Made by a program: the position numbers and the translations under genes
The notes under the pieces: generated by a model
The model's database searches: none
Told to the model about the DNA's origin: nothing
What the model saw: the letters and a program-made list of their open reading frames with translations, nothing else
Shown here: in pieces, positions 1-64,000 of the stretch
How the letters are laid out: each line of letters starts with the position of its first letter
Position numbering within the stretch: position 1 is the first letter of the stretch
From: Amycolatopsis dendrobii
Lineage (GTDB): Bacteria; Actinomycetota; Actinomycetes; Mycobacteriales; Pseudonocardiaceae
Length of the DNA: 64,000 nucleotides
Reading direction: 5' to 3'
Assembly: GCF_014145675.1 (NCBI RefSeq)
Contig: NZ_JACGZW010000009.1
Coordinates: 1 to 64,000, forward strand

Positions 1-51
1 CGGCGCCGGGCCGACCTCGCTGTTCGCGGTCTTCGACAGCCCCGCCGCCAT
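1..51 (-). CDS. possible 5' end of rsmG (gidB), partial
   Basis: On the minus strand an ATG at 51 opens a frame that stays open to the window edge (17 codons). In actinobacteria the gene after jag on this strand is normally rsmG, the 16S rRNA m7G methyltransferase, followed by parA and parB, so synteny suggests this identity. No conserved motif is visible in so short a stretch and no convincing Shine-Dalgarno sequence precedes the ATG. The plus strand is open here too, so the call is tentative. Confidence 0.25.
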   Translation of the reverse strand, partial: MAAGLSKTANSEVGPAP

Positions 52-56
52 CAGCC

Positions 57-144
57 CGGCTCGGCTCGGCTCGGCTCGGCTCGGCTCGGCTCGGCTCGGC
101 TCGGCTCGGCTCGGCTCGGCTCGGCTCGGCTCGGCTCGGCTCGG
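57..144. repeat. (TCGGC)n pentanucleotide tandem repeat, about 17 copies
   Basis: Bases 61-140 are sixteen perfect copies of TCGGC, with partial copies at both ends. The array lies just upstream of the presumed start of the leftward gene at 51, in non-coding DNA. A perfect array of this length is prone to copy-number change by strand slippage. Confidence 0.95.
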
Positions 145-362
145 GAAGAAGCTAACGCCGGGCGGCGGGTCCGCATAGCGGGGCCGGGTACGTGAAGCAT
201 CCGAGATCGCGACAGTCAGCGCGGTTCCGTGACCCGCCACCGGTACGCGTAAGAAGAGCGGACACAAAAGAAGCGGCCCACGGGATTAACTCCAGTGGGC
301 CGCTTCGGCTCAGTACTCAACGCGAGACGCGAGACGCGCAACGCGCAACGCGTCCGAGGGGC
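145..362. other. intergenic region between the pentamer repeat and jag
   Basis: No credible gene is visible. It holds the jag-operon terminator (271-305) and a short run of related ACGCGAGACGCG/ACGCGCAACGCG words at about 318-352. The short reading frames crossing it are shadows of jag. Confidence 0.6.
265..305 (-). terminator. rho-independent terminator of the jag operon
   Basis: Arms AAGCGGCCCAC (271-281) and GTGGGCCGCTT (295-305) form a perfect 11-bp stem. Read on the minus strand it is followed by a T-rich stretch (CTTTTGTG), as expected for the leftward rpmH-rnpA-yidD-yidC-jag operon ending here. Confidence 0.8.
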
Positions 363-902
363 TCAGTCCTCGGGGAAGATCACCACGCGGCGCTTCGGGT
401 CTTCGCCCTCGCTCTCGCTCGTGACGCCCTTGACCGTCGCGACCGCGTCGTGGACGACCTTGCGTTCGAACGGGCTCATCGGCTGCAGGCGAACCCGCTC
501 GCCGCTCGACAGCACCGACTCGGCGGTGGACCGGCCGAGTTCGCGGAGCTCCTCGCGGCGGTCCGCGCGCCAGCCCGCGATGTCCAGCATCAGCCGGCTG
601 CGCGAGCCGGTCTCCTGCTGGACCGCGAGGCGGGTCAGCTCCTGCAGCGCTTCGAGCACCGTGCCGCGGGGGCCGACCAGCTTCTCCAAGTCGTCGCCGC
701 CGTCGATGCTGACGATGGCGCGGCCCGCTTCGACATCAAGGTCGATGTCGCCGTCGTAGTCGAGCAGGTCCAGCAGACGCTCGAGGTAGTCGCCGGCGAT
801 GTCGCCCTCTTGCACGAGAGCATCGTCACCGCCTGCCTTCGGCTCGGCCGGTGCGCTCGTCTCTTCCTGATCGGCGTCGATCGTGTCGACCGTCTCCGAC
901 AT
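363..902 (-). CDS. jag: Jag/KhpB-type KH-R3H RNA-binding protein
   Basis: The 179-aa protein has an acidic N-terminus, a KH domain with a GPRGTVLEALQ-type loop (about residues 95-110) and a C-terminal R3H domain around the MSPFERKVVHD segment. The Jag/KhpB family (SpoIIIJ-associated) binds single-stranded RNA and acts in the cytoplasm, with links to cell elongation and division. It lies 28 bp after yidC as last gene of the leftward operon, the classic yidC-jag pairing. The ATG at 902 is the natural start. It lacks the long Jag-N domain of Firmicutes homologues, as is usual in actinobacteria. Confidence 0.93.
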   Translation of the reverse strand: MSETVDTIDADQEETSAPAEPKAGGDDALVQEGDIAGDYLERLLDLLDYDGDIDLDVEAGRAIVSIDGGDDLEKLVGPRGTVLEALQELTRLAVQQETGSRSRLMLDIAGWRADRREELRELGRSTAESVLSSGERVRLQPMSPFERKVVHDAVATVKGVTSESEGEDPKRRVVIFPED

Positions 903-930
903 CTTCAGTCTCCTCTCCGAACCCGAAGCG

Positions 931-2079
931 TCAGCGACGCTTCCGGCCCGACTTCCTGTTCGAGTCCTTGAGGAGTCCGGGCACCCCGGTGCCGTTCTCC
1001 TTCGATCCGTTCTGGTTCGACGTCTGCTCGGGCGCGCTCTCCGCCGGTTCGGCCGCCTTCTTCTCCGTGGAAGCGACGCCGCCGGACTTGCCGCCGGAGG
1101 ACGAGGTCTGCGCGAAGCCGTGCGCCGAACCCGCCTTGGTCACCTTGCCCTGCTGGCCCTGCTGCTGGTTCTTCTTCTGCTGCACCGGCTTCTGCCCGAC
1201 CTTCGGCGCGGTCGGCTTCTGGCCCGGCTTCGGGCCGAGCGACGCGCGCTTCTCGGCCGCCTCCGCCTTGCGGGCCGCCTCTTCCTTGTCGATCTTCGTG
1301 TAGACGAGGCGCTGCTGCATGAGCGTCCAGCCGTTGTTCGCCAGCCAGTAGAAGAGCAGGCCGAGCGGGAAGAAGGCACCGAACACGAGCACACCGAGCG
1401 GGAAGACGTACATGGTGAGCTTGTTCATGATCGCGGTCTGCGGGGTGCCCGCGGCCGACGCGTTCTGCCGGGAGACCGAGTGCCGCGCGGTGAGGTGCGT
1501 GGCGATCGAGGCGATGATCATCAGCGGCAGCGCGACCGGGAGGACCTCCCAGTGCCAGCCGCCGTTCGCGACGTGGCCCGCGACGGCGCCGACGCCGTTG
1601 TTGACCGCCTCGCCCATGTTGACGCCGAAGAGCTTCGCGCTGACGTAGGAGTGCACGTCCTGCGCGTTGAAGAAGTAGTTCTCGGTCTTGTCCCCGCCGC
1701 CGGGCGGCGGCATGGTGAACGCGCGCAGCACGTGGTTCAGGCCGATGAAGACCGGGATCTGAAGGATCATCGGAAGGCAGCTGCCGAGCGGGTTGACGCC
1801 GTGCTCGCGCTGGAGCTTCTGCATCTCCTGCGCCTGGCGCTGCCGGTCGTTCGCGTACTTCTTCTGGATCTTCTTCATTTCCGGCGCGAAGTCTTGCATC
1901 TTCTTCATCGACCGGACCTGGTTCACGAACGGCTTGAACATGATGCCGCGGACGGTGAACGTCAGGAAGATGATGCCGAGGATCCACGAGATCGCGGTCG
2001 CTTCCCCGAAGACGAACCCGAAGACCTTGTGCCAACACCACAAGATGAAGGACACGGGGTAGTAGATGAAATCGAGCAC
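931..2079 (-). CDS. yidC: membrane protein insertase YidC
   Basis: YidC/Oxa1-family insertase of 382 aa, within the actinobacterial size range. A short first membrane segment is followed by the conserved 60KD_IMP core, with the basic cytoplasmic hairpin (SMKKMQDFAPEMKKIQKKY), the VNPLGSCLPM motif before the second segment and further membrane helices. The last 100 residues are a disordered Lys/Gln/Ala-rich tail. It inserts membrane proteins alone or with SecYEG. The start is GTG at 2079, four bases downstream of the yidD stop, so translation is probably coupled. Confidence 0.96.
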   Translation of the reverse strand: MLDFIYYPVSFILWCWHKVFGFVFGEATAISWILGIIFLTFTVRGIMFKPFVNQVRSMKKMQDFAPEMKKIQKKYANDRQRQAQEMQKLQREHGVNPLGSCLPMILQIPVFIGLNHVLRAFTMPPPGGGDKTENYFFNAQDVHSYVSAKLFGVNMGEAVNNGVGAVAGHVANGGWHWEVLPVALPLMIIASIATHLTARHSVSRQNASAAGTPQTAIMNKLTMYVFPLGVLVFGAFFPLGLLFYWLANNGWTLMQQRLVYTKIDKEEAARKAEAAEKRASLGPKPGQKPTAPKVGQKPVQQKKNQQQGQQGKVTKAGSAHGFAQTSSSGGKSGGVASTEKKAAEPAESAPEQTSNQNGSKENGTGVPGLLKDSNRKSGRKRR

Positions 2080-2083
2080 TGAG

Positions 2084-2410
2084 CTACTCCTCGATCGGTG
2101 TTTCAGGCGTGCGGTGTCGCCACGAGAACTTCTCGGGCACCGGGTCGCGGCCGGGCGGGGTCCACGGGCCGCAGCGAAGCAGCCGGCGCAGCGCGAGGTA
2201 GGAGCCTTTGGCCGCGCCGTGGCGGGTCAGGGCTTCGACTGCGTACGCGCTGCAGCTCGGGTAGAACCGGCAGGCCGGAGGAAGAAAGGGCGAAATCGCC
2301 TTGCGGTAGAACCGCACGGGGAGGAGCAGCACCCACGCGACCGGTCCCGGCCGGGGCGGCGACTCGTCCTCGGGTACTTCGGTGGTGCTGTGTTCGGAGG
2401 TGGCGTCCAT
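2084..2410 (-). CDS. yidD: YidD membrane protein insertion efficiency factor
   Basis: A 108-aa protein with the family core: VLLLPVRFYRKAISPFLPPACRF is split here by position, with the Cys-containing PPACRFYPSCSAYA segment near residues 45-60. YidD proteins are small, membrane-associated by an amphipathic helix and assist YidC-dependent insertion; the exact mechanism is not settled. It sits between rnpA (6 bp upstream) and yidC (4 bp downstream) in the standard operon order. The start is ATG at 2410. An acidic N-terminal extension of about 20 residues precedes the conserved part. Confidence 0.94.
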   Translation of the reverse strand: MDATSEHSTTEVPEDESPPRPGPVAWVLLLPVRFYRKAISPFLPPACRFYPSCSAYAVEALTRHGAAKGSYLALRRLLRCGPWTPPGRDPVPEKFSWRHRTPETPIEE

Positions 2411-2416
2411 GGCCGT

Positions 2417-2848
2417 TTACACCGCTGATCCGTGGTCGGGTGCCGCGCCCTGCTGACGCGGCTGCCGGGGAGCATCGGCCCCGGCCGGACGGCCGGACGG
2501 CCGGAGGCCGAGCCGGCGCAGCGCGGCGTCGAGATCCGCGCCGAGCTCAGCGCTCGACGCGGACGCGGCCGGAGGCAGTGCCCGTACCACCAACGAAGTG
2601 CCCGCGGGCAGTGTTCCGAGACGCGCGGAAACCAGGTGCCGCAACCGCCGGGTCACCCGGTGGCGCACCACCGAGTTCCCGACGGCCTTGCTCACCACAA
2701 AACCCGCCCTGGCCGCGAACGAGGCGGCCACGGACGGGTCCGTGGTCAACGCATGGACGACGAGGCGGCGCCTGCCGGCCCGGGACCCCCGGCGGAGGAC
2801 GACCCGGAAGTCCTCGCTCCGCCGCAGACGTGCGCCAGCGGGCAGCAC
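2417..2848 (-). CDS. rnpA: ribonuclease P protein component
   Basis: Protein subunit of RNase P (143 aa), which with the rnpB RNA matures the 5' ends of tRNAs. The N-terminus [14 protein letters not shown] and the basic RNR-type motif region ([17 protein letters not shown], near residue 70) are diagnostic. I chose GTG at 2848 because the conserved family start (M-L-P-x-x-x-R-L-R) begins there; the frame is open further upstream but overlaps rpmH. The C-terminal extension is Ala/Pro-rich. It follows rpmH by 22 bp. Confidence 0.95.
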
Positions 2849-2870
2849 GACGCGGTTCGGCGGAGCCGGA

Positions 2871-3014
2871 TCAGGCGGACAGCTCGGCGCGGCCCTTGCG
2901 ACGGCGCGCCGCGAGGATCGCCCGGCCCGCACGGGTCCGCATGCGCAGGCGGAAACCGTGGGTCTTCGCGCGACGACGGTTGTTCGGCTGGAAGGTGCGC
3001 TTGCCCTTGCTCAC
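2871..3014 (-). CDS. rpmH: 50S ribosomal protein L34
   Basis: The 47-aa product starts [14 protein letters not shown] and carries the invariant [15 protein letters not shown] block; length and sequence are exactly those of L34 in the large ribosomal subunit. Start is GTG at 3014, preceded by AGGAGAA five bases upstream. It is the first gene of the leftward operon and divergent from dnaA across a 600-bp control region. Confidence 0.97.
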
Positions 3015-3327
3015 TGCTTCTCCTGTGTCTCGGCCGTCGGGCGACGGCGGATTCCCCGGCGCCCGGCGTGTCGTGCGGGTCGCACGGAAGTTCGTGCTGT
3101 CTCCTACCACCGGGTGGCCTCGTCACGACGAGCGACGACATACGTAGGCACGCGAAACGCACCCGTCGCATACGGGAGACCTTACGAGGGTACGCACCCC
3201 GGTCGTGAACGCCGCAGGCGCCCCTCCGCCACCCTCGGCGACCGACCCGCGAGACTGCCTCCCGGCACGGCGCGGCACCGAATGGCAACACGCCGTACAC
3301 CGTGAAATGCTTGCGCAGCACCACGTC

Positions 3328-3356
3328 TTGTGGCATCGAGCAGGGCTTGTTAGCGT
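3328..3356 (+). promoter_or_regulatory. candidate dnaA promoter
   Basis: TTGTGG (3328-3333) and TAGCGT (3351-3356) are separated by 17 bp, resembling an actinobacterial housekeeping-sigma promoter about 260 bp upstream of the dnaA start. Only sequence similarity supports it. Confidence 0.35.
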
Positions 3357-3481
3357 GCCTCTCTCGACCTCCGGGCAGGACCGATGAGGCCTCGCCGACG
3401 TCGGGGGGTGTGGAGGCGCCCGGGGAGTACGCCGAGCCCGCAGGTCGCGTGGCTGCGGACGGCCGTACATTAGTGCACAGC

Positions 3482-3502
3482 TGTGGACAACTTTGTGGAT
3501 AT
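3482..3502 (-). promoter_or_regulatory. DnaA boxes upstream of dnaA
   Basis: TGTGGACAA (3482-3490) is a perfect inverse copy of the actinobacterial box TTGTCCACA, and TGTGGATAT (3494-3502) follows with a near match. Placed about 120 bp before the dnaA start, they suggest DnaA autoregulation. Confidence 0.75.
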
Positions 3503-3615
3503 CGCTGTGCCGTCGCGCGGGTGAGTCCGGACCGCGTGCTCGAGGCGAGCTTCCAGGACGTGCTCGGGGGTGGGTCCGAGGCGTGCGCGCCGACGAGGGG
3601 AGGGGAGTCAGACCG

Positions 3616-5307
3616 GTGTCGGAGCACCAGCACAATCTGGGCGTCATCTGGGAGCAGGTGGTGCGGGAGCTGTCCGACGGCACCCTCTCCCCGCAGCAAC
3701 GAGCCTGGATGCGGGTGACCCGCCCGATCGGTCTCCTCGACGGCACCGCGCTGCTCGCCGCGCCGAGCGATTTCGCGAAGGAAGCCATCGAACGCGCGCT
3801 GCGCACCTCGATCACCGAAGCGCTGTCGCGGCGGCTCGGCCGCCCGGTGTCGCTCGCGGTGAAGGTCGACAGCACCGAACCGGTCGCGCCCGCCCCCCGC
3901 TATGCGGCGTCACCCGCCCGGGTGGAAAACGACGTTCCTCGGCCGGAGCCGGCGCCGCAGCCGAGCCCGCACCTGGAGAACGGCCAGGCCGACCACGTGC
4001 GCCCAGAGCGCCCGAAGCCGAAGCCGCCGCCTCGCCGGCCGCAGGTCGAAGCGGCCGGGCTTCCGCCGGCACGGGTCGACCCGCCGCCGCCACCGCCTCC
4101 TCAGCAGCCGCTGCACCCGGTCCACCCCGGCCTGGACGACCTCGAGGACCCGGACGAAGAAGTCGACGAAGAGGGCGAAGCGCTGGCGACCGCCAACGAG
4201 ATCTGGCCCCGGTTCGCCGGGCAGCCGATCGCGGGCCAGCCCTACACCGCTCCGGCGCAGCCGCAGACCTCGAAGACGAAGCTGAACGAGAAGTACAACT
4301 TCGACACGTTCGTCATCGGCGCGTCCAACCGCTTCGCGCACGCCGCCGCAGTCGCCGTGGCCGAGGCGCCGGCACGCGCGTACAACCCGCTGTTCATCTG
4401 GGGCGAGTCCGGGCTCGGCAAGACGCACCTGCTGCACGCGGTCGGGCACTACGCGCAGCGGCTGTTCCCCGGCATGCGCGTGCGCTACGTCTCGACCGAA
4501 GAGTTCACGAACGACTTCATCAACTCGCTGCGAGACGACCGCAAGGTCGCTTTTCAGCGCCGCTACCGCGATGTCGACATCCTGCTGGTGGACGACATCC
4601 AGTTCCTGGAGGGCAAGGAAGGCACCCAGGAGGAGTTCTTCCACACCTTCAACACGCTGCACAACCAGAACAAGCAGATCGTCGTCAGCTCCGACCGGCC
4701 GCCCAAGCGGCTGGAAACCCTGGAGGACCGGCTGCGGACGCGGTTCGAATGGGGCCTGATCACCGACATCCAGCCGCCTGAGCTGGAGACCCGGATCGCG
4801 ATCCTGCGCAAGAAGGCGGCACAGGACCGGCTCGCGGTGCCCGGCGAGGTGCTCGAGTTCATCGCGTCGCGGGTCGAGGCGAACATCCGCGAACTGGAGG
4901 GCGCGCTGATCCGCGTCACCGCGTTCGCGTCGCTGAATCAGCAGCCGGTGGAAGTCGGGCTCGCCGAGATCGTGCTGCGCGACCTGATCCCGGACTCGCA
5001 CACGCCGGAGATCACCGCGCCGACCATCATGGGCGTCACCGCGGAGTTCTTCGACGTGACGCTCGACGAGCTGTGCGGACCCGGCAAGACGAAGGCGCTC
5101 GCCACAGCCCGCCAGATCGCGATGTACCTCTGCCGCGAGCTGACCGAGATGTCGCTGCCGAAGATCGGCCAGACGTTCGGCGGCCGCGACCACACGACCG
5201 TCATGCACGCGGACAAGAAGATCCGCAAGGAGATGGCCGAGCGCAGGCGGATTTACGACCAGGTGCAGGAGCTGACCTCGCGAATCAAGCAGCGCGCTCG
5301 CCAGTAG
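3616..5307 (+). CDS. dnaA: chromosomal replication initiator protein DnaA
   Basis: 563-aa AAA+ initiator that binds DnaA boxes in oriC and melts the origin. Domain I is at about 1-90 ([13 protein letters not shown]), followed by a long Pro/acidic linker (about 95-215), typical of actinobacteria. The AAA+ domain has Walker [11 protein letters not shown] (about 263-272) and Walker [11 protein letters not shown]. The C-terminal helix-turn-helix carries the signature [15 protein letters not shown] (about 522-536). GTG at 3616 is chosen: a purine-rich AGGGGAG lies 9 bases upstream and the family N-terminus begins there. An in-frame ATG at 3493 would add 41 unlike residues. Confidence 0.98.
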
Positions 5308-5360
5308 CCGACTGCCGCGTTTGGACACTCGCATTTAGACAGTCCTGTTTCGACGTTCTA

Positions 5361-5392
5361 GGGGCACCACGGACTCCCGTGGTGCCCCTTTT
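5361..5392 (+). terminator. dnaA terminator
   Basis: Arms GGGGCACCACGG (5361-5372) and CCGTGGTGCCCC (5377-5388) with a 4-base loop form a perfect 12-bp stem followed by TTTT, 54 bp after the dnaA stop. Confidence 0.9.
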
Positions 5393-5459
5393 CGTTGCCC
5401 TGACGGGCTTCTCGCCGGTACGCAGCTGAAGCGTGCGTACGCATCGGCAGCGGAGCGAA

Positions 5460-5990
5460 GCGCGCGTACGTATCCACAGACGTCCACAGCCTGTGTACAG
5501 AGAATTTCTCAAACTTATTGATACACAAGGGGTTTTCCCCAGGGTGTGGGCAGTTTGCCCACAGTGCCAACGGATCCCGGAGCTGCGACGACCCGGATTC
5601 GATCCACATCCCGCTCACACCGAATCCACAGGTTGTCCCCATGGTTGTCCACGCGGATTCCCCAGGTTGCCCACAGGTAGTCCACAACTGTGGGTCGTCA
5701 CTCACCAGGGCGATCCCGGCCGCTTCGGCTGCCCCCAGAGCCTGGGTACAACTCGGTCCCAACCTGGGGACAACCATGGGGATAACTGGGGACAACTGTG
5801 GATGAATCCGGGACGGCCCGAAACCATCCACGGATCGCCCGAACCATCCACCGATCCGCCACCAGGGCTGCCCACAGGCCGCCGCACGCCACGACCAGCG
5901 CGAACGAGTGCTGTCCACACAATCCACAGCCCCTATTACTGCTACTGGTTTTTCATCTCTTCTAAGAAAGAACAGAACAAAAACAGGCGG
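5460..5990. other. oriC: chromosomal origin of replication oriC
   Basis: The 913-bp dnaA-dnaN intergenic region has about a dozen DnaA-box-like nonamers in both orientations. Examples are 5470-5478 (GTATCCACA), 5480-5488, 5545-5553 (reverse), 5555-5563 (TTGCCCACA), 5622-5630, 5645-5653 (TTGTCCACG), 5667-5675, 5678-5686, 5797-5805 (reverse), 5868-5876, 5911-5919 (CTGTCCACA) and 5920-5928. An unusually AT-rich tract at about 5930-5990 directly follows the last boxes and is the likely unwinding element; a second AT-rich patch lies at 5500-5530. Most boxes deviate from the TTGTCCACA consensus at one or two positions, as in Streptomyces origins. Confidence 0.95.
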
Positions 5991-6220
5991 AGGACGAAAC
6001 TGGGGACAAGCTGAGATTCGTGTCGTTATGTCGACAAAGTGAAGGGGAGGCCGAGGTGACGGCACCCCCGGCGACGGCCTAACGTGGATGTCTGCAGCTG
6101 GTCCGTTCCCGCGCGGGGCGGACCGGACCGAGCGGGGACCCGGTCGCGCGCGGTGCTCACGACTGGTGCCCAGCGACCCCTTCACGAGCCGAGGGGCTCG
6201 GCTGTCGAAAGGAAGCGCGC

Positions 6221-7354
6221 ATGAAGATCCGCGTCGAGCGCGACGGGCTCGCCGACGCCGTCGCGTGGGTGGCCAGAAGCCTCCCCTCCCGGCCTCCAGT
6301 GCCGGTCTTGGGCGGTGTTCTCCTCGACGCGGGCGCGGATGGAGAGTCCGACGCGCTCACGGTCTCCGGCTTCGACTACGAGGTCTCGGCCACGGTCGGT
6401 GTGCCCGCGACCATCGCCGACGGTGGACGGCTGCTCGTCTCCGGCCGCCTGCTGGCCGACATCACCAAGGCGCTGCCCGCGCAGCCGGTGGAGATCTCCG
6501 TCGACGGCGCCCGCGCCACCATCACCTGCGGCAGCGCCCGGTTCAGCCTCCCGACCATGCCGGTCGAGGACTACCCGCAGCTGCCGTCCCAGCCCGCGCA
6601 CGCGGGCGAGCTCACCGGCGACGTCTTCGGCCAGGCGGTCACCCAGGTCGCCACCGCGGCAGGCAAGGACGACACGCTCCCCATGCTCACCGGCATGCGG
6701 CTGGAGATCTCCGGCGAGACGCTCACCCTCGTCGCCACCGACCGGTTCCGGCTCGCGATGCGCGAGTTCACCTGGAAGCCGGCCGAGGGCCTGTCCGACG
6801 CCGCGGTGCTCGTCCCGGCACGGACGCTCGCCGAGGCTGCCAAGACGCTCGGCGGCGCGGGCACCACCGTGCAGCTCGCGCTCGCTTCCGGCGACGGCCT
6901 GCTCGGCCTGTCCGGCGCGGGCCGCTACACGACCACCCGGCTGCTCGACGCCGAGTTCCCGCCGTACCGCCAGCTGCTGCCCGCGAACCACACCTCGCGC
7001 GCGGTTATCGAGGTCAGCGCGCTCACCGAGTCGATCAAGCGCGTGTCGCTGGTCGCCGAGCGCGGCACTCAGGTGCGGCTCGAATTCGGCGACGGCTCCC
7101 TGCGGCTGTCCGCGGGCGGCGACGACGAGGGCAGCGCCGAGGAAGAACTCCAGGTCGACTACGAGGGCGAGTCGGTCACCATCGCGTTCAACCCCGGCTA
7201 CCTCGTCGACGGGCTCGGCGCGCTGCACAGCGACCGGGCCGAGCTGACGTTCACCACGCCCAACCGCCCGGCGCTGATCAAGCCCGCCGACGCCGAGGGC
7301 AACGTCGTCCCCGGGTATCTCTACCTGCTCATGCCGGTCCGGCTGCCGGGCTGA
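6221..7354 (+). CDS. dnaN: DNA polymerase III sliding clamp (beta subunit)
   Basis: 377-aa beta clamp, the ring-shaped processivity factor encircling DNA at the replisome and binding Pol III, DciA/DnaB-loaded forks and repair enzymes. The N-terminus [32 protein letters not shown] and the C-terminal [10 protein letters not shown] ending are family hallmarks; three clamp domains fill the length. ATG at 6221 is preceded by GAAAGGAAG about 6 bases upstream. It is the first gene to the right of oriC. Confidence 0.97.
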
Positions 7355-7403
7355 GCGCCGCGCGTCCAACCGAGGAAAACCGATCCAATCCAAAGGGGAT
7401 CTC

Positions 7404-8294
7404 ATGGTTCAGCTGGGTCTCGTCGGCCTGGGCAAGATGGGCTTCAACATGCGCGAGCGGCTGCGCGCCGCCGGGCACGAGGTGGTCGGCTACGACCGCA
7501 ACCCGGACGTCAGCGACTCGACCTCGCTCGAGGACATGGTCTCCCAGCTGTCCGGTCCGCGGATCGTGTGGATCATGGTCCCGGCAGGCGAGCCGACCCG
7601 GCAGACCGTGACCGAGCTCGGGCAGCTGCTGTCCGAGGGCGACCTGGTGATCGACGGCGGGAACTCGAAGTTCACCGACGACAAGCTGAACGCCGATCTG
7701 CTCGCCTCGCACGGCGTCGGCTACCTCGACTGCGGCGTCTCCGGCGGCGTGTGGGGCAAGGACAACGGCTACGGCCTGATGGTCGGCGGCGCGGCGTCGG
7801 ACGTCCAGCGCGCGATGCCGATCTTCGACGCGCTGCGTCCGGAAGGTCCGCGCGAGGAAGGCTTCTCGCACGCCGGTTCGGTCGGTGCCGGGCATTACGC
7901 GAAGATGATCCACAACGGCATCGAGTACGGCATCATGCAGGCCTACGCCGAGGGCTTCGAACTGCTCGAAGCCGCGAAGATCGTCGACGACGTGCCCGCC
8001 GTGATCAAGGGCTGGCAGCGCGGCACCGTGGTCCGCTCCTGGCTGCTCGACCTGCTGGTGCGCGCGCTGGACGAGGACCCGGAACTGGACGACCTCGAAG
8101 GCTACGTCGAAGACTCCGGCGAAGGCCGCTGGACGCTGGAAGAAGCGGTCAACAACGCGGTGCCCGCGCCGGTGCTGTCGGCCGCGCTGTTCGCCCGGTT
8201 CTCCTCCCGGCAGAAGGACTCCGCCGCGATGCGCGCCGTCGCCGCGCTGCGCAACCAGTTCGGCGGCCACGCTGTGAAGAAGGCCGGGAGCTAG
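7404..8294 (+). CDS. gnd: 6-phosphogluconate dehydrogenase (decarboxylating), short form
   Basis: 296-aa NAD(P)-dependent dehydrogenase of the pentose phosphate pathway (6-phosphogluconate to ribulose 5-phosphate and CO2). It has the Rossmann start GLVGLGKMGFNM, the IDGGNSKFTDD segment, the catalytic-site GVSGGVWGKDNGYGLMVGG and KMIHNGIEYGIMQAYAEG with the catalytic Lys. It belongs to the short, NAD-type class, about 300 aa against about 470 for the long form. ATG at 7404 follows AAAGGGGA. Its placement between dnaN and recF is shared with Streptomyces and relatives, so it belongs to the backbone. Confidence 0.93.
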   Translation: MVQLGLVGLGKMGFNMRERLRAAGHEVVGYDRNPDVSDSTSLEDMVSQLSGPRIVWIMVPAGEPTRQTVTELGQLLSEGDLVIDGGNSKFTDDKLNADLLASHGVGYLDCGVSGGVWGKDNGYGLMVGGAASDVQRAMPIFDALRPEGPREEGFSHAGSVGAGHYAKMIHNGIEYGIMQAYAEGFELLEAAKIVDDVPAVIKGWQRGTVVRSWLLDLLVRALDEDPELDDLEGYVEDSGEGRWTLEEAVNNAVPAPVLSAALFARFSSRQKDSAAMRAVAALRNQFGGHAVKKAGS

Positions 8295-8312
8295 CTCCCG
8301 CGGTCCCCGCCC

Positions 8313-9467
8313 GTGTATCTGCGACATCTCCAGGTCACCGACTTCCGGTCCTGGCCGCTGGCCGACCTCGCCCTCGAACCGGGGCCGGTCGTGCTCGTCG
8401 GTCAGAACGGCCGGGGGAAGACGAACCTGCTCGAAGCGATCGGCTACGTGGCGACCCTCGGTTCGCACCGGGTCGCCACGGACGCCCCGCTCGTCCGCCA
8501 CGGCTGTGAGCGCGCGCTCGTCCGGGTCGCGGTCGTCAACGAAGACCGCGAGCTGACGGTCGAACTCGAGATCACGCCTGGTCGCGCCAACCGTGCGCGG
8601 GTGAACCGCGGTGCGGTCGGCAAGCCGCGCGACGTGCTCGGCATTCTGCGTACGGTGCTGTTCTCTCCGGAGGACCTCTCGCTCGTGCGCGGCGATCCGA
8701 GCGAACGCCGTCGGTTCATGGACGAACTGCTCGTGCTTCGCGCGCCTCGGTACGCGGGCGTGCGCGCGGACTACGAGAAGGTCCTTAAGCAGCGCAACGC
8801 ACTTCTCAAGACCGCAGGCAAACGCCGTACTGGTCGCGAAGACCCGTACGCGCTGTCGACGCTCGACGTGTGGGACGACCATCTCTCGGTGGCTGGCGCG
8901 CAGCTGCTGGCGGCACGGTTGAACCTCATCGCAGACCTCGCGCCGTACACCGCCGACGCTTACATGGGGGTCGCACCCGACTCTCGCCCAGCGAAGATCG
9001 CGTACAAGTCTTCGCTCGGCGAAGCGCTTCCGCCCTCGTACGGAGTGCCGGGCGGAGAGCGTGCCGAGGCAGAGGTACTGCGTGAACTGTTGCTGAAGGC
9101 GTTGGCCGATACGCGGCGGCAGGAACTGGAACGAGGGATCAGTCTGGTCGGCCCGCATCGGGACGAACTGGAGCTGATCCTCGGCGAAGCGCCGGCGAAG
9201 GGATACGCGAGCCACGGCGAGTCGTGGTCGTTCGCGCTCGCGCTGCGGCTCGGAAGTTACGAACTTCTGCGCGCCGAAGCGGGCGAACCGGTCTTGTTGC
9301 TGGACGATGTGTTCGCCGAACTCGACCGCAAGCGCCGGGCCCGGCTGGCCGAGGTCTCCGCGAGCGCCGAGCAGGTGCTCATCACCGCGGCGGTGGCCGA
9401 GGACGTGCCCGAGGAGCTCGCCGGCGCGAGGTTCACGGTGGCCGACGGGGAGGTGAACCGTGCCTGA
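8313..9467 (+). CDS. recF: DNA replication and repair protein RecF
   Basis: 384-aa SMC-like ATPase that helps load RecA at gaps through RecFOR. It shows the N-terminus [14 protein letters not shown], Walker [14 protein letters not shown] (about 30-42), a C-terminal Walker [12 protein letters not shown] and the signature region [14 protein letters not shown] at 8313 follows gnd by 18 bp. Codon use in the middle of the gene is slightly less GC3-biased than in its neighbours. Confidence 0.96.
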
Positions 9468-10212
9468 ACAGCCACGACGACCACGCGGGGTGACCGGGGT
9501 CACGCGGGTTGCCCACCGATCTGGGGACAAACCTGTGGACAGTGTGGATAAACCCGAAGCCGCGTTATCGCCGCGCGTGACGAACCGGCCGGATGGCGGT
9601 CTTGACACCCCGGAAGCGGGCGACACTTCCGGAAATCCCGCGCGTGGCGCGACTGAGCGTGACAGTTCCACTGGGCCGAACGAGACGTCCGCTGGGGACA
9701 AACCGAGCGGCCGCGACCTCGCGCACGCCGCGCTCGAAGCGGCGAAGGCGAAAGCCCGCGAACGCGGAGCCCCGCCGAACCTCCGGCGCGGCCGGATCAC
9801 CGGGGGCGGCGGGCAGAACCGGGCGCGCAGGCGCTGGTCAGGGCCCGGCGCGGATCCGCGCGACCCGCAGCCGCTCGGCAGGCTCGTCTCGCGGCTGATC
9901 TCCGACAGCGGCTGGCAGGACACGATGACCAACGCGCGCGTGTTCGGGCAGTGGGCCCGGCTCGTGGGCGAGGACGTCGCCGAACACGCCCAGCCGGTGG
10001 CGCTGAAAGACGGCGAGCTGACCGTCCGCGCGAGTTCCACCGCGTGGGCGACGCAGTTGCGGTTGCTGCAGGGCAAGTTGCTGGCGAAGATCGCCGCGGG
10101 CGTCGGGAACGGCGTGGTCAAGCGGATGCGGATCCAGGGTCCGACCGCTCCGAGCTGGCGGAAAGGGCCCCGGCACGTGCCTGGTCGCGGGCCGCGTGAC
10201 ACGTACGGCTGA
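9460..10212 (+). CDS. dciA: DciA-family replicative helicase loader (DUF721)
   Basis: 250 aa; the C-terminal 110 residues carry the DUF721/DciA domain ([59 protein letters not shown]). DciA is the ancestral bacterial loader of the DnaB helicase. The N-terminal 120 residues are disordered and basic. It starts with GTG at 9460, overlapping the recF stop by 8 bp. Its first codons contain two DnaA-box-like words (9534-9551). Same position as Rv0004 in mycobacteria. Confidence 0.93.
9534..9551 (-). promoter_or_regulatory. two DnaA boxes inside the start of dciA
   Basis: TGTGGACAG (9534-9542) and TGTGGATAA (9543-9551) abut each other; the second is a perfect inverse TTATCCACA. They lie about 75 bp into dciA and outside oriC. 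Confidence 0.55.
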
Positions 10213-10370
10213 CGGGGGTTGCGCTCCGGCGGATGAGTTCCCCGAGGACCGGGCCGCGCAGCTTCGGATACGAGATGACTCAACTGAGGGTGATTTCGTC
10301 CCTCTGCGACCGGCTGAGGGGTGTCCTAGCCGCATGTGAGCGCGTGCGGGCAAGTACACTGTTGTAGTAG

Positions 10371-12377
<2,007 letters not shown>

Positions 12378-12425
12378 GCGTCCCCTTCTCACCCGCTTCC
12401 CAGGACTGCTCACAAGAAGGACCCC

Positions 12426-15029
12426 ATGACGGAAACCTTGCCGCCGGAACACGACCGGATCGAACCGGTCGACATCCAGCAGGAGATGCAGCGTTCCTAC
12501 ATCGACTACGCGATGAGCGTCATCGTGTCGCGGGCGCTGCCGGACGTGCGCGACGGCCTCAAGCCGGTGGCGCGCCGGATCCTGTACTCGATGTTCGACT
12601 CCGGGTTCCGCCCGGACCGCGGGTACAACAAGTGCTCCCGCGTCGTCGGCGACGTCATGGGCAACTACCACCCGCACGGCGACTCGGCGATCTACGACGC
12701 GCTCGTGCGGCTCGCCCAGCCGTGGTCGCTGCGCTATCCGCTGATCGACGGCCAGGGCAACTTCGGCTCGTCCGGCAACGACCCCGCGGCCGCGATGCGG
12801 TACACCGAGTCCCGGCTCGCGCCGCTCGCGATGCAGATGCTCGCGGACATCGAAGAGGACACCGTCGATTTCCGCGACAACTACGACGGGCGCACCCAGG
12901 AGCCCGACGTTTTGCCGTCGCGGTTCCCGAACCTGCTGGTCAACGGCGGTTCCGGGATCGCGGTCGGGATGGCGACGAACATCCCGCCGCACAACCTGCG
13001 CGAGGTGTCCGAGGGCGTCGTGTGGGCGCTGGAGAACCCGGAAGCGACCGACGACGAACTGCTGGCCGCGCTGCTCGTGCGGATCAAGGGCCCGGACTTC
13101 CCGACCAAGGCGATGATCCTCGGCACGTCCGGCATCGAGGACGCCTACCGCACCGGCCGCGGTTCGATCCGGATGCGCGCGGTCGTCGAGGTCGAGGAGG
13201 ACGCGAAGGGCCGCACCATCCTGGTCGTGTCCGAGCTGCCGTACCAGGTCAACCCGGACAACCTGGTGGAGAACATCGCCCACCTGGTGCGCGACGGCAA
13301 GATCACCGGCATCGCGGACATCGCGGACGAGTCCAACAGCCGTTCCGGCATGCGGATCGTCATCACGATCAAGCGCGACGCGGTGGCGAAGGTCGTGCTG
13401 AACAACCTGTTCAAGCACACCCAGCTGCAGCAGAACTTCGGCGTGAACATGCTGGCGCTGGTCGACGACGTGCCGCGCACGCTGCGGCTCGACCAGATCA
13501 TCCGGCACTACGTGAAGCACCAGGTCGACGTGATCGTGCGGCGCACCCGGTTCCGGTTGCGCAAGGCCGAGGAGCGGGCCCACATCCTGCGCGGTCTGGT
13601 CAAGGCGCTCGACATGCTGGACGAGGTGATCGCCCTGATCCGGCGGTCGCCCTCGGCCGACGAGGCCCGGCCGGGCCTGATGGAGCTGCTCGAGATCGAC
13701 GAGATCCAGGCCACCGCGATCCTGGACATGCAGCTGCGCCGGCTGGCCGCACTGGAGCGCCAGCGGATCATCGACACCCTGGCCGAGATCGAGCTGGAGA
13801 TCGCCGACCTCAAGGACATCCTGGCGAAGCCGGAGCGGCAGCGGTCGATCATCCGCGACGAGCTGATGGAGATCGTCGACAAGTACGGCGACGACCGGCG
13901 CACGCAGATCATCCCGTTCGACGGCGACGTGTCGGTCGAGGACCTGATCGCGCAGGAAGACGTCGTCGTCACCATCACCCGCACGGGCTACGCCAAGCGG
14001 ACGAAAACCGATCTGTACCGGTCGCAGAAACGCGGCGGCAAGGGCGTGCAGGGCGCGACGCTGAAGCAGGACGACATCGTCCAGCACTTCTTCGTGTGCT
14101 CCACGCACGACTGGATCCTGTTCTTCACGAACAAGGGCCGGGTGTACCGGGCGAAGGCCTACGACCTGCCTGAGGCCAACCGCAACGCGCGCGGCCAGCA
14201 CGTGGCGAACCTGCTCGCGTTCCAGCCGGACGAGCAGATCGCCCAGGTCATCGAGATCCCGAACTACGAGGTCGCGCCGTACCTGGTGCTCGCCACGCAG
14301 CGCGGCCTGGTGAAGAAGACGAAGCTCACCGACTTCGACTCCAACCGCGCGGGCGGGCTCATCGCGATCAACCTGCGCGAGGGCGACGAGCTGATGGGCG
14401 CGGTGCTGGCCGCGGCCGAGGACGACCTGCTGCTGGTGTCCGCGGGCGGGCAGTCGATTCGCTTCCACGCCACCGACGAGGCGCTGCGCCCGATGGGACG
14501 GCCGACCTCGGGCGTGCTGGGCATGCGATTCAACGAGGGTGACGAGCTGCTCGGCATCAGCGTGGTCAAACCGGACAAGTTCCTGCTGGTCGCCACGGAC
14601 GGCGCGTATGCGAAGCGGACGCCCATCGAGGACTATCCGGTCCAGGGCCGCGGCGGCAAGGGCGTGCTCACCATTCAGCACGACAGCAAACGTGGCAGGC
14701 TGGTGGGGGCACTCATCGTCGACGAGGACGACGAGCTGTTCGCCATCACGTCCAGCGGCGGGGTCATCCGCACGCCGGCGCGGGACGTGCGCAAGGCGGG
14801 CAGGCAGACCAAGGGCGTTCGGCTGATGAACCTGGGTGACGGAACCACTCTTCTCGCGGTCGCACGCAACGCGGACGAGGGTTCGGACGTCGCCAATGGT
14901 GGCGAGGACTCCGCCGAGGAAGCTACCGAAGGTTCGGAAGTTTCGGCTTCCGAGACGGTTTCGGAAGAGGCGGCGGAGGCTACGCCAGAGGAGCCCACAG
15001 CAGAAGACGGCACGGCGCCGGAGCAGTGA
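12426..15029 (+). CDS. gyrA: DNA gyrase subunit A
   Basis: 867-aa breakage-reunion subunit. The catalytic Tyr is residue 126 in [10 protein letters not shown]. The quinolone-determining segment [14 protein letters not shown] keeps the sensitive-type Ser87 and Asp91. The C-terminal beta-pinwheel contains GyrA-box-like QRGGKGV and further R-G-G-K-G repeats. A Glu/Ala/Ser-rich acidic tail follows (about residues 820-867). ATG at 12426 is preceded by AAGAAGGA. It ends the replication gene set. Confidence 0.98.
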
Positions 15030-15064
15030 TCGGCGCCCCACGCACGGGTAAGGACTGACTCAAC

Positions 15065-15715
15065 GTGGCACCATCCGACAAGGCCGACGACGCGTCGGCC
15101 AACCCGCCCTGGCAGCGCACCGCCAAGGACGGCGGCGGCGACTCCGAGGCCATGGCCACGGCGCGGATCGCGACCGAGGACGTGCCCACCGCGGCTGCCG
15201 AACCGGCCGCGGCCGAGAACGACTACCCGGTGACCGGCTCGGCGGCGCCCCGGCTCTTCGGAGCCGAGGCACCGCCGCCCGCGGCCGATGTGCCGCCCGC
15301 GGGCCGCACCCGGCCGACGCCGAGCGCGTTGCGCCGTCCTGGCCGAGGCCCGCGGCGGGCGAGTCTGCAGATCAAACGGTTCGACCCGTGGTCGGTGCTG
15401 AAGCTGGCACTGGTGCTCGGCGTGGCGATGTTCTTCGTCTGGCTGGTCGCGGTCGGCGTGCTCTACACGGTGCTCGACGGCATGGGCGTGTGGGACAAGC
15501 TGAACGGCACGTACTCGTCCCTGGTCGGCGGCGAGGGCGCGAACGCGTCCGCGGAACCGCTGATCAGCGCCGGTCGCGTGTTCGGCATCGCGGCCATCCT
15601 CGGGGCGATCAACATCGTCCTGGTGTCCGCGCTGGCCACGGTGAGCGCCTTCATCTACAACGTGTCGGCAGACCTCGCGGGCGGCCTGGAGGTCACGCTC
15701 TCGGAGCGAGAGTAA
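15065..15715 (+). CDS. DUF3566 transmembrane protein
   Basis: 216 aa. The N-terminal 100 residues are Ala/Pro-rich and disordered; the C-terminal 110 residues form the DUF3566 domain (RRASLQIKRFDPWSVLKLALVLGVAM and following) with two membrane helices at about 118-140 and 175-200. This is the conserved gene after gyrA in actinobacteria (Rv0007 in mycobacteria). Its function is unknown; the position suggests a house-keeping envelope role. GTG at 15065 lies 35 bp after gyrA, so it is probably co-transcribed. Confidence 0.9.
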   Translation: MAPSDKADDASANPPWQRTAKDGGGDSEAMATARIATEDVPTAAAEPAAAENDYPVTGSAAPRLFGAEAPPPAADVPPAGRTRPTPSALRRPGRGPRRASLQIKRFDPWSVLKLALVLGVAMFFVWLVAVGVLYTVLDGMGVWDKLNGTYSSLVGGEGANASAEPLISAGRVFGIAAILGAINIVLVSALATVSAFIYNVSADLAGGLEVTLSERE

Positions 15716-15765
15716 CCCGGTTGCAAGGGCGGATGGGGAGTCCGGTAGAGTTCTCCTCGTTCGAC

Positions 15766-15839
15766 GGGCCCATAGCTCAGGCGGTTAGAGCGCTTCGCTG
15801 ATAACGAAGAGGTCCCAGGTTCAAGTCCTGGTGGGCCCA
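15766..15839 (+). tRNA. ileT: tRNA-Ile (GAT)
   Basis: 74-nt cloverleaf with acceptor stem GGGCCCA/TGGGCCC, D-loop AGCTCAGGCGGTTAGAGC, anticodon stem CTTCG/CGAAG with loop CTGATAA (anticodon GAT at 15800-15802) and T-arm GGTTCAAGTCC. CCA is not encoded. Its position after DUF3566 matches ileT in mycobacteria. Confidence 0.98.
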
Positions 15840-15849
15840 CATTTCCCGG

Positions 15850-15882
15850 AAGGCCGGTTCGCAGCAGCGGACCGGCCTTTCT
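15850..15882 (+). terminator. terminator after tRNA-Ile
   Basis: Arms AAGGCCGGT (15850-15858) and ACCGGCCTT (15871-15879) form a perfect stem followed by TTCT. Confidence 0.75.
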
Positions 15883-15929
15883 GGTATTTCGGATGACTGC
15901 CGGGCGGTGTTCTCGCCAGAATCAGCCGC

Positions 15930-17312
15930 ATGCGAACCCCAGCCCAGATCCGTGAGCAGCTGAGCCTCGTCGCGGGTCGCCAGGTTGAACTGGCCGAGAC
16001 CGAGGCTTGGCTCGCGTCGGCGACTGCACGCGAGTTGCTGCGGATCGATCACTACGCCCGCCAGGCCCGCTATCCGGTGCCTCTGCTGGGACAGGCGAAG
16101 GACTGGAAGCTGGGGAACACCACGCCAGTTGTCGCGGCGCTGGCTTCGATGCATCCCGACGGTCGTCTCCGGGAGCAGGCCGTTCGCGTGTTGTGCACCT
16201 TGGAAGGTGCGGTGAGCGATCGGGCGCTGGCGGTGCGGGTCACCGACCATGTGGAGGTGGTCCGCGAGCTGGCCGAAGAAGAGGTGCTGCGGCGAACGAC
16301 GTTGGCGCAAGCGGAGCGGATCGTGCCGTTGCTGCAGCGGATTTCGCAGCGCGGGCGGGGTTCGCAGGTGCATGCGCGCTATCTGCAGGCGCTGGTCGCC
16401 GCGCATGATGAGACGTCGGTGTGGGCGTGCTTGCGAAACTTCGATGACTTTGACGTACGGCGGTCGGCGTTCCGGCACAGTTTCGAAACCGGACTGCTCG
16501 GCTCTGCGGACGCGGTCCGGTTGCTGCCTCGGGAACGGGATCAGGTCGTCCGTCGGAAGTTGATTCAGGTGATTGCCGAGACGGCGACGCCGGAGGTCAT
16601 TGCCGAGACGTTGCTTCGCGGCCGGTCCGCGGAAAGCCGGGTGCTGGGGTTGGTGAAGCTGACCGCGGCGCAGCTCGATCCCGTTGCGGTGGAAGAACTT
16701 CTGGTTGACCGGTCGGTGCTGGTGCGGCTGTGGGCGCGGCTGCGCTGGCAGGAAATGGGCCGGGATCCGGTCGAGGTTTATGCCGCGGTCGCGCGTTCTG
16801 CCGCCAAGCCGGCGGTACGGGCTCGTGCATACGCCGGGCTCGCGGAGATCAGGGCTGAGGTTGACCGTGCGGAGATCGTCGAGCTGGCGCGGAGTGCGGA
16901 CTTGGCGTTGAAGAAGACCGGATTGTCGTTGCTGCGCGGCAAAGCTGTCGCCGCGGAAGTGCCTTGGCTGTTGCGGGAAATGGCCGGGGAAGACTCACGG
17001 GTGGCCCGGTTGGCGGGGGATGTGCTGAGCAGCAGTCCGCAGCTGTGGTCGCTGGCGGATTTGGCTGTGCTGAAGGAATCCGAGGACGTCGTGGTCCAGC
17101 GTCGGGGATGGTGGTTGCACCGCAGTCTCGGCGGCTGGGAGGCGGTGATCGCCGACCTGGAGTCCGGGGCGTTTCGGGACCGGTTGGAGCTGCCGATGTA
17201 TTTCCGGCCGACTGCCGCGCAGCAGCGACGGATCGCGGACCTGCTCGACGCGCTTTCCCTTAGCGGCGTTCCGGTTTCGGGGATCGCGTTCGCGGCTGGG
17301 CTTCCGACGTGA
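15930..17312 (+). CDS. HEAT-repeat-like hypothetical protein
   Basis: 460 aa, predicted soluble and almost wholly alpha-helical. Repeating Leu/Val/Arg-rich helical pairs (for example LREQAVRVLCTLEGA, VVRELAEEEVLRRTTL, VAGDVLSSSPQL-type segments) resemble HEAT/armadillo solenoids, which usually bind proteins. No catalytic motif is visible. It is followed by a phosphotransferase gene with a 4-bp overlap (17309-17312), implying a translationally coupled pair. It uses more T/A-ending codons than the backbone genes and lies between the two tRNA genes, where mycobacteria have nothing comparable. Confidence 0.65.
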   Translation: MRTPAQIREQLSLVAGRQVELAETEAWLASATARELLRIDHYARQARYPVPLLGQAKDWKLGNTTPVVAALASMHPDGRLREQAVRVLCTLEGAVSDRALAVRVTDHVEVVRELAEEEVLRRTTLAQAERIVPLLQRISQRGRGSQVHARYLQALVAAHDETSVWACLRNFDDFDVRRSAFRHSFETGLLGSADAVRLLPRERDQVVRRKLIQVIAETATPEVIAETLLRGRSAESRVLGLVKLTAAQLDPVAVEELLVDRSVLVRLWARLRWQEMGRDPVEVYAAVARSAAKPAVRARAYAGLAEIRAEVDRAEIVELARSADLALKKTGLSLLRGKAVAAEVPWLLREMAGEDSRVARLAGDVLSSSPQLWSLADLAVLKESEDVVVQRRGWWLHRSLGGWEAVIADLESGAFRDRLELPMYFRPTAAQQRRIADLLDALSLSGVPVSGIAFAAGLPT

Positions 17313-18079
17313 GCGGCGAGGAACTGGGCGAGGGTTGGGACAGCGTCGCGACCCTCGTCGACGGACGGTGGGTCGAGCGACGGCCCAAACGGGACGAGGT
17401 GCGCGCGTGGCTGCTCCGCGAGACGCGGGTGTTGCCGTGGCTGGCTCCGCAGTTGCCGTTGGCGGTGCCGATTCCGTTGGTGTGGCGGGAAGATCCGTTG
17501 GTCGTCCGGCACGAACTGGTGCCGGGCGAGCCGGGTGAACTGACCGCTGACGACGGTCGCGCGCTCGGCTGGTTCCTCCGCGCTTTGCACAGTGCGGACG
17601 TGGCCAAGGCGCGGGAACTCGGTGCTGAACCGGAGGTCCTGGCGCTGGACGCGGTCCCGCCGTTGCTCGGCCCGCTTGCCGATCGCGGACGCGAGCTGCT
17701 GGCGGAGGTCCGGAGCTATCCAGCAGACACCGTCATCCACGCTGATCTGGGTCCGGAGCATGTGCTGAAGCAGGACGGCCAGCTGAGCGGAGTGATCGAC
17801 TGGACCGACGTGTCGCTCGGCGACCCCGCGCGGGACCTGGCGTGGCTGTTGCACTGGACCTCGGCGGAGTGCGTCGCGGCGTTCTCCGCGGAGTACGAGG
17901 TCACGGCGGAACTGCGACGCCGTGCTTGGGCGTGGAATCAGGTGGGGCCGTGGTACGAGGTGACGTACGGACTGGAGAACGACCGACCTGACCTGGTCGA
18001 ATCCGGTCTCGCGGGTACCAGGGCCCGGCTCGTGGAGACGAGTCAGCCCTGCCGTGAAGAGAAGGACCGGCAGGGCTAA
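17309..18079 (+). CDS. APH-family phosphotransferase
   Basis: 256-aa kinase-like protein of the aminoglycoside phosphotransferase/choline kinase superfamily. The catalytic loop HADLGPEHVL (Brenner-type HxDxxxxN variant, His in place of the usual N position) is near residue 145 and the metal-binding VIDWTDVSLGDPARDLAWL near 160. The N-lobe is short. The substrate cannot be told; many such genes have nothing to do with aminoglycosides. It overlaps the upstream HEAT-like gene by 4 bp (GTGA). Confidence 0.8.
   Translation: MSGEELGEGWDSVATLVDGRWVERRPKRDEVRAWLLRETRVLPWLAPQLPLAVPIPLVWREDPLVVRHELVPGEPGELTADDGRALGWFLRALHSADVAKARELGAEPEVLALDAVPPLLGPLADRGRELLAEVRSYPADTVIHADLGPEHVLKQDGQLSGVIDWTDVSLGDPARDLAWLLHWTSAECVAAFSAEYEVTAELRRRAWAWNQVGPWYEVTYGLENDRPDLVESGLAGTRARLVETSQPCREEKDRQG
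18045..18077 (+). terminator. hairpin at the end of the phosphotransferase gene
   Basis: AGCCCTGCC (18045-18053) and GGCAGGGCT (18069-18077) pair perfectly. The stem overlaps the last codons and the stop. No T-run follows, so it may act as an L-shaped actinobacterial terminator. Confidence 0.45.
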
Positions 18080-18139
18080 ATGATGCGCGGCCGCGGTGGC
18101 CGTCTGGTCCAACGGACCGCTCGCTCCGGATATTCCCGG

Positions 18140-18155
18140 TGTTCCACGTGGAACG
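18140..18155. other. parS: parS centromere site
   Basis: The perfect 14-bp palindrome GTTCCACGTGGAAC (18141-18154) matches the ParB-binding parS consensus (TGTTNCACGTGNAACA), with flanks T and G. It lies about 12 kb from oriC, as expected for origin-proximal ParB sites; parA and parB should lie just left of this window. It falls in the non-coding stretch before the DLW-39 gene. No second full match was found by eye in the window. Confidence 0.88.
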
Positions 18156-18238
18156 AGAGAGATGGAACCGCTGGACGGGACGCTCGGCGGGTCCGGTAGC
18201 ATCGTGGGGTAGCGCAAGCACTCAGAAGGGGGCTTCAG

Positions 18239-18409
18239 GTGAAGAAGCTGTTGGCACTCGCGGTCGTCGCGGGCGGCGTCCTGTTCGTCGTCAAGCGCAA
18301 CAAGGCGGCCAAGGCCGAGGCTGACCTGTGGCGGGAAGCCACCACGCCTGCCGCCCCGTCGGCGAACGGCAGCGCGCCGGCCAAGGCCGCGGACGCGTCG
18401 CGCAACTGA
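18239..18409 (+). CDS. DLW-39 family small protein
   Basis: 56-aa peptide with an N-terminal hydrophobic helix (KKLLALAVVAGGVLFVV), a basic segment and the family signature ADLWREAT, followed by a short Ala/Ser/Pro tail. DLW-39 proteins are conserved tiny actinobacterial proteins of unknown function, commonly encoded next to tRNA-Ala near the origin, as here (30 bp upstream of it). GTG at 18239 follows an AAGGGGGCTTCAG purine stretch, a good ribosome-binding site. Probably membrane-anchored. Confidence 0.85.
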   Translation: MKKLLALAVVAGGVLFVVKRNKAAKAEADLWREATTPAAPSANGSAPAKAADASRN

Positions 18410-18439
18410 CGTAGTACTTCGCGGACCTCGGTCCGCACC

Positions 18440-18512
18440 GGGCCTGTAGCTCAATTGGTAGAGCACCGCCTTTGCAAGGCGGGGGTCAGGGGTTCGATTC
18501 CCCTCAGGTCCA
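18440..18512 (+). tRNA. alaT: tRNA-Ala (TGC)
   Basis: 73-nt cloverleaf with acceptor GGGCCTG/CAGGTCC (one G-T pair), anticodon stem CCGCC/GGCGG with loop TTTGCAA (anticodon TGC at 18473-18475) and T-arm GGGGTTCGATTCCCC. CCA is not encoded. It matches alaT of the mycobacterial origin region. Confidence 0.98.
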
Positions 18513-18518
18513 CCCGCA

Positions 18519-18549
18519 CTCCCCGTTCGGCCGAAGCCGGACGGGGATT
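18519..18549 (+). terminator. hairpin after tRNA-Ala
   Basis: CTCCCCGTTCGGC and GCCGGACGGGGA pair around CGAA with one mismatch, just after the tRNA-Ala 3' end. Confidence 0.55.
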
Positions 18550-18698
18550 CGTGCGTCAGGGGGAGCTGCTTCAACCGGTTGATGATCTTGAAGATCGCTT
18601 CCCCGAACACGTGGTTGAGTGCGAGACAGCCTGCTTGGAAATCATCAAAGAACACCTGCCTTCGTGACGGTCAGCGTAACGAGAGCCGGGCTGCTGGC

Positions 18699-18729
18699 TT
18701 GACTTCAACTTCTCTTGAAGTTCCATCCT
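18699..18729 (+). promoter_or_regulatory. MerR/SoxR-type operator-promoter
   Basis: TTGACT (18699-18704) and CATCCT (18724-18729) are separated by 19 bp, the overlong spacing used by MerR-family activators. The spacer holds an inverted repeat, ACTTCAA (18702-18708) and TTGAAGT (18715-18721). It lies 35 bp before the monooxygenase-like gene at 18764. No MerR-family gene lies nearby. Confidence 0.55.
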
Positions 18730-18763
18730 TCGATAGTCATCGCTGATCTCGGAGGGACATTCA

Positions 18764-19396
18764 ATGACTATCAACCGGCCTGACTTCGCGCGCACGGACT
18801 TCGCCGCTGCGCTGGTTGCCGAAACGACCGTCGAGGCGGCGGAAGTCCTGGCACGGCTGGAGAAAGAGCCGTGGCCCGCGGGTCTGATCTCGTTCCATGT
18901 GCTGGCCAGTACCGAGGGTGAAGCGTCGCTGGTCTACACCCAGTGGGCGGAGAACGCAGCTGATCCCGCGTTCGTCCGCGGAGTCTCCGGTGGCGATCCG
19001 ATGGAATATCGGTTGTATCGCAGCGGAAATCGGGACAACGCAACGGTTCCAGGGTGCATTGTCGTGGTGAGCGTCGAGTTCGACGATGCGGATGCTCAGC
19101 GGCAGCGTCGTTGGGTGGACACAGTGTTCGGCGCGTTGGCCGGTGAGGAGACGCCCGCGCCGGGCGGGATCTCCGGGCATTTCCATGTCAGCGCCGACGG
19201 GACCCGAGTGCTCAATTATGCGGAGTGGACCGACGAACAGTCGCATCGCGACGCGTTGGCGCGCTCCGGCAGGGGGACCGTCGGCGTGTCCGACGAATGG
19301 CAGAAGGTGCAGGACTTTCCGGGAGTGCGCGGCAGCGGGTTCCGGCGGTATCGGATGGTGCGAAGTCTTGGACTGTCCGCAAAGGAATCAGCCTGA
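18764..19396 (+). CDS. antibiotic biosynthesis monooxygenase-like (ABM) protein
   Basis: 210 aa with two tandem dimeric alpha/beta-barrel-like halves: residues about 15-100 (LISFHVLASTEGEASLVYTQW) and 110-200 (GISGHFHVSADGTRVLNYAEWTD). The repeated F-H-V ... Y-x-x-W pattern is typical of the ABM fold, which includes cofactor-free quinone-forming monooxygenases and heme-degrading enzymes. The exact substrate is unknown. A MerR/SoxR-like promoter precedes it. The stop abuts the stop of the convergent SnoaL-like gene with no gap. ATG at 18764 has GGAGGGA upstream. Confidence 0.7.
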   Translation: MTINRPDFARTDFAAALVAETTVEAAEVLARLEKEPWPAGLISFHVLASTEGEASLVYTQWAENAADPAFVRGVSGGDPMEYRLYRSGNRDNATVPGCIVVVSVEFDDADAQRQRRWVDTVFGALAGEETPAPGGISGHFHVSADGTRVLNYAEWTDEQSHRDALARSGRGTVGVSDEWQKVQDFPGVRGSGFRRYRMVRSLGLSAKESA

Positions 19397-19837
19397 TCAG
19401 GCGCTTTGCGGAGCGAAGGCGGCCGCGTCGGGAGCGGGGAGCGCGCCGAGTTGGATGCGGGCGCCGAGTTCGTCTCGGACGCCCCAGTGCTCGGCGAGCA
19501 AACCGCCTTCGGTGCGGTAAATGTGCACCGTGGTCATCTGGTACGGCTTGCCGCCGGTGCCCGTGCCGTGCACCGCATCCACCCCGGTTCCGGTGGCAGT
19601 CGCGCGGACCACGACGCGGTCGTCAGTGTCGAAGACGTCGTCGACGGCGTATCTGATGTTCAGCACGTGGTGCACGAAGGTGAGGATCTGCCGGTAGCCC
19701 GCGGGTCCGGGCGGCAGCGGGAACGGGGACCCGTGGTCGACGAAGTCCGGGGTGACCAGATCGTCCAGGACGGAGAGTTCTCCGGTGTTGATCGCGTCGA
19801 ACACGGCAAGGGCGGCGGTGCGTGCGGGGTTGGTCAC
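19397..19837 (-). CDS. SnoaL-like polyketide cyclase-family protein
   Basis: 146-aa NTF2-fold protein: NPARTAALAVFDAINTGEL, the catalytic-pocket segment TPDFVDHGSPFP, and the later EHWGVRDELG with paired beta strands, as in SnoaL/ester cyclase proteins. It could be a cyclase, isomerase or small-molecule-binding protein. GTG at 19837 is chosen because GAGGAG lies about 8 bases upstream; upstream in-frame sequence enters the neighbouring regulator antisense. It is divergent from the TetR gene at 19910, which likely controls it. Confidence 0.78.
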   Translation of the reverse strand: MTNPARTAALAVFDAINTGELSVLDDLVTPDFVDHGSPFPLPPGPAGYRQILTFVHHVLNIRYAVDDVFDTDDRVVVRATATGTGVDAVHGTGTGGKPYQMTTVHIYRTEGGLLAEHWGVRDELGARIQLGALPAPDAAAFAPQSA

Positions 19838-19860
19838 GGCTATGCTCCTCTTCGAACTTG

Positions 19861-19879
19861 ACTGGAATCCAAATCCAGT
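19861..19879. promoter_or_regulatory. candidate TetR operator (SnoaL/TetR divergent promoter)
   Basis: Perfect inverted repeat ACTGGA (19861-19866), 7-bp spacer, TCCAGT (19874-19879) in the 72-bp divergent intergenic space. Size and position fit a TetR-dimer site. Confidence 0.5.
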
Positions 19880-19909
19880 GGAATGCGAATCTAGCGGATT
19901 GGGAGGGCT

Positions 19910-20542
19910 GTGGCAAGGCAATACAGTGCCCCGCAGCGAGAGGAGAAGGCCCAGGCCACGCGCGCGCACATCGTGCGGACGGCGCGTGGCTTGCTCCTCG
20001 GCGGTGGCGGCTACGCGGGCATGACGATCACCGGCCTTGCCGAGGCAGCGGGGGTCAGTCCGCAGACGGTGTACAACTCCGTCGGCGGCAAAGCTGAGGT
20101 CATCAAGGCGGTTTACGACGTGATGCTCGCCGGCGACGAGGACCAGACGCCGATGAGCGAACGTCCCGAGTTTCGCCAGGTGGCCGACGCGACTGACGTG
20201 CCGTCCTATGCGGCCGCGTACGCCGCTTGGGTGCGCGCGATCTCCGATCGGGTCGGGCCGCTGCTCGGTGTGCTGGTCGCGCACGGGCCCGGTGGCGACA
20301 AGGTGCTGGAGGCCTTTGTGGCGACCATCGACTCCGAACGCAGGAAGGGCAACACAAACAGCCTGCGCGGCCTCGCGGAACGCGGGCATCTGCCGTCGGG
20401 CAAATTCAACGAGGCGGTCGACGCCGTCTGGACGCTGACCGCGCCCGAGGTGTACGACCGGCTCGTGCGGCGCTGCGGATGGACGCCGGCTGCCTTCGAA
20501 CGGTGGCTGGCCAACCAATTGGGCGCGGTGCTGTCCGGTTAA
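19910..20542 (+). CDS. TetR/AcrR family transcriptional regulator
   Basis: 210 aa. The N-terminal helix-turn-helix (KAQATRAHIVRTARGLL ... MTITGLAEAAGVSPQTVYNSVGGKAEVIKAVYD, residues about 14-65) is classic TetR; the C-terminal ligand domain is unrecognised. It is divergent from the SnoaL-like gene, with an inverted repeat between them, suggesting local repression relieved by a small molecule. Start is GTG at 19910 after GGGAGGGCT. Its 3' end overlaps the convergent ankyrin gene by 4 bp. Confidence 0.88.
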   Translation: MARQYSAPQREEKAQATRAHIVRTARGLLLGGGGYAGMTITGLAEAAGVSPQTVYNSVGGKAEVIKAVYDVMLAGDEDQTPMSERPEFRQVADATDVPSYAAAYAAWVRAISDRVGPLLGVLVAHGPGGDKVLEAFVATIDSERRKGNTNSLRGLAERGHLPSGKFNEAVDAVWTLTAPEVYDRLVRRCGWTPAAFERWLANQLGAVLSG

Positions 20543-21603
20543 CGGTTGTAGGTGGGTGGAGCCATCGGCAGTGGCGTCGCGTTGAGCCGGACCCACGCGA
20601 CGGCGAGTTCGGAAAGCCGTGCCAGTTCTTCATCGTCGCCGTTGCCGGAGCGGGTGCGCTTGGCGAGAGCCTGTGCTTCCTGGAGTTCGGCGTCGGGCAG
20701 CGGGGTGCCCGACGCGAAGTAACCGGGGAGCGCGTCGGTCATCGCGCGGAAGGAACGGTCCCAGTTGCCGCTGCCGTTGTCGAGGATTTCGCGAGCGACC
20801 TTGCCGGAGACGCGAATTGCTTCTCCCTGCATGGTTTTCGCCGCGCCCGAGGACGGTACGAGCAGTTCCCACAGGTGGGCGTGCTGCTTCTGCCAGGTTC
20901 CGGCGGGCACCGCGATCGGAGAGATTCCGTCGTGGATCAGCCGCGGCGGGACCGGTTCGACGTCGAACAAGCGGTACAGCTCGTGCAGTCCGGCGTCGGT
21001 CGCGTCGAGGAGATCGTGGCTGAAATTCGTGCGGTGGAACTCGAAACTGGCACCGATCCGACGGACCAGATCTCGCGCCTCGTCCGGCACGGGAGCGCCG
21101 GCTTCGAGCAGCAGCGCGGCGGATTCGGCCATGCCGGCGATCCCGATGTTCTCGGTGAGTCGAAGGCCGTGCAGGAGCGGGGTGAGGCCTGGCTTGCCAT
21201 CGATCGTGGCGTGGACATTCGCGCCGTGTTCGATCAGGACGCGCACGGTCTCCGATCGCTGCCTGCTGGCCGCGCCGTGCAGTGGGGTGCCGCTGTGGGC
21301 ACGTGGCCGTTCGATGTCCGCGCCGAGCGAAAGCAACAGCGGGATTTGTGCTGCCGCGCCTCTCGCGGCGCGAGTCCACAATGGAGTCTCGCCGTACTGG
21401 TTGGCCGCGTCGACGTCGAGGCCTTGGCCGACTAGCCAGACGATGAGTTCGTCCGGACAGTCGAGGAAGCCGATCGCCGTTTCCTTGCCGTAGCCGCCGC
21501 GGGCGTCCACCTCGGTGCGTTCGAACACTGCCTGGAGTTCGGCGAGCGACGCGGAGGCCAGCATTTCGCTGAAGTTCTTGGGCAGCGTTTTTCGCTTGCG
21601 CAT
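20539..21603 (-). CDS. ankyrin-repeat protein
   Basis: 354 aa. Residues about 15-150 contain four ankyrin-like repeats (YGKETAIGFL, YGETPLWTRAARGA, SGTPLHGAASRQRSETVRVLIEHGANV, GLTPLLHGLRL). The C-terminal 190 residues are helical and match no motif I recognise. Ankyrin solenoids mediate protein-protein contacts; the partner is unknown. No signal peptide, so probably cytoplasmic. Single gene, ATG at 21603 with GAGAAA upstream. Confidence 0.8.
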   Translation of the reverse strand: MRKRKTLPKNFSEMLASASLAELQAVFERTEVDARGGYGKETAIGFLDCPDELIVWLVGQGLDVDAANQYGETPLWTRAARGAAAQIPLLLSLGADIERPRAHSGTPLHGAASRQRSETVRVLIEHGANVHATIDGKPGLTPLLHGLRLTENIGIAGMAESAALLLEAGAPVPDEARDLVRRIGASFEFHRTNFSHDLLDATDAGLHELYRLFDVEPVPPRLIHDGISPIAVPAGTWQKQHAHLWELLVPSSGAAKTMQGEAIRVSGKVAREILDNGSGNWDRSFRAMTDALPGYFASGTPLPDAELQEAQALAKRTRSGNGDDEELARLSELAVAWVRLNATPLPMAPPTYNR

Positions 21604-21765
21604 CGCGGGTTTCTCCTTGGCGTGGCATCCGGTGACGCCAGCCTAATGATCAGGAAGTGCGACCGGGGTCAGCTGGCTATCGTCCAGGAAGATGACTTCG
21701 ACATCGGGGGCTCATCCGGGACATCACCGATGCTGCCGGGTGCCGTGCGGCTCCAAGCTGAGGTC

Positions 21766-22860
21766 ATGAGACTACGCGTAATAGCGGTCATCGCGGCGAT
21801 GCTCGTCGTGGTCGGGGCAGGGACAGCGCAGGCGGCGCCGCGCTTGGCGTTGCCAGCACCTGGCGGGGCAAGCCCGGTCGGTACTAAGACCTTCCACTTC
21901 ACCGACACTTCCCGCGCGGATCCGTGGGTTCCTTCGCAGCGGCGGGAAATGATGGTGACGCTGTGGTATCCAGCGCAGTATCCGGGATGGCGGGCCACGC
22001 AGTACCTCACTCAGCGCGAGTCGGAGCTGATGGTGCGGGAACTGGGAGACAAGTCAGTGCCTGAGGATGTGCTGACGAAGGTGCGGACGCATTCCACTGT
22101 GGACGCTCTACCCCAGTTCCGGCGGATGCCGCTGGTGGTGCTCTCGCCGGGGTTCACGTTGCCGCGCGCGACGTTGTCGTCGCTGGCGGAGGAACTGGCC
22201 AGCCGCGGATACGTCGTGGCGGGGATCGGCCACAACTACGAGTCGACGGCGATCACCTTCCCGGATGGGCATACGACGGAATGCGTGGCCTGTCAGATCC
22301 AGGACTGGAAAAAGCTCGTCCAAACCCGGGCCGCGGATGTGTCGTTCGTACTTGAGCAGTTGATTGGGCGGCGTCCCGTGTGGGGCGGCGGGCGGCTGAT
22401 CGACGCGCGCCGGATCGCGATGATCGGGCATTCGATCGGCGGAGCCAGCACGGCGCCGGCGATGCTGGCCGACCGGCGGATCCGCGCCGGCGCGATGCTG
22501 GACGGCATGTACTACCTCCCGGTGACCGGGCTGGATCGGCCGTTTCTGCAGTTCGGGGCACCGGTGCACGAGCCGGGCGGGACAGTGGATCCGTCGTGGG
22601 ACTCGGCGTGGCGCGAGATGACCGGGTGGAAGCGGTGGATCACCGTCAACGACGGCGAGCACAGCATGTTCACCGATGAACTGCTGCTCGTTCAGCAGGC
22701 TGGGGTGCCGATACCGGGGTTGAAGATCGATCCGCTGCGAGCGATCCGGGTCAGCGAGGCGTACCTGACCGCGTTCCTCGACCAGCACCTGCGCGGAGTG
22801 CACCAGCGACTGCTGGACGGGCCGTCGCCGCGGTACCCCGAAGTGCGGTTTTGGGGCTGA
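21766..22860 (+). CDS. secreted alpha/beta hydrolase (PAF-acetylhydrolase/lipase-like)
   Basis: 364 aa with a cleavable signal peptide (MRLRVIAVIAAMLVVVGAG, likely cleavage after AQA at residue 23). The nucleophile elbow GHSIGG lies near residue 225, and NDGEHSMF near 290 supplies a likely catalytic His. VTLWYPAQYPG near the mature N-terminus is typical of platelet-activating-factor acetylhydrolase-like esterases. I chose ATG at 21766 because the signal peptide begins there; the frame opens earlier at 21622 without family resemblance. Probably an exported esterase. Confidence 0.82.
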   Translation: MRLRVIAVIAAMLVVVGAGTAQAAPRLALPAPGGASPVGTKTFHFTDTSRADPWVPSQRREMMVTLWYPAQYPGWRATQYLTQRESELMVRELGDKSVPEDVLTKVRTHSTVDALPQFRRMPLVVLSPGFTLPRATLSSLAEELASRGYVVAGIGHNYESTAITFPDGHTTECVACQIQDWKKLVQTRAADVSFVLEQLIGRRPVWGGGRLIDARRIAMIGHSIGGASTAPAMLADRRIRAGAMLDGMYYLPVTGLDRPFLQFGAPVHEPGGTVDPSWDSAWREMTGWKRWITVNDGEHSMFTDELLLVQQAGVPIPGLKIDPLRAIRVSEAYLTAFLDQHLRGVHQRLLDGPSPRYPEVRFWG

Positions 22861-22965
22861 GGCTCTTTCCCGGACAAGTCCGCGGAATTTCTTCGCAACC
22901 CTCTCCGGCGGTGTGCGTCTCTAGAGGCAAAGGGAAAGCCAAGAGCTGGTCAGGGGAGAATTGAA

Positions 22966-23607
22966 ATGCTCATGAAGACTGTCAAATTGGCCACCGTCGG
23001 AGCGGCCCTCGGTGCGGTCGCACTGCTTTCCGCGTGCTCTGGCCAGAATTCGGCAGCCCCGGCGAGCAACCAATCCGCCCCGGTCAACGTCGCGGCGAAG
23101 AGCCAGGTCCAGCAGCCGGAGACGCCGGTGAAAAAGGGCGGCAGCGGTGGTGGCGGAGCCAGTGCGGGGGATGTTAATTGCAGTGCGCACGGTGGAACTG
23201 TCGGACCGCGCAAGGTTGATTTGATCGCGGACGCAACCAAGGCCGGTACGGTCGGATGCACCGAAGCGTTCAACGTTATTACCGAATACTTCGACAATAT
23301 CGACAAGGCCGTCGGATCCAACTACATGCTGACCGTGCAGGGCTGGCAGTGCCTGACCGACACCGGTGCGGAGGGCACGCACGAGATCCGCTGCGAGAAG
23401 GACGGTCTCAAGCTGCACACCACCCCGCCCAAGGACGAGAACACTCCGGACCCGCAGGAACGGGGCACCGGCTACAACGGGGTGCCGATCGACCCGCCCG
23501 CGGACCAGGGCACCGGCTACGACGGCGTTCCGGTGGACCAGCCGAACGCGCAGGACCAGGGGACCGGGTACCAGGGTGTGCCGGTCGACAGCCCGGACCA
23601 GAACTGA
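22966..23607 (+). CDS. lipoprotein with C-terminal GTGYxGVPxD repeats
   Basis: 213 aa with a lipoprotein signal: KTVKLATVGAALGAVALLSAC, lipobox LSAC, lipidated Cys at residue 24. A Gly/Ser/Lys linker follows, then a globular segment with four Cys (about 70-140; likely two disulphides), then a Pro/Asp-rich tail with three imperfect repeats GTGYxGVPxDxP (about 167-211). The function is unknown; I recognise no family. GGGGAG upstream supports ATG at 22966 (ATG at 22972 is possible). A terminator follows. Confidence 0.75.
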   Translation: MLMKTVKLATVGAALGAVALLSACSGQNSAAPASNQSAPVNVAAKSQVQQPETPVKKGGSGGGGASAGDVNCSAHGGTVGPRKVDLIADATKAGTVGCTEAFNVITEYFDNIDKAVGSNYMLTVQGWQCLTDTGAEGTHEIRCEKDGLKLHTTPPKDENTPDPQERGTGYNGVPIDPPADQGTGYDGVPVDQPNAQDQGTGYQGVPVDSPDQN

Positions 23608-23624
23608 GCTCGGGTGAGATGCGG

Positions 23625-23658
23625 AAAGGGCCGGGCCTTGCGGGGCCTGGCCCCTTTC
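23625..23658 (+). terminator. terminator after the repeat lipoprotein
   Basis: AAAGGGCCGGGCC and GGCCTGGCCCCTTT form a GC-rich stem around TTGCGG, 18 bp after the stop codon. Confidence 0.75.
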
Positions 23659-23689
23659 GTGTGGTGGGTATTGAGGCGAAAATGGGTGC

Positions 23690-24223
23690 ATGGCGTTCAG
23701 CACCGCGAACATCCAGCGCGACTCTCAGACCAGACTGTCGCGGGCGACGAACCGGGCCGCGTTTCTCGCGGACGCTGAGGCCAGCGGATTCGTGCCCTCC
23801 GTCGCGGTGGAAGTCCGGTTCGAGCAGGCAGATGCCCGCGTGGCACAGCATCTCGCGATTGCCGAAGGCACCGAGATCACGGTGCGGGATCGGATCCTGC
23901 GAGCGGACGGGCAGGCTGTTCAGCTTTCGGTGTCCTGCCTCTCGCGTGAACTGACGCGCGGTACTGCGATCGAGGAAGTCGAGTCCGGCGGAACTTACGC
24001 GCGGCTCGAAGAAGCTGGTCATTCGCTCGGATCGTTCGTCGAGCACGTCGGCGCGCGGATGCCGACCCCGGAGGAGGCGGCGCTTCTGCAGCTCTCCGAA
24101 GGAACGCCCGTCCTGACGGTTACTCGGGTCGCGCACGGCGAGGACGGTTCTCCGTTGGAGGTCAATGACATGGTCCTCACCGCCGACCGCTATCAGCTGT
24201 CTTACACCTGGCCTGCGGACTGA
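23690..24223 (+). CDS. stand-alone UTRA domain protein (GntR/HutC effector domain without HTH)
   Basis: 177 aa that align over their whole length with the linker and UTRA ligand-binding domain of HutC-type GntR regulators (RLSRATNRAAFLADAEASGFVPSV, VRDRILRADGQAVQLSVSCLSRELTRGTAIEEV, YTWPAD). No N-terminal winged helix is present and none is encoded in any frame in the 82 bp upstream. It may be a degraded regulator or a free effector-binding protein. ATG at 23690 is the only good start. Convergent with the TetR gene at 24225, one base apart. Confidence 0.75.
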   Translation: MAFSTANIQRDSQTRLSRATNRAAFLADAEASGFVPSVAVEVRFEQADARVAQHLAIAEGTEITVRDRILRADGQAVQLSVSCLSRELTRGTAIEEVESGGTYARLEEAGHSLGSFVEHVGARMPTPEEAALLQLSEGTPVLTVTRVAHGEDGSPLEVNDMVLTADRYQLSYTWPAD

Positions 24224-24224
24224 G

Positions 24225-24848
24225 TCACAGCAGCGAAGACAGCCCCTCCCGCAGCATCCGATAAGCCGCCTCCGCCCGCGCAACCGCGTCCGGGTAAGTC
24301 TCATCCGCGCTTCGCCCACCGCGGATCTCCCGGGCATTGTGAAACCCCAAGATCCGCTGCGCCCCGAAGATCTGCGCAGCCGCCAACCGCGCGGTGAACT
24401 CGTCCGAAATCCCGCACGAAGCCCGCAGTTCCTCGACCAGTTGCTGTTCCTTCTCCAGCAGGTACGTGGCAAGCCGGGCCAGCAAAGCGGGCGTTGAGTA
24501 CAGCAGGGTGTGGCACGTGATCGCGTCCGGCGAGTCGTTCAGGCCGGTCAGCGGGTCGCGGGCGGCCAGGCGGTCCAGGAAGGACCGTTCCAGCGCGGAC
24601 AGGGCCGATGTCTCCGGCGGCCGGGCGCGGACGATTTCCGCGGGGCCGTTGTCGTCGGCGAATTGGTGGATGACCAGGTCTTCCTTGGTCGGGAAGTACG
24701 CGAACAGCGTCGGCTTCGAGATCTCGGCCTCGGCGGCGATGTCGGCTACTGACACCCCGTCGAAGCCGGATTCCCGAAACAGCCGCAGCGCCGCCGAGGC
24801 GATGGCTTCCCTCGTGCGGCGGCGTTTGAGCTCGCGCAGTCCTGACAC
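24225..24848 (-). CDS. TetR family transcriptional regulator next to helD
   Basis: 207 aa. Classic N-terminal HTH (RRRTREAIASAALRLFRESGFDGVSVADIAAEAEISKPTLFAYFPTKEDL spans about residues 9-58), with an uncharacterised all-helical ligand domain. Start is GTG at 24848. It is divergent from the HelD-type gene with 85 bp between starts. An inverted repeat there (24891-24914) is the likely operator, so it probably represses helD, itself, or both. Confidence 0.88.
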   Translation of the reverse strand: MSGLRELKRRRTREAIASAALRLFRESGFDGVSVADIAAEAEISKPTLFAYFPTKEDLVIHQFADDNGPAEIVRARPPETSALSALERSFLDRLAARDPLTGLNDSPDAITCHTLLYSTPALLARLATYLLEKEQQLVEELRASCGISDEFTARLAAAQIFGAQRILGFHNAREIRGGRSADETYPDAVARAEAAYRMLREGLSSLL

Positions 24849-24890
24849 GGGCGTCAGCCTAGCCGGAACCCGAACCCGGATAAAAACTTG

Positions 24891-24914
24891 ACTCGGTTGT
24901 ATATTTAACCTAGT
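24891..24914. promoter_or_regulatory. candidate operator between tetR and helD
   Basis: ACTCGGTT (24891-24898) and AACCTAGT (24907-24914) form an 8-bp inverted repeat with one mismatch and an AT-rich 8-bp spacer (GTATATTT). A TTGACT -35-like element (24888-24893) overlaps the left arm. Confidence 0.5.
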
Positions 24915-24933
24915 GAAGAACCAGGGGGCGGGA

Positions 24934-26988
24934 GTGGAACCAGAGATCCGGGCGGAGCGCGAGTATCTCCAGGCCTGTCACGCAGAGCTGGACCGCATGC
25001 GGGCAGAGATCAAGACCGCGATCGCGACGGGGATGGGCGAGGGCGACGCGATCGACGACAAGTACTTCAACCACGTGCTCAGGCAGTTTCGCATCGAGAT
25101 CGCCGAGGAGCTAGCGGATATCGACGAGGCGCCGCTCTTCTTCGGCCGCCTCGACTACCCGCCGGGCGAGGTCTACGAGGCCGCGCGCGGGTCGCATACT
25201 CGGTCGCCTGAGCATGACCTGGTTTACCTGGGGCGCAGAGGGATTCGTGACGACGACGGCGAACCTCTGGTGATCGATTGGCGGGCACCGCTCGCGAGGG
25301 CGTTTTACGAAGCCGATCACGAGCATCCGATGGGTGTGCGGGTCCGGCGGCGCTACGGGTTCGACCAGGCGGGAGTGCTCAGCGCGTACGAGGACGAACC
25401 GCTCGATCGGCCCGGTTCGTCGGCGAATCGGCTGCTCACCGCGGAAATCGAGCGGCCGCGGCAGGGGCCGATGCGGGACATCGTCGCGACGATCCAGCCG
25501 GATCAGATGCGGCTCGTTCGCGCGCCGGTCGATCGGACGATCTGCGTTCAGGGCGCACCGGGGACCGGCAAGACCGCGGTGGGGCTGCATCGGCTGGCGT
25601 ATCTGCTCTACACCGAGCGGACGCGGCTGCAGAAGGCCGGCGGGGTCGCGGTGATCGGGCCGAACCGGTCGTTTCTCGCCTACATCGCGGGGGTGCTTCC
25701 GGCGCTCGGCGAGGTCGCGGTTTCCCAAGCCACGATTGACGAATTGACCGGGGCGGGACGGCCGGCCGAGTGCGTCGACGATCCGCGGACGGCGCGCATC
25801 AAGGGGGACGTCCGGATGGCGGAGGTCGTCCGGAGACAACTGTGGGCGCGGATCCAGCCGGTCGACCGCACGATCGAGGTGAAGTACCAGCACCGGACCT
25901 GGCGGTTGTATCCCGAGGACATCGCCGAGGAACTCACGGAAATCCTCAGCCGCGGCGCGGATTACAGCGCCGGCCGCGAATTGCTGGCGCAGCGGCTCGC
26001 GCACCGGGTTCTGCGCGAGATGGAGCGGTCCGGCGGCACGAGCGCGACCCTGCATCAGCTTCGCCGCAATGCCGCGATCACCAAGGCGGTCCGGGACATG
26101 TGGCCTGCCGTCGAGCCTGCGCGGTTGGTCTACGACTTGCTTACTGACGAAGCACTTCTCGCCGAAGCGGCCGACGGGATTCTCACTGCTGAGGAACAGG
26201 AAGCGCTCATCCGTCCGCGACCGCGCAGTCGTAAGGCGATGACCTGGTCGACGCTCGATCTCGCGTTGCTGGACGAGGTCGCGGCGTTGATCGAGCGGCC
26301 CGCGAAGCTCGGGCACGTCGTGGTCGACGAGGCGCAAGACCTCAGCCCGATGCATCTGCGGGCGATCTCGCGCAGGTTGGCCGGTGCGTGCACGGTGCTC
26401 GGCGACGTCGCGCAGGCGACCAGTCCTTCCGCGGTCCGCGATTGGACGACCGTGCTGACTCACCTTGACCGGCCCGACGGGCGGATCGAAGAACTCACGC
26501 ACGGCTACCGCGTTCCGGCGGATGTTCTCGACTTCGCGGCTCGGCTGCTCCCGCACATCGCGCCGGAGCTGCGGAGTCCCACGTCGTTCCGGCATTCCGC
26601 GGATGCCCTGCACCTGACCGAAACGGGCGAGACGCTCGCCGCGGCGGTTGATGCTTGTGCGAAGGCGTTAGCGCAGGAAGGGTCGATCGGGCTGCTGGCT
26701 GCGGACGCGGAGATCCCCGAACTGAGCCGTGCCTTGGCCGAGCGCGGGCTGGACCACACGGTGCTGGGTACCGAGGGCACGGCCCGGATCACGGTGGCAC
26801 CGGTGAGTTTGGCGAAGGGGCTGGAGTACGACACGGTCTTGGTGGTCGAACCAGCGCGCATCGTGGCGGCGGAAGAGCGTGGGCTGCAACGGTTGTACGT
26901 CGCGCTCACCCGGGCGGTCAGCACCTTGCACGTAATCCACGCTGACCCGTTGCCGGAGCCGTTGCTGGCTCAGACCGCGGCGGTTTGA
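24934..26988 (+). CDS. helD: HelD-type RNA polymerase recycling ATPase (UvrD/Rep-like)
   Basis: 684 aa from the chosen start. The N-terminal helical arm (about 1-60) is of the kind that HelD proteins insert into RNA polymerase. It is followed by a 1A domain with Walker A GAPGTGKTAVGLH (about 206-218), Walker B VVVDEAQDLSPMHL and a C-terminal 2A domain with GLEYDTVLVVEP and RLYVALTRA motifs of superfamily 1 helicases. HelD uses ATP to release stalled or idle RNA polymerase; some actinobacterial versions (HelR) also protect it from rifamycins. GTG at 24934 has AGGGGG five bases upstream, better than GTG at 24913. It overlaps the convergent GT87 gene by 19 bp. Confidence 0.85.
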   Translation: MEPEIRAEREYLQACHAELDRMRAEIKTAIATGMGEGDAIDDKYFNHVLRQFRIEIAEELADIDEAPLFFGRLDYPPGEVYEAARGSHTRSPEHDLVYLGRRGIRDDDGEPLVIDWRAPLARAFYEADHEHPMGVRVRRRYGFDQAGVLSAYEDEPLDRPGSSANRLLTAEIERPRQGPMRDIVATIQPDQMRLVRAPVDRTICVQGAPGTGKTAVGLHRLAYLLYTERTRLQKAGGVAVIGPNRSFLAYIAGVLPALGEVAVSQATIDELTGAGRPAECVDDPRTARIKGDVRMAEVVRRQLWARIQPVDRTIEVKYQHRTWRLYPEDIAEELTEILSRGADYSAGRELLAQRLAHRVLREMERSGGTSATLHQLRRNAAITKAVRDMWPAVEPARLVYDLLTDEALLAEAADGILTAEEQEALIRPRPRSRKAMTWSTLDLALLDEVAALIERPAKLGHVVVDEAQDLSPMHLRAISRRLAGACTVLGDVAQATSPSAVRDWTTVLTHLDRPDGRIEELTHGYRVPADVLDFAARLLPHIAPELRSPTSFRHSADALHLTETGETLAAAVDACAKALAQEGSIGLLAADAEIPELSRALAERGLDHTVLGTEGTARITVAPVSLAKGLEYDTVLVVEPARIVAAEERGLQRLYVALTRAVSTLHVIHADPLPEPLLAQTAAV

Positions 26989-28169
26989 CGGCGCGTCGAG
27001 TAGCACTGCCAGCCCAGGAAACCCAGTGCCAGCAGCAAATAGCTGTTCCCGATTACGTGCTCGACCGGTCCCCAGGACAGCTCCAGGTACCCGTTCTTCG
27101 GCAGCCACGAATGCGGGGCGATCACGAAAATCGCCGCCACGGCAGCCAATCCGGCAACGGCGATCCGGGTGTGCGCGCGAGCGGCGAACAGCACGATCGC
27201 GGGCACGATCCACACCCAGTGGTGCGACCACGAAATCGGCGAACACACCAGGATCGCCGCCGTGTTGAGCAGGAACGCCATCGGCGGGTCGGCGCGCAGC
27301 ATCGCCGGAACGGTCAGCGCGAGCGCGGCCAGGGTCAGCACCGCGACCAGGATCAGCGTCGGCGTTTCCGAGAGCCCGAACCGGTGCACCGCGCCCTGGA
27401 TGGTCTGGTTCGTCGCGAAAATCGATCCGCTCATCCCGGACGCACCGGTCAATCCGCCGCCGAACCAGTACTTCATCGACGCTTCCGGCGCGATCACGAA
27501 CCCGGCCGCTCCGGCGAGCACGAAGGTGACCACCGTGGTCAGTGCCGCCCGGAAGTCCTTTTTCAGCAGGAAGAACAGCAGGAACCCGGCCGGGGTGATC
27601 TTCATGGCGGCGGCGAGGCCCAGCAGGACGCCGCGGGGCAGCCGCGTCCGGGGGCCGAGACAGTCGATCACCACGAGCGCCATCAGCAGCAGATTGATCT
27701 GCCCGAACCACAACGTCTCGCGGACGGGTTCGAAGGCCAGCGAACCGGCACCGATCACGAGTGCGGCCAGCAAGGCGGTCCGGCGCCTGGCATGCGGCCG
27801 GACCACGACGTAGACGGTCCCGCACAGGCAGGTCAGCGAGACGGCGAGCATCAGCATCGCGCCCAGCGGCAGCGGCATCGCGGCGAAGATCAGGAACACG
27901 ACAGCCGCGAACGGCGGGTAGATGAAGGGCAGGATCAGCCCGGCGCGGGTCGGCGGGAGCGGGCCGTAAACGTCCTCGCCCTGGGCCAGCGCCCGCGCGC
28001 CGGAGCGGTAGATCTCCAGGTCGAGCGGCCACATCGTGCAGACGAGCCAGAGAATCGCCACCGCCACCGCCACTGAGGCGAGGACCAGCGCGAACACTGC
28101 CGGACGGCGGGTGCCGGCGTCGTCAAGCCACCGGCGCAGCGCGACAGCGGGGGGCCGGATGGAAGTCAC
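26970..28169 (-). CDS. GT87-family polyprenyl-phosphate-mannose-dependent alpha-mannosyltransferase
   Basis: 399-aa integral membrane protein with about ten hydrophobic helices. The first extracytoplasmic loop carries the catalytic-type Asp in WPLDLEIYRSGARALAQGEDVYG (split around residues 47-70), and FIYPPFAAVVFLI follows; both are typical of the GT87/DUF2029 family (PimE-like). Such GT-C enzymes extend mannosylated lipids or glycans outside the membrane using polyprenyl-phosphate mannose. The acceptor cannot be inferred. Convergent overlap with helD at its 3' end. ATG at 28169. Confidence 0.82.
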   Translation of the reverse strand: MTSIRPPAVALRRWLDDAGTRRPAVFALVLASVAVAVAILWLVCTMWPLDLEIYRSGARALAQGEDVYGPLPPTRAGLILPFIYPPFAAVVFLIFAAMPLPLGAMLMLAVSLTCLCGTVYVVVRPHARRRTALLAALVIGAGSLAFEPVRETLWFGQINLLLMALVVIDCLGPRTRLPRGVLLGLAAAMKITPAGFLLFFLLKKDFRAALTTVVTFVLAGAAGFVIAPEASMKYWFGGGLTGASGMSGSIFATNQTIQGAVHRFGLSETPTLILVAVLTLAALALTVPAMLRADPPMAFLLNTAAILVCSPISWSHHWVWIVPAIVLFAARAHTRIAVAGLAAVAAIFVIAPHSWLPKNGYLELSWGPVEHVIGNSYLLLALGFLGWQCYSTRRQTAAV

Positions 28170-28191
28170 CCCGCGATCATGCCTACTGCGA

Positions 28192-29010
28192 TCACCCGTT
28201 CGCGCAGTGGGGGCGAGACCAGGCGACCTCGTCGACCGCGAGCCACGGCGCGTTCGCGGCGGCGGAGGGGGTGACTCCGGCGAACGCTTTGACCTCGTGG
28301 TGCAGGTGGGACTGGTCGACGTAGCCGCTCTCGGCGGCCACCGAAGCGGGGCTTTCCCCGGCGGCGAGCCGGTGCACCGCGTGGTCGAACCGGACCAGCT
28401 GCGCGGCGCGTTTCGGGCTGAGCCCGAGCTGGCCGCGGAACCGCGACCACAGCCGTTTCCGGCTCCACCCGGTCTCGTCGGCCAGTTGCTCGATCCGCAC
28501 CCGGCCGTGGTGCGCGTCCATCCGCTGCCAGGCGAAGGCGACCTCCGGATCGACCGCGCGACCGGCCTCGTACCGCTTGCCCAGCGTGGCTTCCACCAGC
28601 GCGAACCGGTCGTTCCAGGAGTCGAGCGCGCGCAGCCGGTCGGGCAGCCCAGCAGGCCAGACGTCCTCGAGCGGGACGATCTCGCCGGTCAGATCCATCC
28701 CCAGCACCGCGTGCGCGACCTCGGGGGACAGCCGGATCTGTACGCATTCGATGTTCTGCCCGCGCACGCGCATCTCTCGCGGCGCGATGCCGGTGACGGC
28801 GCTGTCTCGCGCGACCCCGTTGACGAACAGCCCTTCGCGGAGATTGACGAACATCGTGACCGCTGGATACGGGACCACTGTCAGGTCGATCAGATCAACG
28901 GTGTCGCCGACGAATCCGGCCATCTGCACCCCGGGCAGCCGGAGCGGCCGGGACGGCACGGTGATTCCCCAGACCGCTGCCCCGTCGCGCGCCCACTCGG
29001 CTGGTGGCAT
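28192..29010 (-). CDS. AraC family transcriptional regulator
   Basis: 272 aa. The C-terminal double helix-turn-helix (IEQLADETGWSRKRLWSRFRGQLGLSPKRAAQLVRFDHAV ... ESGYVDQSHLHHEVKAFAGVTP spans about residues 180-260) is AraC-type; the N-terminal cupin-like sensor is AraC-binding-domain-like. ATG at 29010 is chosen over an in-frame start at 29142, which would run through the amidase gene. It is divergent from the amidase (98 bp between starts) and may control it. Confidence 0.86.
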   Translation of the reverse strand: MPPAEWARDGAAVWGITVPSRPLRLPGVQMAGFVGDTVDLIDLTVVPYPAVTMFVNLREGLFVNGVARDSAVTGIAPREMRVRGQNIECVQIRLSPEVAHAVLGMDLTGEIVPLEDVWPAGLPDRLRALDSWNDRFALVEATLGKRYEAGRAVDPEVAFAWQRMDAHHGRVRIEQLADETGWSRKRLWSRFRGQLGLSPKRAAQLVRFDHAVHRLAAGESPASVAAESGYVDQSHLHHEVKAFAGVTPSAAANAPWLAVDEVAWSRPHCANG

Positions 29011-29107
29011 GCCGCCATCGTAGCCAGATCCGGCGGCGCGACATTTCTCCAAGACCGGCCGCCACCGCCCCGACCAGGCTGAACGGGTACCGGAAAGGGG
29101 ATCCGTG

Positions 29108-30504
29108 ATGATCAATTCCGCTGTTGAACTCGCCGCCGCCATCCGCGCGAAGGAGGTGAGCCCGGTCGAGGTCGCCGACTGCTACCTCGACCGCATCGCC
29201 GAGCTGGATCCGAAGTTCAACGCCTTCTGCTTCCGCGCCGACGACGAGGTCCGCACTGCCGCGAAGGCCGCCGCCGACGCCGTGCTGCGGTGCTCGCCGG
29301 AGGAACTGCCGCCGTTCCACGGGGTTCCGCTGCCGATCAAGGACCTCGTCCACGTCCAAGGCTGGCCGACCACGTACGGCTCGCTGGCCACCGACCGTTC
29401 CCCGCAGCCGAAACCCGACCCGATCGTGCGGCGGTTCACCGAAGCGGGCTTCCTCCCGCTCGGCAAGACCACGACATCGGAGTTCGGCGCGGTGCCGTTC
29501 ACCGAAAGCGAGGCGCAGGGCATCTCGCGCAATCCGTGGGACCCGGATCGCACGCCGGGCGGTTCGTCGAGCGGCGCGGGGGTCGCCGTCATCGCCGGAA
29601 TGGCCCCGGTCGCGCACGCGGAGGACGGCGGCGGATCGATCCGCATCCCGGCGTCGTGCACCGGTCTCGTCGGGCTCAAGTCGACCCGCGGTCTGGTGAC
29701 GAACGCCGTGGTGGAGGTCGAGGGCTTCGCGACGAGCGGCGTCGTCAGCCGCACGCTGGCCGACACCGCGGCCGCGCTGGACGTCCTCACCCGGCACGAC
29801 CCGGGCGCGTGGTGGTCGCAGCCGACGCCCACGCGGTCGCTCGCCGGCGCACTGGCCGTCGAAGCGCCGCCTGGCCTGCGGATCGGTGTCCTCACGGCCT
29901 CGCTGATCGACGGCATCACCGTCGACCCGGCTTGCCTGACCGCGGTCGGGAAAACCCTTCGCGCGCTGGAAGAAGCCGGACACCAGATCGTCGACAAACC
30001 GCTTCCGCTGCCGAAGTCCGAGGAACTGCTCTCGACGTTCCTGAAGGTCTGGAACGTCGCCAGCGCAGGCGTCCCGGTGGTCGACCCGGACCGCATCGAA
30101 CCGCACAACCGGGCCCAGCGCGAAGCCGCGAAGTCGGTCGATTCCTGGACTTACGCGGAAAGCGTGCACCAGACCCAGGTGTTCTCCCGCCGGATTGTCG
30201 AAGCCTTCGTCGACAACTTCGACTTGCTGGTCACGCCGACCATGGCGGGTCTCCCGCCGAAGATCGGCGCGTGGCGAGAGAGCGGAAATCCGGTGGTGGC
30301 CGCGTACCCGATGGGCGTCTTCACGTCGCTGTTCAACGTGACCGGCCAGCCGGCGATCTCCCTCCCGCTGCACCACGACGAGGCCAGCGGCCTGCCGGTC
30401 GGCGTCCAGTTGGTCGCCGCGCCCTGGCGGGAGGACCTGCTGTTGCAGGTCTCCCGCACCCTGGAGCAGGCGCTGCCCTGGACGGACCGGCGGCCGCCGC
30501 TGCA

Positions 30505-30508
<4 letters not shown>
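29108..30508 (+). CDS. amidase (amidase-signature family)
   Basis: 466 aa with the full amidase signature: catalytic Lys in PIKDL (about residue 78), GTPGGSSSGAG-type loop (here TPGGSSSGAGVAV, about 149-161) and the nucleophile region DGGGSIRIPAS with Ser-cisSer-Lys triad geometry. It hydrolyses a carboxamide; the substrate is unknown. AAAGGGG at 29094-29100 gives the best spacing to ATG at 29108 (GTG at 29105 is adjacent). It ends with a 4-bp convergent overlap with the UvrA-like gene. Confidence 0.9.
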
Positions 30509-32883
<2,375 letters not shown>

Positions 32884-32926
32884 CGTCTCTCCCTGTTTCT
32901 TCCCCAGATGTCCGGCTCGGACTTCT

Positions 32927-33337
32927 TCAGCTCGCTTGCTGGATGCGGATCAGGTTGCCTGCGGGATCGCGGAACGAGCAGTCGCGAACGCCGTAGGGCT
33001 GGTCGGTGGGCTCCTGCACGACCTCGGCGTCGCTGGCCTGCAACCGGTTGAAGGTCGCGTCGACATCCTTGGTGGCCAGGTTCAGCGCGGCGTAGGTGCC
33101 CTTGGCCATCATTTCGGTGATCATCCGGCGTTCGTCGTCGGTGAGGCCGGGAAACGCGGCGACCGGCTGCAGCACGAGAGAGGTGTCCGGCTGTCCGGGC
33201 GGGCCGACGGTAATCCAGGCCATGTCCCCGTATTTGACGTTGTTGCGCACCTCGAAGCCGAGGACGTCGCGGTAGAAGGTCAGTGTCGCTTCCGGATCGG
33301 TGTGCGGGAGGAAGCTCGCGTGAATCGTCATGTCCAT
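32927..33337 (-). CDS. VOC family protein (glyoxalase/bleomycin-resistance fold)
   Basis: 136 aa with the vicinal-oxygen-chelate pattern: IHASFLPHTDPEATLTFYRDVLGFEVR at the start (residues 4-30) and RDCSFRDPAGNLIRI at the end. Such proteins chelate a metal and either transform or sequester small molecules, including drugs. ATG at 33337 (M-D-M-T-I) matches the usual family start better than GTG at 33346. It is downstream of an AraC gene by 10 bp and upstream of the UvrA-like gene, suggesting one regulated cluster. Confidence 0.85.
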   Translation of the reverse strand: MDMTIHASFLPHTDPEATLTFYRDVLGFEVRNNVKYGDMAWITVGPPGQPDTSLVLQPVAAFPGLTDDERRMITEMMAKGTYAALNLATKDVDATFNRLQASDAEVVQEPTDQPYGVRDCSFRDPAGNLIRIQQAS

Positions 33338-33347
33338 GCCGATCACA

Positions 33348-33791
33348 CTAGGTTCGCGCCGAGCGGGGTGCTTCTCGATTCCTGATCGGTCGCGTGACCT
33401 GTTTGGCGACGCACGGAGCCATGCCCTCGGTCGCCCCGGTCTCCTCCTGGCGGTAAACGCTTGGCGGCTTCCCGACCAGCTCGGTGAAGCGCGTGCTGAA
33501 CGTCCCGAGCGACGAGAACCCGACCTCGAAACACACCTCGGTGACGCTCAGGTCGCCTCGCCGCAGCAACGCCATCGCGCGCTCGATGCGGCGGGTCATC
33601 AAATACGAGTACGGCGACTCTCCGTAAGCGGCGCGGAACTGCCGGCTCAGATGCCCGGCGGACACGTTGACGCTCCGCGCGAGCGCCTCGACGTCCAGGG
33701 GACGCGCGTACTCGCGGTCGATCCGGTCGCGCACCCGGCGCAACCGTGCGAGATCGGCCAATCGCTGCGCGTCGTCCGGTTTGCTGGTCAC
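33348..33791 (-). CDS. short AraC-type regulator controlling the VOC gene
   Basis: 147 aa, almost only the AraC DNA-binding domain: two helix-turn-helix units (LDVEALARSVNVSAGHLSRQFRAAYG and LSVTEVCFEVGFSSLGTFSTRFTELVG, residues about 30-110) with no sensor domain. This SoxS/MarA-like size suggests abundance- or partner-controlled activity. It lies 10 bp upstream of the VOC gene in the same operon. Start is GTG at 33791; the ribosome-binding site is weak. Confidence 0.85.
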   Translation of the reverse strand: MTSKPDDAQRLADLARLRRVRDRIDREYARPLDVEALARSVNVSAGHLSRQFRAAYGESPYSYLMTRRIERAMALLRRGDLSVTEVCFEVGFSSLGTFSTRFTELVGKPPSVYRQEETGATEGMAPCVAKQVTRPIRNREAPRSART

Positions 33792-33898
33792 TTCCGAATC
33801 GTGCCACGGCGATCGCCCAAGCCCCAGTAATCCGCTCTTTCGGGCTGGTGGCCGATTCGTTCAAGACCCGCGCGCCGGGCTCGTGCGACGGTCTCCGG

Positions 33899-34786
33899 GT
33901 GACTGTGAAACTGGAAGCCGTCGCCCCGTTCCTCGCCGGGCACGGCAGGTTGCTGGACCAGCGGCGGTTCGAGCTGCTGAACGGAGACGGGCGGGCAGAC
34001 GAGGTGCTCGCCGCGGTCGCGGCCTACCGGAATCCGGACGGCGGCTACGGCTGGGGCCTGGAACCGGACCTGCGCGCGCCGGAAAGCCAGCCGGGCGGCG
34101 CGCTGCACGCGTTCGAGATGTTCGCCGACGTCGCACCGGTGACCACGCCGCACGCAGTGCAGTTGTGCGACTGGCTGGAATCGGTGGCGTTCCCGGACGG
34201 CGGGCTGCCGTTCGCGTTCCCGGTCGCCGACCCGACCGCGTGCGCTCCCTTTTGGACCGGAGCCGATCCGACGGTGTTCTCGTTGCAGAGCACCGCGTTC
34301 GTTACTTCGGCCGCGTGGCGGGTCGCCGAACACGACGAGGCGGTCGCGGCGCATCCGTGGCTCGCGCGGGCGACCGAGAGGTGCCTGCGGGCGATCCGGG
34401 AGCTTGAGGAGATGCCGCACGTCATCGAATTGAGCTTCGCGATCCACCTGCTCGACGCTGGGTACGAGCGGTATCCGGAAGCGGGCGAACTCCTGACGAA
34501 GCTGGGGAAGTTCTTGCCGGAGAGCGGAATCGTGCCGGTACAGGGCGGTTCCGAGGGCGAGGTGCTGCGTCCGCTGGACTTCAGCCCGGTGCCGGGACCG
34601 TCGCGGCGGCTGTTCACCGCGGAAGCGATCGAGGCGGACCTGACCCGGCTGGAACAGGGCCAGCAGCCCGACGGCGGCTGGACGGTCGACTTCGCCAGCT
34701 TCTCCCCGGCGGCCGCGCTGGAATGGCGTGGTTACGCCACCGTCGGCGCGATCTCCAAGCTGCGCGCCAACTCGCGGCTCGGCTAG
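33899..34786 (+). CDS. terpene-cyclase/prenyltransferase-type alpha-toroid protein
   Basis: 295 aa with three QW-like motifs: RNPDGGYGWGLEPD (about residue 44), FPDGGLPFAFP (about 100) and QQPDGGWTVDF (about 255). They are characteristic of (alpha/alpha)6-toroid proteins such as squalene cyclases and prenyltransferase beta subunits. It lacks the DxDD protonation motif, so it is unlikely to be a working cyclase. GTG at 33899 gives a family-like start; the frame is open earlier, antisense to the AraC gene. 4-bp convergent overlap at the 3' end. Confidence 0.68.
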   Translation: MTVKLEAVAPFLAGHGRLLDQRRFELLNGDGRADEVLAAVAAYRNPDGGYGWGLEPDLRAPESQPGGALHAFEMFADVAPVTTPHAVQLCDWLESVAFPDGGLPFAFPVADPTACAPFWTGADPTVFSLQSTAFVTSAAWRVAEHDEAVAAHPWLARATERCLRAIRELEEMPHVIELSFAIHLLDAGYERYPEAGELLTKLGKFLPESGIVPVQGGSEGEVLRPLDFSPVPGPSRRLFTAEAIEADLTRLEQGQQPDGGWTVDFASFSPAAALEWRGYATVGAISKLRANSRLG

Positions 34787-35421
34787 GGCCAGAGGCGTTC
34801 GCGTACCCAGCCCGCGGGTTCGCGGCGGTAGCGGACCCGGAGGTGCCGCCGGTCGTGCGAGGCCTGCCAGAACTCCACCGATTCCGGCTGGATCAGGTAG
34901 CGCGTCCACGTTTCCGGTGCCACGTCCGGGTTTTCCGCTACCCAATCCGCGGCCGCCGCGGCTGCTTCGACGAGCTTCTCCGGATCGGACAGCACCTCCG
35001 ACTGATGCCCGACGTACGCCTCGGCCCGCGACGCGGGCGGCCGGGCGAGGAAGTCGTCGGCGGACACCTCGGGCGCGGCCGGGACCACCAAGCCGCGCAC
35101 CCGGACCTGACGTCCGCGGCCGGGCCAGAAGAACGTCAACGCCGCGCGCGGGTTCGCCGCCAGCTGCTGGCCCTTGGGACTCTCCGAACTGGTCGCGACC
35201 GCCCAGCCGTCCTCGTCGACGTTCTTCAGGATCACCACGCGAGCGTCCGGAGCCCCATCGGCGTCCACTGTGGACAGAGTGACGGCGTGCGGGGCCAGCA
35301 CGTGCTCGCCCGCTTCGGTCAGCCAGGCGAGGAACAGCTCCTCCGGCGTTTCCGGCGTGTGGTCCGGATCGAATTCCGGGAGCTGTTCGGGAAACGACTG
35401 CCAGCCGCGCAACGAAACCAT
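34783..35421 (-). CDS. pyridoxamine 5'-phosphate oxidase family protein
   Basis: 212 aa with PdxH architecture: FMN-binding segment APDARVVILKNVDEDG (about 57-72), SPKGQQLAANPRAALTFFW and the C-terminal RVRYRREPAGWVRERLWP that in PNPOx binds the phosphate. It probably oxidises pyridoxine/pyridoxamine 5'-phosphate to PLP, or is a close flavin-dependent relative. ATG at 35421, one base from the next upstream gene's stop. Confidence 0.82.
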   Translation of the reverse strand: MVSLRGWQSFPEQLPEFDPDHTPETPEELFLAWLTEAGEHVLAPHAVTLSTVDADGAPDARVVILKNVDEDGWAVATSSESPKGQQLAANPRAALTFFWPGRGRQVRVRGLVVPAAPEVSADDFLARPPASRAEAYVGHQSEVLSDPEKLVEAAAAAADWVAENPDVAPETWTRYLIQPESVEFWQASHDRRHLRVRYRREPAGWVRERLWP

Positions 35422-35422
35422 G

Positions 35423-36133
35423 TCACCGACCGTACGGCGGTTGCCCCGGCGGCGGGTAGTGCGGCGGCTGCGGCCCGGCCGGCCCCGCGGCGGGCGGGGG
35501 AGAAGTCTGCGGCATCGGCCCCTGCGGGATCTGCCCGGGGAAACCGCCGGGACCCGATTGCGGAGGCTGCTGGTAAGCGGCCTGTTGCTGCTGCCACTGC
35601 ACCTGCTGGAAAGCCTCGCCCGGCTGCGGGAAGCAGAACGTCAGCTTCGCGTTGATCGCGCCGTGCATCGCCGCGCCCCAGAGCTTCCCTCCGGTGAACG
35701 CGTAGGTCATGCCCGCGTGCGGATCCACCGCGACCATCCGGGTTTCGCCGCCGAACTGGTTGCTCGTCTTCGCGCTCGCCAACTGCGCGGCGTCCGGGTG
35801 CACGTGGCCGACGAGCCCGCAGATCACCACCGACGCCGCGGTCCAGCCGATCGTGCCCTGCACGTTGGCACGGGCGTGCTGGGTGGCCATGCCGGTGAAC
35901 TGCTGCAGCGTCGCCGCGTCGATGTTCGGATACGCCCCGGCGACCACGCAGTAGTTCATCGTGGACAGCATGATCGACTCGGTGAACAGGCCGACCGCGC
36001 ACGTCACCGGTCCGATCTGGACGGTGTTGAGCCTGCCGCCGCTGCGCACCACGCGTTCGGCGACCACCTGCAAATACTGCTCGGGCGTGAGCACGTCCGC
36101 GACCTCCCCGGGCTGAGCGGAATCCGCCGCCAT
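35423..36133 (-). CDS. hypothetical protein with Gln/Pro-rich tail
   Basis: 236 aa from ATG at 36133 (an ATG at 36172 is also possible; neither has a good ribosome-binding site). Residues 1-160 are globular with hydrophobic segments (TVQIGPVTCAVGLF, TAASVVICGLVGHV); residues 170-236 are Gln/Pro/Gly low complexity. I recognise no family. No signal peptide is evident. It is probably co-transcribed with the PNPOx gene 1 bp downstream. Confidence 0.6.
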   Translation of the reverse strand: MAADSAQPGEVADVLTPEQYLQVVAERVVRSGGRLNTVQIGPVTCAVGLFTESIMLSTMNYCVVAGAYPNIDAATLQQFTGMATQHARANVQGTIGWTAASVVICGLVGHVHPDAAQLASAKTSNQFGGETRMVAVDPHAGMTYAFTGGKLWGAAMHGAINAKLTFCFPQPGEAFQQVQWQQQQAAYQQPPQSGPGGFPGQIPQGPMPQTSPPPAAGPAGPQPPHYPPPGQPPYGR

Positions 36134-36189
36134 CGTCGCACGCGCCGCCTTCGCACGGACTTCACCGGGCATGGTTGACTGTGCCCGCC

Positions 36190-36717
36190 ATGCGCCGACT
36201 TCTCGTTCTCGCCCCAGCCCTGGTCCTGCTCGCCGGCTGCACTCCGTCGAGCCCGGCGAAGGAGACCCCGTCTTCGGCGCCGGCTAGTTCCGCGTCGGCG
36301 TCGGCGGGGCTGCCGCCCGATCCGCAGCCCGTGCGCACCGCGGAGTGCCCGTACCTGTCGAACGAGACGGTGCAGGACGCGAACGGACAGCACGTCACCA
36401 AGGTGAGCGTGTCCGACGACGAGCCGCATCCGACGTGCTTCTTCTACCGCCCGGACGGCAGTCTCCAGCTGACCGTGCGGGTGTACGTGGGCAAGAGCGA
36501 CGTCGCTACGGCGCTGGTCAACAAGGCCGCGCCGGTCGACACGTCGAATCCGGCGACGGAACCGGCGGGGTGGAAGGGCGGCTATCAGCCGGCCGGCGAC
36601 GGGGTGGTCTACGCCGTCGCGAAGGGCGAGGCCGCCGTCATCGTGACGAGCAACCAAAAGCAGAGCATCAAAGCACGCACAGTGGCGAAAAAGGCTATCG
36701 CTGCCCTGAAGCTCTGA
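36190..36717 (+). CDS. DUF2020-like lipoprotein
   Basis: 175 aa. Lipoprotein signal MRRLLVLAPALVLLAGC, lipobox LAGC, with lipidated Cys at residue 17. A Ser/Ala linker is followed by a compact domain (CPYLSNETVQDANGQHV ... HPTCFFYRPDGSLQLTVRVYVG) that resembles actinobacterial DUF2020 lipoproteins of unknown function; two conserved Cys could pair. ATG at 36190 is chosen because the signal peptide begins there. Confidence 0.65.
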   Translation: MRRLLVLAPALVLLAGCTPSSPAKETPSSAPASSASASAGLPPDPQPVRTAECPYLSNETVQDANGQHVTKVSVSDDEPHPTCFFYRPDGSLQLTVRVYVGKSDVATALVNKAAPVDTSNPATEPAGWKGGYQPAGDGVVYAVAKGEAAVIVTSNQKQSIKARTVAKKAIAALKL

Positions 36718-36857
36718 GTAACGGGCTCCGCACGGGTGAGTGAAGTTGATCTTGTATTACTCTAAGCAGCACGCGCGGTCCCCCCAACACTCGCGCGCCG
36801 GGTGCCGGTCCGGCACCACATACTTGGTTACCCCTTTTCGACGACAAGGACAGATTC

Positions 36858-37310
36858 GTGGCTGACACCCTCAAGGAAATCCTGCTTGACTCGAGCCGTC
36901 GCCCCACCGTGGTCTCCGACTTCGCGGAGCTCGTGGACGCCGAGGTCGCCGACAAGGGCGGGGTCTCCGGCGCGGTCGTGAAGACCGGCTTCGCCGCCGT
37001 CAAGAAGATCAAGCCGGGCATCATCCCGTCCGCGATCGACAGCCTGCTGGACGACTTCTCCAACGCTCTCGAGCCCTTCTACGGCGACTTCCGCGCCCAG
37101 GGCGGCAACGACTTCGGCGCCTACCTGACCAGCCGCTCGGACGAGGCCTCGGACGCGCTGCTCGGGGTTACCGACGCCCGCGCCGAGCGCAGCAGCCGCG
37201 ACAGCATCAAGAAGGTCTACTCGAAGCTGCGCCCGAACGGCAAGAAGAACGTCGAGGAGGCGCTGCCGCGTCTCGGCCAGCTGATCGACAAGCACGCCGC
37301 CGCGGCCTGA
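36858..37310 (+). CDS. conserved actinobacterial protein (DUF6918-like)
   Basis: 150-aa soluble, mostly helical protein starting ADTLKEILLDSSRRPTVV. It is conserved in many actinomycetes, without known function. There is no signal peptide or membrane segment. GTG at 36858 with AAGGACA upstream. A strong bidirectional terminator follows. Highly biased codon use suggests good expression. Confidence 0.7.
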   Translation: MADTLKEILLDSSRRPTVVSDFAELVDAEVADKGGVSGAVVKTGFAAVKKIKPGIIPSAIDSLLDDFSNALEPFYGDFRAQGGNDFGAYLTSRSDEASDALLGVTDARAERSSRDSIKKVYSKLRPNGKKNVEEALPRLGQLIDKHAAAA

Positions 37311-37330
37311 ACCGGCTGAGCGACATACGA

Positions 37331-37366
37331 AAAAGGGCCCCGGGACGCACTTCCCGGGGCCCTTTT
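37331..37366. terminator. bidirectional terminator between convergent genes
   Basis: Perfect 15-bp stem, AAAAGGGCCCCGGGA (37331-37345) with TCCCGGGGCCCTTTT (37352-37366). It has A-runs and T-runs on both sides, so it can stop transcription in both directions. Confidence 0.92.
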
Positions 37367-37373
37367 CGCGCGT

Positions 37374-38015
37374 TCAGTTCTTCTTCTCCGCAGCCGACGT
37401 GCTCGGCGCCTTGCCGTTCGTCTTCGGCTCGCCCGGCTTGGCGTCCTTCGCGTCCTTGGCCTCCGGAGCCGGCTTCGCGGGCGGGGCGGGCGGAGCCGGC
37501 GGGGTGGCCTTCGGCGGGGCCGGTGCGACCGGCGGCTCCTGCTGCCGCGACTTCAACGCGACAGCGGTGCCGACCGCGACCGCGCCGAGACCGAGGAGCC
37601 ACGGCCAGCGGCGGCGCTTGCGGGTGCCCTTGGCGGCGCTCTTCGCCTCCTCCAGAGCGGCGCGGAATTCCTTCTTCGCCGCCTTGAAGTCCTTCTTGCC
37701 GCGCCGCTTCGACTCACCGGCCGACGCGGCGGCCTTGATCGCGGCCTTCTTGGCCTTGCGGCCCGGCTTCTTCAGCTCGGCGATGCGGGCGAGCGCTTCC
37801 TTGCGCGCCGCGGCGGAGCTCTTCTTCAGCTCCTTGCGAGTCAGCTCCGTCTTCTTCGCCAGCTTGCGCTGGGCGCGACGGCCCCGCTTGCCCAGCTCCT
37901 CCGCGCCGGCCTCGGCGGCCTTCGCGCCCGCCTTGCCCGCCTCGACGACCAGCTTCCGCAGGTCCGCCGAGCCGGACTTGGCCGACTCACCGACCGATTC
38001 CACGGCCCGGGTCAT
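37374..38015 (-). CDS. Lys/Ala-rich membrane-anchored protein
   Basis: 213 aa. Residues 1-125 are an extremely Lys/Arg/Ala-rich helical region resembling histone H1-like tails (RRAQRKLAKKTELTRKELKK). One membrane segment (WPWLLGLGAVAVGTAVAL, about 138-155) follows, then a Pro/Ala/Lys-rich tail. It might bind nucleic acid or anionic polymers at the membrane. ATG at 38015 is chosen: GAGGTG lies 6 bases upstream. A GTG at 38024 is also in frame. Confidence 0.65.
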   Translation of the reverse strand: MTRAVESVGESAKSGSADLRKLVVEAGKAGAKAAEAGAEELGKRGRRAQRKLAKKTELTRKELKKSSAAARKEALARIAELKKPGRKAKKAAIKAAASAGESKRRGKKDFKAAKKEFRAALEEAKSAAKGTRKRRRWPWLLGLGAVAVGTAVALKSRQQEPPVAPAPPKATPPAPPAPPAKPAPEAKDAKDAKPGEPKTNGKAPSTSAAEKKN

Positions 38016-38041
38016 GGTCTTCACCTCATCAATCGTTGTGA

Positions 38042-38053
38042 AACAGATCTGTT
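38042..38053. promoter_or_regulatory. 12-bp palindrome AACAGATCTGTT upstream of the Lys-rich gene
   Basis: A perfect palindrome lies 27 bp upstream of the chosen start of the Lys/Ala-rich gene and close to a TTGACA word at 38056-38061. A possible regulator site; the regulator is unknown. Confidence 0.35.
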
Positions 38054-38221
38054 GCTTGACATCTATCCTGCCCTTTTTCCGCCCGCACCGCTGCGGCTTC
38101 CCGCTGCGGGCCTTCCGGAAACCTCGGGAAAGTGCCCTCTTCCTGGGCCGGTGTCCAGCGCGACGGGCCGGGGACGCCCCCTGAACCCCCCATTTGTGCG
38201 AAGGGGTGGCACGATGGCGGC

Positions 38222-38746
38222 GTGACTGAAAGCGCCCGCAAGGCCACCCTGCACACCAACCAGGGTGACATCCACGTGAACCTGCTGCCCGACCACGCGC
38301 CGAAGACCGTGGCGAACTTCGTGGGGCTGGCCACCGGCTCCAAGGAGTACACCCAGCCGAACGCGAAGGGCGGCAACTCCGGTCCGTTCTACGACGGCTC
38401 GATCTTCCACCGGGTCATCGACGGCTTCATGATCCAGGGCGGTGACCCGACGGGCACCGGCCGCGGCGGCCCCGGCTACAAGTTCGGCGACGAGTTCCAC
38501 CCCGAGCTGCAGTTCTCCAAGCCGTACCTGCTGGCCATGGCGAACGCCGGGCCGGGCACCAACGGCTCGCAGTTCTTCATCACCGTCGCGCCGACCTCGC
38601 ACCTGAACTTCCGGCACACGATCTTCGGCGAGGTGGCGGACCAGGAGTCCCGCAACGTCGTCGACGCGATCGCGACGACCGCGACCGGACCGGCGGACCG
38701 CCCGCTGTCCGACGTGGTCATCGAGAAGATCACCGTCGAAGACTGA
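38222..38746 (+). CDS. ppiA: cyclophilin-type peptidyl-prolyl cis-trans isomerase
   Basis: 174-aa cytoplasmic cyclophilin accelerating X-Pro isomerisation. It carries FHRVIDGFMIQGGDPTGTGRGGPGY (split about residues 61-85, with catalytic Arg in FHR), LAMANAGPGTNGSQFFIT and the LNFRHTIFGEV motif. No signal peptide. GTG at 38222 starts the family domain. Same position as Rv0009 in the origin synteny block; here the 19-kb accessory block precedes it. Confidence 0.96.
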   Translation: MTESARKATLHTNQGDIHVNLLPDHAPKTVANFVGLATGSKEYTQPNAKGGNSGPFYDGSIFHRVIDGFMIQGGDPTGTGRGGPGYKFGDEFHPELQFSKPYLLAMANAGPGTNGSQFFITVAPTSHLNFRHTIFGEVADQESRNVVDAIATTATGPADRPLSDVVIEKITVED

Positions 38747-38789
38747 CGCGCCGCAGGCAGGGATGGGGTTTCGGTAGGTTGGAGTCATC

Positions 38790-39752
38790 GTGAGCCAACC
38801 GCCGAACCCGTCCGCGCCGTCTCTTCCCGGTTGCTGGTGGCATCCGAACCGCCCGACCGGCCTCAGCTGTGCCCGCTGCGGACGTCCGGCCTGCCCGGAC
38901 TGCCTGCGCGAAGCCCCGGTGGGGTTCCAGTGCACGGACTGCGTCCAGACCGGGGCGCAACAGCAGAAACAGCAGCACCGGCAGTACCGCGACGCCGGAA
39001 TGGGCTCCCGCACGATCGCCGGGGCCCGGCTTTCGAATTCTTACACCGTCACCGCGACGCTGATCGCGGTGAACGTGGTGGTCTTCCTGATCACCGTTCT
39101 CCAGGCCAAGAGCCTGTTCGCCAACCAGGTCGCTCCCGTCGAACAGGCGGGCGTCCTGTGGCCGTCGGCCACGCTCGGCGGCGGCGAGCTGTGGCGGATC
39201 TTCACCTCCGGCTTCCTGCACTACGGGCCCATTCACATCGCGGCGAACGCCTTCTCGCTGTGGATGATGGGCCGGGCGCTGGAGCAGGTCTTCGGCAAGA
39301 TCCGGTACCTGGCGCTCTACTTCGTGTCGATGCTCGGCGCTTCGACCGCGGTGCTGCTCTTCCAGGACGTCGACGGCGCCACCGCGGGCGCGTCCGGGGC
39401 GATCTTCGGACTGCTCGGCAGCTACGCGGTCATCGTGCTGAAGCTCCGGCTGAACCCCTCCGCGCTGCTCGTCAACCTGGTGATCAACGCCTACGTCACC
39501 TTCGCCATCCCCGGCATCTCGATTTACGCGCACGCGGGCGGGCTGGTCACCGGGGCACTGGTGACGGCCGCGATGCTGTACGCGCCGGCCCGGAACCTGG
39601 CCAGGTGGCAGGCGATCGGCACGGTCATCGTCGCGGTCGCGCTCGTCGGGCTGATCAGCTGGCGAGCCACCCAGATCCCCACCGTGTCGTGCGAGTTCCA
39701 CCAGTTCCAAGGCCGGACTGATTACGGCTGCACGCAGTCACGCTCCGGCTGA
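38790..39752 (+). CDS. rhomboid family intramembrane serine protease
   Basis: 320 aa. The N-terminus has a B-box-like zinc finger (CWWHPNRPTGLSCARCGRPACPDC, split at residues 15-38, plus CTDC). The rhomboid domain has six to seven membrane helices, catalytic Ser in GASGAIFG (about residue 205) and catalytic His in AHAGGLVTG (about 250). It cleaves membrane proteins within the bilayer; the substrate is unknown. GTG at 38790, 43 bp after ppiA. The last 15 bp overlap the convergent PH gene. Confidence 0.93.
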   Translation: MSQPPNPSAPSLPGCWWHPNRPTGLSCARCGRPACPDCLREAPVGFQCTDCVQTGAQQQKQQHRQYRDAGMGSRTIAGARLSNSYTVTATLIAVNVVVFLITVLQAKSLFANQVAPVEQAGVLWPSATLGGGELWRIFTSGFLHYGPIHIAANAFSLWMMGRALEQVFGKIRYLALYFVSMLGASTAVLLFQDVDGATAGASGAIFGLLGSYAVIVLKLRLNPSALLVNLVINAYVTFAIPGISIYAHAGGLVTGALVTAAMLYAPARNLARWQAIGTVIVAVALVGLISWRATQIPTVSCEFHQFQGRTDYGCTQSRSG

Positions 39753-40181
39753 GCGGGCCCGCAGTTCAGTCAGCACGTCCAGCACGTCGCGAGGATCCTC
39801 GCCGAGGTCGGTCTGCCCGAAGATGAACAGCTGCTCGTCGTGCTCCAGTTCAAGCGTCACGCCGTCGCGGCCGAGACGGCGGGTGCTGCGCAGCCGGACC
39901 GTCGTGCCGGTCCAGGGGAGCTGGTGCGTGCCGGTGAGCGTGCGGGTCTGAAGACCGTGCTCGTCGGCGGACAGACGCGGCCGCACGAGCGTCCAGTGGA
40001 CCGCGAACGCGCCGACTGCCAGCGTCGCGAGGCCGGTGAGCACCGCGCCCTTTCCGTCGCCGAAGAGCGTGTCCAGGACCGTTCCGACCAGCAGCAACGT
40101 GGTCAGGCCCCACGCCACTACCACGAGGTTTCGGCGCGGGGCCCACGAGGTCGGGTGGTTATCCACAGGGGTTATCCACAC
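39738..40181 (-). CDS. PH-domain membrane protein
   Basis: 147 aa with two membrane helices (about 18-37 and 46-65) and a C-terminal bacterial PH-like domain (LVRPRLSADEHGLQTRTLTGTHQLPW). It corresponds to Rv0010c in the mycobacterial order. Unknown function, presumably an envelope protein next to crgA. The start is GTG at 40181 or 40166; both lie inside a pair of perfect DnaA boxes. Confidence 0.8.
   Translation of the reverse strand: MWITPVDNHPTSWAPRRNLVVVAWGLTTLLLVGTVLDTLFGDGKGAVLTGLATLAVGAFAVHWTLVRPRLSADEHGLQTRTLTGTHQLPWTGTTVRLRSTRRLGRDGVTLELEHDEQLFIFGQTDLGEDPRDVLDVLTELRARSAGA
40159..40180 (+). promoter_or_regulatory. tandem perfect DnaA boxes (TTATCCACA)
   Basis: TTATCCACA occurs at 40159-40167 and 40172-40180, in direct orientation with 4 bp between them, overlapping the start of the PH gene and 70 bp from crgA. 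Two perfect 9-mers this close are unlikely by chance in GC-rich DNA. Confidence 0.7.
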
Positions 40182-40251
40182 TGGGGATGAGTCACACCGG
40201 TGTGATTCGGTGTCAATCGGCCGACCGGAGCAAAGCCGATCCGGCGGATGG

Positions 40252-40518
40252 TCAGCGCCACCGCATCGTCATCAGCAGACCGGCGATCATCGCGGCGAAT
40301 CCGATCGCGAAATTCCAGTTTCCGAGCTCGCTGAGGAACGAAACCTTGTCGCCCGCGATGTAGTTCACGACCAGCCACACCAGCCCGAGGAGCATGAGGC
40401 CGAACATGACGATCTTGTAGAACAGGTTCGACGGTCCCGCGGCCTGGACCTTCACCGGGGTGCGGCGGTCGACAGGCGGGGTGTACGCGGTCTTCTTGCG
40501 GACCTTCGACTTCGGCAT
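40252..40518 (-). CDS. crgA: cell division protein CrgA
   Basis: 88-aa membrane protein: MPKSKVRKKTAYTPP start, two membrane helices (about 32-52 and 68-85) joined by the loop GDKVSFLSELGNWN, exactly the CrgA family layout. It coordinates septation through FtsZ/FtsI and peptidoglycan enzymes in actinobacteria. ATG at 40518 with GAGGAAA upstream. Confidence 0.97.
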   Translation of the reverse strand: MPKSKVRKKTAYTPPVDRRTPVKVQAAGPSNLFYKIVMFGLMLLGLVWLVVNYIAGDKVSFLSELGNWNFAIGFAAMIAGLLMTMRWR

Positions 40519-40726
40519 CGTTTCCTCGCGTGCTCTCGGGCATTCCTGGTGGCGGCATCCTGGACGAGGTCCCGCTGTCGGGGTGCGCAACCAGCGCCAC
40601 GTGCACACGTTAACGTAAAGGACGGCTCCGCAGCACCGGGCGGGAGCGGTCGGGTTTCTCAGACTGTGACAATAGCGCCACCTGGAGTGCCGAGGAGGAC
40701 TCCGGCCGGGCGCGGGAGGAGCTTGC

Positions 40727-42106
40727 GTGACGCCGCAAGATTGGCCGGGCGAGGACGACCGCCGCCCCGGCACGGGACCTGACCGCCCGGTCCGCCGCCA
40801 GGCGCCGCCGCCGAGAAGGCAATCCGGGGAGACCCCGCCGCGGCGAAGAGTGGCCGGGGACCCAGGCCGGAGATCACCCGAACAGCGCACGCCGATCGAC
40901 CGGGGCGGGCCGCGCCGGGACGGCGGCGAAAACCGGCCCGGGCAGGGCCGGACGGGCGAAGGCAGGCCTCGCGAGGGTGACCCCCGCGGCGGTGATTTCC
41001 CGCGCGAGAACGGGCCCCGCCGTACCGCTGAGTTCCGCGCCGAAGGAGCCCCGCAGCGACGTCCCGGCGACCCGCGTCGTACCGGAGATCCCCGCGCCGC
41101 ACAGCCAGGAGACCCCGCCGGACGCCGTCGTCAGCCGGAAGAAGGCCGTCAGATGCCCCGCCGGGTGGGCGCCGCGGCCCCGGATCCGTCCCGGCGGCGG
41201 ATGACCGGCCCGGAGTTCGCCGAGCAGCCGACCGAGGTGTTCTCGGCGGTCGCGGTCGCCGACGAGGACGACAAGAAGGCCAAGAAGACCCCGCCGCCGC
41301 TGGGCAAGGGCGGGCTCGCGATCCGCACCGCGGGCGAAATCTTCATCACGCTCGGCGTGGTCGTGCTGCTGTTCATGGTGTACGAGGTGTGGGTCACCGA
41401 CCTGTTCTCCGCCGAGAAACAGCACACCGCGAGCGACCAGCTCGACGGCGACTGGGCGAAGGACCGCACGCTGCACCCCGAGCTGATCGACGGCAAGGCG
41501 TTCGCGCGCATCCACATCCCGTCGTTCGGCGCGGACTTCAACTTCACCATCCAGGAAGGCACCGGCGAGGATTCGCTCGCGGTCGGCCCCGGCCACTACA
41601 AGGGCACCGCGCTGCCGGGCGAACCGGGCAACTTCGGCATCGCCGGGCACCGCGTCGGCAAGGGCGCGCCGTTCAACGACCTGGACAACCTGAGTTCCTG
41701 CGACCAGATCGTGATCGAAACGCACACCGATTTCTTCATCTACCAGGTGCTGCCGTACGACGACGAGATCAAGGGCTGGAGCAGCGGCAAGGGCGCGCAG
41801 CCGGAGTGCAAGGGCGTGGGGACGCTGCGCAACTCGAGCATCCCCGGCGGTGGTCCGTACGACGAGACGTTCGGCCGCAAGGTAGTCCAGCCGAGCCAGG
41901 GCGACGCGGTGAACCCGGTGCCGTACAAGCCGGCCGGGGCGTTGCCGAAGGCGCAGCAGGCTTCGCTGCTCACGCTCACCACGTGCCACCCGCAGTTCTC
42001 GGCGAAGGAGCGGCTGATCATCACCTCGGTGCTGACCCGCCAGGTGCCGAAGACGCAGGTGCCGGATTACACGACGTTGCTGAAGAAGATCGGAGTGGCG
42101 TCCTGA
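40727..42106 (+). CDS. srtE: class E sortase
   Basis: 459-aa transpeptidase-type sortase. Residues 1-170 are a disordered Arg/Pro/Gly-rich cytoplasmic region, far longer than usual. A membrane anchor follows (IFITLGVVVLLFMVYEVWV, about 205-223), then the sortase domain with catalytic His in IAGHRVGKG (about 310), Cys in TLTTCHPQF (about 420) and Arg in KERLIITS. It anchors secreted proteins with LAxTG-type signals to peptidoglycan. GTG at 40727 with GGGAGGAG upstream. Confidence 0.92.
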   Translation: MTPQDWPGEDDRRPGTGPDRPVRRQAPPPRRQSGETPPRRRVAGDPGRRSPEQRTPIDRGGPRRDGGENRPGQGRTGEGRPREGDPRGGDFPRENGPRRTAEFRAEGAPQRRPGDPRRTGDPRAAQPGDPAGRRRQPEEGRQMPRRVGAAAPDPSRRRMTGPEFAEQPTEVFSAVAVADEDDKKAKKTPPPLGKGGLAIRTAGEIFITLGVVVLLFMVYEVWVTDLFSAEKQHTASDQLDGDWAKDRTLHPELIDGKAFARIHIPSFGADFNFTIQEGTGEDSLAVGPGHYKGTALPGEPGNFGIAGHRVGKGAPFNDLDNLSSCDQIVIETHTDFFIYQVLPYDDEIKGWSSGKGAQPECKGVGTLRNSSIPGGGPYDETFGRKVVQPSQGDAVNPVPYKPAGALPKAQQASLLTLTTCHPQFSAKERLIITSVLTRQVPKTQVPDYTTLLKKIGVAS

Positions 42107-42264
42107 TGTACGGCTGGCTCTGGCGGCATCTGCCCGGACCGTTCGCGGTGAAATTCGTGCTCGCGCTCGTGCTGGTGCTGGGAATCGTGGCGCTGCTGAT
42201 GTTCGTGGTGTTCCCGTGGCTGGACCCGCTGCTGTGGTTCAACAACGTGTCGGTGAACAACTGA
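42106..42264 (+). CDS. small conserved membrane protein after the sortase gene
   Basis: 52-aa single-pass protein: MYGWLWRHLPGPFAVKF, hydrophobic helix LALVLVLGIVALLMFVVF, and a WLDPLLWFNN tail. It overlaps the sortase stop by one base (TGATG), so translation is coupled. This tiny protein next to a class E sortase and trpG recurs in actinobacteria; function unknown, possibly a sortase accessory. Confidence 0.82.
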   Translation: MYGWLWRHLPGPFAVKFVLALVLVLGIVALLMFVVFPWLDPLLWFNNVSVNN

Positions 42265-43247
42265 GGTTCGGGGTCTTCCTGGTCTCGGGCCGCTTCCCGG
42301 GCCAGGACGACGCCGCCGTCCTGCGGCGCACCGTCCGTGCGGCCTGCGCCGCCGAAGCCGCTGGTTTCGACGACGTGTGGCTGGCCGAGCACCACTTCAT
42401 GCCGTATGGCGTGTGCCCGTCGGCCATCACGCTCGCCGCGCACGTGCTCGGCCAGACGTCGCGAATCAGCGTCGGCACCGCGGTGAGCGTGCTGTCGACG
42501 ACGCATCCGGTCGCGTTGGCGGAGCAGTGGTCCATGCTCGACGCCGTTTCCGACGGCCGCCTGCGCTTAGGCGTCGGACGGGGTGGGCCGTGGCAAGATC
42601 TCGAAGTCTTCGGCACCGGATTGCCGCGCTACGAAACAGGTTTCGCCGAGTCGGTGGATCTTCTGCTGACCGCCGCGACTGGCCGAGTCTCGGCCGAGGG
42701 CTCGCATTTTGCTTTCCGGGAAGTCGGGCTTCGCCCGGTCCCGCAACGATCTTTGAACGTTGTAGTGGCCTGCGGCGGCCCCACTTCCTCCGCGGTCCGG
42801 CTTGCCGCGGAACGTAAGTTGCCGTTGTTGCTCGGCCTGCACGCGGATGACGCGGAGAAGGCGGCAACTGTCGCCGCTTACGGTGCCCCCGCGGCCCACG
42901 TGTCAACGGTGCTGTGCCAGGTCGGCGACGATGCTTCCGCGGTGGTGCGCCGCGCTTTGCCGGGTTGGCTGTCGGATGGCTTAGCCGCCCACGTGCCGGT
43001 GGACGATCGTCCTGGTCCGGCTCGGGATCCTTGGGAATACACGGAAAAGCTGTGCGCGATCCATCCGGTCGGTCCGGTTGAGCAGTGCGTCGAGACTCTG
43101 CGGACGAGCCTCCGGCGCACCGGGGTGTCCCACGTGATCATGTTCGTGGAAGGGTCCGGCACGCCGGAGGGGACTCTCGCCAATATCGCGCGGATCGGTG
43201 CTGAGGTGTTGCCCGCGCTGCGGGGACTTGCGCCTTCTAGTCTCTAG
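42216..43247 (+). CDS. LLM-class flavin-dependent oxidoreductase
   Basis: Up to 343 aa. The luciferase-like domain begins RFGVFLVSGRFPGQDD and includes FDDVWLAEHHF, ISVGTAVSVLSTTHPVALAEQWSMLD and RLRLGVGRG, all typical of F420- or FMN-dependent monooxygenases. The start is unclear. Homologues begin at the RFG segment, but the only in-frame standard starts are GTG at 42216 and 42234, inside the preceding small gene; a CTG at 42261 overlapping that gene's stop is an alternative. The substrate is unknown. Confidence 0.82.
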   Translation: MAGPAAVVQQRVGEQLRFGVFLVSGRFPGQDDAAVLRRTVRAACAAEAAGFDDVWLAEHHFMPYGVCPSAITLAAHVLGQTSRISVGTAVSVLSTTHPVALAEQWSMLDAVSDGRLRLGVGRGGPWQDLEVFGTGLPRYETGFAESVDLLLTAATGRVSAEGSHFAFREVGLRPVPQRSLNVVVACGGPTSSAVRLAAERKLPLLLGLHADDAEKAATVAAYGAPAAHVSTVLCQVGDDASAVVRRALPGWLSDGLAAHVPVDDRPGPARDPWEYTEKLCAIHPVGPVEQCVETLRTSLRRTGVSHVIMFVEGSGTPEGTLANIARIGAEVLPALRGLAPSSL

Positions 43248-43271
43248 GTCGCAGGTTCGAGCCCTCGGTGC

Positions 43272-43658
43272 TCAGCAGTCCCGCAGTTCAGGGCTCTGGT
43301 TCAGCAACTGCCCCCGAGGCGAAACGAACGCCCGGTACCGATCCCCGTCCGTGTCCCGGAAAACGGCCACCCGGTGGCAGTTCTGGAACGCCAGCTTCAC
43401 CCCGAAGTGCCGTTCCAGCCCGCCCCGGATCGCGTCCGAGGCCAGTGCTCGCAGCAGCTGCCCGCGGGCGGTCTCGTCCGGCGGCGGGGTTTCGTTGTCC
43501 GCGAATCCGTCCGCGGCGGTGTCCGCTTCCGCGATCACTCCGGTGATGACCTCCCATGCGTACGGCAGCGATTCCCGCACGCAGGCCACGAACTCGGCGT
43601 CGGAGACCTCCCCGCGTTCGGCCTTTTCCAGCAGCGCGGGCGATACGTCCAAGGACAA
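43272..43658 (-). CDS. SCO5389 family protein
   Basis: 128 aa. Start SLDVSPALLEKAERGEVSDAEFV and end FQNCHRVAVF ... GQLLNQSPELRDC match the SCO5389 family, a conserved Streptomyces/actinobacterial group of unknown function, one Cys being the last residue. I chose TTG at 43658, since GGAGG lies 5 bases upstream and the family begins M-S-L-D-V; an ATG at 43670 is the alternative. Confidence 0.8.
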   Translation of the reverse strand: MSLDVSPALLEKAERGEVSDAEFVACVRESLPYAWEVITGVIAEADTAADGFADNETPPPDETARGQLLRALASDAIRGGLERHFGVKLAFQNCHRVAVFRDTDGDRYRAFVSPRGQLLNQSPELRDC

Positions 43659-43788
43659 GACAACCTCCATGGTCAGCGGTACCCCTCAGAGCTACCGGCC
43701 CGCCGGACCCGGCCACAAGAGAAAACGAGTTTCATCACCACTTTGGTGGATCACTCCCACCGGAACAGCCGCACGGCGAGTGCCGTTG

Positions 43789-44400
43789 CTAAGCCCGGGT
43801 GAGCGGCACCCGCACGGCAGGCGGCAGCGGTCCGGCATCCGGGTGAGCCCGGAACGACTGGAGCAGCAACGCCGTGAACCTACGCACCGCTGCGACGCGC
43901 GCGGAAGCCGGTTCCACCTGGATTCCCTCGTTGGCGACCAACGCCAGCACGAGGTCTTCCAGCACGAAATCCGCCCGCAGCTGGCCAGTGTCCTTCGCTC
44001 GGCGGATGAGTTCGAGCAGCAGCCGCAGCGTGCGGGCGCGGTCGGCGGCGAAGTCGAGTCTTCGTGGCAGTTGTGCGACGAATGCGCGGAAGCCCTGCTC
44101 ACGGGCATGCACCTCGGTGAGCTTTTCCAGCACCAGGACGAAACCCTGCCACGGATCAGCCGCCGACAAACCCTCCTCGACGATTGACGAGCACAGCGCC
44201 AGCTCCTCGGCGAACGCTTCGGCGATCAGTGCGTCTTTGGCCGGAAAATGCCGATAAACCGTCGCGACGCTCACCTCTGCCTGCCGCGCGATTTCCCGCA
44301 TCGGCACGCTGTATCCGCGGACGGTGAAAGCCACCCGGGCCGCCGCGAGGATGCGGACGCGGTTGTGGGCGGCATCGGTCCGTCTCACTTCGGCCGTCAC
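43789..44400 (-). CDS. TetR family transcriptional regulator
   Basis: 203 aa with N-terminal HTH (NRVRILAAARVAFTVRGYSVPMREIARQAEVSVATVYRHFPAKDALIAEAF, about 13-63) and a helical ligand domain with LRLLLELIRRAKDTGQLRADF, as in TetR proteins of the SbtR-like C-terminal type. GTG at 44400 is chosen over upstream in-frame starts that run into the divergent dehydrogenase. It is 51 bp from that gene and probably regulates it. Confidence 0.88.
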   Translation of the reverse strand: MTAEVRRTDAAHNRVRILAAARVAFTVRGYSVPMREIARQAEVSVATVYRHFPAKDALIAEAFAEELALCSSIVEEGLSAADPWQGFVLVLEKLTEVHAREQGFRAFVAQLPRRLDFAADRARTLRLLLELIRRAKDTGQLRADFVLEDLVLALVANEGIQVEPASARVAAVRRFTALLLQSFRAHPDAGPLPPAVRVPLTRA

Positions 44401-44450
44401 CCCTCTCACTTCCGGCTGGGTCGCTGACCTGCTGGAATACCGTCGAACGC

Positions 44451-45344
44451 ATGAAAGCCGTCCAGTTCGACCAGTATGGCCCGCCCAGCGTCGTGCACGT
44501 CGTCGATGTCGCCGAACCACACGCGGGGCCTGGGGAGATTCGCGTTTCCGTGCGTGCGTCCGGGTTTTCCGCGGGCGAAACCGCCATCCGGTCTGGGGCG
44601 CGCAAAGGCATGAGGCTCCCGTTCCGGACGGGATACGACGCGGCTGGCGTGGTGGACGAAGTGGGCGATGGGGTCACCGGGATTGAGCCCGGTGCACACG
44701 TCTTCGGGATGACCGACGCGAATCGTCGTGGAGCCAACGCTGAATACGCCGTTCTGGTGCACTGGGCGGTCAAACCGGACGCGTGGAGCTGGGCTGAGGC
44801 AGGAGGCGCCGCAGGGGCGGTCGAAACCGCGACCCGGGTGTTGGACCAGCTTCCTGGCGGAACGATCCTGGTACATGGCGCGGCGGGCGGGGTCGGCGCG
44901 GTCGCGGTTCAGTTGGCGATCGCGCGCGGTGCCACCGTTATCGGCACGGCGAGCCCGCGCAACCACGATTTCCTGCGTTCCCTTGGTGCTGAAGCGACGG
45001 CATACGGCCCGGGGCTGGTCGACCGAGTCCGCAGCGTCGACGCGGTCTTCGACTGTGCCGGGGGAGCACTGCCGGACTTGATCGAGATCGCCGGGGAACC
45101 CGCGAGGGTCGTGACGATCACCGACGCCACCGCGCCGCAGCACGGCGTGCACTTCTCGCACAGCGCAGCGCTCCCCGGCGCGGATCCGTTGGCAGTACAC
45201 GGGCTTGCCGCAGCGGTAAAACTCGCGGAGGAAGGACGTCTAAAGATCCCAGTCGCAGCGACCTTTCCGCTGAGCGAAGCCGCGGCCGCGCACGAGTTGA
45301 GCGAAAGCAGGCACGCCCGCGGAAAGATCGTCTACCTGAACTAG
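44451..45344 (+). CDS. NADP-dependent zinc-less alcohol dehydrogenase / quinone oxidoreductase
   Basis: 297-aa MDR-superfamily enzyme: MKAVQFDQYGPPSVV start, GroES-like N-terminal domain, and Rossmann motif VHGAAGGVGAVAVQLA (about 144-159). No structural or catalytic zinc Cys pattern is present, which favours the quinone-oxidoreductase subgroup. It reduces quinones or enones with NADPH. Divergent from the TetR gene; 4-bp convergent overlap with fprA. Confidence 0.86.
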   Translation: MKAVQFDQYGPPSVVHVVDVAEPHAGPGEIRVSVRASGFSAGETAIRSGARKGMRLPFRTGYDAAGVVDEVGDGVTGIEPGAHVFGMTDANRRGANAEYAVLVHWAVKPDAWSWAEAGGAAGAVETATRVLDQLPGGTILVHGAAGGVGAVAVQLAIARGATVIGTASPRNHDFLRSLGAEATAYGPGLVDRVRSVDAVFDCAGGALPDLIEIAGEPARVVTITDATAPQHGVHFSHSAALPGADPLAVHGLAAAVKLAEEGRLKIPVAATFPLSEAAAAHELSESRHARGKIVYLN

Positions 45345-46684
45345 GCGCGCGAAACCCGCACCATCTCGTCGCGCTCCACGACCTTCACGCGCTCGCGTCC
45401 TTCAGCCTCGCCGAGCGACTTCTCATGCGCGTCGAGTTTGCCCCAGCCTTCCCAGGTGGTGAACGAAATCCCGCGCGCGGCAAGGAATTCCAGGATCGCG
45501 TCCGGCGACGAATGCCGCGGGGCGGCGAGAGTGTCCGCGTCCGCCAGGAGGTTCGCGACGGTCTCGGCCGCGTCGCCCTTCGTGTGGCCGATCAGGCCGA
45601 CCGGGCCGCGTTTGATCCAGCCGGTCACGTACACGCCGGGGACCTGGTTCTCGTCCAGGTCCAGCACGCGGCCGCCCTGGTTCGGGATCACGCCCGCGGT
45701 GTGGTCGAACGGGATTTCCGGCAGGTGCGACGACAGGTAGCCGACCGCGCGGTACACCGCCTGCACGTCCCAGTCGTGGAACTCGCCGGTGCCGACGACC
45801 TTGCCGTCGCGGTACTCAGTCCGTTCGGTGCGCAGGCCGACGACCTTGCCGTCTTCGCCGAGCACCTCAGCCGGCGCGTGGAAGAAGTGCAGGTGCAGCC
45901 GCCGCGGACGAGTGCCTTCGTCGCGAATCGCCCATTCCTGCAGCGTCTTCACGACCATGTCGGTCTGCTTCGAGGACCGCAGTTCGGCGACACTGGCCTC
46001 GTCGAACTCCATGTCCTCGGGGTGCACGATGACCTCGACGTTCGGCGAATGGTCCAGTTCGCGCAGTTCCAGCGGCGAGAACTTCGCCTGCGCAGGACCG
46101 CGGCGGCCGAACACGTGCACGTCGGTGACCGGGCTGGCCTTCAGGCCCTCGTAAACGTTCGCCGGGATGTCGGTCGGCAGCAGTTCGTCGGCGGTCTTGG
46201 CGAGCACGCGCGCCACGTCCAGCGCGACGTTGCCGACGCCGAGCACCGCGACCGACGACGCGTTCAGCGGCCAGGTGCGCGGCACGTCCGGGTGGCCGTC
46301 GTACCAGGACACGAAGTCGGCGGCGCCGTGGCTGCCTTCGAGGTCGATGCCGGGAAGGTCGAGCGCGCGGTCGGCCATCGCGCCGGTCGCGAAGATGACC
46401 GCGTCGTAGAACTCGCGCAGGTCGTCCAGCTTCAGGTCGGTGCCGTAGTCGACGTTGCCGAGCAGCCGGATGTTCGGCCGGTCCAGCACCTTGTGCAGGG
46501 CGTTGACGATGCCCTTGATGCGCGGGTGGTCGGGCGCGACGCCATAGCGGATCAGCCCGAACGGCGCGGGCATGCGCTCGAACAGGTCGATCTCGACGTT
46601 CGCGCCGGACTTGTCCAGCAGGTCGGCGGCGTAGATGCCGGCGGGGCCAGCGCCCACCACGGCGACACGAAGGATTCGGCTCAC
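45341..46684 (-). CDS. fprA: ferredoxin/ferredoxin-NADP reductase (FprA type)
   Basis: 447-aa adrenodoxin-reductase-like flavoprotein. FAD motif GAGPAGIYAADLL (about 11-23), the GLIRYGVAPDHPRIK segment, NADPH motif GVGNVALDVARVL (about 146-158), GRRGPAQAKF and the C-terminal GWIKRGPVGLIGHTKGDA are all present. It passes electrons from NADPH to ferredoxins and so to P450s or iron-sulphur proteins. GTG at 46684. An IdeR/DtxR-like palindrome directly upstream implies iron control. Confidence 0.92.
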   Translation of the reverse strand: MSRILRVAVVGAGPAGIYAADLLDKSGANVEIDLFERMPAPFGLIRYGVAPDHPRIKGIVNALHKVLDRPNIRLLGNVDYGTDLKLDDLREFYDAVIFATGAMADRALDLPGIDLEGSHGAADFVSWYDGHPDVPRTWPLNASSVAVLGVGNVALDVARVLAKTADELLPTDIPANVYEGLKASPVTDVHVFGRRGPAQAKFSPLELRELDHSPNVEVIVHPEDMEFDEASVAELRSSKQTDMVVKTLQEWAIRDEGTRPRRLHLHFFHAPAEVLGEDGKVVGLRTERTEYRDGKVVGTGEFHDWDVQAVYRAVGYLSSHLPEIPFDHTAGVIPNQGGRVLDLDENQVPGVYVTGWIKRGPVGLIGHTKGDAAETVANLLADADTLAAPRHSSPDAILEFLAARGISFTTWEGWGKLDAHEKSLGEAEGRERVKVVERDEMVRVSRA

Positions 46685-46695
46685 CGGTCCACGGT

Positions 46696-46715
46696 AAGTT
46701 AGGTGATCCTAACTT
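46696..46715. promoter_or_regulatory. IdeR/DtxR-type iron box
   Basis: Palindrome AAGTTAGG (46696-46703), TGAT, CCTAACTT (46708-46715). The right-aligned 19-mer starting at TTAGGT matches 13 of 19 positions of the IdeR consensus. It lies 11 bp upstream of fprA and 53 bp upstream of the divergent trpG/pabA gene. Confidence 0.65.
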
Positions 46716-46767
46716 TCACTGTGATCTGGCGTACGGTCCAGCAGGTGGGAGCCGCTAAGCTGGCGGC

Positions 46768-47412
46768 ATGCGCGTTCTCGTCGTCGACAACTACGACAGC
46801 TTCGTCTACAACCTCGTCCAGTACCTGGCGCAGCTCGGCGCCGACTGCACGGTGTGGCGCAACGACGTCGTCGACCTCGACCGCGTGCCGGACTTCGACG
46901 CGGTGCTCGTCTCCCCAGGTCCCGGAACGCCGGAACGTGCAGGTCAGAGCATTGAAGTGATCGCGAAATGCGCCGAGACGCGCACGCCGATGCTGGGCGT
47001 GTGCCTCGGCCACCAGGCGCTGGGCGTGCACTTCGGAGCCACCGTCGACCGCGCGGACGAGTTGCTGCACGGCAAGACCAGCCAGGTGCGGCACACCGGC
47101 TCCGGCATCCTCGCCGGGCTGCCGGAGGAGTTCACCGCCACTCGCTACCACTCGCTCACCGTGCTGCCGGACACCATCGATCCGGACATTTTCGAGGTCA
47201 CCGGCACCACCGAAAGCGGCATCGTGATGGGTATGCGGCACCGCGAACTGCCGCTGGAGGGTGTGCAGTTCCACCCCGAATCCGTGCTTACCGAATGCGG
47301 CCACCGGATGCTGGCGAACTGGATGGCCTCGGCGGGCCACCCGGTCGCGCCGACCGTCGTCGACGACCTGGAGCGGGCCACCCGCACCCTGCAGAAGGCC
47401 GCGACTGCGTGA
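46768..47412 (+). CDS. pabA: glutamine amidotransferase, anthranilate / p-aminobenzoate synthase component II
   Basis: 214-aa class I glutaminase: MRVLVVDNYDSFVYNLVQYL start, oxyanion loop VSPGPGTPE, nucleophile Cys in LGVCLGHQALG (about 79) and His/Glu in FHPESVLTECG. It supplies ammonia to anthranilate synthase or aminodeoxychorismate synthase. No synthase component I lies nearby; it is the conserved trpG/pabA (Rv0013) of the origin block. The stop overlaps the ABC gene start by 4 bp. Confidence 0.93.
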   Translation: MRVLVVDNYDSFVYNLVQYLAQLGADCTVWRNDVVDLDRVPDFDAVLVSPGPGTPERAGQSIEVIAKCAETRTPMLGVCLGHQALGVHFGATVDRADELLHGKTSQVRHTGSGILAGLPEEFTATRYHSLTVLPDTIDPDIFEVTGTTESGIVMGMRHRELPLEGVQFHPESVLTECGHRMLANWMASAGHPVAPTVVDDLERATRTLQKAATA

Positions 47413-48230
47413 CCGCGCCGACCCCGCTGATCCGGCTCAGCGGAGTCGGAAAACGGTACGGCAGCGGCGAACCCGTCCTGACGCACATCGATTTCGAGGT
47501 GCCCGCCGGGCAGGTCGTCGGCATCCTCGGCGCCAACGGATCGGGCAAATCGACCTTGCTACGGATCCTCGCCGGGGTGTCGCGGGCGTCGTACGGCGAC
47601 ATCACCGGGAGCCCGGCGGTCGGCTATCTGCCGGACCGGTTCCCCGGAGGCCAGCGGCTGAGTGCGCGGGCGTACCTGCGGCATCTCGCGCGGATCCGCG
47701 GGCTGGCTGATCTCTCCGGGATCGATCCGCTGCTGAAGCGGCTCGCACTGGTCGGCAGCCCGGACGCGCAACTGCGCACGCTGTCGAAAGGCAATGCGCA
47801 GAAGGTCGGTCTTGCCCAAGCCGTGCTGGCGCGGCCGGATCTGCTGATCCTCGACGAACCCTGGTCCGGCCTCGACGTCGGCACTCACACGGTGCTCGGC
47901 GAACTGGTAGCGGAAACCCGCGCACGCGGCGCGAGCGTCGTCTTCACCGACCACCGGCCGGACGTGGTGCGCGCACACGCGGACGAGGTATATCGGCTCG
48001 ACTCCGGCCGGGTCGCGCCGCTGGAAACGCATCCGGAACGCAAGCGGATCACGTTGCTGCCGGTGTCGTCGAGCGTCGACAACTGGTCCGCCGAACCAGG
48101 CGTGCACGCGGTCGCCGACCAGGCGGGCGGTGTGGTACTGACGGTCGACGCCGAACACGCCGACGCCGTGCTGCTGCGCGCGCTGTCCGGCGGTTGGTCG
48201 GTGCGGGAGGTGGCACCGTGCTCGCAGTGA
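47409..48230 (+). CDS. ABC transporter ATP-binding protein
   Basis: 273 aa. Walker A GANGSGKSTLL (about 39-49), Q-loop VGYLPDRFPGG, a degenerate signature LSKGNAQKVGLAQ and Walker B LLILDEPWSGLD. CcmA-like ATPase of an export or drug/heme transporter, pairing with the membrane protein at 48218. GTG at 47409, overlapping pabA by 4 bp (GTGA). Mycobacterial genomes have no ABC genes at this place, so it is an insertion into the backbone. Confidence 0.9.
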   Translation: MTAPTPLIRLSGVGKRYGSGEPVLTHIDFEVPAGQVVGILGANGSGKSTLLRILAGVSRASYGDITGSPAVGYLPDRFPGGQRLSARAYLRHLARIRGLADLSGIDPLLKRLALVGSPDAQLRTLSKGNAQKVGLAQAVLARPDLLILDEPWSGLDVGTHTVLGELVAETRARGASVVFTDHRPDVVRAHADEVYRLDSGRVAPLETHPERKRITLLPVSSSVDNWSAEPGVHAVADQAGGVVLTVDAEHADAVLLRALSGGWSVREVAPCSQ

Positions 48231-48862
48231 GCCGCTACTACCTGGCGCTGCTCGGCCATTCGCAACGTTATTTGCCCGCCGCACTCGCGTACCTCGCGTT
48301 GTGCTCAATCCTTTACGCGGACCCGAGTTCGCCAGTGCTTCCGCTGTTCGGCGTGAGCGGCGCGGGGGTTCTCGTACTCGGCTGCTGGCTCACGATCGCG
48401 TTGCTGGACATCGAAGATCCGGTACAGCGCCTGATCACGCTCAACCACGCGGGCGGCAACCGAAAGACCATCGGCGGCGCGGTGCTGACAGTGTTCGGCT
48501 GGACCCTGGTGTGCACGGTGGTGACCGTCGCGTGGGCCGCGACGCATCGGAATCAGTTGCACGGGCAGATCATCAGCGCTGGGCTCGCGACCCATCTCGC
48601 GTGCGCTCTGGTCGGCATCGCGATCGGCCTGCCGTGCTCGCGGCTGCTGGTTTCGCGCATCGGCTGGACCGTGCTCGCCGCTGTTCTCGTGCTTGGCTTG
48701 GTATTGCTGGGGAAATGGGTCCCCTTGGTGCATCCGCTGCTGGAGGCGTTGATGAGCGGCGCTCCGTACGGCGGCCCGCTCGGCTTGGCGATCGGCACGT
48801 CGGTGGTATTGCTGGCGGCGAGCATGACTGTGGTGGGCGCGGTCTCGGCGCATCGGTCCTGA
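48218..48862 (+). CDS. ABC transporter permease-like membrane protein
   Basis: 214 aa with six hydrophobic segments (YLPAALAYLALCSIL, LFGVSGAGVLVLGCWLTIALL and others). It is presumably the membrane partner of the preceding ATPase. GTG at 48218 is chosen because GGGAGG ends 6 bases upstream; GTG at 48227 is the alternative with a 4-bp overlap. It resembles CcmB/ABC-2-type permeases only loosely. Confidence 0.75.
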   Translation: MLAVSRYYLALLGHSQRYLPAALAYLALCSILYADPSSPVLPLFGVSGAGVLVLGCWLTIALLDIEDPVQRLITLNHAGGNRKTIGGAVLTVFGWTLVCTVVTVAWAATHRNQLHGQIISAGLATHLACALVGIAIGLPCSRLLVSRIGWTVLAAVLVLGLVLLGKWVPLVHPLLEALMSGAPYGGPLGLAIGTSVVLLAASMTVVGAVSAHRS

Positions 48863-48992
48863 GAGCGGGAATATTCCTCAGTTTGTCGGCTGTCTGCATA
48901 TTGCATTCGGCAAATGCCGATTTGGGGGTTCCGGGTCAGGCGGCGAGTCGGTTACCCTCGCGCCGTCTGTTGGGCCCGGGAGGGGAGCATTC

Positions 48993-49322
48993 GTGACGGC
49001 AGGGATCGCCGCGATCACCGTGGACGGCTCCGCGGACGAGTTGCAGCAGCTGGTTTCCTGGCTCGGCGCCGAGGACGAACTGGCCGGGCGGGTGCGGCTC
49101 GCCGGGCCGGGCAGCGAAGTGGTCGTGATGGTGAGCAGCCGGTCGGCGGGCACCTTCTGCCGGTCGCTTTTCGGCTGGCTGCACCGGCAGCGCGCCGGAC
49201 GGCAGGTGTCGCTCACGGTGAAGCGGTCCGGGGCCGTCGAAGAGCTGGACGTCGACTGCGGCGGCGGGCATGACGTAGACGAGGTGCTCGCGAGCGTGCG
49301 GAGTTTCCTCGACCAAGACTGA
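48993..49322 (+). CDS. EACC1-like effector-associated constant component
   Basis: 109 aa. The pattern L-x-x-L-x-x-W-L-x-x-E-D-E-L-x-G-R-V-R (residues 17-38), a short alpha/beta region with VSSRSAGTFCRSLFGWLHRQRAGRQVSLTVKRSG and the acidic end VEELDVDCGGG match actinobacterial EACC1 proteins. These are small partners of STAND-type conflict-system effectors. No effector gene adjoins here, so it looks orphaned. GTG at 48993 with GGGAGGGGAGC upstream. Confidence 0.6.
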   Translation: MTAGIAAITVDGSADELQQLVSWLGAEDELAGRVRLAGPGSEVVVMVSSRSAGTFCRSLFGWLHRQRAGRQVSLTVKRSGAVEELDVDCGGGHDVDEVLASVRSFLDQD

Positions 49323-49338
49323 TCGGCCGGCGCGAAAA

Positions 49339-49372
49339 AAGGGCCCGCACGGTGCGCACCGTGCGGGCCCTT
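49339..49372. terminator. perfect-palindrome bidirectional terminator
   Basis: AAGGGCCCGCACGGTGC (49339-49355) is followed immediately by its exact reverse complement (49356-49372). An A-run before it and T-rich sequence after it serve both the EACC1 gene and the convergent pknB operon end. Confidence 0.9.
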
Positions 49373-49385
49373 CTCGTGAAACTGG

Positions 49386-51371
49386 TCAGCCGTTGTTGCG
49401 GATTCCGCCCGGCGGGAAGATCCCGCCGCTGGAGCTGGACGTCGTCGAGCCGCTGCCGTCGTCCTCCTTGATCGTCAGCGTGATCGACTGGGTCGGGCTG
49501 ATCTGGCTGCCCGCCTGCGGGTTCTGCTTCACCACGGTGTTGGGCTGGCCGCCGCCGCCGTGCGTCGACTGCGTCTGGATGCTGCCCGCCCAGCCCAGGC
49601 TCTGCAGCTTCTGCGTCGCCTGATCCTCGGTCATCCCGGTCAGGTCCGGCATCTGGATCTGCTGCGGGCCGGACGACACGATCAGCTTCACCGTGCTGTT
49701 CGGGGGCAGGTTGCCGCCGTTCGGCTGCTGCTCGATGACCTGGTCCTTAGGCTGGTCCGAGGCCTGGTCGACCCGCTGGGGCTTGAACCCGGCGTTCTGC
49801 AGGATCTGCTTCGCCGTCGCGTAGTCCTTGCCGACCGTGTTCGGCACTTCCTTCTGGTTGACGCCGGACCCGACGACGATGTCCACCGGCGTGCCTTCGG
49901 TGGCCGAGGAGTTCGCGGTCGGGTTCTGCGACACGATCTTGCCGACGTCGCTCGGGTTGTCGACCGGCTGCGACGTCGTGTTGCCGAGCTTCAGCTTCGC
50001 CTGCTCGAGCGCCGCCTTCGCCTCGTCCGCCGACTTGCCGTGCAGGTCCGGCACGGTCGTGCTGCCCGGCTTCTGCCCGACGGTGAGCGTGATCGTGGAC
50101 GTGGTCGGCACCGTCTTGCCGACCTCCGGGTCGATCGCGATGACCTTGCCGATCTGGTCCTCGGTGCAGGTCTGCCCGCCGGGGTTGTTCGCCTCCGGAC
50201 CGCACACCACGGTCTTGTTCGGCGCGAACGACGAGAAGCCCGCCTGCTGCAATGCCGTCTTCGCCTGGGTGACCTGCTGGTTGACCACCGGCGGGATCTG
50301 CGCGGTCTCGTTCTTGTCGCGGAACGATCCGCTCAGCCAGAAGATCAACAGCACCACGCCCGCCACGAGCAGCGCGGCGATCACCCCGAAGATGATCCGG
50401 CGGCGGCGCTTGGCCCGCGGGTCCTCGTCCGGCTCGTCGGCGTACTCGTCGTAAGCCTGCGGCTGGCGCCGGTCGGCGTTCATCACCTGGGTGCGCTCGT
50501 CGTCCGACATCACCATCGGGGCCGACGGACGCTGCCCGGACAGCGTCCGGACCAGGTCGGAACGCATCTCGGCGGCCGACTGGTACCGGTTCGCCGGGCC
50601 CTTGGCCAGCGCTTTCAGCACGACCGCGTCCAGCTCCGGCGACACCGCCGGGTTGACCGACGACGGCGGGTTCGGGTCCTCCCGCACGTGCTGGTACGCC
50701 ACCGCGACCGGGGAATCGCCGGTGAACGGCGGCTCTCCGGTGATCAGTTCGTACAGCACGCAGCCCGCCGCGTAGACGTCCGACCGGGCGTCCACCGACT
50801 CGCCGCGCGCCTGCTCCGGCGAGAGGTACTGGGCGGTGCCGATGACGGCCGCGGTCTGCGTCATCGCCGACTGGCCGTCGTGCATGGCGCGCGCGATGCC
50901 GAAGTCCATCACCTTGACGGCGCCGTTCTTCGTGATCATCACGTTCGCCGGCTTCACGTCGCGGTGCACGATGCCGTGCCGGTGCGAGAAGTCGAGCGCG
51001 GCGCAGACGTCGGCCATGACCTCCATCGCGCGCTTCTGCGACAGCGGGCCCTCGGTCTTGACGATGTCCCGCAGCGTCCGGCCTTCGACGTACTCCATCA
51101 CGATGTACGGCAGCGGCCCGACGTCGGTGTTCGCCTCGCCGGTGTCGTACACGGCGACGATCGCGGGATGGTTCAGCGCGGCGGCGTTCTGCGCCTCGCG
51201 GCGGAACCGCTCCTGGAACTGCGGGTCGCGGGCGAGGTCCGCGCGCAGGACCTTGATCGCGACTTCCCGGCCCAGCCGCACGTCGTGCCCGTGGTGGACC
51301 TCGGACATACCGCCGTACCCGAGCGTGTCGCCCAGCTCGTACCGATTGGAGAGCAGTCTGGGTGTCGTCAT
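49386..51371 (-). CDS. pknB: PASTA-domain serine/threonine protein kinase PknB
   Basis: 661 aa. Kinase domain about 14-275: glycine loop GYGGMSEV, Lys in AIKVL, catalytic HRDVKPAN and DFG as MDFGIAR. A juxtamembrane Arg-rich segment and one membrane helix ([20 protein letters not shown], about 345-364) lead to four extracellular PASTA repeats that sense muropeptides or lipid II. It phosphorylates cell-wall and division proteins. ATG at 51371 overlaps the pknA stop by 4 bp. Confidence 0.97.
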
Positions 51372-52603
51372 CGCTTCGTGCCGTTCCATTCCGTCCAAGG
51401 TGTGGTCATCATGCCTTGCAGGCCCTGGGCCTCGCTCGTACCGGCCGGGGTGGCTGAGGTCGGTTCGCTCCCGCTGTCCACGCTTCGCGGCGGTCCTCCG
51501 TTGCCGGAGGACACCACTCTCGCGATCAAGAACGCCACGGCCACCAAGACCACGACGATGACCACCGCGAGCAGCACCCACCAGCCCCACTGGTTCCGTT
51601 TCGGCGGCGGGACCGGTGGACCCGGCGGAGCCGACAGCGGCCGGAACGCCGGGTTGGAACTGGGTCCGACCGGTGCGCCGGCCGCCTGCGGCACTGCGGG
51701 CGGAACCGGGGGCACCGGCGGCGCCTGGCCTGCCGCGTAGGCGGCGTTGACCAGGCCGAGCGGGGTGGGCAGCGGGCGGCCTGCCCGGACCGCGGCGATC
51801 GCGCCGGCGAACTCGCCGCCGCTGGCGTAGCGCTGCCGGGGGTCCTTCACGAGCGTCGCCTCGATCACCGCCCGCGCGCCCGGCGGGACGTCCGGCGGCA
51901 GCGGCGGCGGGACGTCGCGGATGTGCATCATCGCGACCGTCACCGCGTTCTCGGACAGGAACGGCCGATGCCCGGCGAGGCATTCGTACCCGCACACCGC
52001 GAGCGAATACACGTCGCTGGCCGGTTCCGCGTCCTGGCCGAGCGCCTGCTCCGGCGCGATGTAGTGCGCGGTGCCCATGACCATGCCGGACCGCGTGACC
52101 GGCGCGGCGTCGGCGGCCTTGGCCACGCCGAAGTCGGTGATCTTCACCTTGCCCGCGGGGGTGACCAGGATGTTGCCCGGCTTCACGTCGCGGTGCACCA
52201 GGCCCTGTTCGTGCGCGGCCTGCAACGCGGTGCCCGCCTGCTCGAGCAGGTCGAGCGTGTAGTCCGCGGTGAGCCGCCCGTGCTTGGCGAGGATGCCCGC
52301 GAGCGGATCACCCTCCACGTACTCCATCACCAGGTACGCGATGGACAGGTCCTCGTTGACCGTCTCGCCGTAGTCGTGCACCGCGGCGATCCCGGCGTGG
52401 TTGAGCGAGGCGGTCATCCGTGCCTCGGTCCGGAACCGGTGCAGGAATTCGGCGTCGCCGGACAGTTCGGCCTTCAGCACCTTCACCGCGACGATCCGGT
52501 CGAGCCGGGTGTCGCTCGCCTGCCAGACCTCGCCCATCCCGCCGACGGCGATCCGGTTCGTCAGCTTGTAGCGCTCGGCCAGCAGCTGACCCGAGGACAG
52601 CAT
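51368..52603 (-). CDS. pknA: serine/threonine protein kinase PknA
   Basis: 411 aa. Kinase domain about 12-270 (GGMGEVWQ loop, [32 protein letters not shown]). A Pro-rich linker, one membrane helix ([21 protein letters not shown], about 340-360) and a short extracellular Ser/Thr/Pro tail without a sensor domain complete it. It works with PknB in control of growth and division. Operon order rodA-pbpA-pknA-pknB; 3-bp gap from pbpA. Confidence 0.97.
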
Positions 52604-52606
52604 CGG

Positions 52607-54070
52607 CTATCCACCCCCGAGCCGGGCGGCGATGGCGGCACGGCCGATCTCGGCGGCCACCGTGCCGCCGGTCGCGGCGAGACCGCGGTTGCCGCCGTTC
52701 TCGACGATGACCGACACGGCGATCTGCGGGTTGTCCGACGGCGCGAACGCGGTGTACCACGCGTGCGGGGCGGTGTTCTTCGAGTCGGCGCCGTGCTCGG
52801 CGGTACCGGTCTTCGACGCGATCTTCAGCGCGTCGTTCTTGCCGCCGCCCTTGGTGAAGGACTCCGACGCGATCATCATGTCGGTGAGGATCTTGTCGTT
52901 CTCCGGCGACAGCGCGGGCTTGCCGGTGAGCTGCTCCGGGTCGACGTTCTCGACCGTCGACAGGTCAGGGGCCAGGATCGACTGGATCAGCTGCGGCTTC
53001 ATCGCGTAACCGTTGTTCGCGACGGTCGCCGAGAGCAGGCAGTCCTGCAGCGGGGTGAGCCGGACGTCGCGCTGGCCGATGCCGCTCTGGTAGAGCGCGC
53101 CCGGCGAGTCGAGCGGGCCGACGGTCGAGCCGACGACCCGCATCGGCACGGTGAGGTCGGTCTGCCCGATGCCGAAGTTGACCGCGGCCGCCTTCATCTT
53201 GTCCGCGCCGAGCTGGCCCGCGAAGGTCGCGAACGGGACGTTGCACGAATGCGCCAGCGCGTCCTTGAAGGTGTTGCCGGGGCAGGTTTCGCCGCCGTAG
53301 TTCTCCAGCGTCGTGTTCGTGCCCGGCAGCTGCACGTTCGGCGCGGTGCTGATCTGGGTGTCCGGGCCGATCCCGCTCTCCAGCGCCGCGGTGGCGGTGA
53401 CGATCTTGAACGTCGACCCGGGCGGGTAGTTCTCCGAGATCGCCCGGTTCAGCATCGGGTTGTTCTTGTCTTTGGAGTAGGCGTCCCAGGCCTTGTTCTG
53501 GTCGGTGCCGTGCGTCGCCAGCTGGTTCGGGTCGTACGACGGGGTCGAGACCATCGCCAGGATCCGGCCGGTCTTCGGCTCCATCGCGACCACCGCGCCG
53601 GTGTAGCCGCGCTGCGTCATCAGGTCGTAGGCGGCCTTCTGCACCTTCGGGTCGATGGTGAGTTTCACGTTGCCGCCGCGCGGATCGCGGCCGGTGACCA
53701 TGTCCGAAAGCCTGCGCACGAACAGCCGCGGATCCGATCCGTTCAGCACGTCGTCCTCGGCGCGCTCGAGCCCGCCCGCGCCGTAGTTGATCGAGTAGTA
53801 CCCGGTGACCGGGGCGTACATCGGGCCGTCGGCGTAGGTGCGGAAGAACTTGAACTTGTCGGTCGAGGGCTTCACGCCGGCGAGCACGGTGCCGTCCGGC
53901 GTGACGATCTGGCCGCGCTGGCGGGAGTACTCGTCGTAGAGCACGCGCTGGTTGCGCGGATCGGTGCGGTACGTGTCGGCTTTGATGACCTGGACGTAGG
54001 TGATGTTGGCCAGCAGCAGCACGATCATCGCGAGCATCGCCATGCCGACCTTGCGCAGGGGGGCGTTCAC
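52607..54070 (-). CDS. pbpA: penicillin-binding protein A (class B transpeptidase)
   Basis: 487 aa. An uncleaved N-terminal membrane anchor (VGMAMLAMIVLLLANITYVQV) is followed by the dimerisation segment and the transpeptidase domain with SxxK as STFK (about 222), SxN as SCN (about 278) and KTGT (about 427). It cross-links peptidoglycan in the periplasm-like space, with RodA as glycosyltransferase partner. Overlaps rodA by 4 bp. Confidence 0.97.
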   Translation of the reverse strand: MNAPLRKVGMAMLAMIVLLLANITYVQVIKADTYRTDPRNQRVLYDEYSRQRGQIVTPDGTVLAGVKPSTDKFKFFRTYADGPMYAPVTGYYSINYGAGGLERAEDDVLNGSDPRLFVRRLSDMVTGRDPRGGNVKLTIDPKVQKAAYDLMTQRGYTGAVVAMEPKTGRILAMVSTPSYDPNQLATHGTDQNKAWDAYSKDKNNPMLNRAISENYPPGSTFKIVTATAALESGIGPDTQISTAPNVQLPGTNTTLENYGGETCPGNTFKDALAHSCNVPFATFAGQLGADKMKAAAVNFGIGQTDLTVPMRVVGSTVGPLDSPGALYQSGIGQRDVRLTPLQDCLLSATVANNGYAMKPQLIQSILAPDLSTVENVDPEQLTGKPALSPENDKILTDMMIASESFTKGGGKNDALKIASKTGTAEHGADSKNTAPHAWYTAFAPSDNPQIAVSVIVENGGNRGLAATGGTVAAEIGRAAIAARLGGG

Positions 54071-55554
54071 GCGGTCCTCCCGTTCGGGTCGCCTTCGACT
54101 GGCGGACGCCGCACCATCACGGTGTGCGCCTCGGCGATCGGAGCCTGCGGCTGCTGCGGCTTCGGCCGGGTGGCCGGCCTGCGCGCCGCGTCCGAAATGC
54201 GCAGCATCAGGGCGACCAGGATGTAGTTCGCCAGCAGCGAAGAGCCGCCGTAGGACAGGAACGGCGCGGTGACGCCGGTTTCCGGGATGAGCGCGGTGAC
54301 GCCGCCGACGACCACGAAGATCTGGATCACGATGGTGAAGGCGAGCCCGCCGCCGAGCAGTTTGCCGAACGTGTCGCGCACCGCCAGCGCGCTGCGCATG
54401 CCGCGCATCGCCAGCAGCATGTACAGCATCAGCACCGCGGCCAGCCCGATGAAGCCGAGCTCCTCGCCGATCGCGGCGGTGATGAAGTCGGTGCTCGCGG
54501 CGGGCGGGATGTCCGGACGGCCAGCGCCGAGCCCGGTGCCGCCGACGCCGCCGGTGCCGAGCCCGAACAGGCCCTGCGCGAGCTGGTAGCTGCCGCCCAG
54601 CACGTCGTAGCGCGGGCCGGTGGGGTTGAGCCAGTTCTCCACCCGCTGCTGGACGTGGCCGAACAGGTTGTAGGCGATGAGGCAGCCGCCGACGAAGAAC
54701 GTCAGCCCGACGACGACCCAGATCGCGCGCTCGGTCGCGACGTAGAGCATCACCAGGATGATGCTGAAATACAGCAGCGACGTGCCGAGGTCCTTCTCGA
54801 AGACCAGCACGCCGATCGCGACGGCGGCGGCGATCAGGATCGGGCCCAGATCACGGGCGCGCGGCAGTTCCACGCCGAGGAACTTCTTGCCCGCCACCAT
54901 GAACAAATCGCGTTTGGACACCAGGAACGACGCGAAGAAGATCATCAGCAGCAGCTTCGCGAACTCGCCCGGCTGGATCGAGAAGAACGGCAGCTTCAGC
55001 CACACCTTCGCGCCGCCCGCCTCGGACAGGCTTGCGGGCAGCACCGCGGGCAGCGCGAGCGCGCCGAGCCCGACCAGGCCGGCGATGTAGCTGTAGCGGG
55101 TCAGCGTGCGGTGGTCGTTGACCACCACCAGCACGATCACGAACAGCACCAGCGAAACCGCGGTGAACAGCAGTTGCTTGGTGATCTCCGGCGAGTACTC
55201 CTTGCCGCGCTGCAACGCCGATTCGGCCTTCGCCAGGTCGAGCCGGTGAATCATCACCAGCCCGATCCCGTTGAGCAGCGCGACACACGGCAGCAGCACC
55301 GGGTCGGCGTACGGGGCCCAGCGGCGCACGGCGAGGTGCGTCGTCGCGAGCACGCCCAGGTAAGCGAGTCCCACCCACAGGATCGAGAGCGTCAGCTCCT
55401 GCTCCTGATTGGCCTCGACGATGACCAGCGCGAGCGTGACGATGCCCGCCGCGAACGCCAGCAACGCGAGCTCTGTGCCCCTTCGCTTGGGCAGGTCTCG
55501 CGGCGGATTCGTGGCGAACTGGGCGGACATCGGGTCGGCCAGCGGCTGGCCCAT
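54067..55554 (-). CDS. rodA: RodA/FtsW-family peptidoglycan glycosyltransferase
   Basis: 495-aa SEDS protein with ten or more membrane helices. Signatures: GAKVWLKLPFFSIQPGEFAKLLL, FEKDLGTSLLYFSI (catalytic Asp) and ETGVTAPFLSYGGSSLLANY. It polymerises lipid II with PbpA. The C-terminus has an added Pro/Gln-rich cytoplasmic tail. ATG at 55554 touches the pstP stop, so the operon is tightly coupled. Confidence 0.97.
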   Translation of the reverse strand: MGQPLADPMSAQFATNPPRDLPKRRGTELALLAFAAGIVTLALVIVEANQEQELTLSILWVGLAYLGVLATTHLAVRRWAPYADPVLLPCVALLNGIGLVMIHRLDLAKAESALQRGKEYSPEITKQLLFTAVSLVLFVIVLVVVNDHRTLTRYSYIAGLVGLGALALPAVLPASLSEAGGAKVWLKLPFFSIQPGEFAKLLLMIFFASFLVSKRDLFMVAGKKFLGVELPRARDLGPILIAAAVAIGVLVFEKDLGTSLLYFSIILVMLYVATERAIWVVVGLTFFVGGCLIAYNLFGHVQQRVENWLNPTGPRYDVLGGSYQLAQGLFGLGTGGVGGTGLGAGRPDIPPAASTDFITAAIGEELGFIGLAAVLMLYMLLAMRGMRSALAVRDTFGKLLGGGLAFTIVIQIFVVVGGVTALIPETGVTAPFLSYGGSSLLANYILVALMLRISDAARRPATRPKPQQPQAPIAEAHTVMVRRPPVEGDPNGRTA

Positions 55555-56930
55555 CAGTTACCGCCCCCCGTCGGCGGCGTACCCGCCGTCGAGCAGTCCC
55601 TCCCCGCAGGCTGGTTCGCCGACGAAGGCGTGCCCCCGGGAGGAGCCACGCTGGACGAGGGCGCGCCCGACTGCGGGACGCCCGGAGGATTGGCCGGCTT
55701 GCAGTCCGACAGCTTCTTCTTGAGACGGAGGAAATCGTCGATGTACTTGCGCGCGTCGTCGAGGCTTTCGCGCTTCACGCCGTTCTGCACGGCGATCCGG
55801 GCGTCCTCCTGCAACGCGGAGACGCGGAGCTTGTCGGTGCACAGCTGGCCCGGCGGGCACGAGCCCTGCTCGAGCGAGTGCAGGTCGATGCCGAGGATGC
55901 TGCCCGGGACGCCGCGGTAGATCACGACCTCCTGATCGGGGCCTTCTCCGACGTAGTACTGGCTGAGCACGAAGTATCGAGTCGCGATCGCGGCGGCGCC
56001 CAGCACGATCAGCACCACGACCGCCCCCACGAGCCAGCGGAACCGTTTCCGCCGTTTCGCTTTCGGGTCCTCCGGCGGAGGCTGCTGCTCCGGTCGCGGC
56101 TGCGGCGGCGGCTGAGTCAGCGCGCGCGCCCGTGCCGCGGGAGAGTCCCCCTGATGCATCTCGTCGCTGCCGTCGCCGGCGGCTCCGCCCACGATCGGGG
56201 CGTCGTCGCCGAAATCGACGTCGACCACGTCGGCGATGATGACGGTCACGTTGTCCGTGCCGCCGCCCTTGAGCGCCAGTTCGATCATCCGGTCGGCGCA
56301 GTCCTGCGGATCCGGGATCTGCACGGCCTCGGCGAGTGTCTCGTCGCTGACCATTCCGGACAAACCGTCGGAGCAAATCAGGTACCGGTCACCGGGACGC
56401 GCCTCGCGCACGGTGAGGCTCGGTTCGACCTCGTGCCCGGTGAGCGCCTTGAGCAGCAGCGACCGCTGCGGGTGCACCGCGGCCTCTTCCGGCGTGATGC
56501 GGCCCTGTTCGAGCAGTTCGTTGACGAAGCTGTCGTCGCGGGTGATCTGGGCGAACTGCCCGCCGCGCATCAGATACGCGCGCGAGTCGCCGACGTGGAC
56601 CAGACCAAGTCTGCTTCCCGCGAACAAGACGGCGGTGAGCGTGGTGCCCATGCCGTCCAGGTCGGGGTCCTGGGACACCAGTTCGGCGATCGCCGCGTTG
56701 CCGTTCTGGACGGCTTCGCGAAGCTGGGCGAGCAGGTCGTCGCCCGGCTCGTCGTCGTCGAGCGGGGCGAGCGAGGCGATGACGACCTTGCTGGCCACCT
56801 CACCTGCGGCGTGCCCGCCCATGCCGTCGGCGAGCGCGAGAAGACGCGGGCCGGCGTACACGGAGTCCTGGTTGTTGGAACGCACCAGGCCCCGGTCGCT
56901 GCGGGCCGCGTAGCGGAGGACGAGAGTCAT
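55554..56930 (-). CDS. pstP: PP2C-type Ser/Thr phosphatase PstP
   Basis: 458 aa. The PP2C domain (about 5-240) has metal-binding NNQDSVYAG, ADGMGGHAAGE, VGDSRAYL and TDNVTVI motifs. A linker, one membrane helix (LVGAVVVLIVLGAAAIATRYFV, about 306-327) and an extracellular Cys-containing domain ending in a Pro/Ser/Gly tail follow. It reverses PknA/PknB phosphorylation. ATG at 56930; overlaps fhaB by 4 bp. Confidence 0.97.
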   Translation of the reverse strand: MTLVLRYAARSDRGLVRSNNQDSVYAGPRLLALADGMGGHAAGEVASKVVIASLAPLDDDEPGDDLLAQLREAVQNGNAAIAELVSQDPDLDGMGTTLTAVLFAGSRLGLVHVGDSRAYLMRGGQFAQITRDDSFVNELLEQGRITPEEAAVHPQRSLLLKALTGHEVEPSLTVREARPGDRYLICSDGLSGMVSDETLAEAVQIPDPQDCADRMIELALKGGGTDNVTVIIADVVDVDFGDDAPIVGGAAGDGSDEMHQGDSPAARARALTQPPPQPRPEQQPPPEDPKAKRRKRFRWLVGAVVVLIVLGAAAIATRYFVLSQYYVGEGPDQEVVIYRGVPGSILGIDLHSLEQGSCPPGQLCTDKLRVSALQEDARIAVQNGVKRESLDDARKYIDDFLRLKKKLSDCKPANPPGVPQSGAPSSSVAPPGGTPSSANQPAGRDCSTAGTPPTGGGN

Positions 56931-57388
56931 GGGCGAAGCTCGATCACCGTCTTGCCGATCCGGATGGGGACTCCGAGCGGGACCCGGAGGGGTGCAGTGA
57001 CCTTAGCCCGGTCGAGGTAGGTCCCGTTCGTCGAGCCCAGATCTTCCACGTACCAGTCCTCCCCGCGCAGCGCGATCCGGGCGTGCCGGGTCGATGCGTA
57101 GTCGTCGTCGAGCACCAGCGTCGAGTCGTCGGCCCGGCCGATGAGGATCGGCCGCCCGTCGAGCGCGATGCGGGTGCCCGCGAGGGCCCCGTGTGTCACG
57201 AGCAGTTGCTGCGGGGCCTTGCTGCCCCGCGGCTTCTTCTCTTTGTTGCGGCGGAAGGACGGCACCTGGACCCGGAGGCCCGACGCGGCGTAAAGGTCCG
57301 AGCGCACGACTCGGAGCGCGGCGAACACAAAGAGCCAGAGCAGCACGAGAAAGCCCACTCTGGTGAGTTGAACGACCAGCTCTGGCAC
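56927..57388 (-). CDS. fhaB: FHA-domain protein FhaB (FipA)
   Basis: 153 aa. An N-terminal membrane segment (TRVGFLVLLWLFVFAALRVV, about 8-27), a basic linker and a C-terminal FHA domain (ILIGRADDSTLVLDDDYASTRHARI, LGSTNGTYL) that reads phosphothreonine. In mycobacteria the homologue links FtsZ and FtsQ under PknA control. GTG at 57388 is chosen because the membrane segment starts there; no strong ribosome-binding site is visible. Confidence 0.94.
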   Translation of the reverse strand: MPELVVQLTRVGFLVLLWLFVFAALRVVRSDLYAASGLRVQVPSFRRNKEKKPRGSKAPQQLLVTHGALAGTRIALDGRPILIGRADDSTLVLDDDYASTRHARIALRGEDWYVEDLGSTNGTYLDRAKVTAPLRVPLGVPIRIGKTVIELRP

Positions 57389-57490
57389 TTGTTGTGTCCG
57401 CTCCCGCCTGTGCCTGCAAGCCGCGGCGCCACGCGCGCCGCGGATCCCCCCGCAAGACAATTCTGCGGGAACCCTGTGGACGGTCTGCGA

Positions 57491-58717
57491 TCAGCCCTGG
57501 GTTCGGAACACCAGAGACGAATGACCCACCCGGATCACGTCGCCGTCCGCCAGCTGCCACGTCTGCACCGGAGTGCCGTTGACCGTGGTCCCGTTGGTCG
57601 ACCCGATGTCGGCGAGCGTCGCGCTCTGCCCGTCCCAGGTGATCTCCAGGTGCCGTCGCGAAACGCCGGTGTCCGGAAGGCGGAAGTCCGCGTCCTGCCC
57701 GCGGCCGACGACGTTGCCGCCCTGCTTCAGCGAGTAGGTGCGGTTGGACCCGTCGTCCAGCTGAAGGCTCGCCTGAAGCTGACGGCCCGCGGCCGGAGCG
57801 CCCTGCTGCGCGTACGGGTCCTGTCCGTAGGCCGCCTGCGGCTGGCCGCCGTACTGGTCGTACCCGCCCTGCTGGCCGTAACCCTGGTCATAGCCCTGCG
57901 CCGGGGGCTGACCGCCGTAACCCTGGTCATAGCCCTGCTGCGGCTGCCCGTAGCCCTGGTCGTACCCGCCCTGCGGAGCCTGGCCGCCGTAACCCTGGTC
58001 GTAGCCGCCCTGCTGGCCGTAACCCTGGTCGTAGCCCTGGGCCGGGGGCTGCCCGTAGCCCTGGTCGTAACCGGGCTGCTGGCCCTGGCCGCCGTACTGG
58101 TCGTAGCCCTGCGCGGGGGGCTGGCCGCCGTAGCCCTGGTCGTAGCCCTGCTGCGGCTGACCGCCATAACCCTGGTCGTACCCGGGCTGCTGGCCACCCT
58201 GCTGTCCGTAGCCGTACTGGCCCTGCTGGCCGTACGGGTCACCCTGGTCGTATTGGCCGTAGCCGGGGGGCTGGCTCATTGGTGGGTCTCCTGCGTTGCT
58301 GGGTCGTGCCGACCGTGACGGCCCTTCCCCCGCAGTGGCGCGGGCGTCGGGATCGACGGACGAACGGGTCTTGAACTGTCCAGTATGCAGCGCCTCGTTG
58401 CGCTCGAGTGATACGACGACGTCACCATAGGTGTCCCAGCCCTGCGCGGCGAGGTGTTCCGCCACCGCCTTCGCGAGAACCCCGGTGACCCGCTGCTCAT
58501 CGCCGGCCATGCGATCGTGGTCAGCCGCCCCCAACGACACGATGTAGTGATTCGGGGCGAGCTGCCGACCGCCTGCCAGCTCACGAACGTTCTCCTCGCC
58601 TTCCCTCTCGAGCGCAACCGCCACTTCCTGCGTGACGACGTTGCCGCCGAACATGCGCGCGAAAGTATTCCCCACCAGGTTCTCGAGTCGCCTGTCAAAG
58701 CGCTCAACGCGACCCAC
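57491..58717 (-). CDS. fhaA: FHA-domain protein FhaA with YDQGYG repeats
   Basis: 408 aa. The N-terminal DUF3662 domain (about 1-125: [25 protein letters not shown]) is followed by a 165-residue low-complexity linker of YDQGYGxQ-type repeats and a C-terminal FHA domain ([34 protein letters not shown]). The homologue binds phosphorylated MviN/MurJ and regulates peptidoglycan synthesis. GTG at 58717 has GAGGAGG 9 bases upstream. It begins the operon. Confidence 0.95.
57800..58270 (-). repeat. coding repeats for Tyr-Asp-Gln-Gly-Tyr-Gly in fhaA
   Basis: More than ten degenerate copies of a unit encoding YDQGYG(G)QPPAQG or [10 protein letters not shown] make up the fhaA linker. Near-identical DNA copies (for example ccctggtcgtagccctg words) make this stretch liable to length change. 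Confidence 0.9.
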
Positions 58718-58847
58718 CGGGGACAACCTCCTCACACGTGTGCTTCCGCATCGATCCTATCCGGGGGAGGAAGGGTTGGGCATGCCCCCGGTGAAACCCG
58801 TCAGAAGGCCCTGCTAAGCTTTGCTGGCTGCCTCAAGGAAGCAACTC

Positions 58848-58933
58848 GGGCGAGTGGCGGAATGGCAGACGCGCACGGTTCAGGTCCGTGTGTCCGAAAG
58901 GACGTGAGGGTTCAACTCCCTCCTCGCCCACCA
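58848..58933 (+). tRNA. leuT: tRNA-Leu (CAG)
   Basis: Class II tRNA with long variable arm (TGTCCGAAAGGACG). Acceptor GGGCGAG/CTCGCCC, anticodon stem CACGG/CCGTG with loop TTCAGGT (anticodon CAG at 58881-58883), T-arm GGGTTCAACTCCC, and an encoded CCA at 58931-58933. Corresponds to leuT at the end of the mycobacterial origin block. Confidence 0.98.
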
Positions 58934-58934
58934 C

Positions 58935-58980
58935 GGGAAGAGCCCCAGTCGCTTGCGCGACTGGGGCTCTTCCCGTTTGT
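58935..58980 (+). terminator. terminator after tRNA-Leu
   Basis: GGGAAGAGCCCCAGTCGC (58935-58952), loop TTGC, and the exact complement (58957-58974) followed by GTTTGT: a perfect 18-bp stem. Confidence 0.93.
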
Positions 58981-59274
58981 CGGTCGTCCTTTCACCCGGG
59001 GGCCGAGCCCCCGGCCCCCCGCGGTGCCTTCGGTTGCGGGTGGCGGGGTGGCCGAGTGGGTGTGGGCCAGGGCACATTTCGCGGAGCGGTGTTGGAGTGG
59101 CTGTTTGATCACGGACCGCTACCGCATTGGGGCCTGGGGAGGGTTGGCCGGTCGGCGAGATTCGCGGGGCGCTCCGGTCCATGGAGGGGCAGCGGCGTTG
59201 CCTGCTGCTTTCCGGGGTCGGTCTGATCGGGTCGCGTTCCTATTTCGCGCCTGGGCACTCAGGTACCGCAAGGA
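58981..59274. other. non-coding stretch downstream of tRNA-Leu
   Basis: About 290 bp with no credible gene, tRNA-end duplication or integrase remnant that I can see. Short open frames here have no family resemblance. A good ribosome-binding site (AAGGAG) ends it at about 59274. Confidence 0.5.
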
Positions 59275-59895
59275 GTGAACCGTGCTGGGAGTTCAGTGGG
59301 AGGACTGCTATTCCCGGTAGTCGCGGCGCTCGTCAACTCCCTCAACTTGATCATGGTCTTTTCGCTTTTTCCGCTCGCCTCGCAGGCTGAGTCGGTACGG
59401 TTCCAGGGCGGCATAACCGAATCGGACGGGTGGCTGATGGGCCAGGATTTGGGAGCCCGGATCGAGCGGTGCTTCGAGAGCGACTGGCGGGAGCCTGTCC
59501 AAGTCGTGGTGCTCGGTCGGGTCAAGGCGGGGCGTGATCGGCGGAAGCGGGCTGATCGGTCGCTGGGGTGTGTCGCGGAGGCTGTCCTCGAGATCCTCGC
59601 CAATATCGCCTGGCCGTTCATGGTGCTTTGGGAGTTCGTGACAGTTCCGAAGCGCCGCCGGAAACCGGTGGCGGTGCCCAGTGGGCCGGCGCGCGGGCAG
59701 GCGTTCGAGGCGGCCTCGATGTTGAAGGGGCGAAGCGGCGAGATAGCCGTGGTGCGTGGGGCGGCGCGGGTCGCGTTGGTCGAGATGGGGGACGCCGCAC
59801 CGGTGGTGGTGTGGCAGGGGACTGCGCAGTGGAGTCCTTCGCCTGCCTGTTTGTACTGGGAAGACGGCTCGATGTTGATGCTCGCACCGCGGTGA
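59275..59895 (+). CDS. hypothetical membrane-associated protein, uncertain start
   Basis: Up to 206 aa; an internal ATG at 59353 would give 180. A hydrophobic N-terminus (LLFPVVAALVNSLNLIMVFSLFPLA) is followed by a soluble middle part, a further hydrophobic stretch (LEILANIAWPFMVLWEFV, about 105-122) and a C-terminal domain with ARVALVEMGDAAPVVVWQG. I recognise no family. The AAGGAG before it is better placed for a GTG in another frame (59282), which stops after 12 codons, so the 5' end may carry a frameshift. Codon use is less biased than in the backbone. Confidence 0.55.
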   Translation: MNRAGSSVGGLLFPVVAALVNSLNLIMVFSLFPLASQAESVRFQGGITESDGWLMGQDLGARIERCFESDWREPVQVVVLGRVKAGRDRRKRADRSLGCVAEAVLEILANIAWPFMVLWEFVTVPKRRRKPVAVPSGPARGQAFEAASMLKGRSGEIAVVRGAARVALVEMGDAAPVVVWQGTAQWSPSPACLYWEDGSMLMLAPR

Positions 59896-59958
59896 TTTTC
59901 AGCGGTTCGATTTTACGTTTCCGGTAGCCTGAGCCGGGACCAGCTGGGCGGGGGAACA

Positions 59959-61971
59959 GTGAGCGACGGCAACTACTTCGACGGCCAGGCGGACAAGGTC
60001 TTCCAGGCGCGCGACGTCTACGGCGACGTGCATTTCCACGGGCCGCAGCAGCCCGCCGCGCCGGTGTTGCAGGTTCAGGCGCCGCCGAAGCATTACCGGA
60101 ACAACAAGCCGCAGCTTGATTTGCTGACCGAGATTCATGACGAAGCGCTGGACCGGGTCCCGATCGCGATCGTGCGGGGTGCGCCGGGCAGCGGGCGGAC
60201 CACGTTGTGCGAAACCTGGCTGCACCAGCATCAGGACCGGTTCGACCGGTTCTACGAGGTGCGGGTGGGCCATCGGGTGGGCGCGGACGTGCTCGCCGAA
60301 CTGCTGTCCAAGCTGGGATACGGGCTGGACGAGATGCCGGCGAGTCTCGAAGCGCGCGCGGCGATGTGGCAGTCGCGGACCGCTGGGTTCAAGGTCGCGC
60401 TGCTGGTCGACGACGCGTTGAGCGCGGCTGAGGTCAAGGCGCTGCTGCCGACGCGTCCCGGGTCGTACGTGCTCGCGGTCGGATCGGACCTGGAAGCGTT
60501 GCGGGCCCGGTATTCCGCTCGGGACGTCGAGCTGGAGCCGTTGAGCGACGACGCGGCGCTGGGCGTGCTGACCGCGCTGGTGGGCGAGGAAAAGCTCGCC
60601 GCGGAGCCGGAACAGCGGAAGGAACTGCTGCGGATCTGCGCTGGTTCTGCCGCGGAGCTCAACGTCGCGGGCATGCTCCTCGCGCGGCCGGACGCGACGG
60701 TGCGGCGGCTGCTCGCGCGGATCCGGGCGAAGGGCACGCTGGCCAGCGCGGTGTTCGACGTCGCTTACGACCTGATGGGTGAGCACGAACAAGCCGGGTA
60801 CCGGTTCTTCGGCGCGCATCCGGGCAGCGGCGACGTCCGGCTGGAAACTGTCGCGGCGGTACTCGGTCTCGAAGAGTTCGAGGCTGAGGACGCGTTGCAG
60901 AAACTGGTTTCGGCCAAACTGCTCGAGGTCATCAAGGGCCGGTACCGGATGTCCGAGCTGGCTCGCTTGCACGCCGCCGGGCTGGCTGGCGACCTCGAGG
61001 AGATCGTGGTCGGGTACTACGCCCGGCAAGGGCTCGAGATCGCGGAACGGGCGCTGCGCACTCGCTGGCCGGAGAAGATCTGGGAGGGCTTCGTGCCGGC
61101 GTCATTGCCCGAGGCCGACGCCTGGGAGTGGTTGTTCGCCGAGCAGGCGAATTTGCTTGCCGCGGCGGAGGCCGCGTTGCAGACCGGGGCGCACGAGGAC
61201 GTCATCCGGCTGGCCAGGGCGTTGTGGCCGGTCTACAAGGACGGTGCCTATCCCGTTGAGCTGGCGGCGGTGAGCCAGGACGCGGTCCAGGCCGCGCAGG
61301 CTGCTGGGATGCCGCTTGCCGAAGGGCTGGTTCGTACTCAGCTTGGGTTCGCTCGGATGCAGCGGCGGGATTGGGCGGCGGCGAGGGAGCAGTACGCCGC
61401 TGCGGCCGAGCTGGCTACGACTCCGGAGGAACACGCGTCCGCGCTGGAAGCACGCGGGCTCGCGTTCTTCGAACCTGGGTTGATCGCGCGGCAGCAGGGG
61501 CGGCCGGACGAGGCGGTTTCGTTGCTGGGCCAGGCGGAAGTCTGTTTCCGGGAAAGTCTCGCGTTGGCCGAGGCACTCCCCGATGGCCGTCGGCTCGCGT
61601 TGATCCGGATGCATCTGGCCAAGGTCGTGCCGCCGGAGGAAGCGGCCCTCCTGCTGGCACAAGCGGAGCAGAGCCTGAAGAACGAACCGGGCAACCTGGT
61701 GAAGATCAGGTTGTGGCAAGGGCGGAAGCTGATCGAGGCTGGTTCGTACGAAGAAGGCGCGGCTGTGCTGGCCGAACTTGATTCGGCGGCAGAACAGCTA
61801 CGCCTGCACCGCGAACGCATTGCCGCGTTCCGGTCGCGTGCGGAGGCGGCGTTGGCCCGGGGCTTCCGCGATCAGGCGAAGGCGCACGTGGAGGACGCGG
61901 TGAGCGTCGCACAGCTGCACGGTTTTACGGCTGAGGCGACCGATCTGCTGATCTGGCTTGGCCGGCTCTGA
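59959..61971 (+). CDS. STAND/NLR-type ATPase with N-terminal amyloid-like motif and C-terminal helical repeats
   Basis: 670 aa. Residues 13-26 (KVFQARDVYGDVHF) form a short motif typical of bacterial amyloid-signalling sequences. An NB-ARC-like NTPase follows: P-loop GAPGSGRTT (74-82, with Arg80 in place of the usual Lys) and Walker B VALLVDDA (146-153). A winged-helix-like segment spans about 255-330, and residues about 390-670 are TPR-like helical repeats. Such proteins sense a ligand with the repeats, oligomerise and seed an effector through the N-terminal motif. A matching motif ends the small protein at 63661. GTG at 59959 has GGCGGGGGAA upstream. Confidence 0.8.
   Translation: MSDGNYFDGQADKVFQARDVYGDVHFHGPQQPAAPVLQVQAPPKHYRNNKPQLDLLTEIHDEALDRVPIAIVRGAPGSGRTTLCETWLHQHQDRFDRFYEVRVGHRVGADVLAELLSKLGYGLDEMPASLEARAAMWQSRTAGFKVALLVDDALSAAEVKALLPTRPGSYVLAVGSDLEALRARYSARDVELEPLSDDAALGVLTALVGEEKLAAEPEQRKELLRICAGSAAELNVAGMLLARPDATVRRLLARIRAKGTLASAVFDVAYDLMGEHEQAGYRFFGAHPGSGDVRLETVAAVLGLEEFEAEDALQKLVSAKLLEVIKGRYRMSELARLHAAGLAGDLEEIVVGYYARQGLEIAERALRTRWPEKIWEGFVPASLPEADAWEWLFAEQANLLAAAEAALQTGAHEDVIRLARALWPVYKDGAYPVELAAVSQDAVQAAQAAGMPLAEGLVRTQLGFARMQRRDWAAAREQYAAAAELATTPEEHASALEARGLAFFEPGLIARQQGRPDEAVSLLGQAEVCFRESLALAEALPDGRRLALIRMHLAKVVPPEEAALLLAQAEQSLKNEPGNLVKIRLWQGRKLIEAGSYEEGAAVLAELDSAAEQLRLHRERIAAFRSRAEAALARGFRDQAKAHVEDAVSVAQLHGFTAEATDLLIWLGRL
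59995..60036 (+). other. coding segment of the BASS/RHIM-like motif in the NLR protein
   Basis: Encodes K-V-F-Q-A-R-D-V-Y-G-D-V-H-F (residues 13-26). Identical to the C-terminal motif of the 63661-63996 product at K, V, Q, R, D, V and G, with conservative changes at most other sites. Confidence 0.75.
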
Positions 61972-63612
<1,641 letters not shown>

Positions 63613-63660
63613 GGAGAGCGATCCTACCGATCGCGCTCCGTGCCGGTCGCCGGAAAAGGC

Positions 63661-63996
63661 TCAGAGGCTGATATTGCCTTGTACGTCACGCAACTGAACG
63701 ACCTTGGCCCCTTCGGCGACGGTGCCCACGTGGTTCGTCACCCCGCCGCTGCGGGCTTCCTGGTGCACCTCGAATTCGGTGCGCAGGGCCGCGCCGAACT
63801 CCGGGTCCTGACGGCTGGCCTCGTCGAGGCGTTCGGCCAATGCGGTGACGGTGGCCGGGTTGTCGGGGGTGGCCGCCTCCAGTTCCGCGGTTGCCTTGCT
63901 GTTGCCGGAGAACTTGCGCTTGACCAGGTCATACAGCCCGGTCGCGGCCTTCGTGGCCAGCGCGGTGGCGACAGCGGTCAAGATCGGCTCGGGCAT
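63661..63996 (-). CDS. Bell-domain-like effector with C-terminal amyloid (BASS/RHIM-like) motif
   Basis: 111 aa. Residues 1-80 are helical, beginning PEPILTAVATALATKAATG, an amphipathic/hydrophobic first helix as in Bell (HeLo-like) membrane-targeting cell-death domains, followed by an acidic helical bundle. After a linker (82-97) the protein ends exactly in KVVQLRDVQGNISL (98-111), the counterpart of the NLR N-terminal motif. The inferred role is amyloid-triggered membrane disruption of the host cell. ATG at 63996 lies 4 bases from the window edge; the Bell-like start suggests the gene is complete. Confidence 0.65.
   Translation of the reverse strand: MPEPILTAVATALATKAATGLYDLVKRKFSGNSKATAELEAATPDNPATVTALAERLDEASRQDPEFGAALRTEFEVHQEARSGGVTNHVGTVAEGAKVVQLRDVQGNISL
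63664..63705 (-). other. coding segment of the BASS/RHIM-like motif in the small effector
   Basis: Encodes K-V-V-Q-L-R-D-V-Q-G-N-I-S-L, the last 14 residues (98-111), directly before the stop codon. Confidence 0.75.
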
Positions 63997-64000
63997 GCGA

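Follow-up and report, generated by a model that had tools for sequence, protein, structure and literature searches.

We found that the 64-kb window, that is, the whole stretch of 64,000 nucleotides of Amycolatopsis dendrobii DNA analysed here, contains two divergently transcribed genes, one encoding a TetR-family repressor (leftward) and the other a HelD-type RNA polymerase motor protein (rightward), which face each other across a candidate operator (Table 1). We propose with moderate confidence that the pair is an antibiotic-inducible cassette protecting RNA polymerase, most likely against tetramic-acid inhibitors of the streptolydigin/tirandamycin/nocamycin class. The initial annotation had already described a HelD-type gene divergent from a TetR regulator, which the open reading frames bear out, and had suggested a ligand-switched HelD guarding RNA polymerase, specifically a relative of HelR conferring rifamycin tolerance. 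The general part of this suggestion stands, since the TetR operator is conserved and orthologous pairs occur inside inhibitor-type clusters; the rifamycin/HelR part does not.

Table 1. Features of the TetR-HelD gene pair (positions in the window)
Feature	Position	Strand	Basis
TetR-family repressor, 207 aa	24225-24848	-	ORF; TetR_N domain PF00440, E 2.1e-16
HelD-type RNA polymerase motor protein without PCh-loop, 691 aa from GTG 24913	24913-26988	+	
N-terminal helical arm, residues 8-67	24934-25113	+	AlphaFold2 helices 8-39 and 50-67
Walker A motif GAPGTGKT, residues 214-221	25552-25575	+	21-protein alignment
PCh-loop insertion place of HelR, residues 455-468; 12 residues here	26275-26316	+	
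Candidate operator, 32-bp imperfect palindrome CTTGACTCGGTTGTATATTTAACCTAGTGAAG, 12/16 pairs	24887-24918	.	
8-bp inverted repeat ACTCGGTT-N8-AACCTAGT, 7/8 arm pairs, 8-bp AT-rich core	24891-24914	.	
Probable -10 element TATATT of the HelD gene, at the operator centre	24900-24905	+	Prediction from conserved TATANT

The codon equivalent to that at 24913 is not a start codon in the relatives L046-L049, so that the HelD gene more likely starts at GTG 24934. In a 21-protein alignment, all positions of the Walker A motif were invariant except A215, as were D122-W123-R124 of the window protein. The N-terminal arm of HelD proteins enters the secondary channel; here its tip is acidic, GEGDA(I/V)xDK, and is kept in most orthologues, e.g. 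as GEGDA(V/I)xDKYFNH. An AlphaFold2 model built on 40 sequences (the window protein and those of 39 of the 80 fetched loci, with L103, L134 and L165 dropped) reached a pLDDT of 86.9 and a pTM of 0.85. Its closest PDB chain was Mycobacterium smegmatis HelD (8q3i_H; Z 32.8, rmsd 6.8, 610 residues aligned), and comparisons with UvrD and Bacillus subtilis HelD gave Z 31.4 over 378 residues and Z 22.7, respectively. The predicted HelD fold, the N-terminal arm and the DWR motif place the protein in the HelD superfamily.

The protein resembles M. smegmatis HelD, of class II, in structure, short N-terminal arm and DWRAP motif, but it is only 34% identical to the host's own M. smegmatis-type gene product and has no PCh-loop, the feature used to describe class II (PMC11464796). 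The PCh segment was 77-85 residues long in 11 of 11 HelR proteins, whereas it spanned 9-13 residues, and thus no loop, in all 41 members of the window clade that were measured (12 in the window protein). The loop is likewise missing from class I, to which B. subtilis HelD belongs, and from class III; however, the arm between conserved columns, 48 residues here and 45-48 in HelR, has 60 and 74 residues in two class I proteins, and the class III motif is DWRX[A/S]P rather than the DWRAP of the window protein.

The closest described relatives of the window pair are NcmJ and NcmK in the nocamycin cluster of Saccharothrix syringae, in which an ATPase gene and a TetR gene also lie side by side. The cluster description (PMC5466765) lists the hydrolase NcmE (273 aa), the P450 NcmG, the exporter NcmH (543), the PadR protein NcmI (197), the 'AAA family ATPase' NcmJ (713), the TetR protein NcmK (213 aa), Orf4 (Ohr) and Orf5 (UbiE, 232 aa); there, NcmJ is counted among five regulators, and NcmH and NcmQ are suspected of a role in resistance. 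In the same paper, streptolydigin and tirandamycin are given as validated RNA polymerase inhibitors and nocamycin as a probable one (PMC5466765). We found that genome G155 carries, in this order, a hydrolase, an exporter (543), a PadR protein (209 at the start chosen), a HelD (713), a TetR (213), an Ohr-like protein and a 232-aa methyltransferase-like protein, the last two judged by eye. This order and these lengths suggest that G155 comes from S. syringae or a close relative, with NcmJ as its HelD orthologue. The window HelD and TetR are 66% and 59% identical, respectively, to the NcmJ-like and NcmK-like proteins of G155, where the two genes likewise diverge across a window-like site (7 mismatches, with 0 of 300 shuffles as good). 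The HelD and TetR of the window are thus orthologous to the G155 copies and have the operator in common with them, which makes NcmJ and NcmK their probable orthologues.

The two systems differ in their surroundings: NcmJ and NcmK belong to a PKS-NRPS cluster in which exporter and PadR genes are their neighbours, whereas a biosynthetic cluster in the 64-kb window was rejected, as queries for PKS, NRPS, exporter and hydrolase genes found none there (KS, NRPS and hydrolase gave no match at E<=1e-25). A TrdE-like hydrolase was also absent from the host genome at E<=1e-60. For these reasons, the window pair looks like an orphan resistance cassette.

The association of such HelDs with this kind of cluster extends beyond G155. 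An NcmE/TrdE-like hydrolase (E<=1e-60) was found in 8 of 390 genomes of the host's family, taken as Pseudonocardiaceae, seven of which also carry an orthologous HelD, 0.8-10.5 kb from the hydrolase gene; the hypergeometric probability of this co-occurrence is 4.4e-7 under the assumption of independent genomes, which is too optimistic because 4 of the 10 cluster-linked genomes come from one genus. Genome G201 is the exception: besides the hydrolase it shows PKS genes, and no HelD was seen over the 60 kb read. In another genus, which we take to be Streptomyces, the hydrolase was found in 3 of 392 genomes, twice in one of them; two TrdE/SlgC-type hydrolases have reportedly been named for streptolydigin. 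All three genomes encode a PCh-less HelD, 43-45% identical to that of the window, 2.0-5.4 kb from the hydrolase. Overall, a PCh-less HelD lies within 11 kb of the hydrolase in 10 of the 11 hydrolase-bearing genomes, and the PCh segment has 12 residues in 10 of 10 cluster-linked HelDs; the length in L092, a sequence joined across two frames with 4 stops, was not used. Genes in these genomes were called by our own script and products identified by similarity.

In two of the three genomes of the second genus, G714 and G854, a TetR gene related to that of the window (51-55% identity) and an exporter gene are divergently transcribed; in the third, the contig spans just 10.7 kb. The site between TetR and exporter has 7 and 6 mismatches to the operator consensus (shuffle minimum 10), and no other match of up to 7 mismatches was found over the 120 and 36 kb read. 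However, the 32-mer of the window itself had no match at either place (15 mismatches each, against a shuffle minimum of 13), and the operator link is therefore weaker in that genus. In addition, the cluster HelDs of this genus form their own branch inside the PCh-less clade (100/100), which calls for either two separate recruitments or an early one followed by loss. Among open-access titles and the beginnings of abstracts, we found none linking HelD to the streptolydigin/tirandamycin class.

The initial annotation described an 8-bp inverted repeat around an AT-rich core overlapping the promoter. Repeat and core are present, with imperfect arms, within a longer palindrome whose paired positions have a raw binomial chance of 3.8e-5, a value that holds for one centre only. 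This site was found by our own scripts; an inverted-repeat finder did not list it. As for overlap with the promoter, the hexamer TATANT is well conserved at the operator centre across 18 aligned sites, but a generic sigma-70 scan reported no promoter at the TetR-HelD intergenic site, so that the claim rests on the conserved hexamer. The operator pattern occurs once in the 9.69-Mb genome at <=3 mismatches, compared with 0 occurrences of a reversed control.

Because these sites had themselves supplied the 18-site consensus, a fair search across loci took as its query the 32-mer of the window alone, with 300 shuffles per locus. The sample was made up of 16 loci with the TetR gene from beyond the close genus clade, 14 from the host's family plus Nocardia brasiliensis and Nocardiopsis potens, with L099 and L091 taken as one genome and the truncated L055 left out of the counts. 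In 13 of these 16, the operator was present at the corresponding position and none of the 300 shuffles scored as well; L085 gave 1 of 300, whereas L090 and L091 lacked the site (5 and 6 of 300 shuffles as good). Among 11 loci without this TetR, ten had no site and one, L088, had a decayed site (1 of 300 shuffles). The presence of the site in 13 of 16 loci with the TetR and its near absence without it suggest that TetR and operator travel together.

Orthologues of the window HelD are patchily distributed: with the host counted, they occur in 11 of the 80 genomes searched in the genus (E<=1e-100) and in 39 of the 390 searched in the family (E<=1e-120). Genus relatives carry copies that are 93-95% identical. 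The TetR gene is present at 20 of 29 orthologue loci, that of the window counted, and in six (L050-L054 and L093) a PadR gene, identified by Pfam at two loci and by similarity or by eye at the rest, takes its place; the PadR family includes the multidrug-binding LmrR. A different palindrome, ATATAGTCCAAGTGGACTATAT, was observed at the PadR locus L054. At L088 and L094, neither a TetR nor a PadR gene was found at that place. In L055 (genome G045), both genes are truncated, a HelD piece from about residue 315 abutting a TetR piece from residue 106, as after a deletion removing the promoter region and both gene starts.

We read 24 orthologue neighbourhoods of about 20-80 kb each, including that of the window. 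A type I PKS cluster adjoins the gene in seven (G021a, G060, G023, G033, G136, G155 and G353), and these clusters have in common genes for a GH16-type hydrolase (75-98% identical to that of G060), an exporter, a PadR protein and a P450, with an NRPS also present in four. Neither this kind of cluster nor a type II PKS cluster was found in 14 of the 24, the window among these. In the wider PCh-less clade, which comprises at least 80 loci in many genera with best segments 46-67% identical, none of the 80 loci listed contained the queried type I cluster genes within the shorter stretches read (mostly 12 kb), and divergent regulators were rare, TetR_N being found in 3 of the 89 divergent ORFs scanned, out of 98 divergent ORFs.

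Homology suggested no ligand for the TetR protein: similarity to its PDB relatives is mostly confined to the DNA-binding part, and none comes with a named ligand. A role in anti-phage defence was rejected, PADLOC matches being weak and of GajB/UvrD type (best 1.5e-8), as was a phage or plasmid origin of the HelD gene, whose closest plasmid relative is 47% identical and whose phage matches are partial. Elsewhere in the window, positions 23690-24223 (rightward) encode a 177-aa protein with a UTRA ligand-binding domain, in which a GntR DNA-binding domain was not matched, and positions 30505-32883 (leftward) encode a UvrA-like protein of 792 aa (683.9 bits against a UvrA cut-off of 729.8). Another UvrA-like protein, Ecm16, reportedly confers self-resistance against a DNA-binding drug.

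If the protein were a HelR-type rifamycin tolerance factor, as the initial annotation had it, rifamycin would release the TetR protein and HelD would eject the drug from RNA polymerase. HelR (NF041254, NF041258) indeed belongs to the same superfamily and has the same overall fold, and the window HelD is probably, like HelR, inducible and acting on RNA polymerase. One RpoB, with a canonical-looking rifampicin region, was found in the host, so that such protection would be useful. However, HelR membership was rejected on bit scores, PCh-loop, clade placement and the rifamycin-associated element (RAE). The NCBIfam scores of the window protein are far below the cut-offs (HelR_2, 319.7 against 1100; HelD_MYCSM, 292.2 against 1051; HelR, 289.6 against 750; HelD_BACSU, 152.8 against 419). 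The phylogenetic check called for by the initial annotation placed it outside the HelR clade in both trees: in a tree of 58 proteins, the window clade (97/96) is apart from a group of HelR and the host's four other HelDs (99/97), and a second tree, with the longest branches removed, three rows added and 9 rows of the first omitted, gave the same separation (100/100), although both trees carry long branches and the program warned that L028_ownC5 may be misplaced in the second. As for mechanism, rifampicin is ejected by the acidic tip of the PCh-loop, according to PMC10719064, and a class I HelD without this loop guards B. subtilis from rifampicin via a long, acidic-tipped N-terminal arm, according to PMC12802891. 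The acidic arm tip of the window protein, also PCh-less, would fit the class I example, but its arm is short, like that of HelR and unlike that of class I, so that one known rifampicin-displacing element is gone and the other is short.

Rifamycin response genes are present elsewhere in the host genome. In agreement with the initial annotation, no RAE was found at the pair, where the best match in 24700-24940 has 8 mismatches and a TetR operator occurs instead. A genome search with the RAE pattern at <=3 mismatches gave 8 matches in the genome against 15 for the reversed control, per strand, and because the control was commoner, we used only three sites with 0-1 mismatch (C16:291-309, C1:667800-667818 and C57:332653-332671). 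One of these precedes a rifampin monooxygenase gene (865 bits, cut-off 800) and one a gene for the rifamycin phosphotransferase Rph (1557 bits, cut-off 999), while the C16 site lies near a contig start in an orientation that puts its target gene off the contig. The genome encodes five HelD paralogues, that of the window included, in line with the up to five per actinobacterial genome reported (PMC8655204). One of the others exceeds the HelR_2 and HelD_MYCSM cut-offs (1308 and 1296 bits) and lies at the end of contig C2 (L026:4857-7115); it may adjoin the C16 site, both being at contig ends. The PCh segments of the four others are 82, 84, 41 and 13 residues long. Since the protein with 13 residues (C5; L028:5876-7999) groups with HelR in the tree, repeated loss or gain of the loop is probable. 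Given a separate HelR_2-type gene, RAE-like sites serving other rifamycin genes, and a window protein outside the HelR clade without the loop, we regard the rifamycin reading as very improbable.

Two further explanations are less remote, though we consider both unlikely. The protein could be a general transcription-clearing or DNA-repair factor, regulated by TetR by chance and in response to a stress metabolite rather than an antibiotic. A gene for the XPB DNA repair helicase is nearby in 53 of the 80 wider-clade loci listed (L106-L178), upstream on the same strand in 52 of the 53, which hints at transcription-linked repair and a possible ancestral role in genome maintenance, and most TetR-linked copies were read in ordinary-looking surroundings, with gene starts judged by eye (12 of 16 neighbourhoods, that of the window included, had neither kind of cluster sought). 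Nevertheless, none of the 31 orthologue and cousin loci had an XPB gene in the neighbouring stretches read, and the dedicated TetR or PadR neighbours, the inhibitor-type clusters and the patchy distribution within the genus fit a drug response better. Less probable still, in our estimation, is a cassette directed against DNA-binding aromatic (type II) polyketides that stall RNA polymerase, of which the tetramic-acid link would be one case among several. In three genera, the TetR-HelD pair lies near a common type II PKS cluster (G358, G152 and G200; L230, L231 and L255), the genes of which are 66-86% identical between the three genomes, except for one regulator at 42%, with a glycosyltransferase seen in two. 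These three copies are a point against the tetramic-acid reading, as is the listing of NcmJ as a regulator with other genes suspected of resistance. The window, however, lacks that type II cluster, and the link to tetramic-acid clusters extends beyond the family, to a second genus; the queried type II genes were absent from the stretches read (mostly 12 kb) in 73 of the 80 wider-clade loci.

For a cassette directed against tetramic-acid inhibitors, the following sequence of events may be proposed. The TetR protein would sit on the 32-bp operator, masking the HelD gene's -10 region and, probably, the TetR promoter as well, until released by a small molecule, presumably the antibiotic. The HelD protein would then open the clamp and push its N-terminal arm into the secondary channel, against the trigger loop and bridge helix, and may thereby clear drug-poisoned RNA polymerase. 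Streptolydigin binds RNA polymerase at the bridge helix and trigger loop, and a PCh-less HelD could thus clear a drug of this kind with its arm and clamp-opening domain. Repression, ligand, RNA polymerase binding and drug release are all predictions for the window pair. A point against this reading is that modified subunits of the polymerase may also protect streptolydigin producers.

More broadly, and with slightly less than even confidence, we suggest that PCh-less HelDs may constitute a second branch of motor-driven RNA polymerase protection, in which the arm would free the enzyme from streptolydigin-class drugs at the bridge helix/trigger loop, serving self-resistance in nocamycin-, tirandamycin- and streptolydigin-type clusters and having spread among non-producers, such as the host of the window pair, as orphan cassettes switched by TetR or PadR. 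HelR sets the precedent that a helicase-like motor can eject rifamycins; if our reading is correct, the same scaffold without the PCh-loop would protect RNA polymerase at another site and from another class of drugs, and actinobacterial HelD paralogues may be shields specific to individual drugs. It would also suggest a function for NcmJ, so far described as an AAA family ATPase among regulators. The combination of a PCh-less HelD and the TetR operator would then be a marker with which to mine genomes for clusters of RNA polymerase inhibitors, and the same marker could spot resistance among non-producers.
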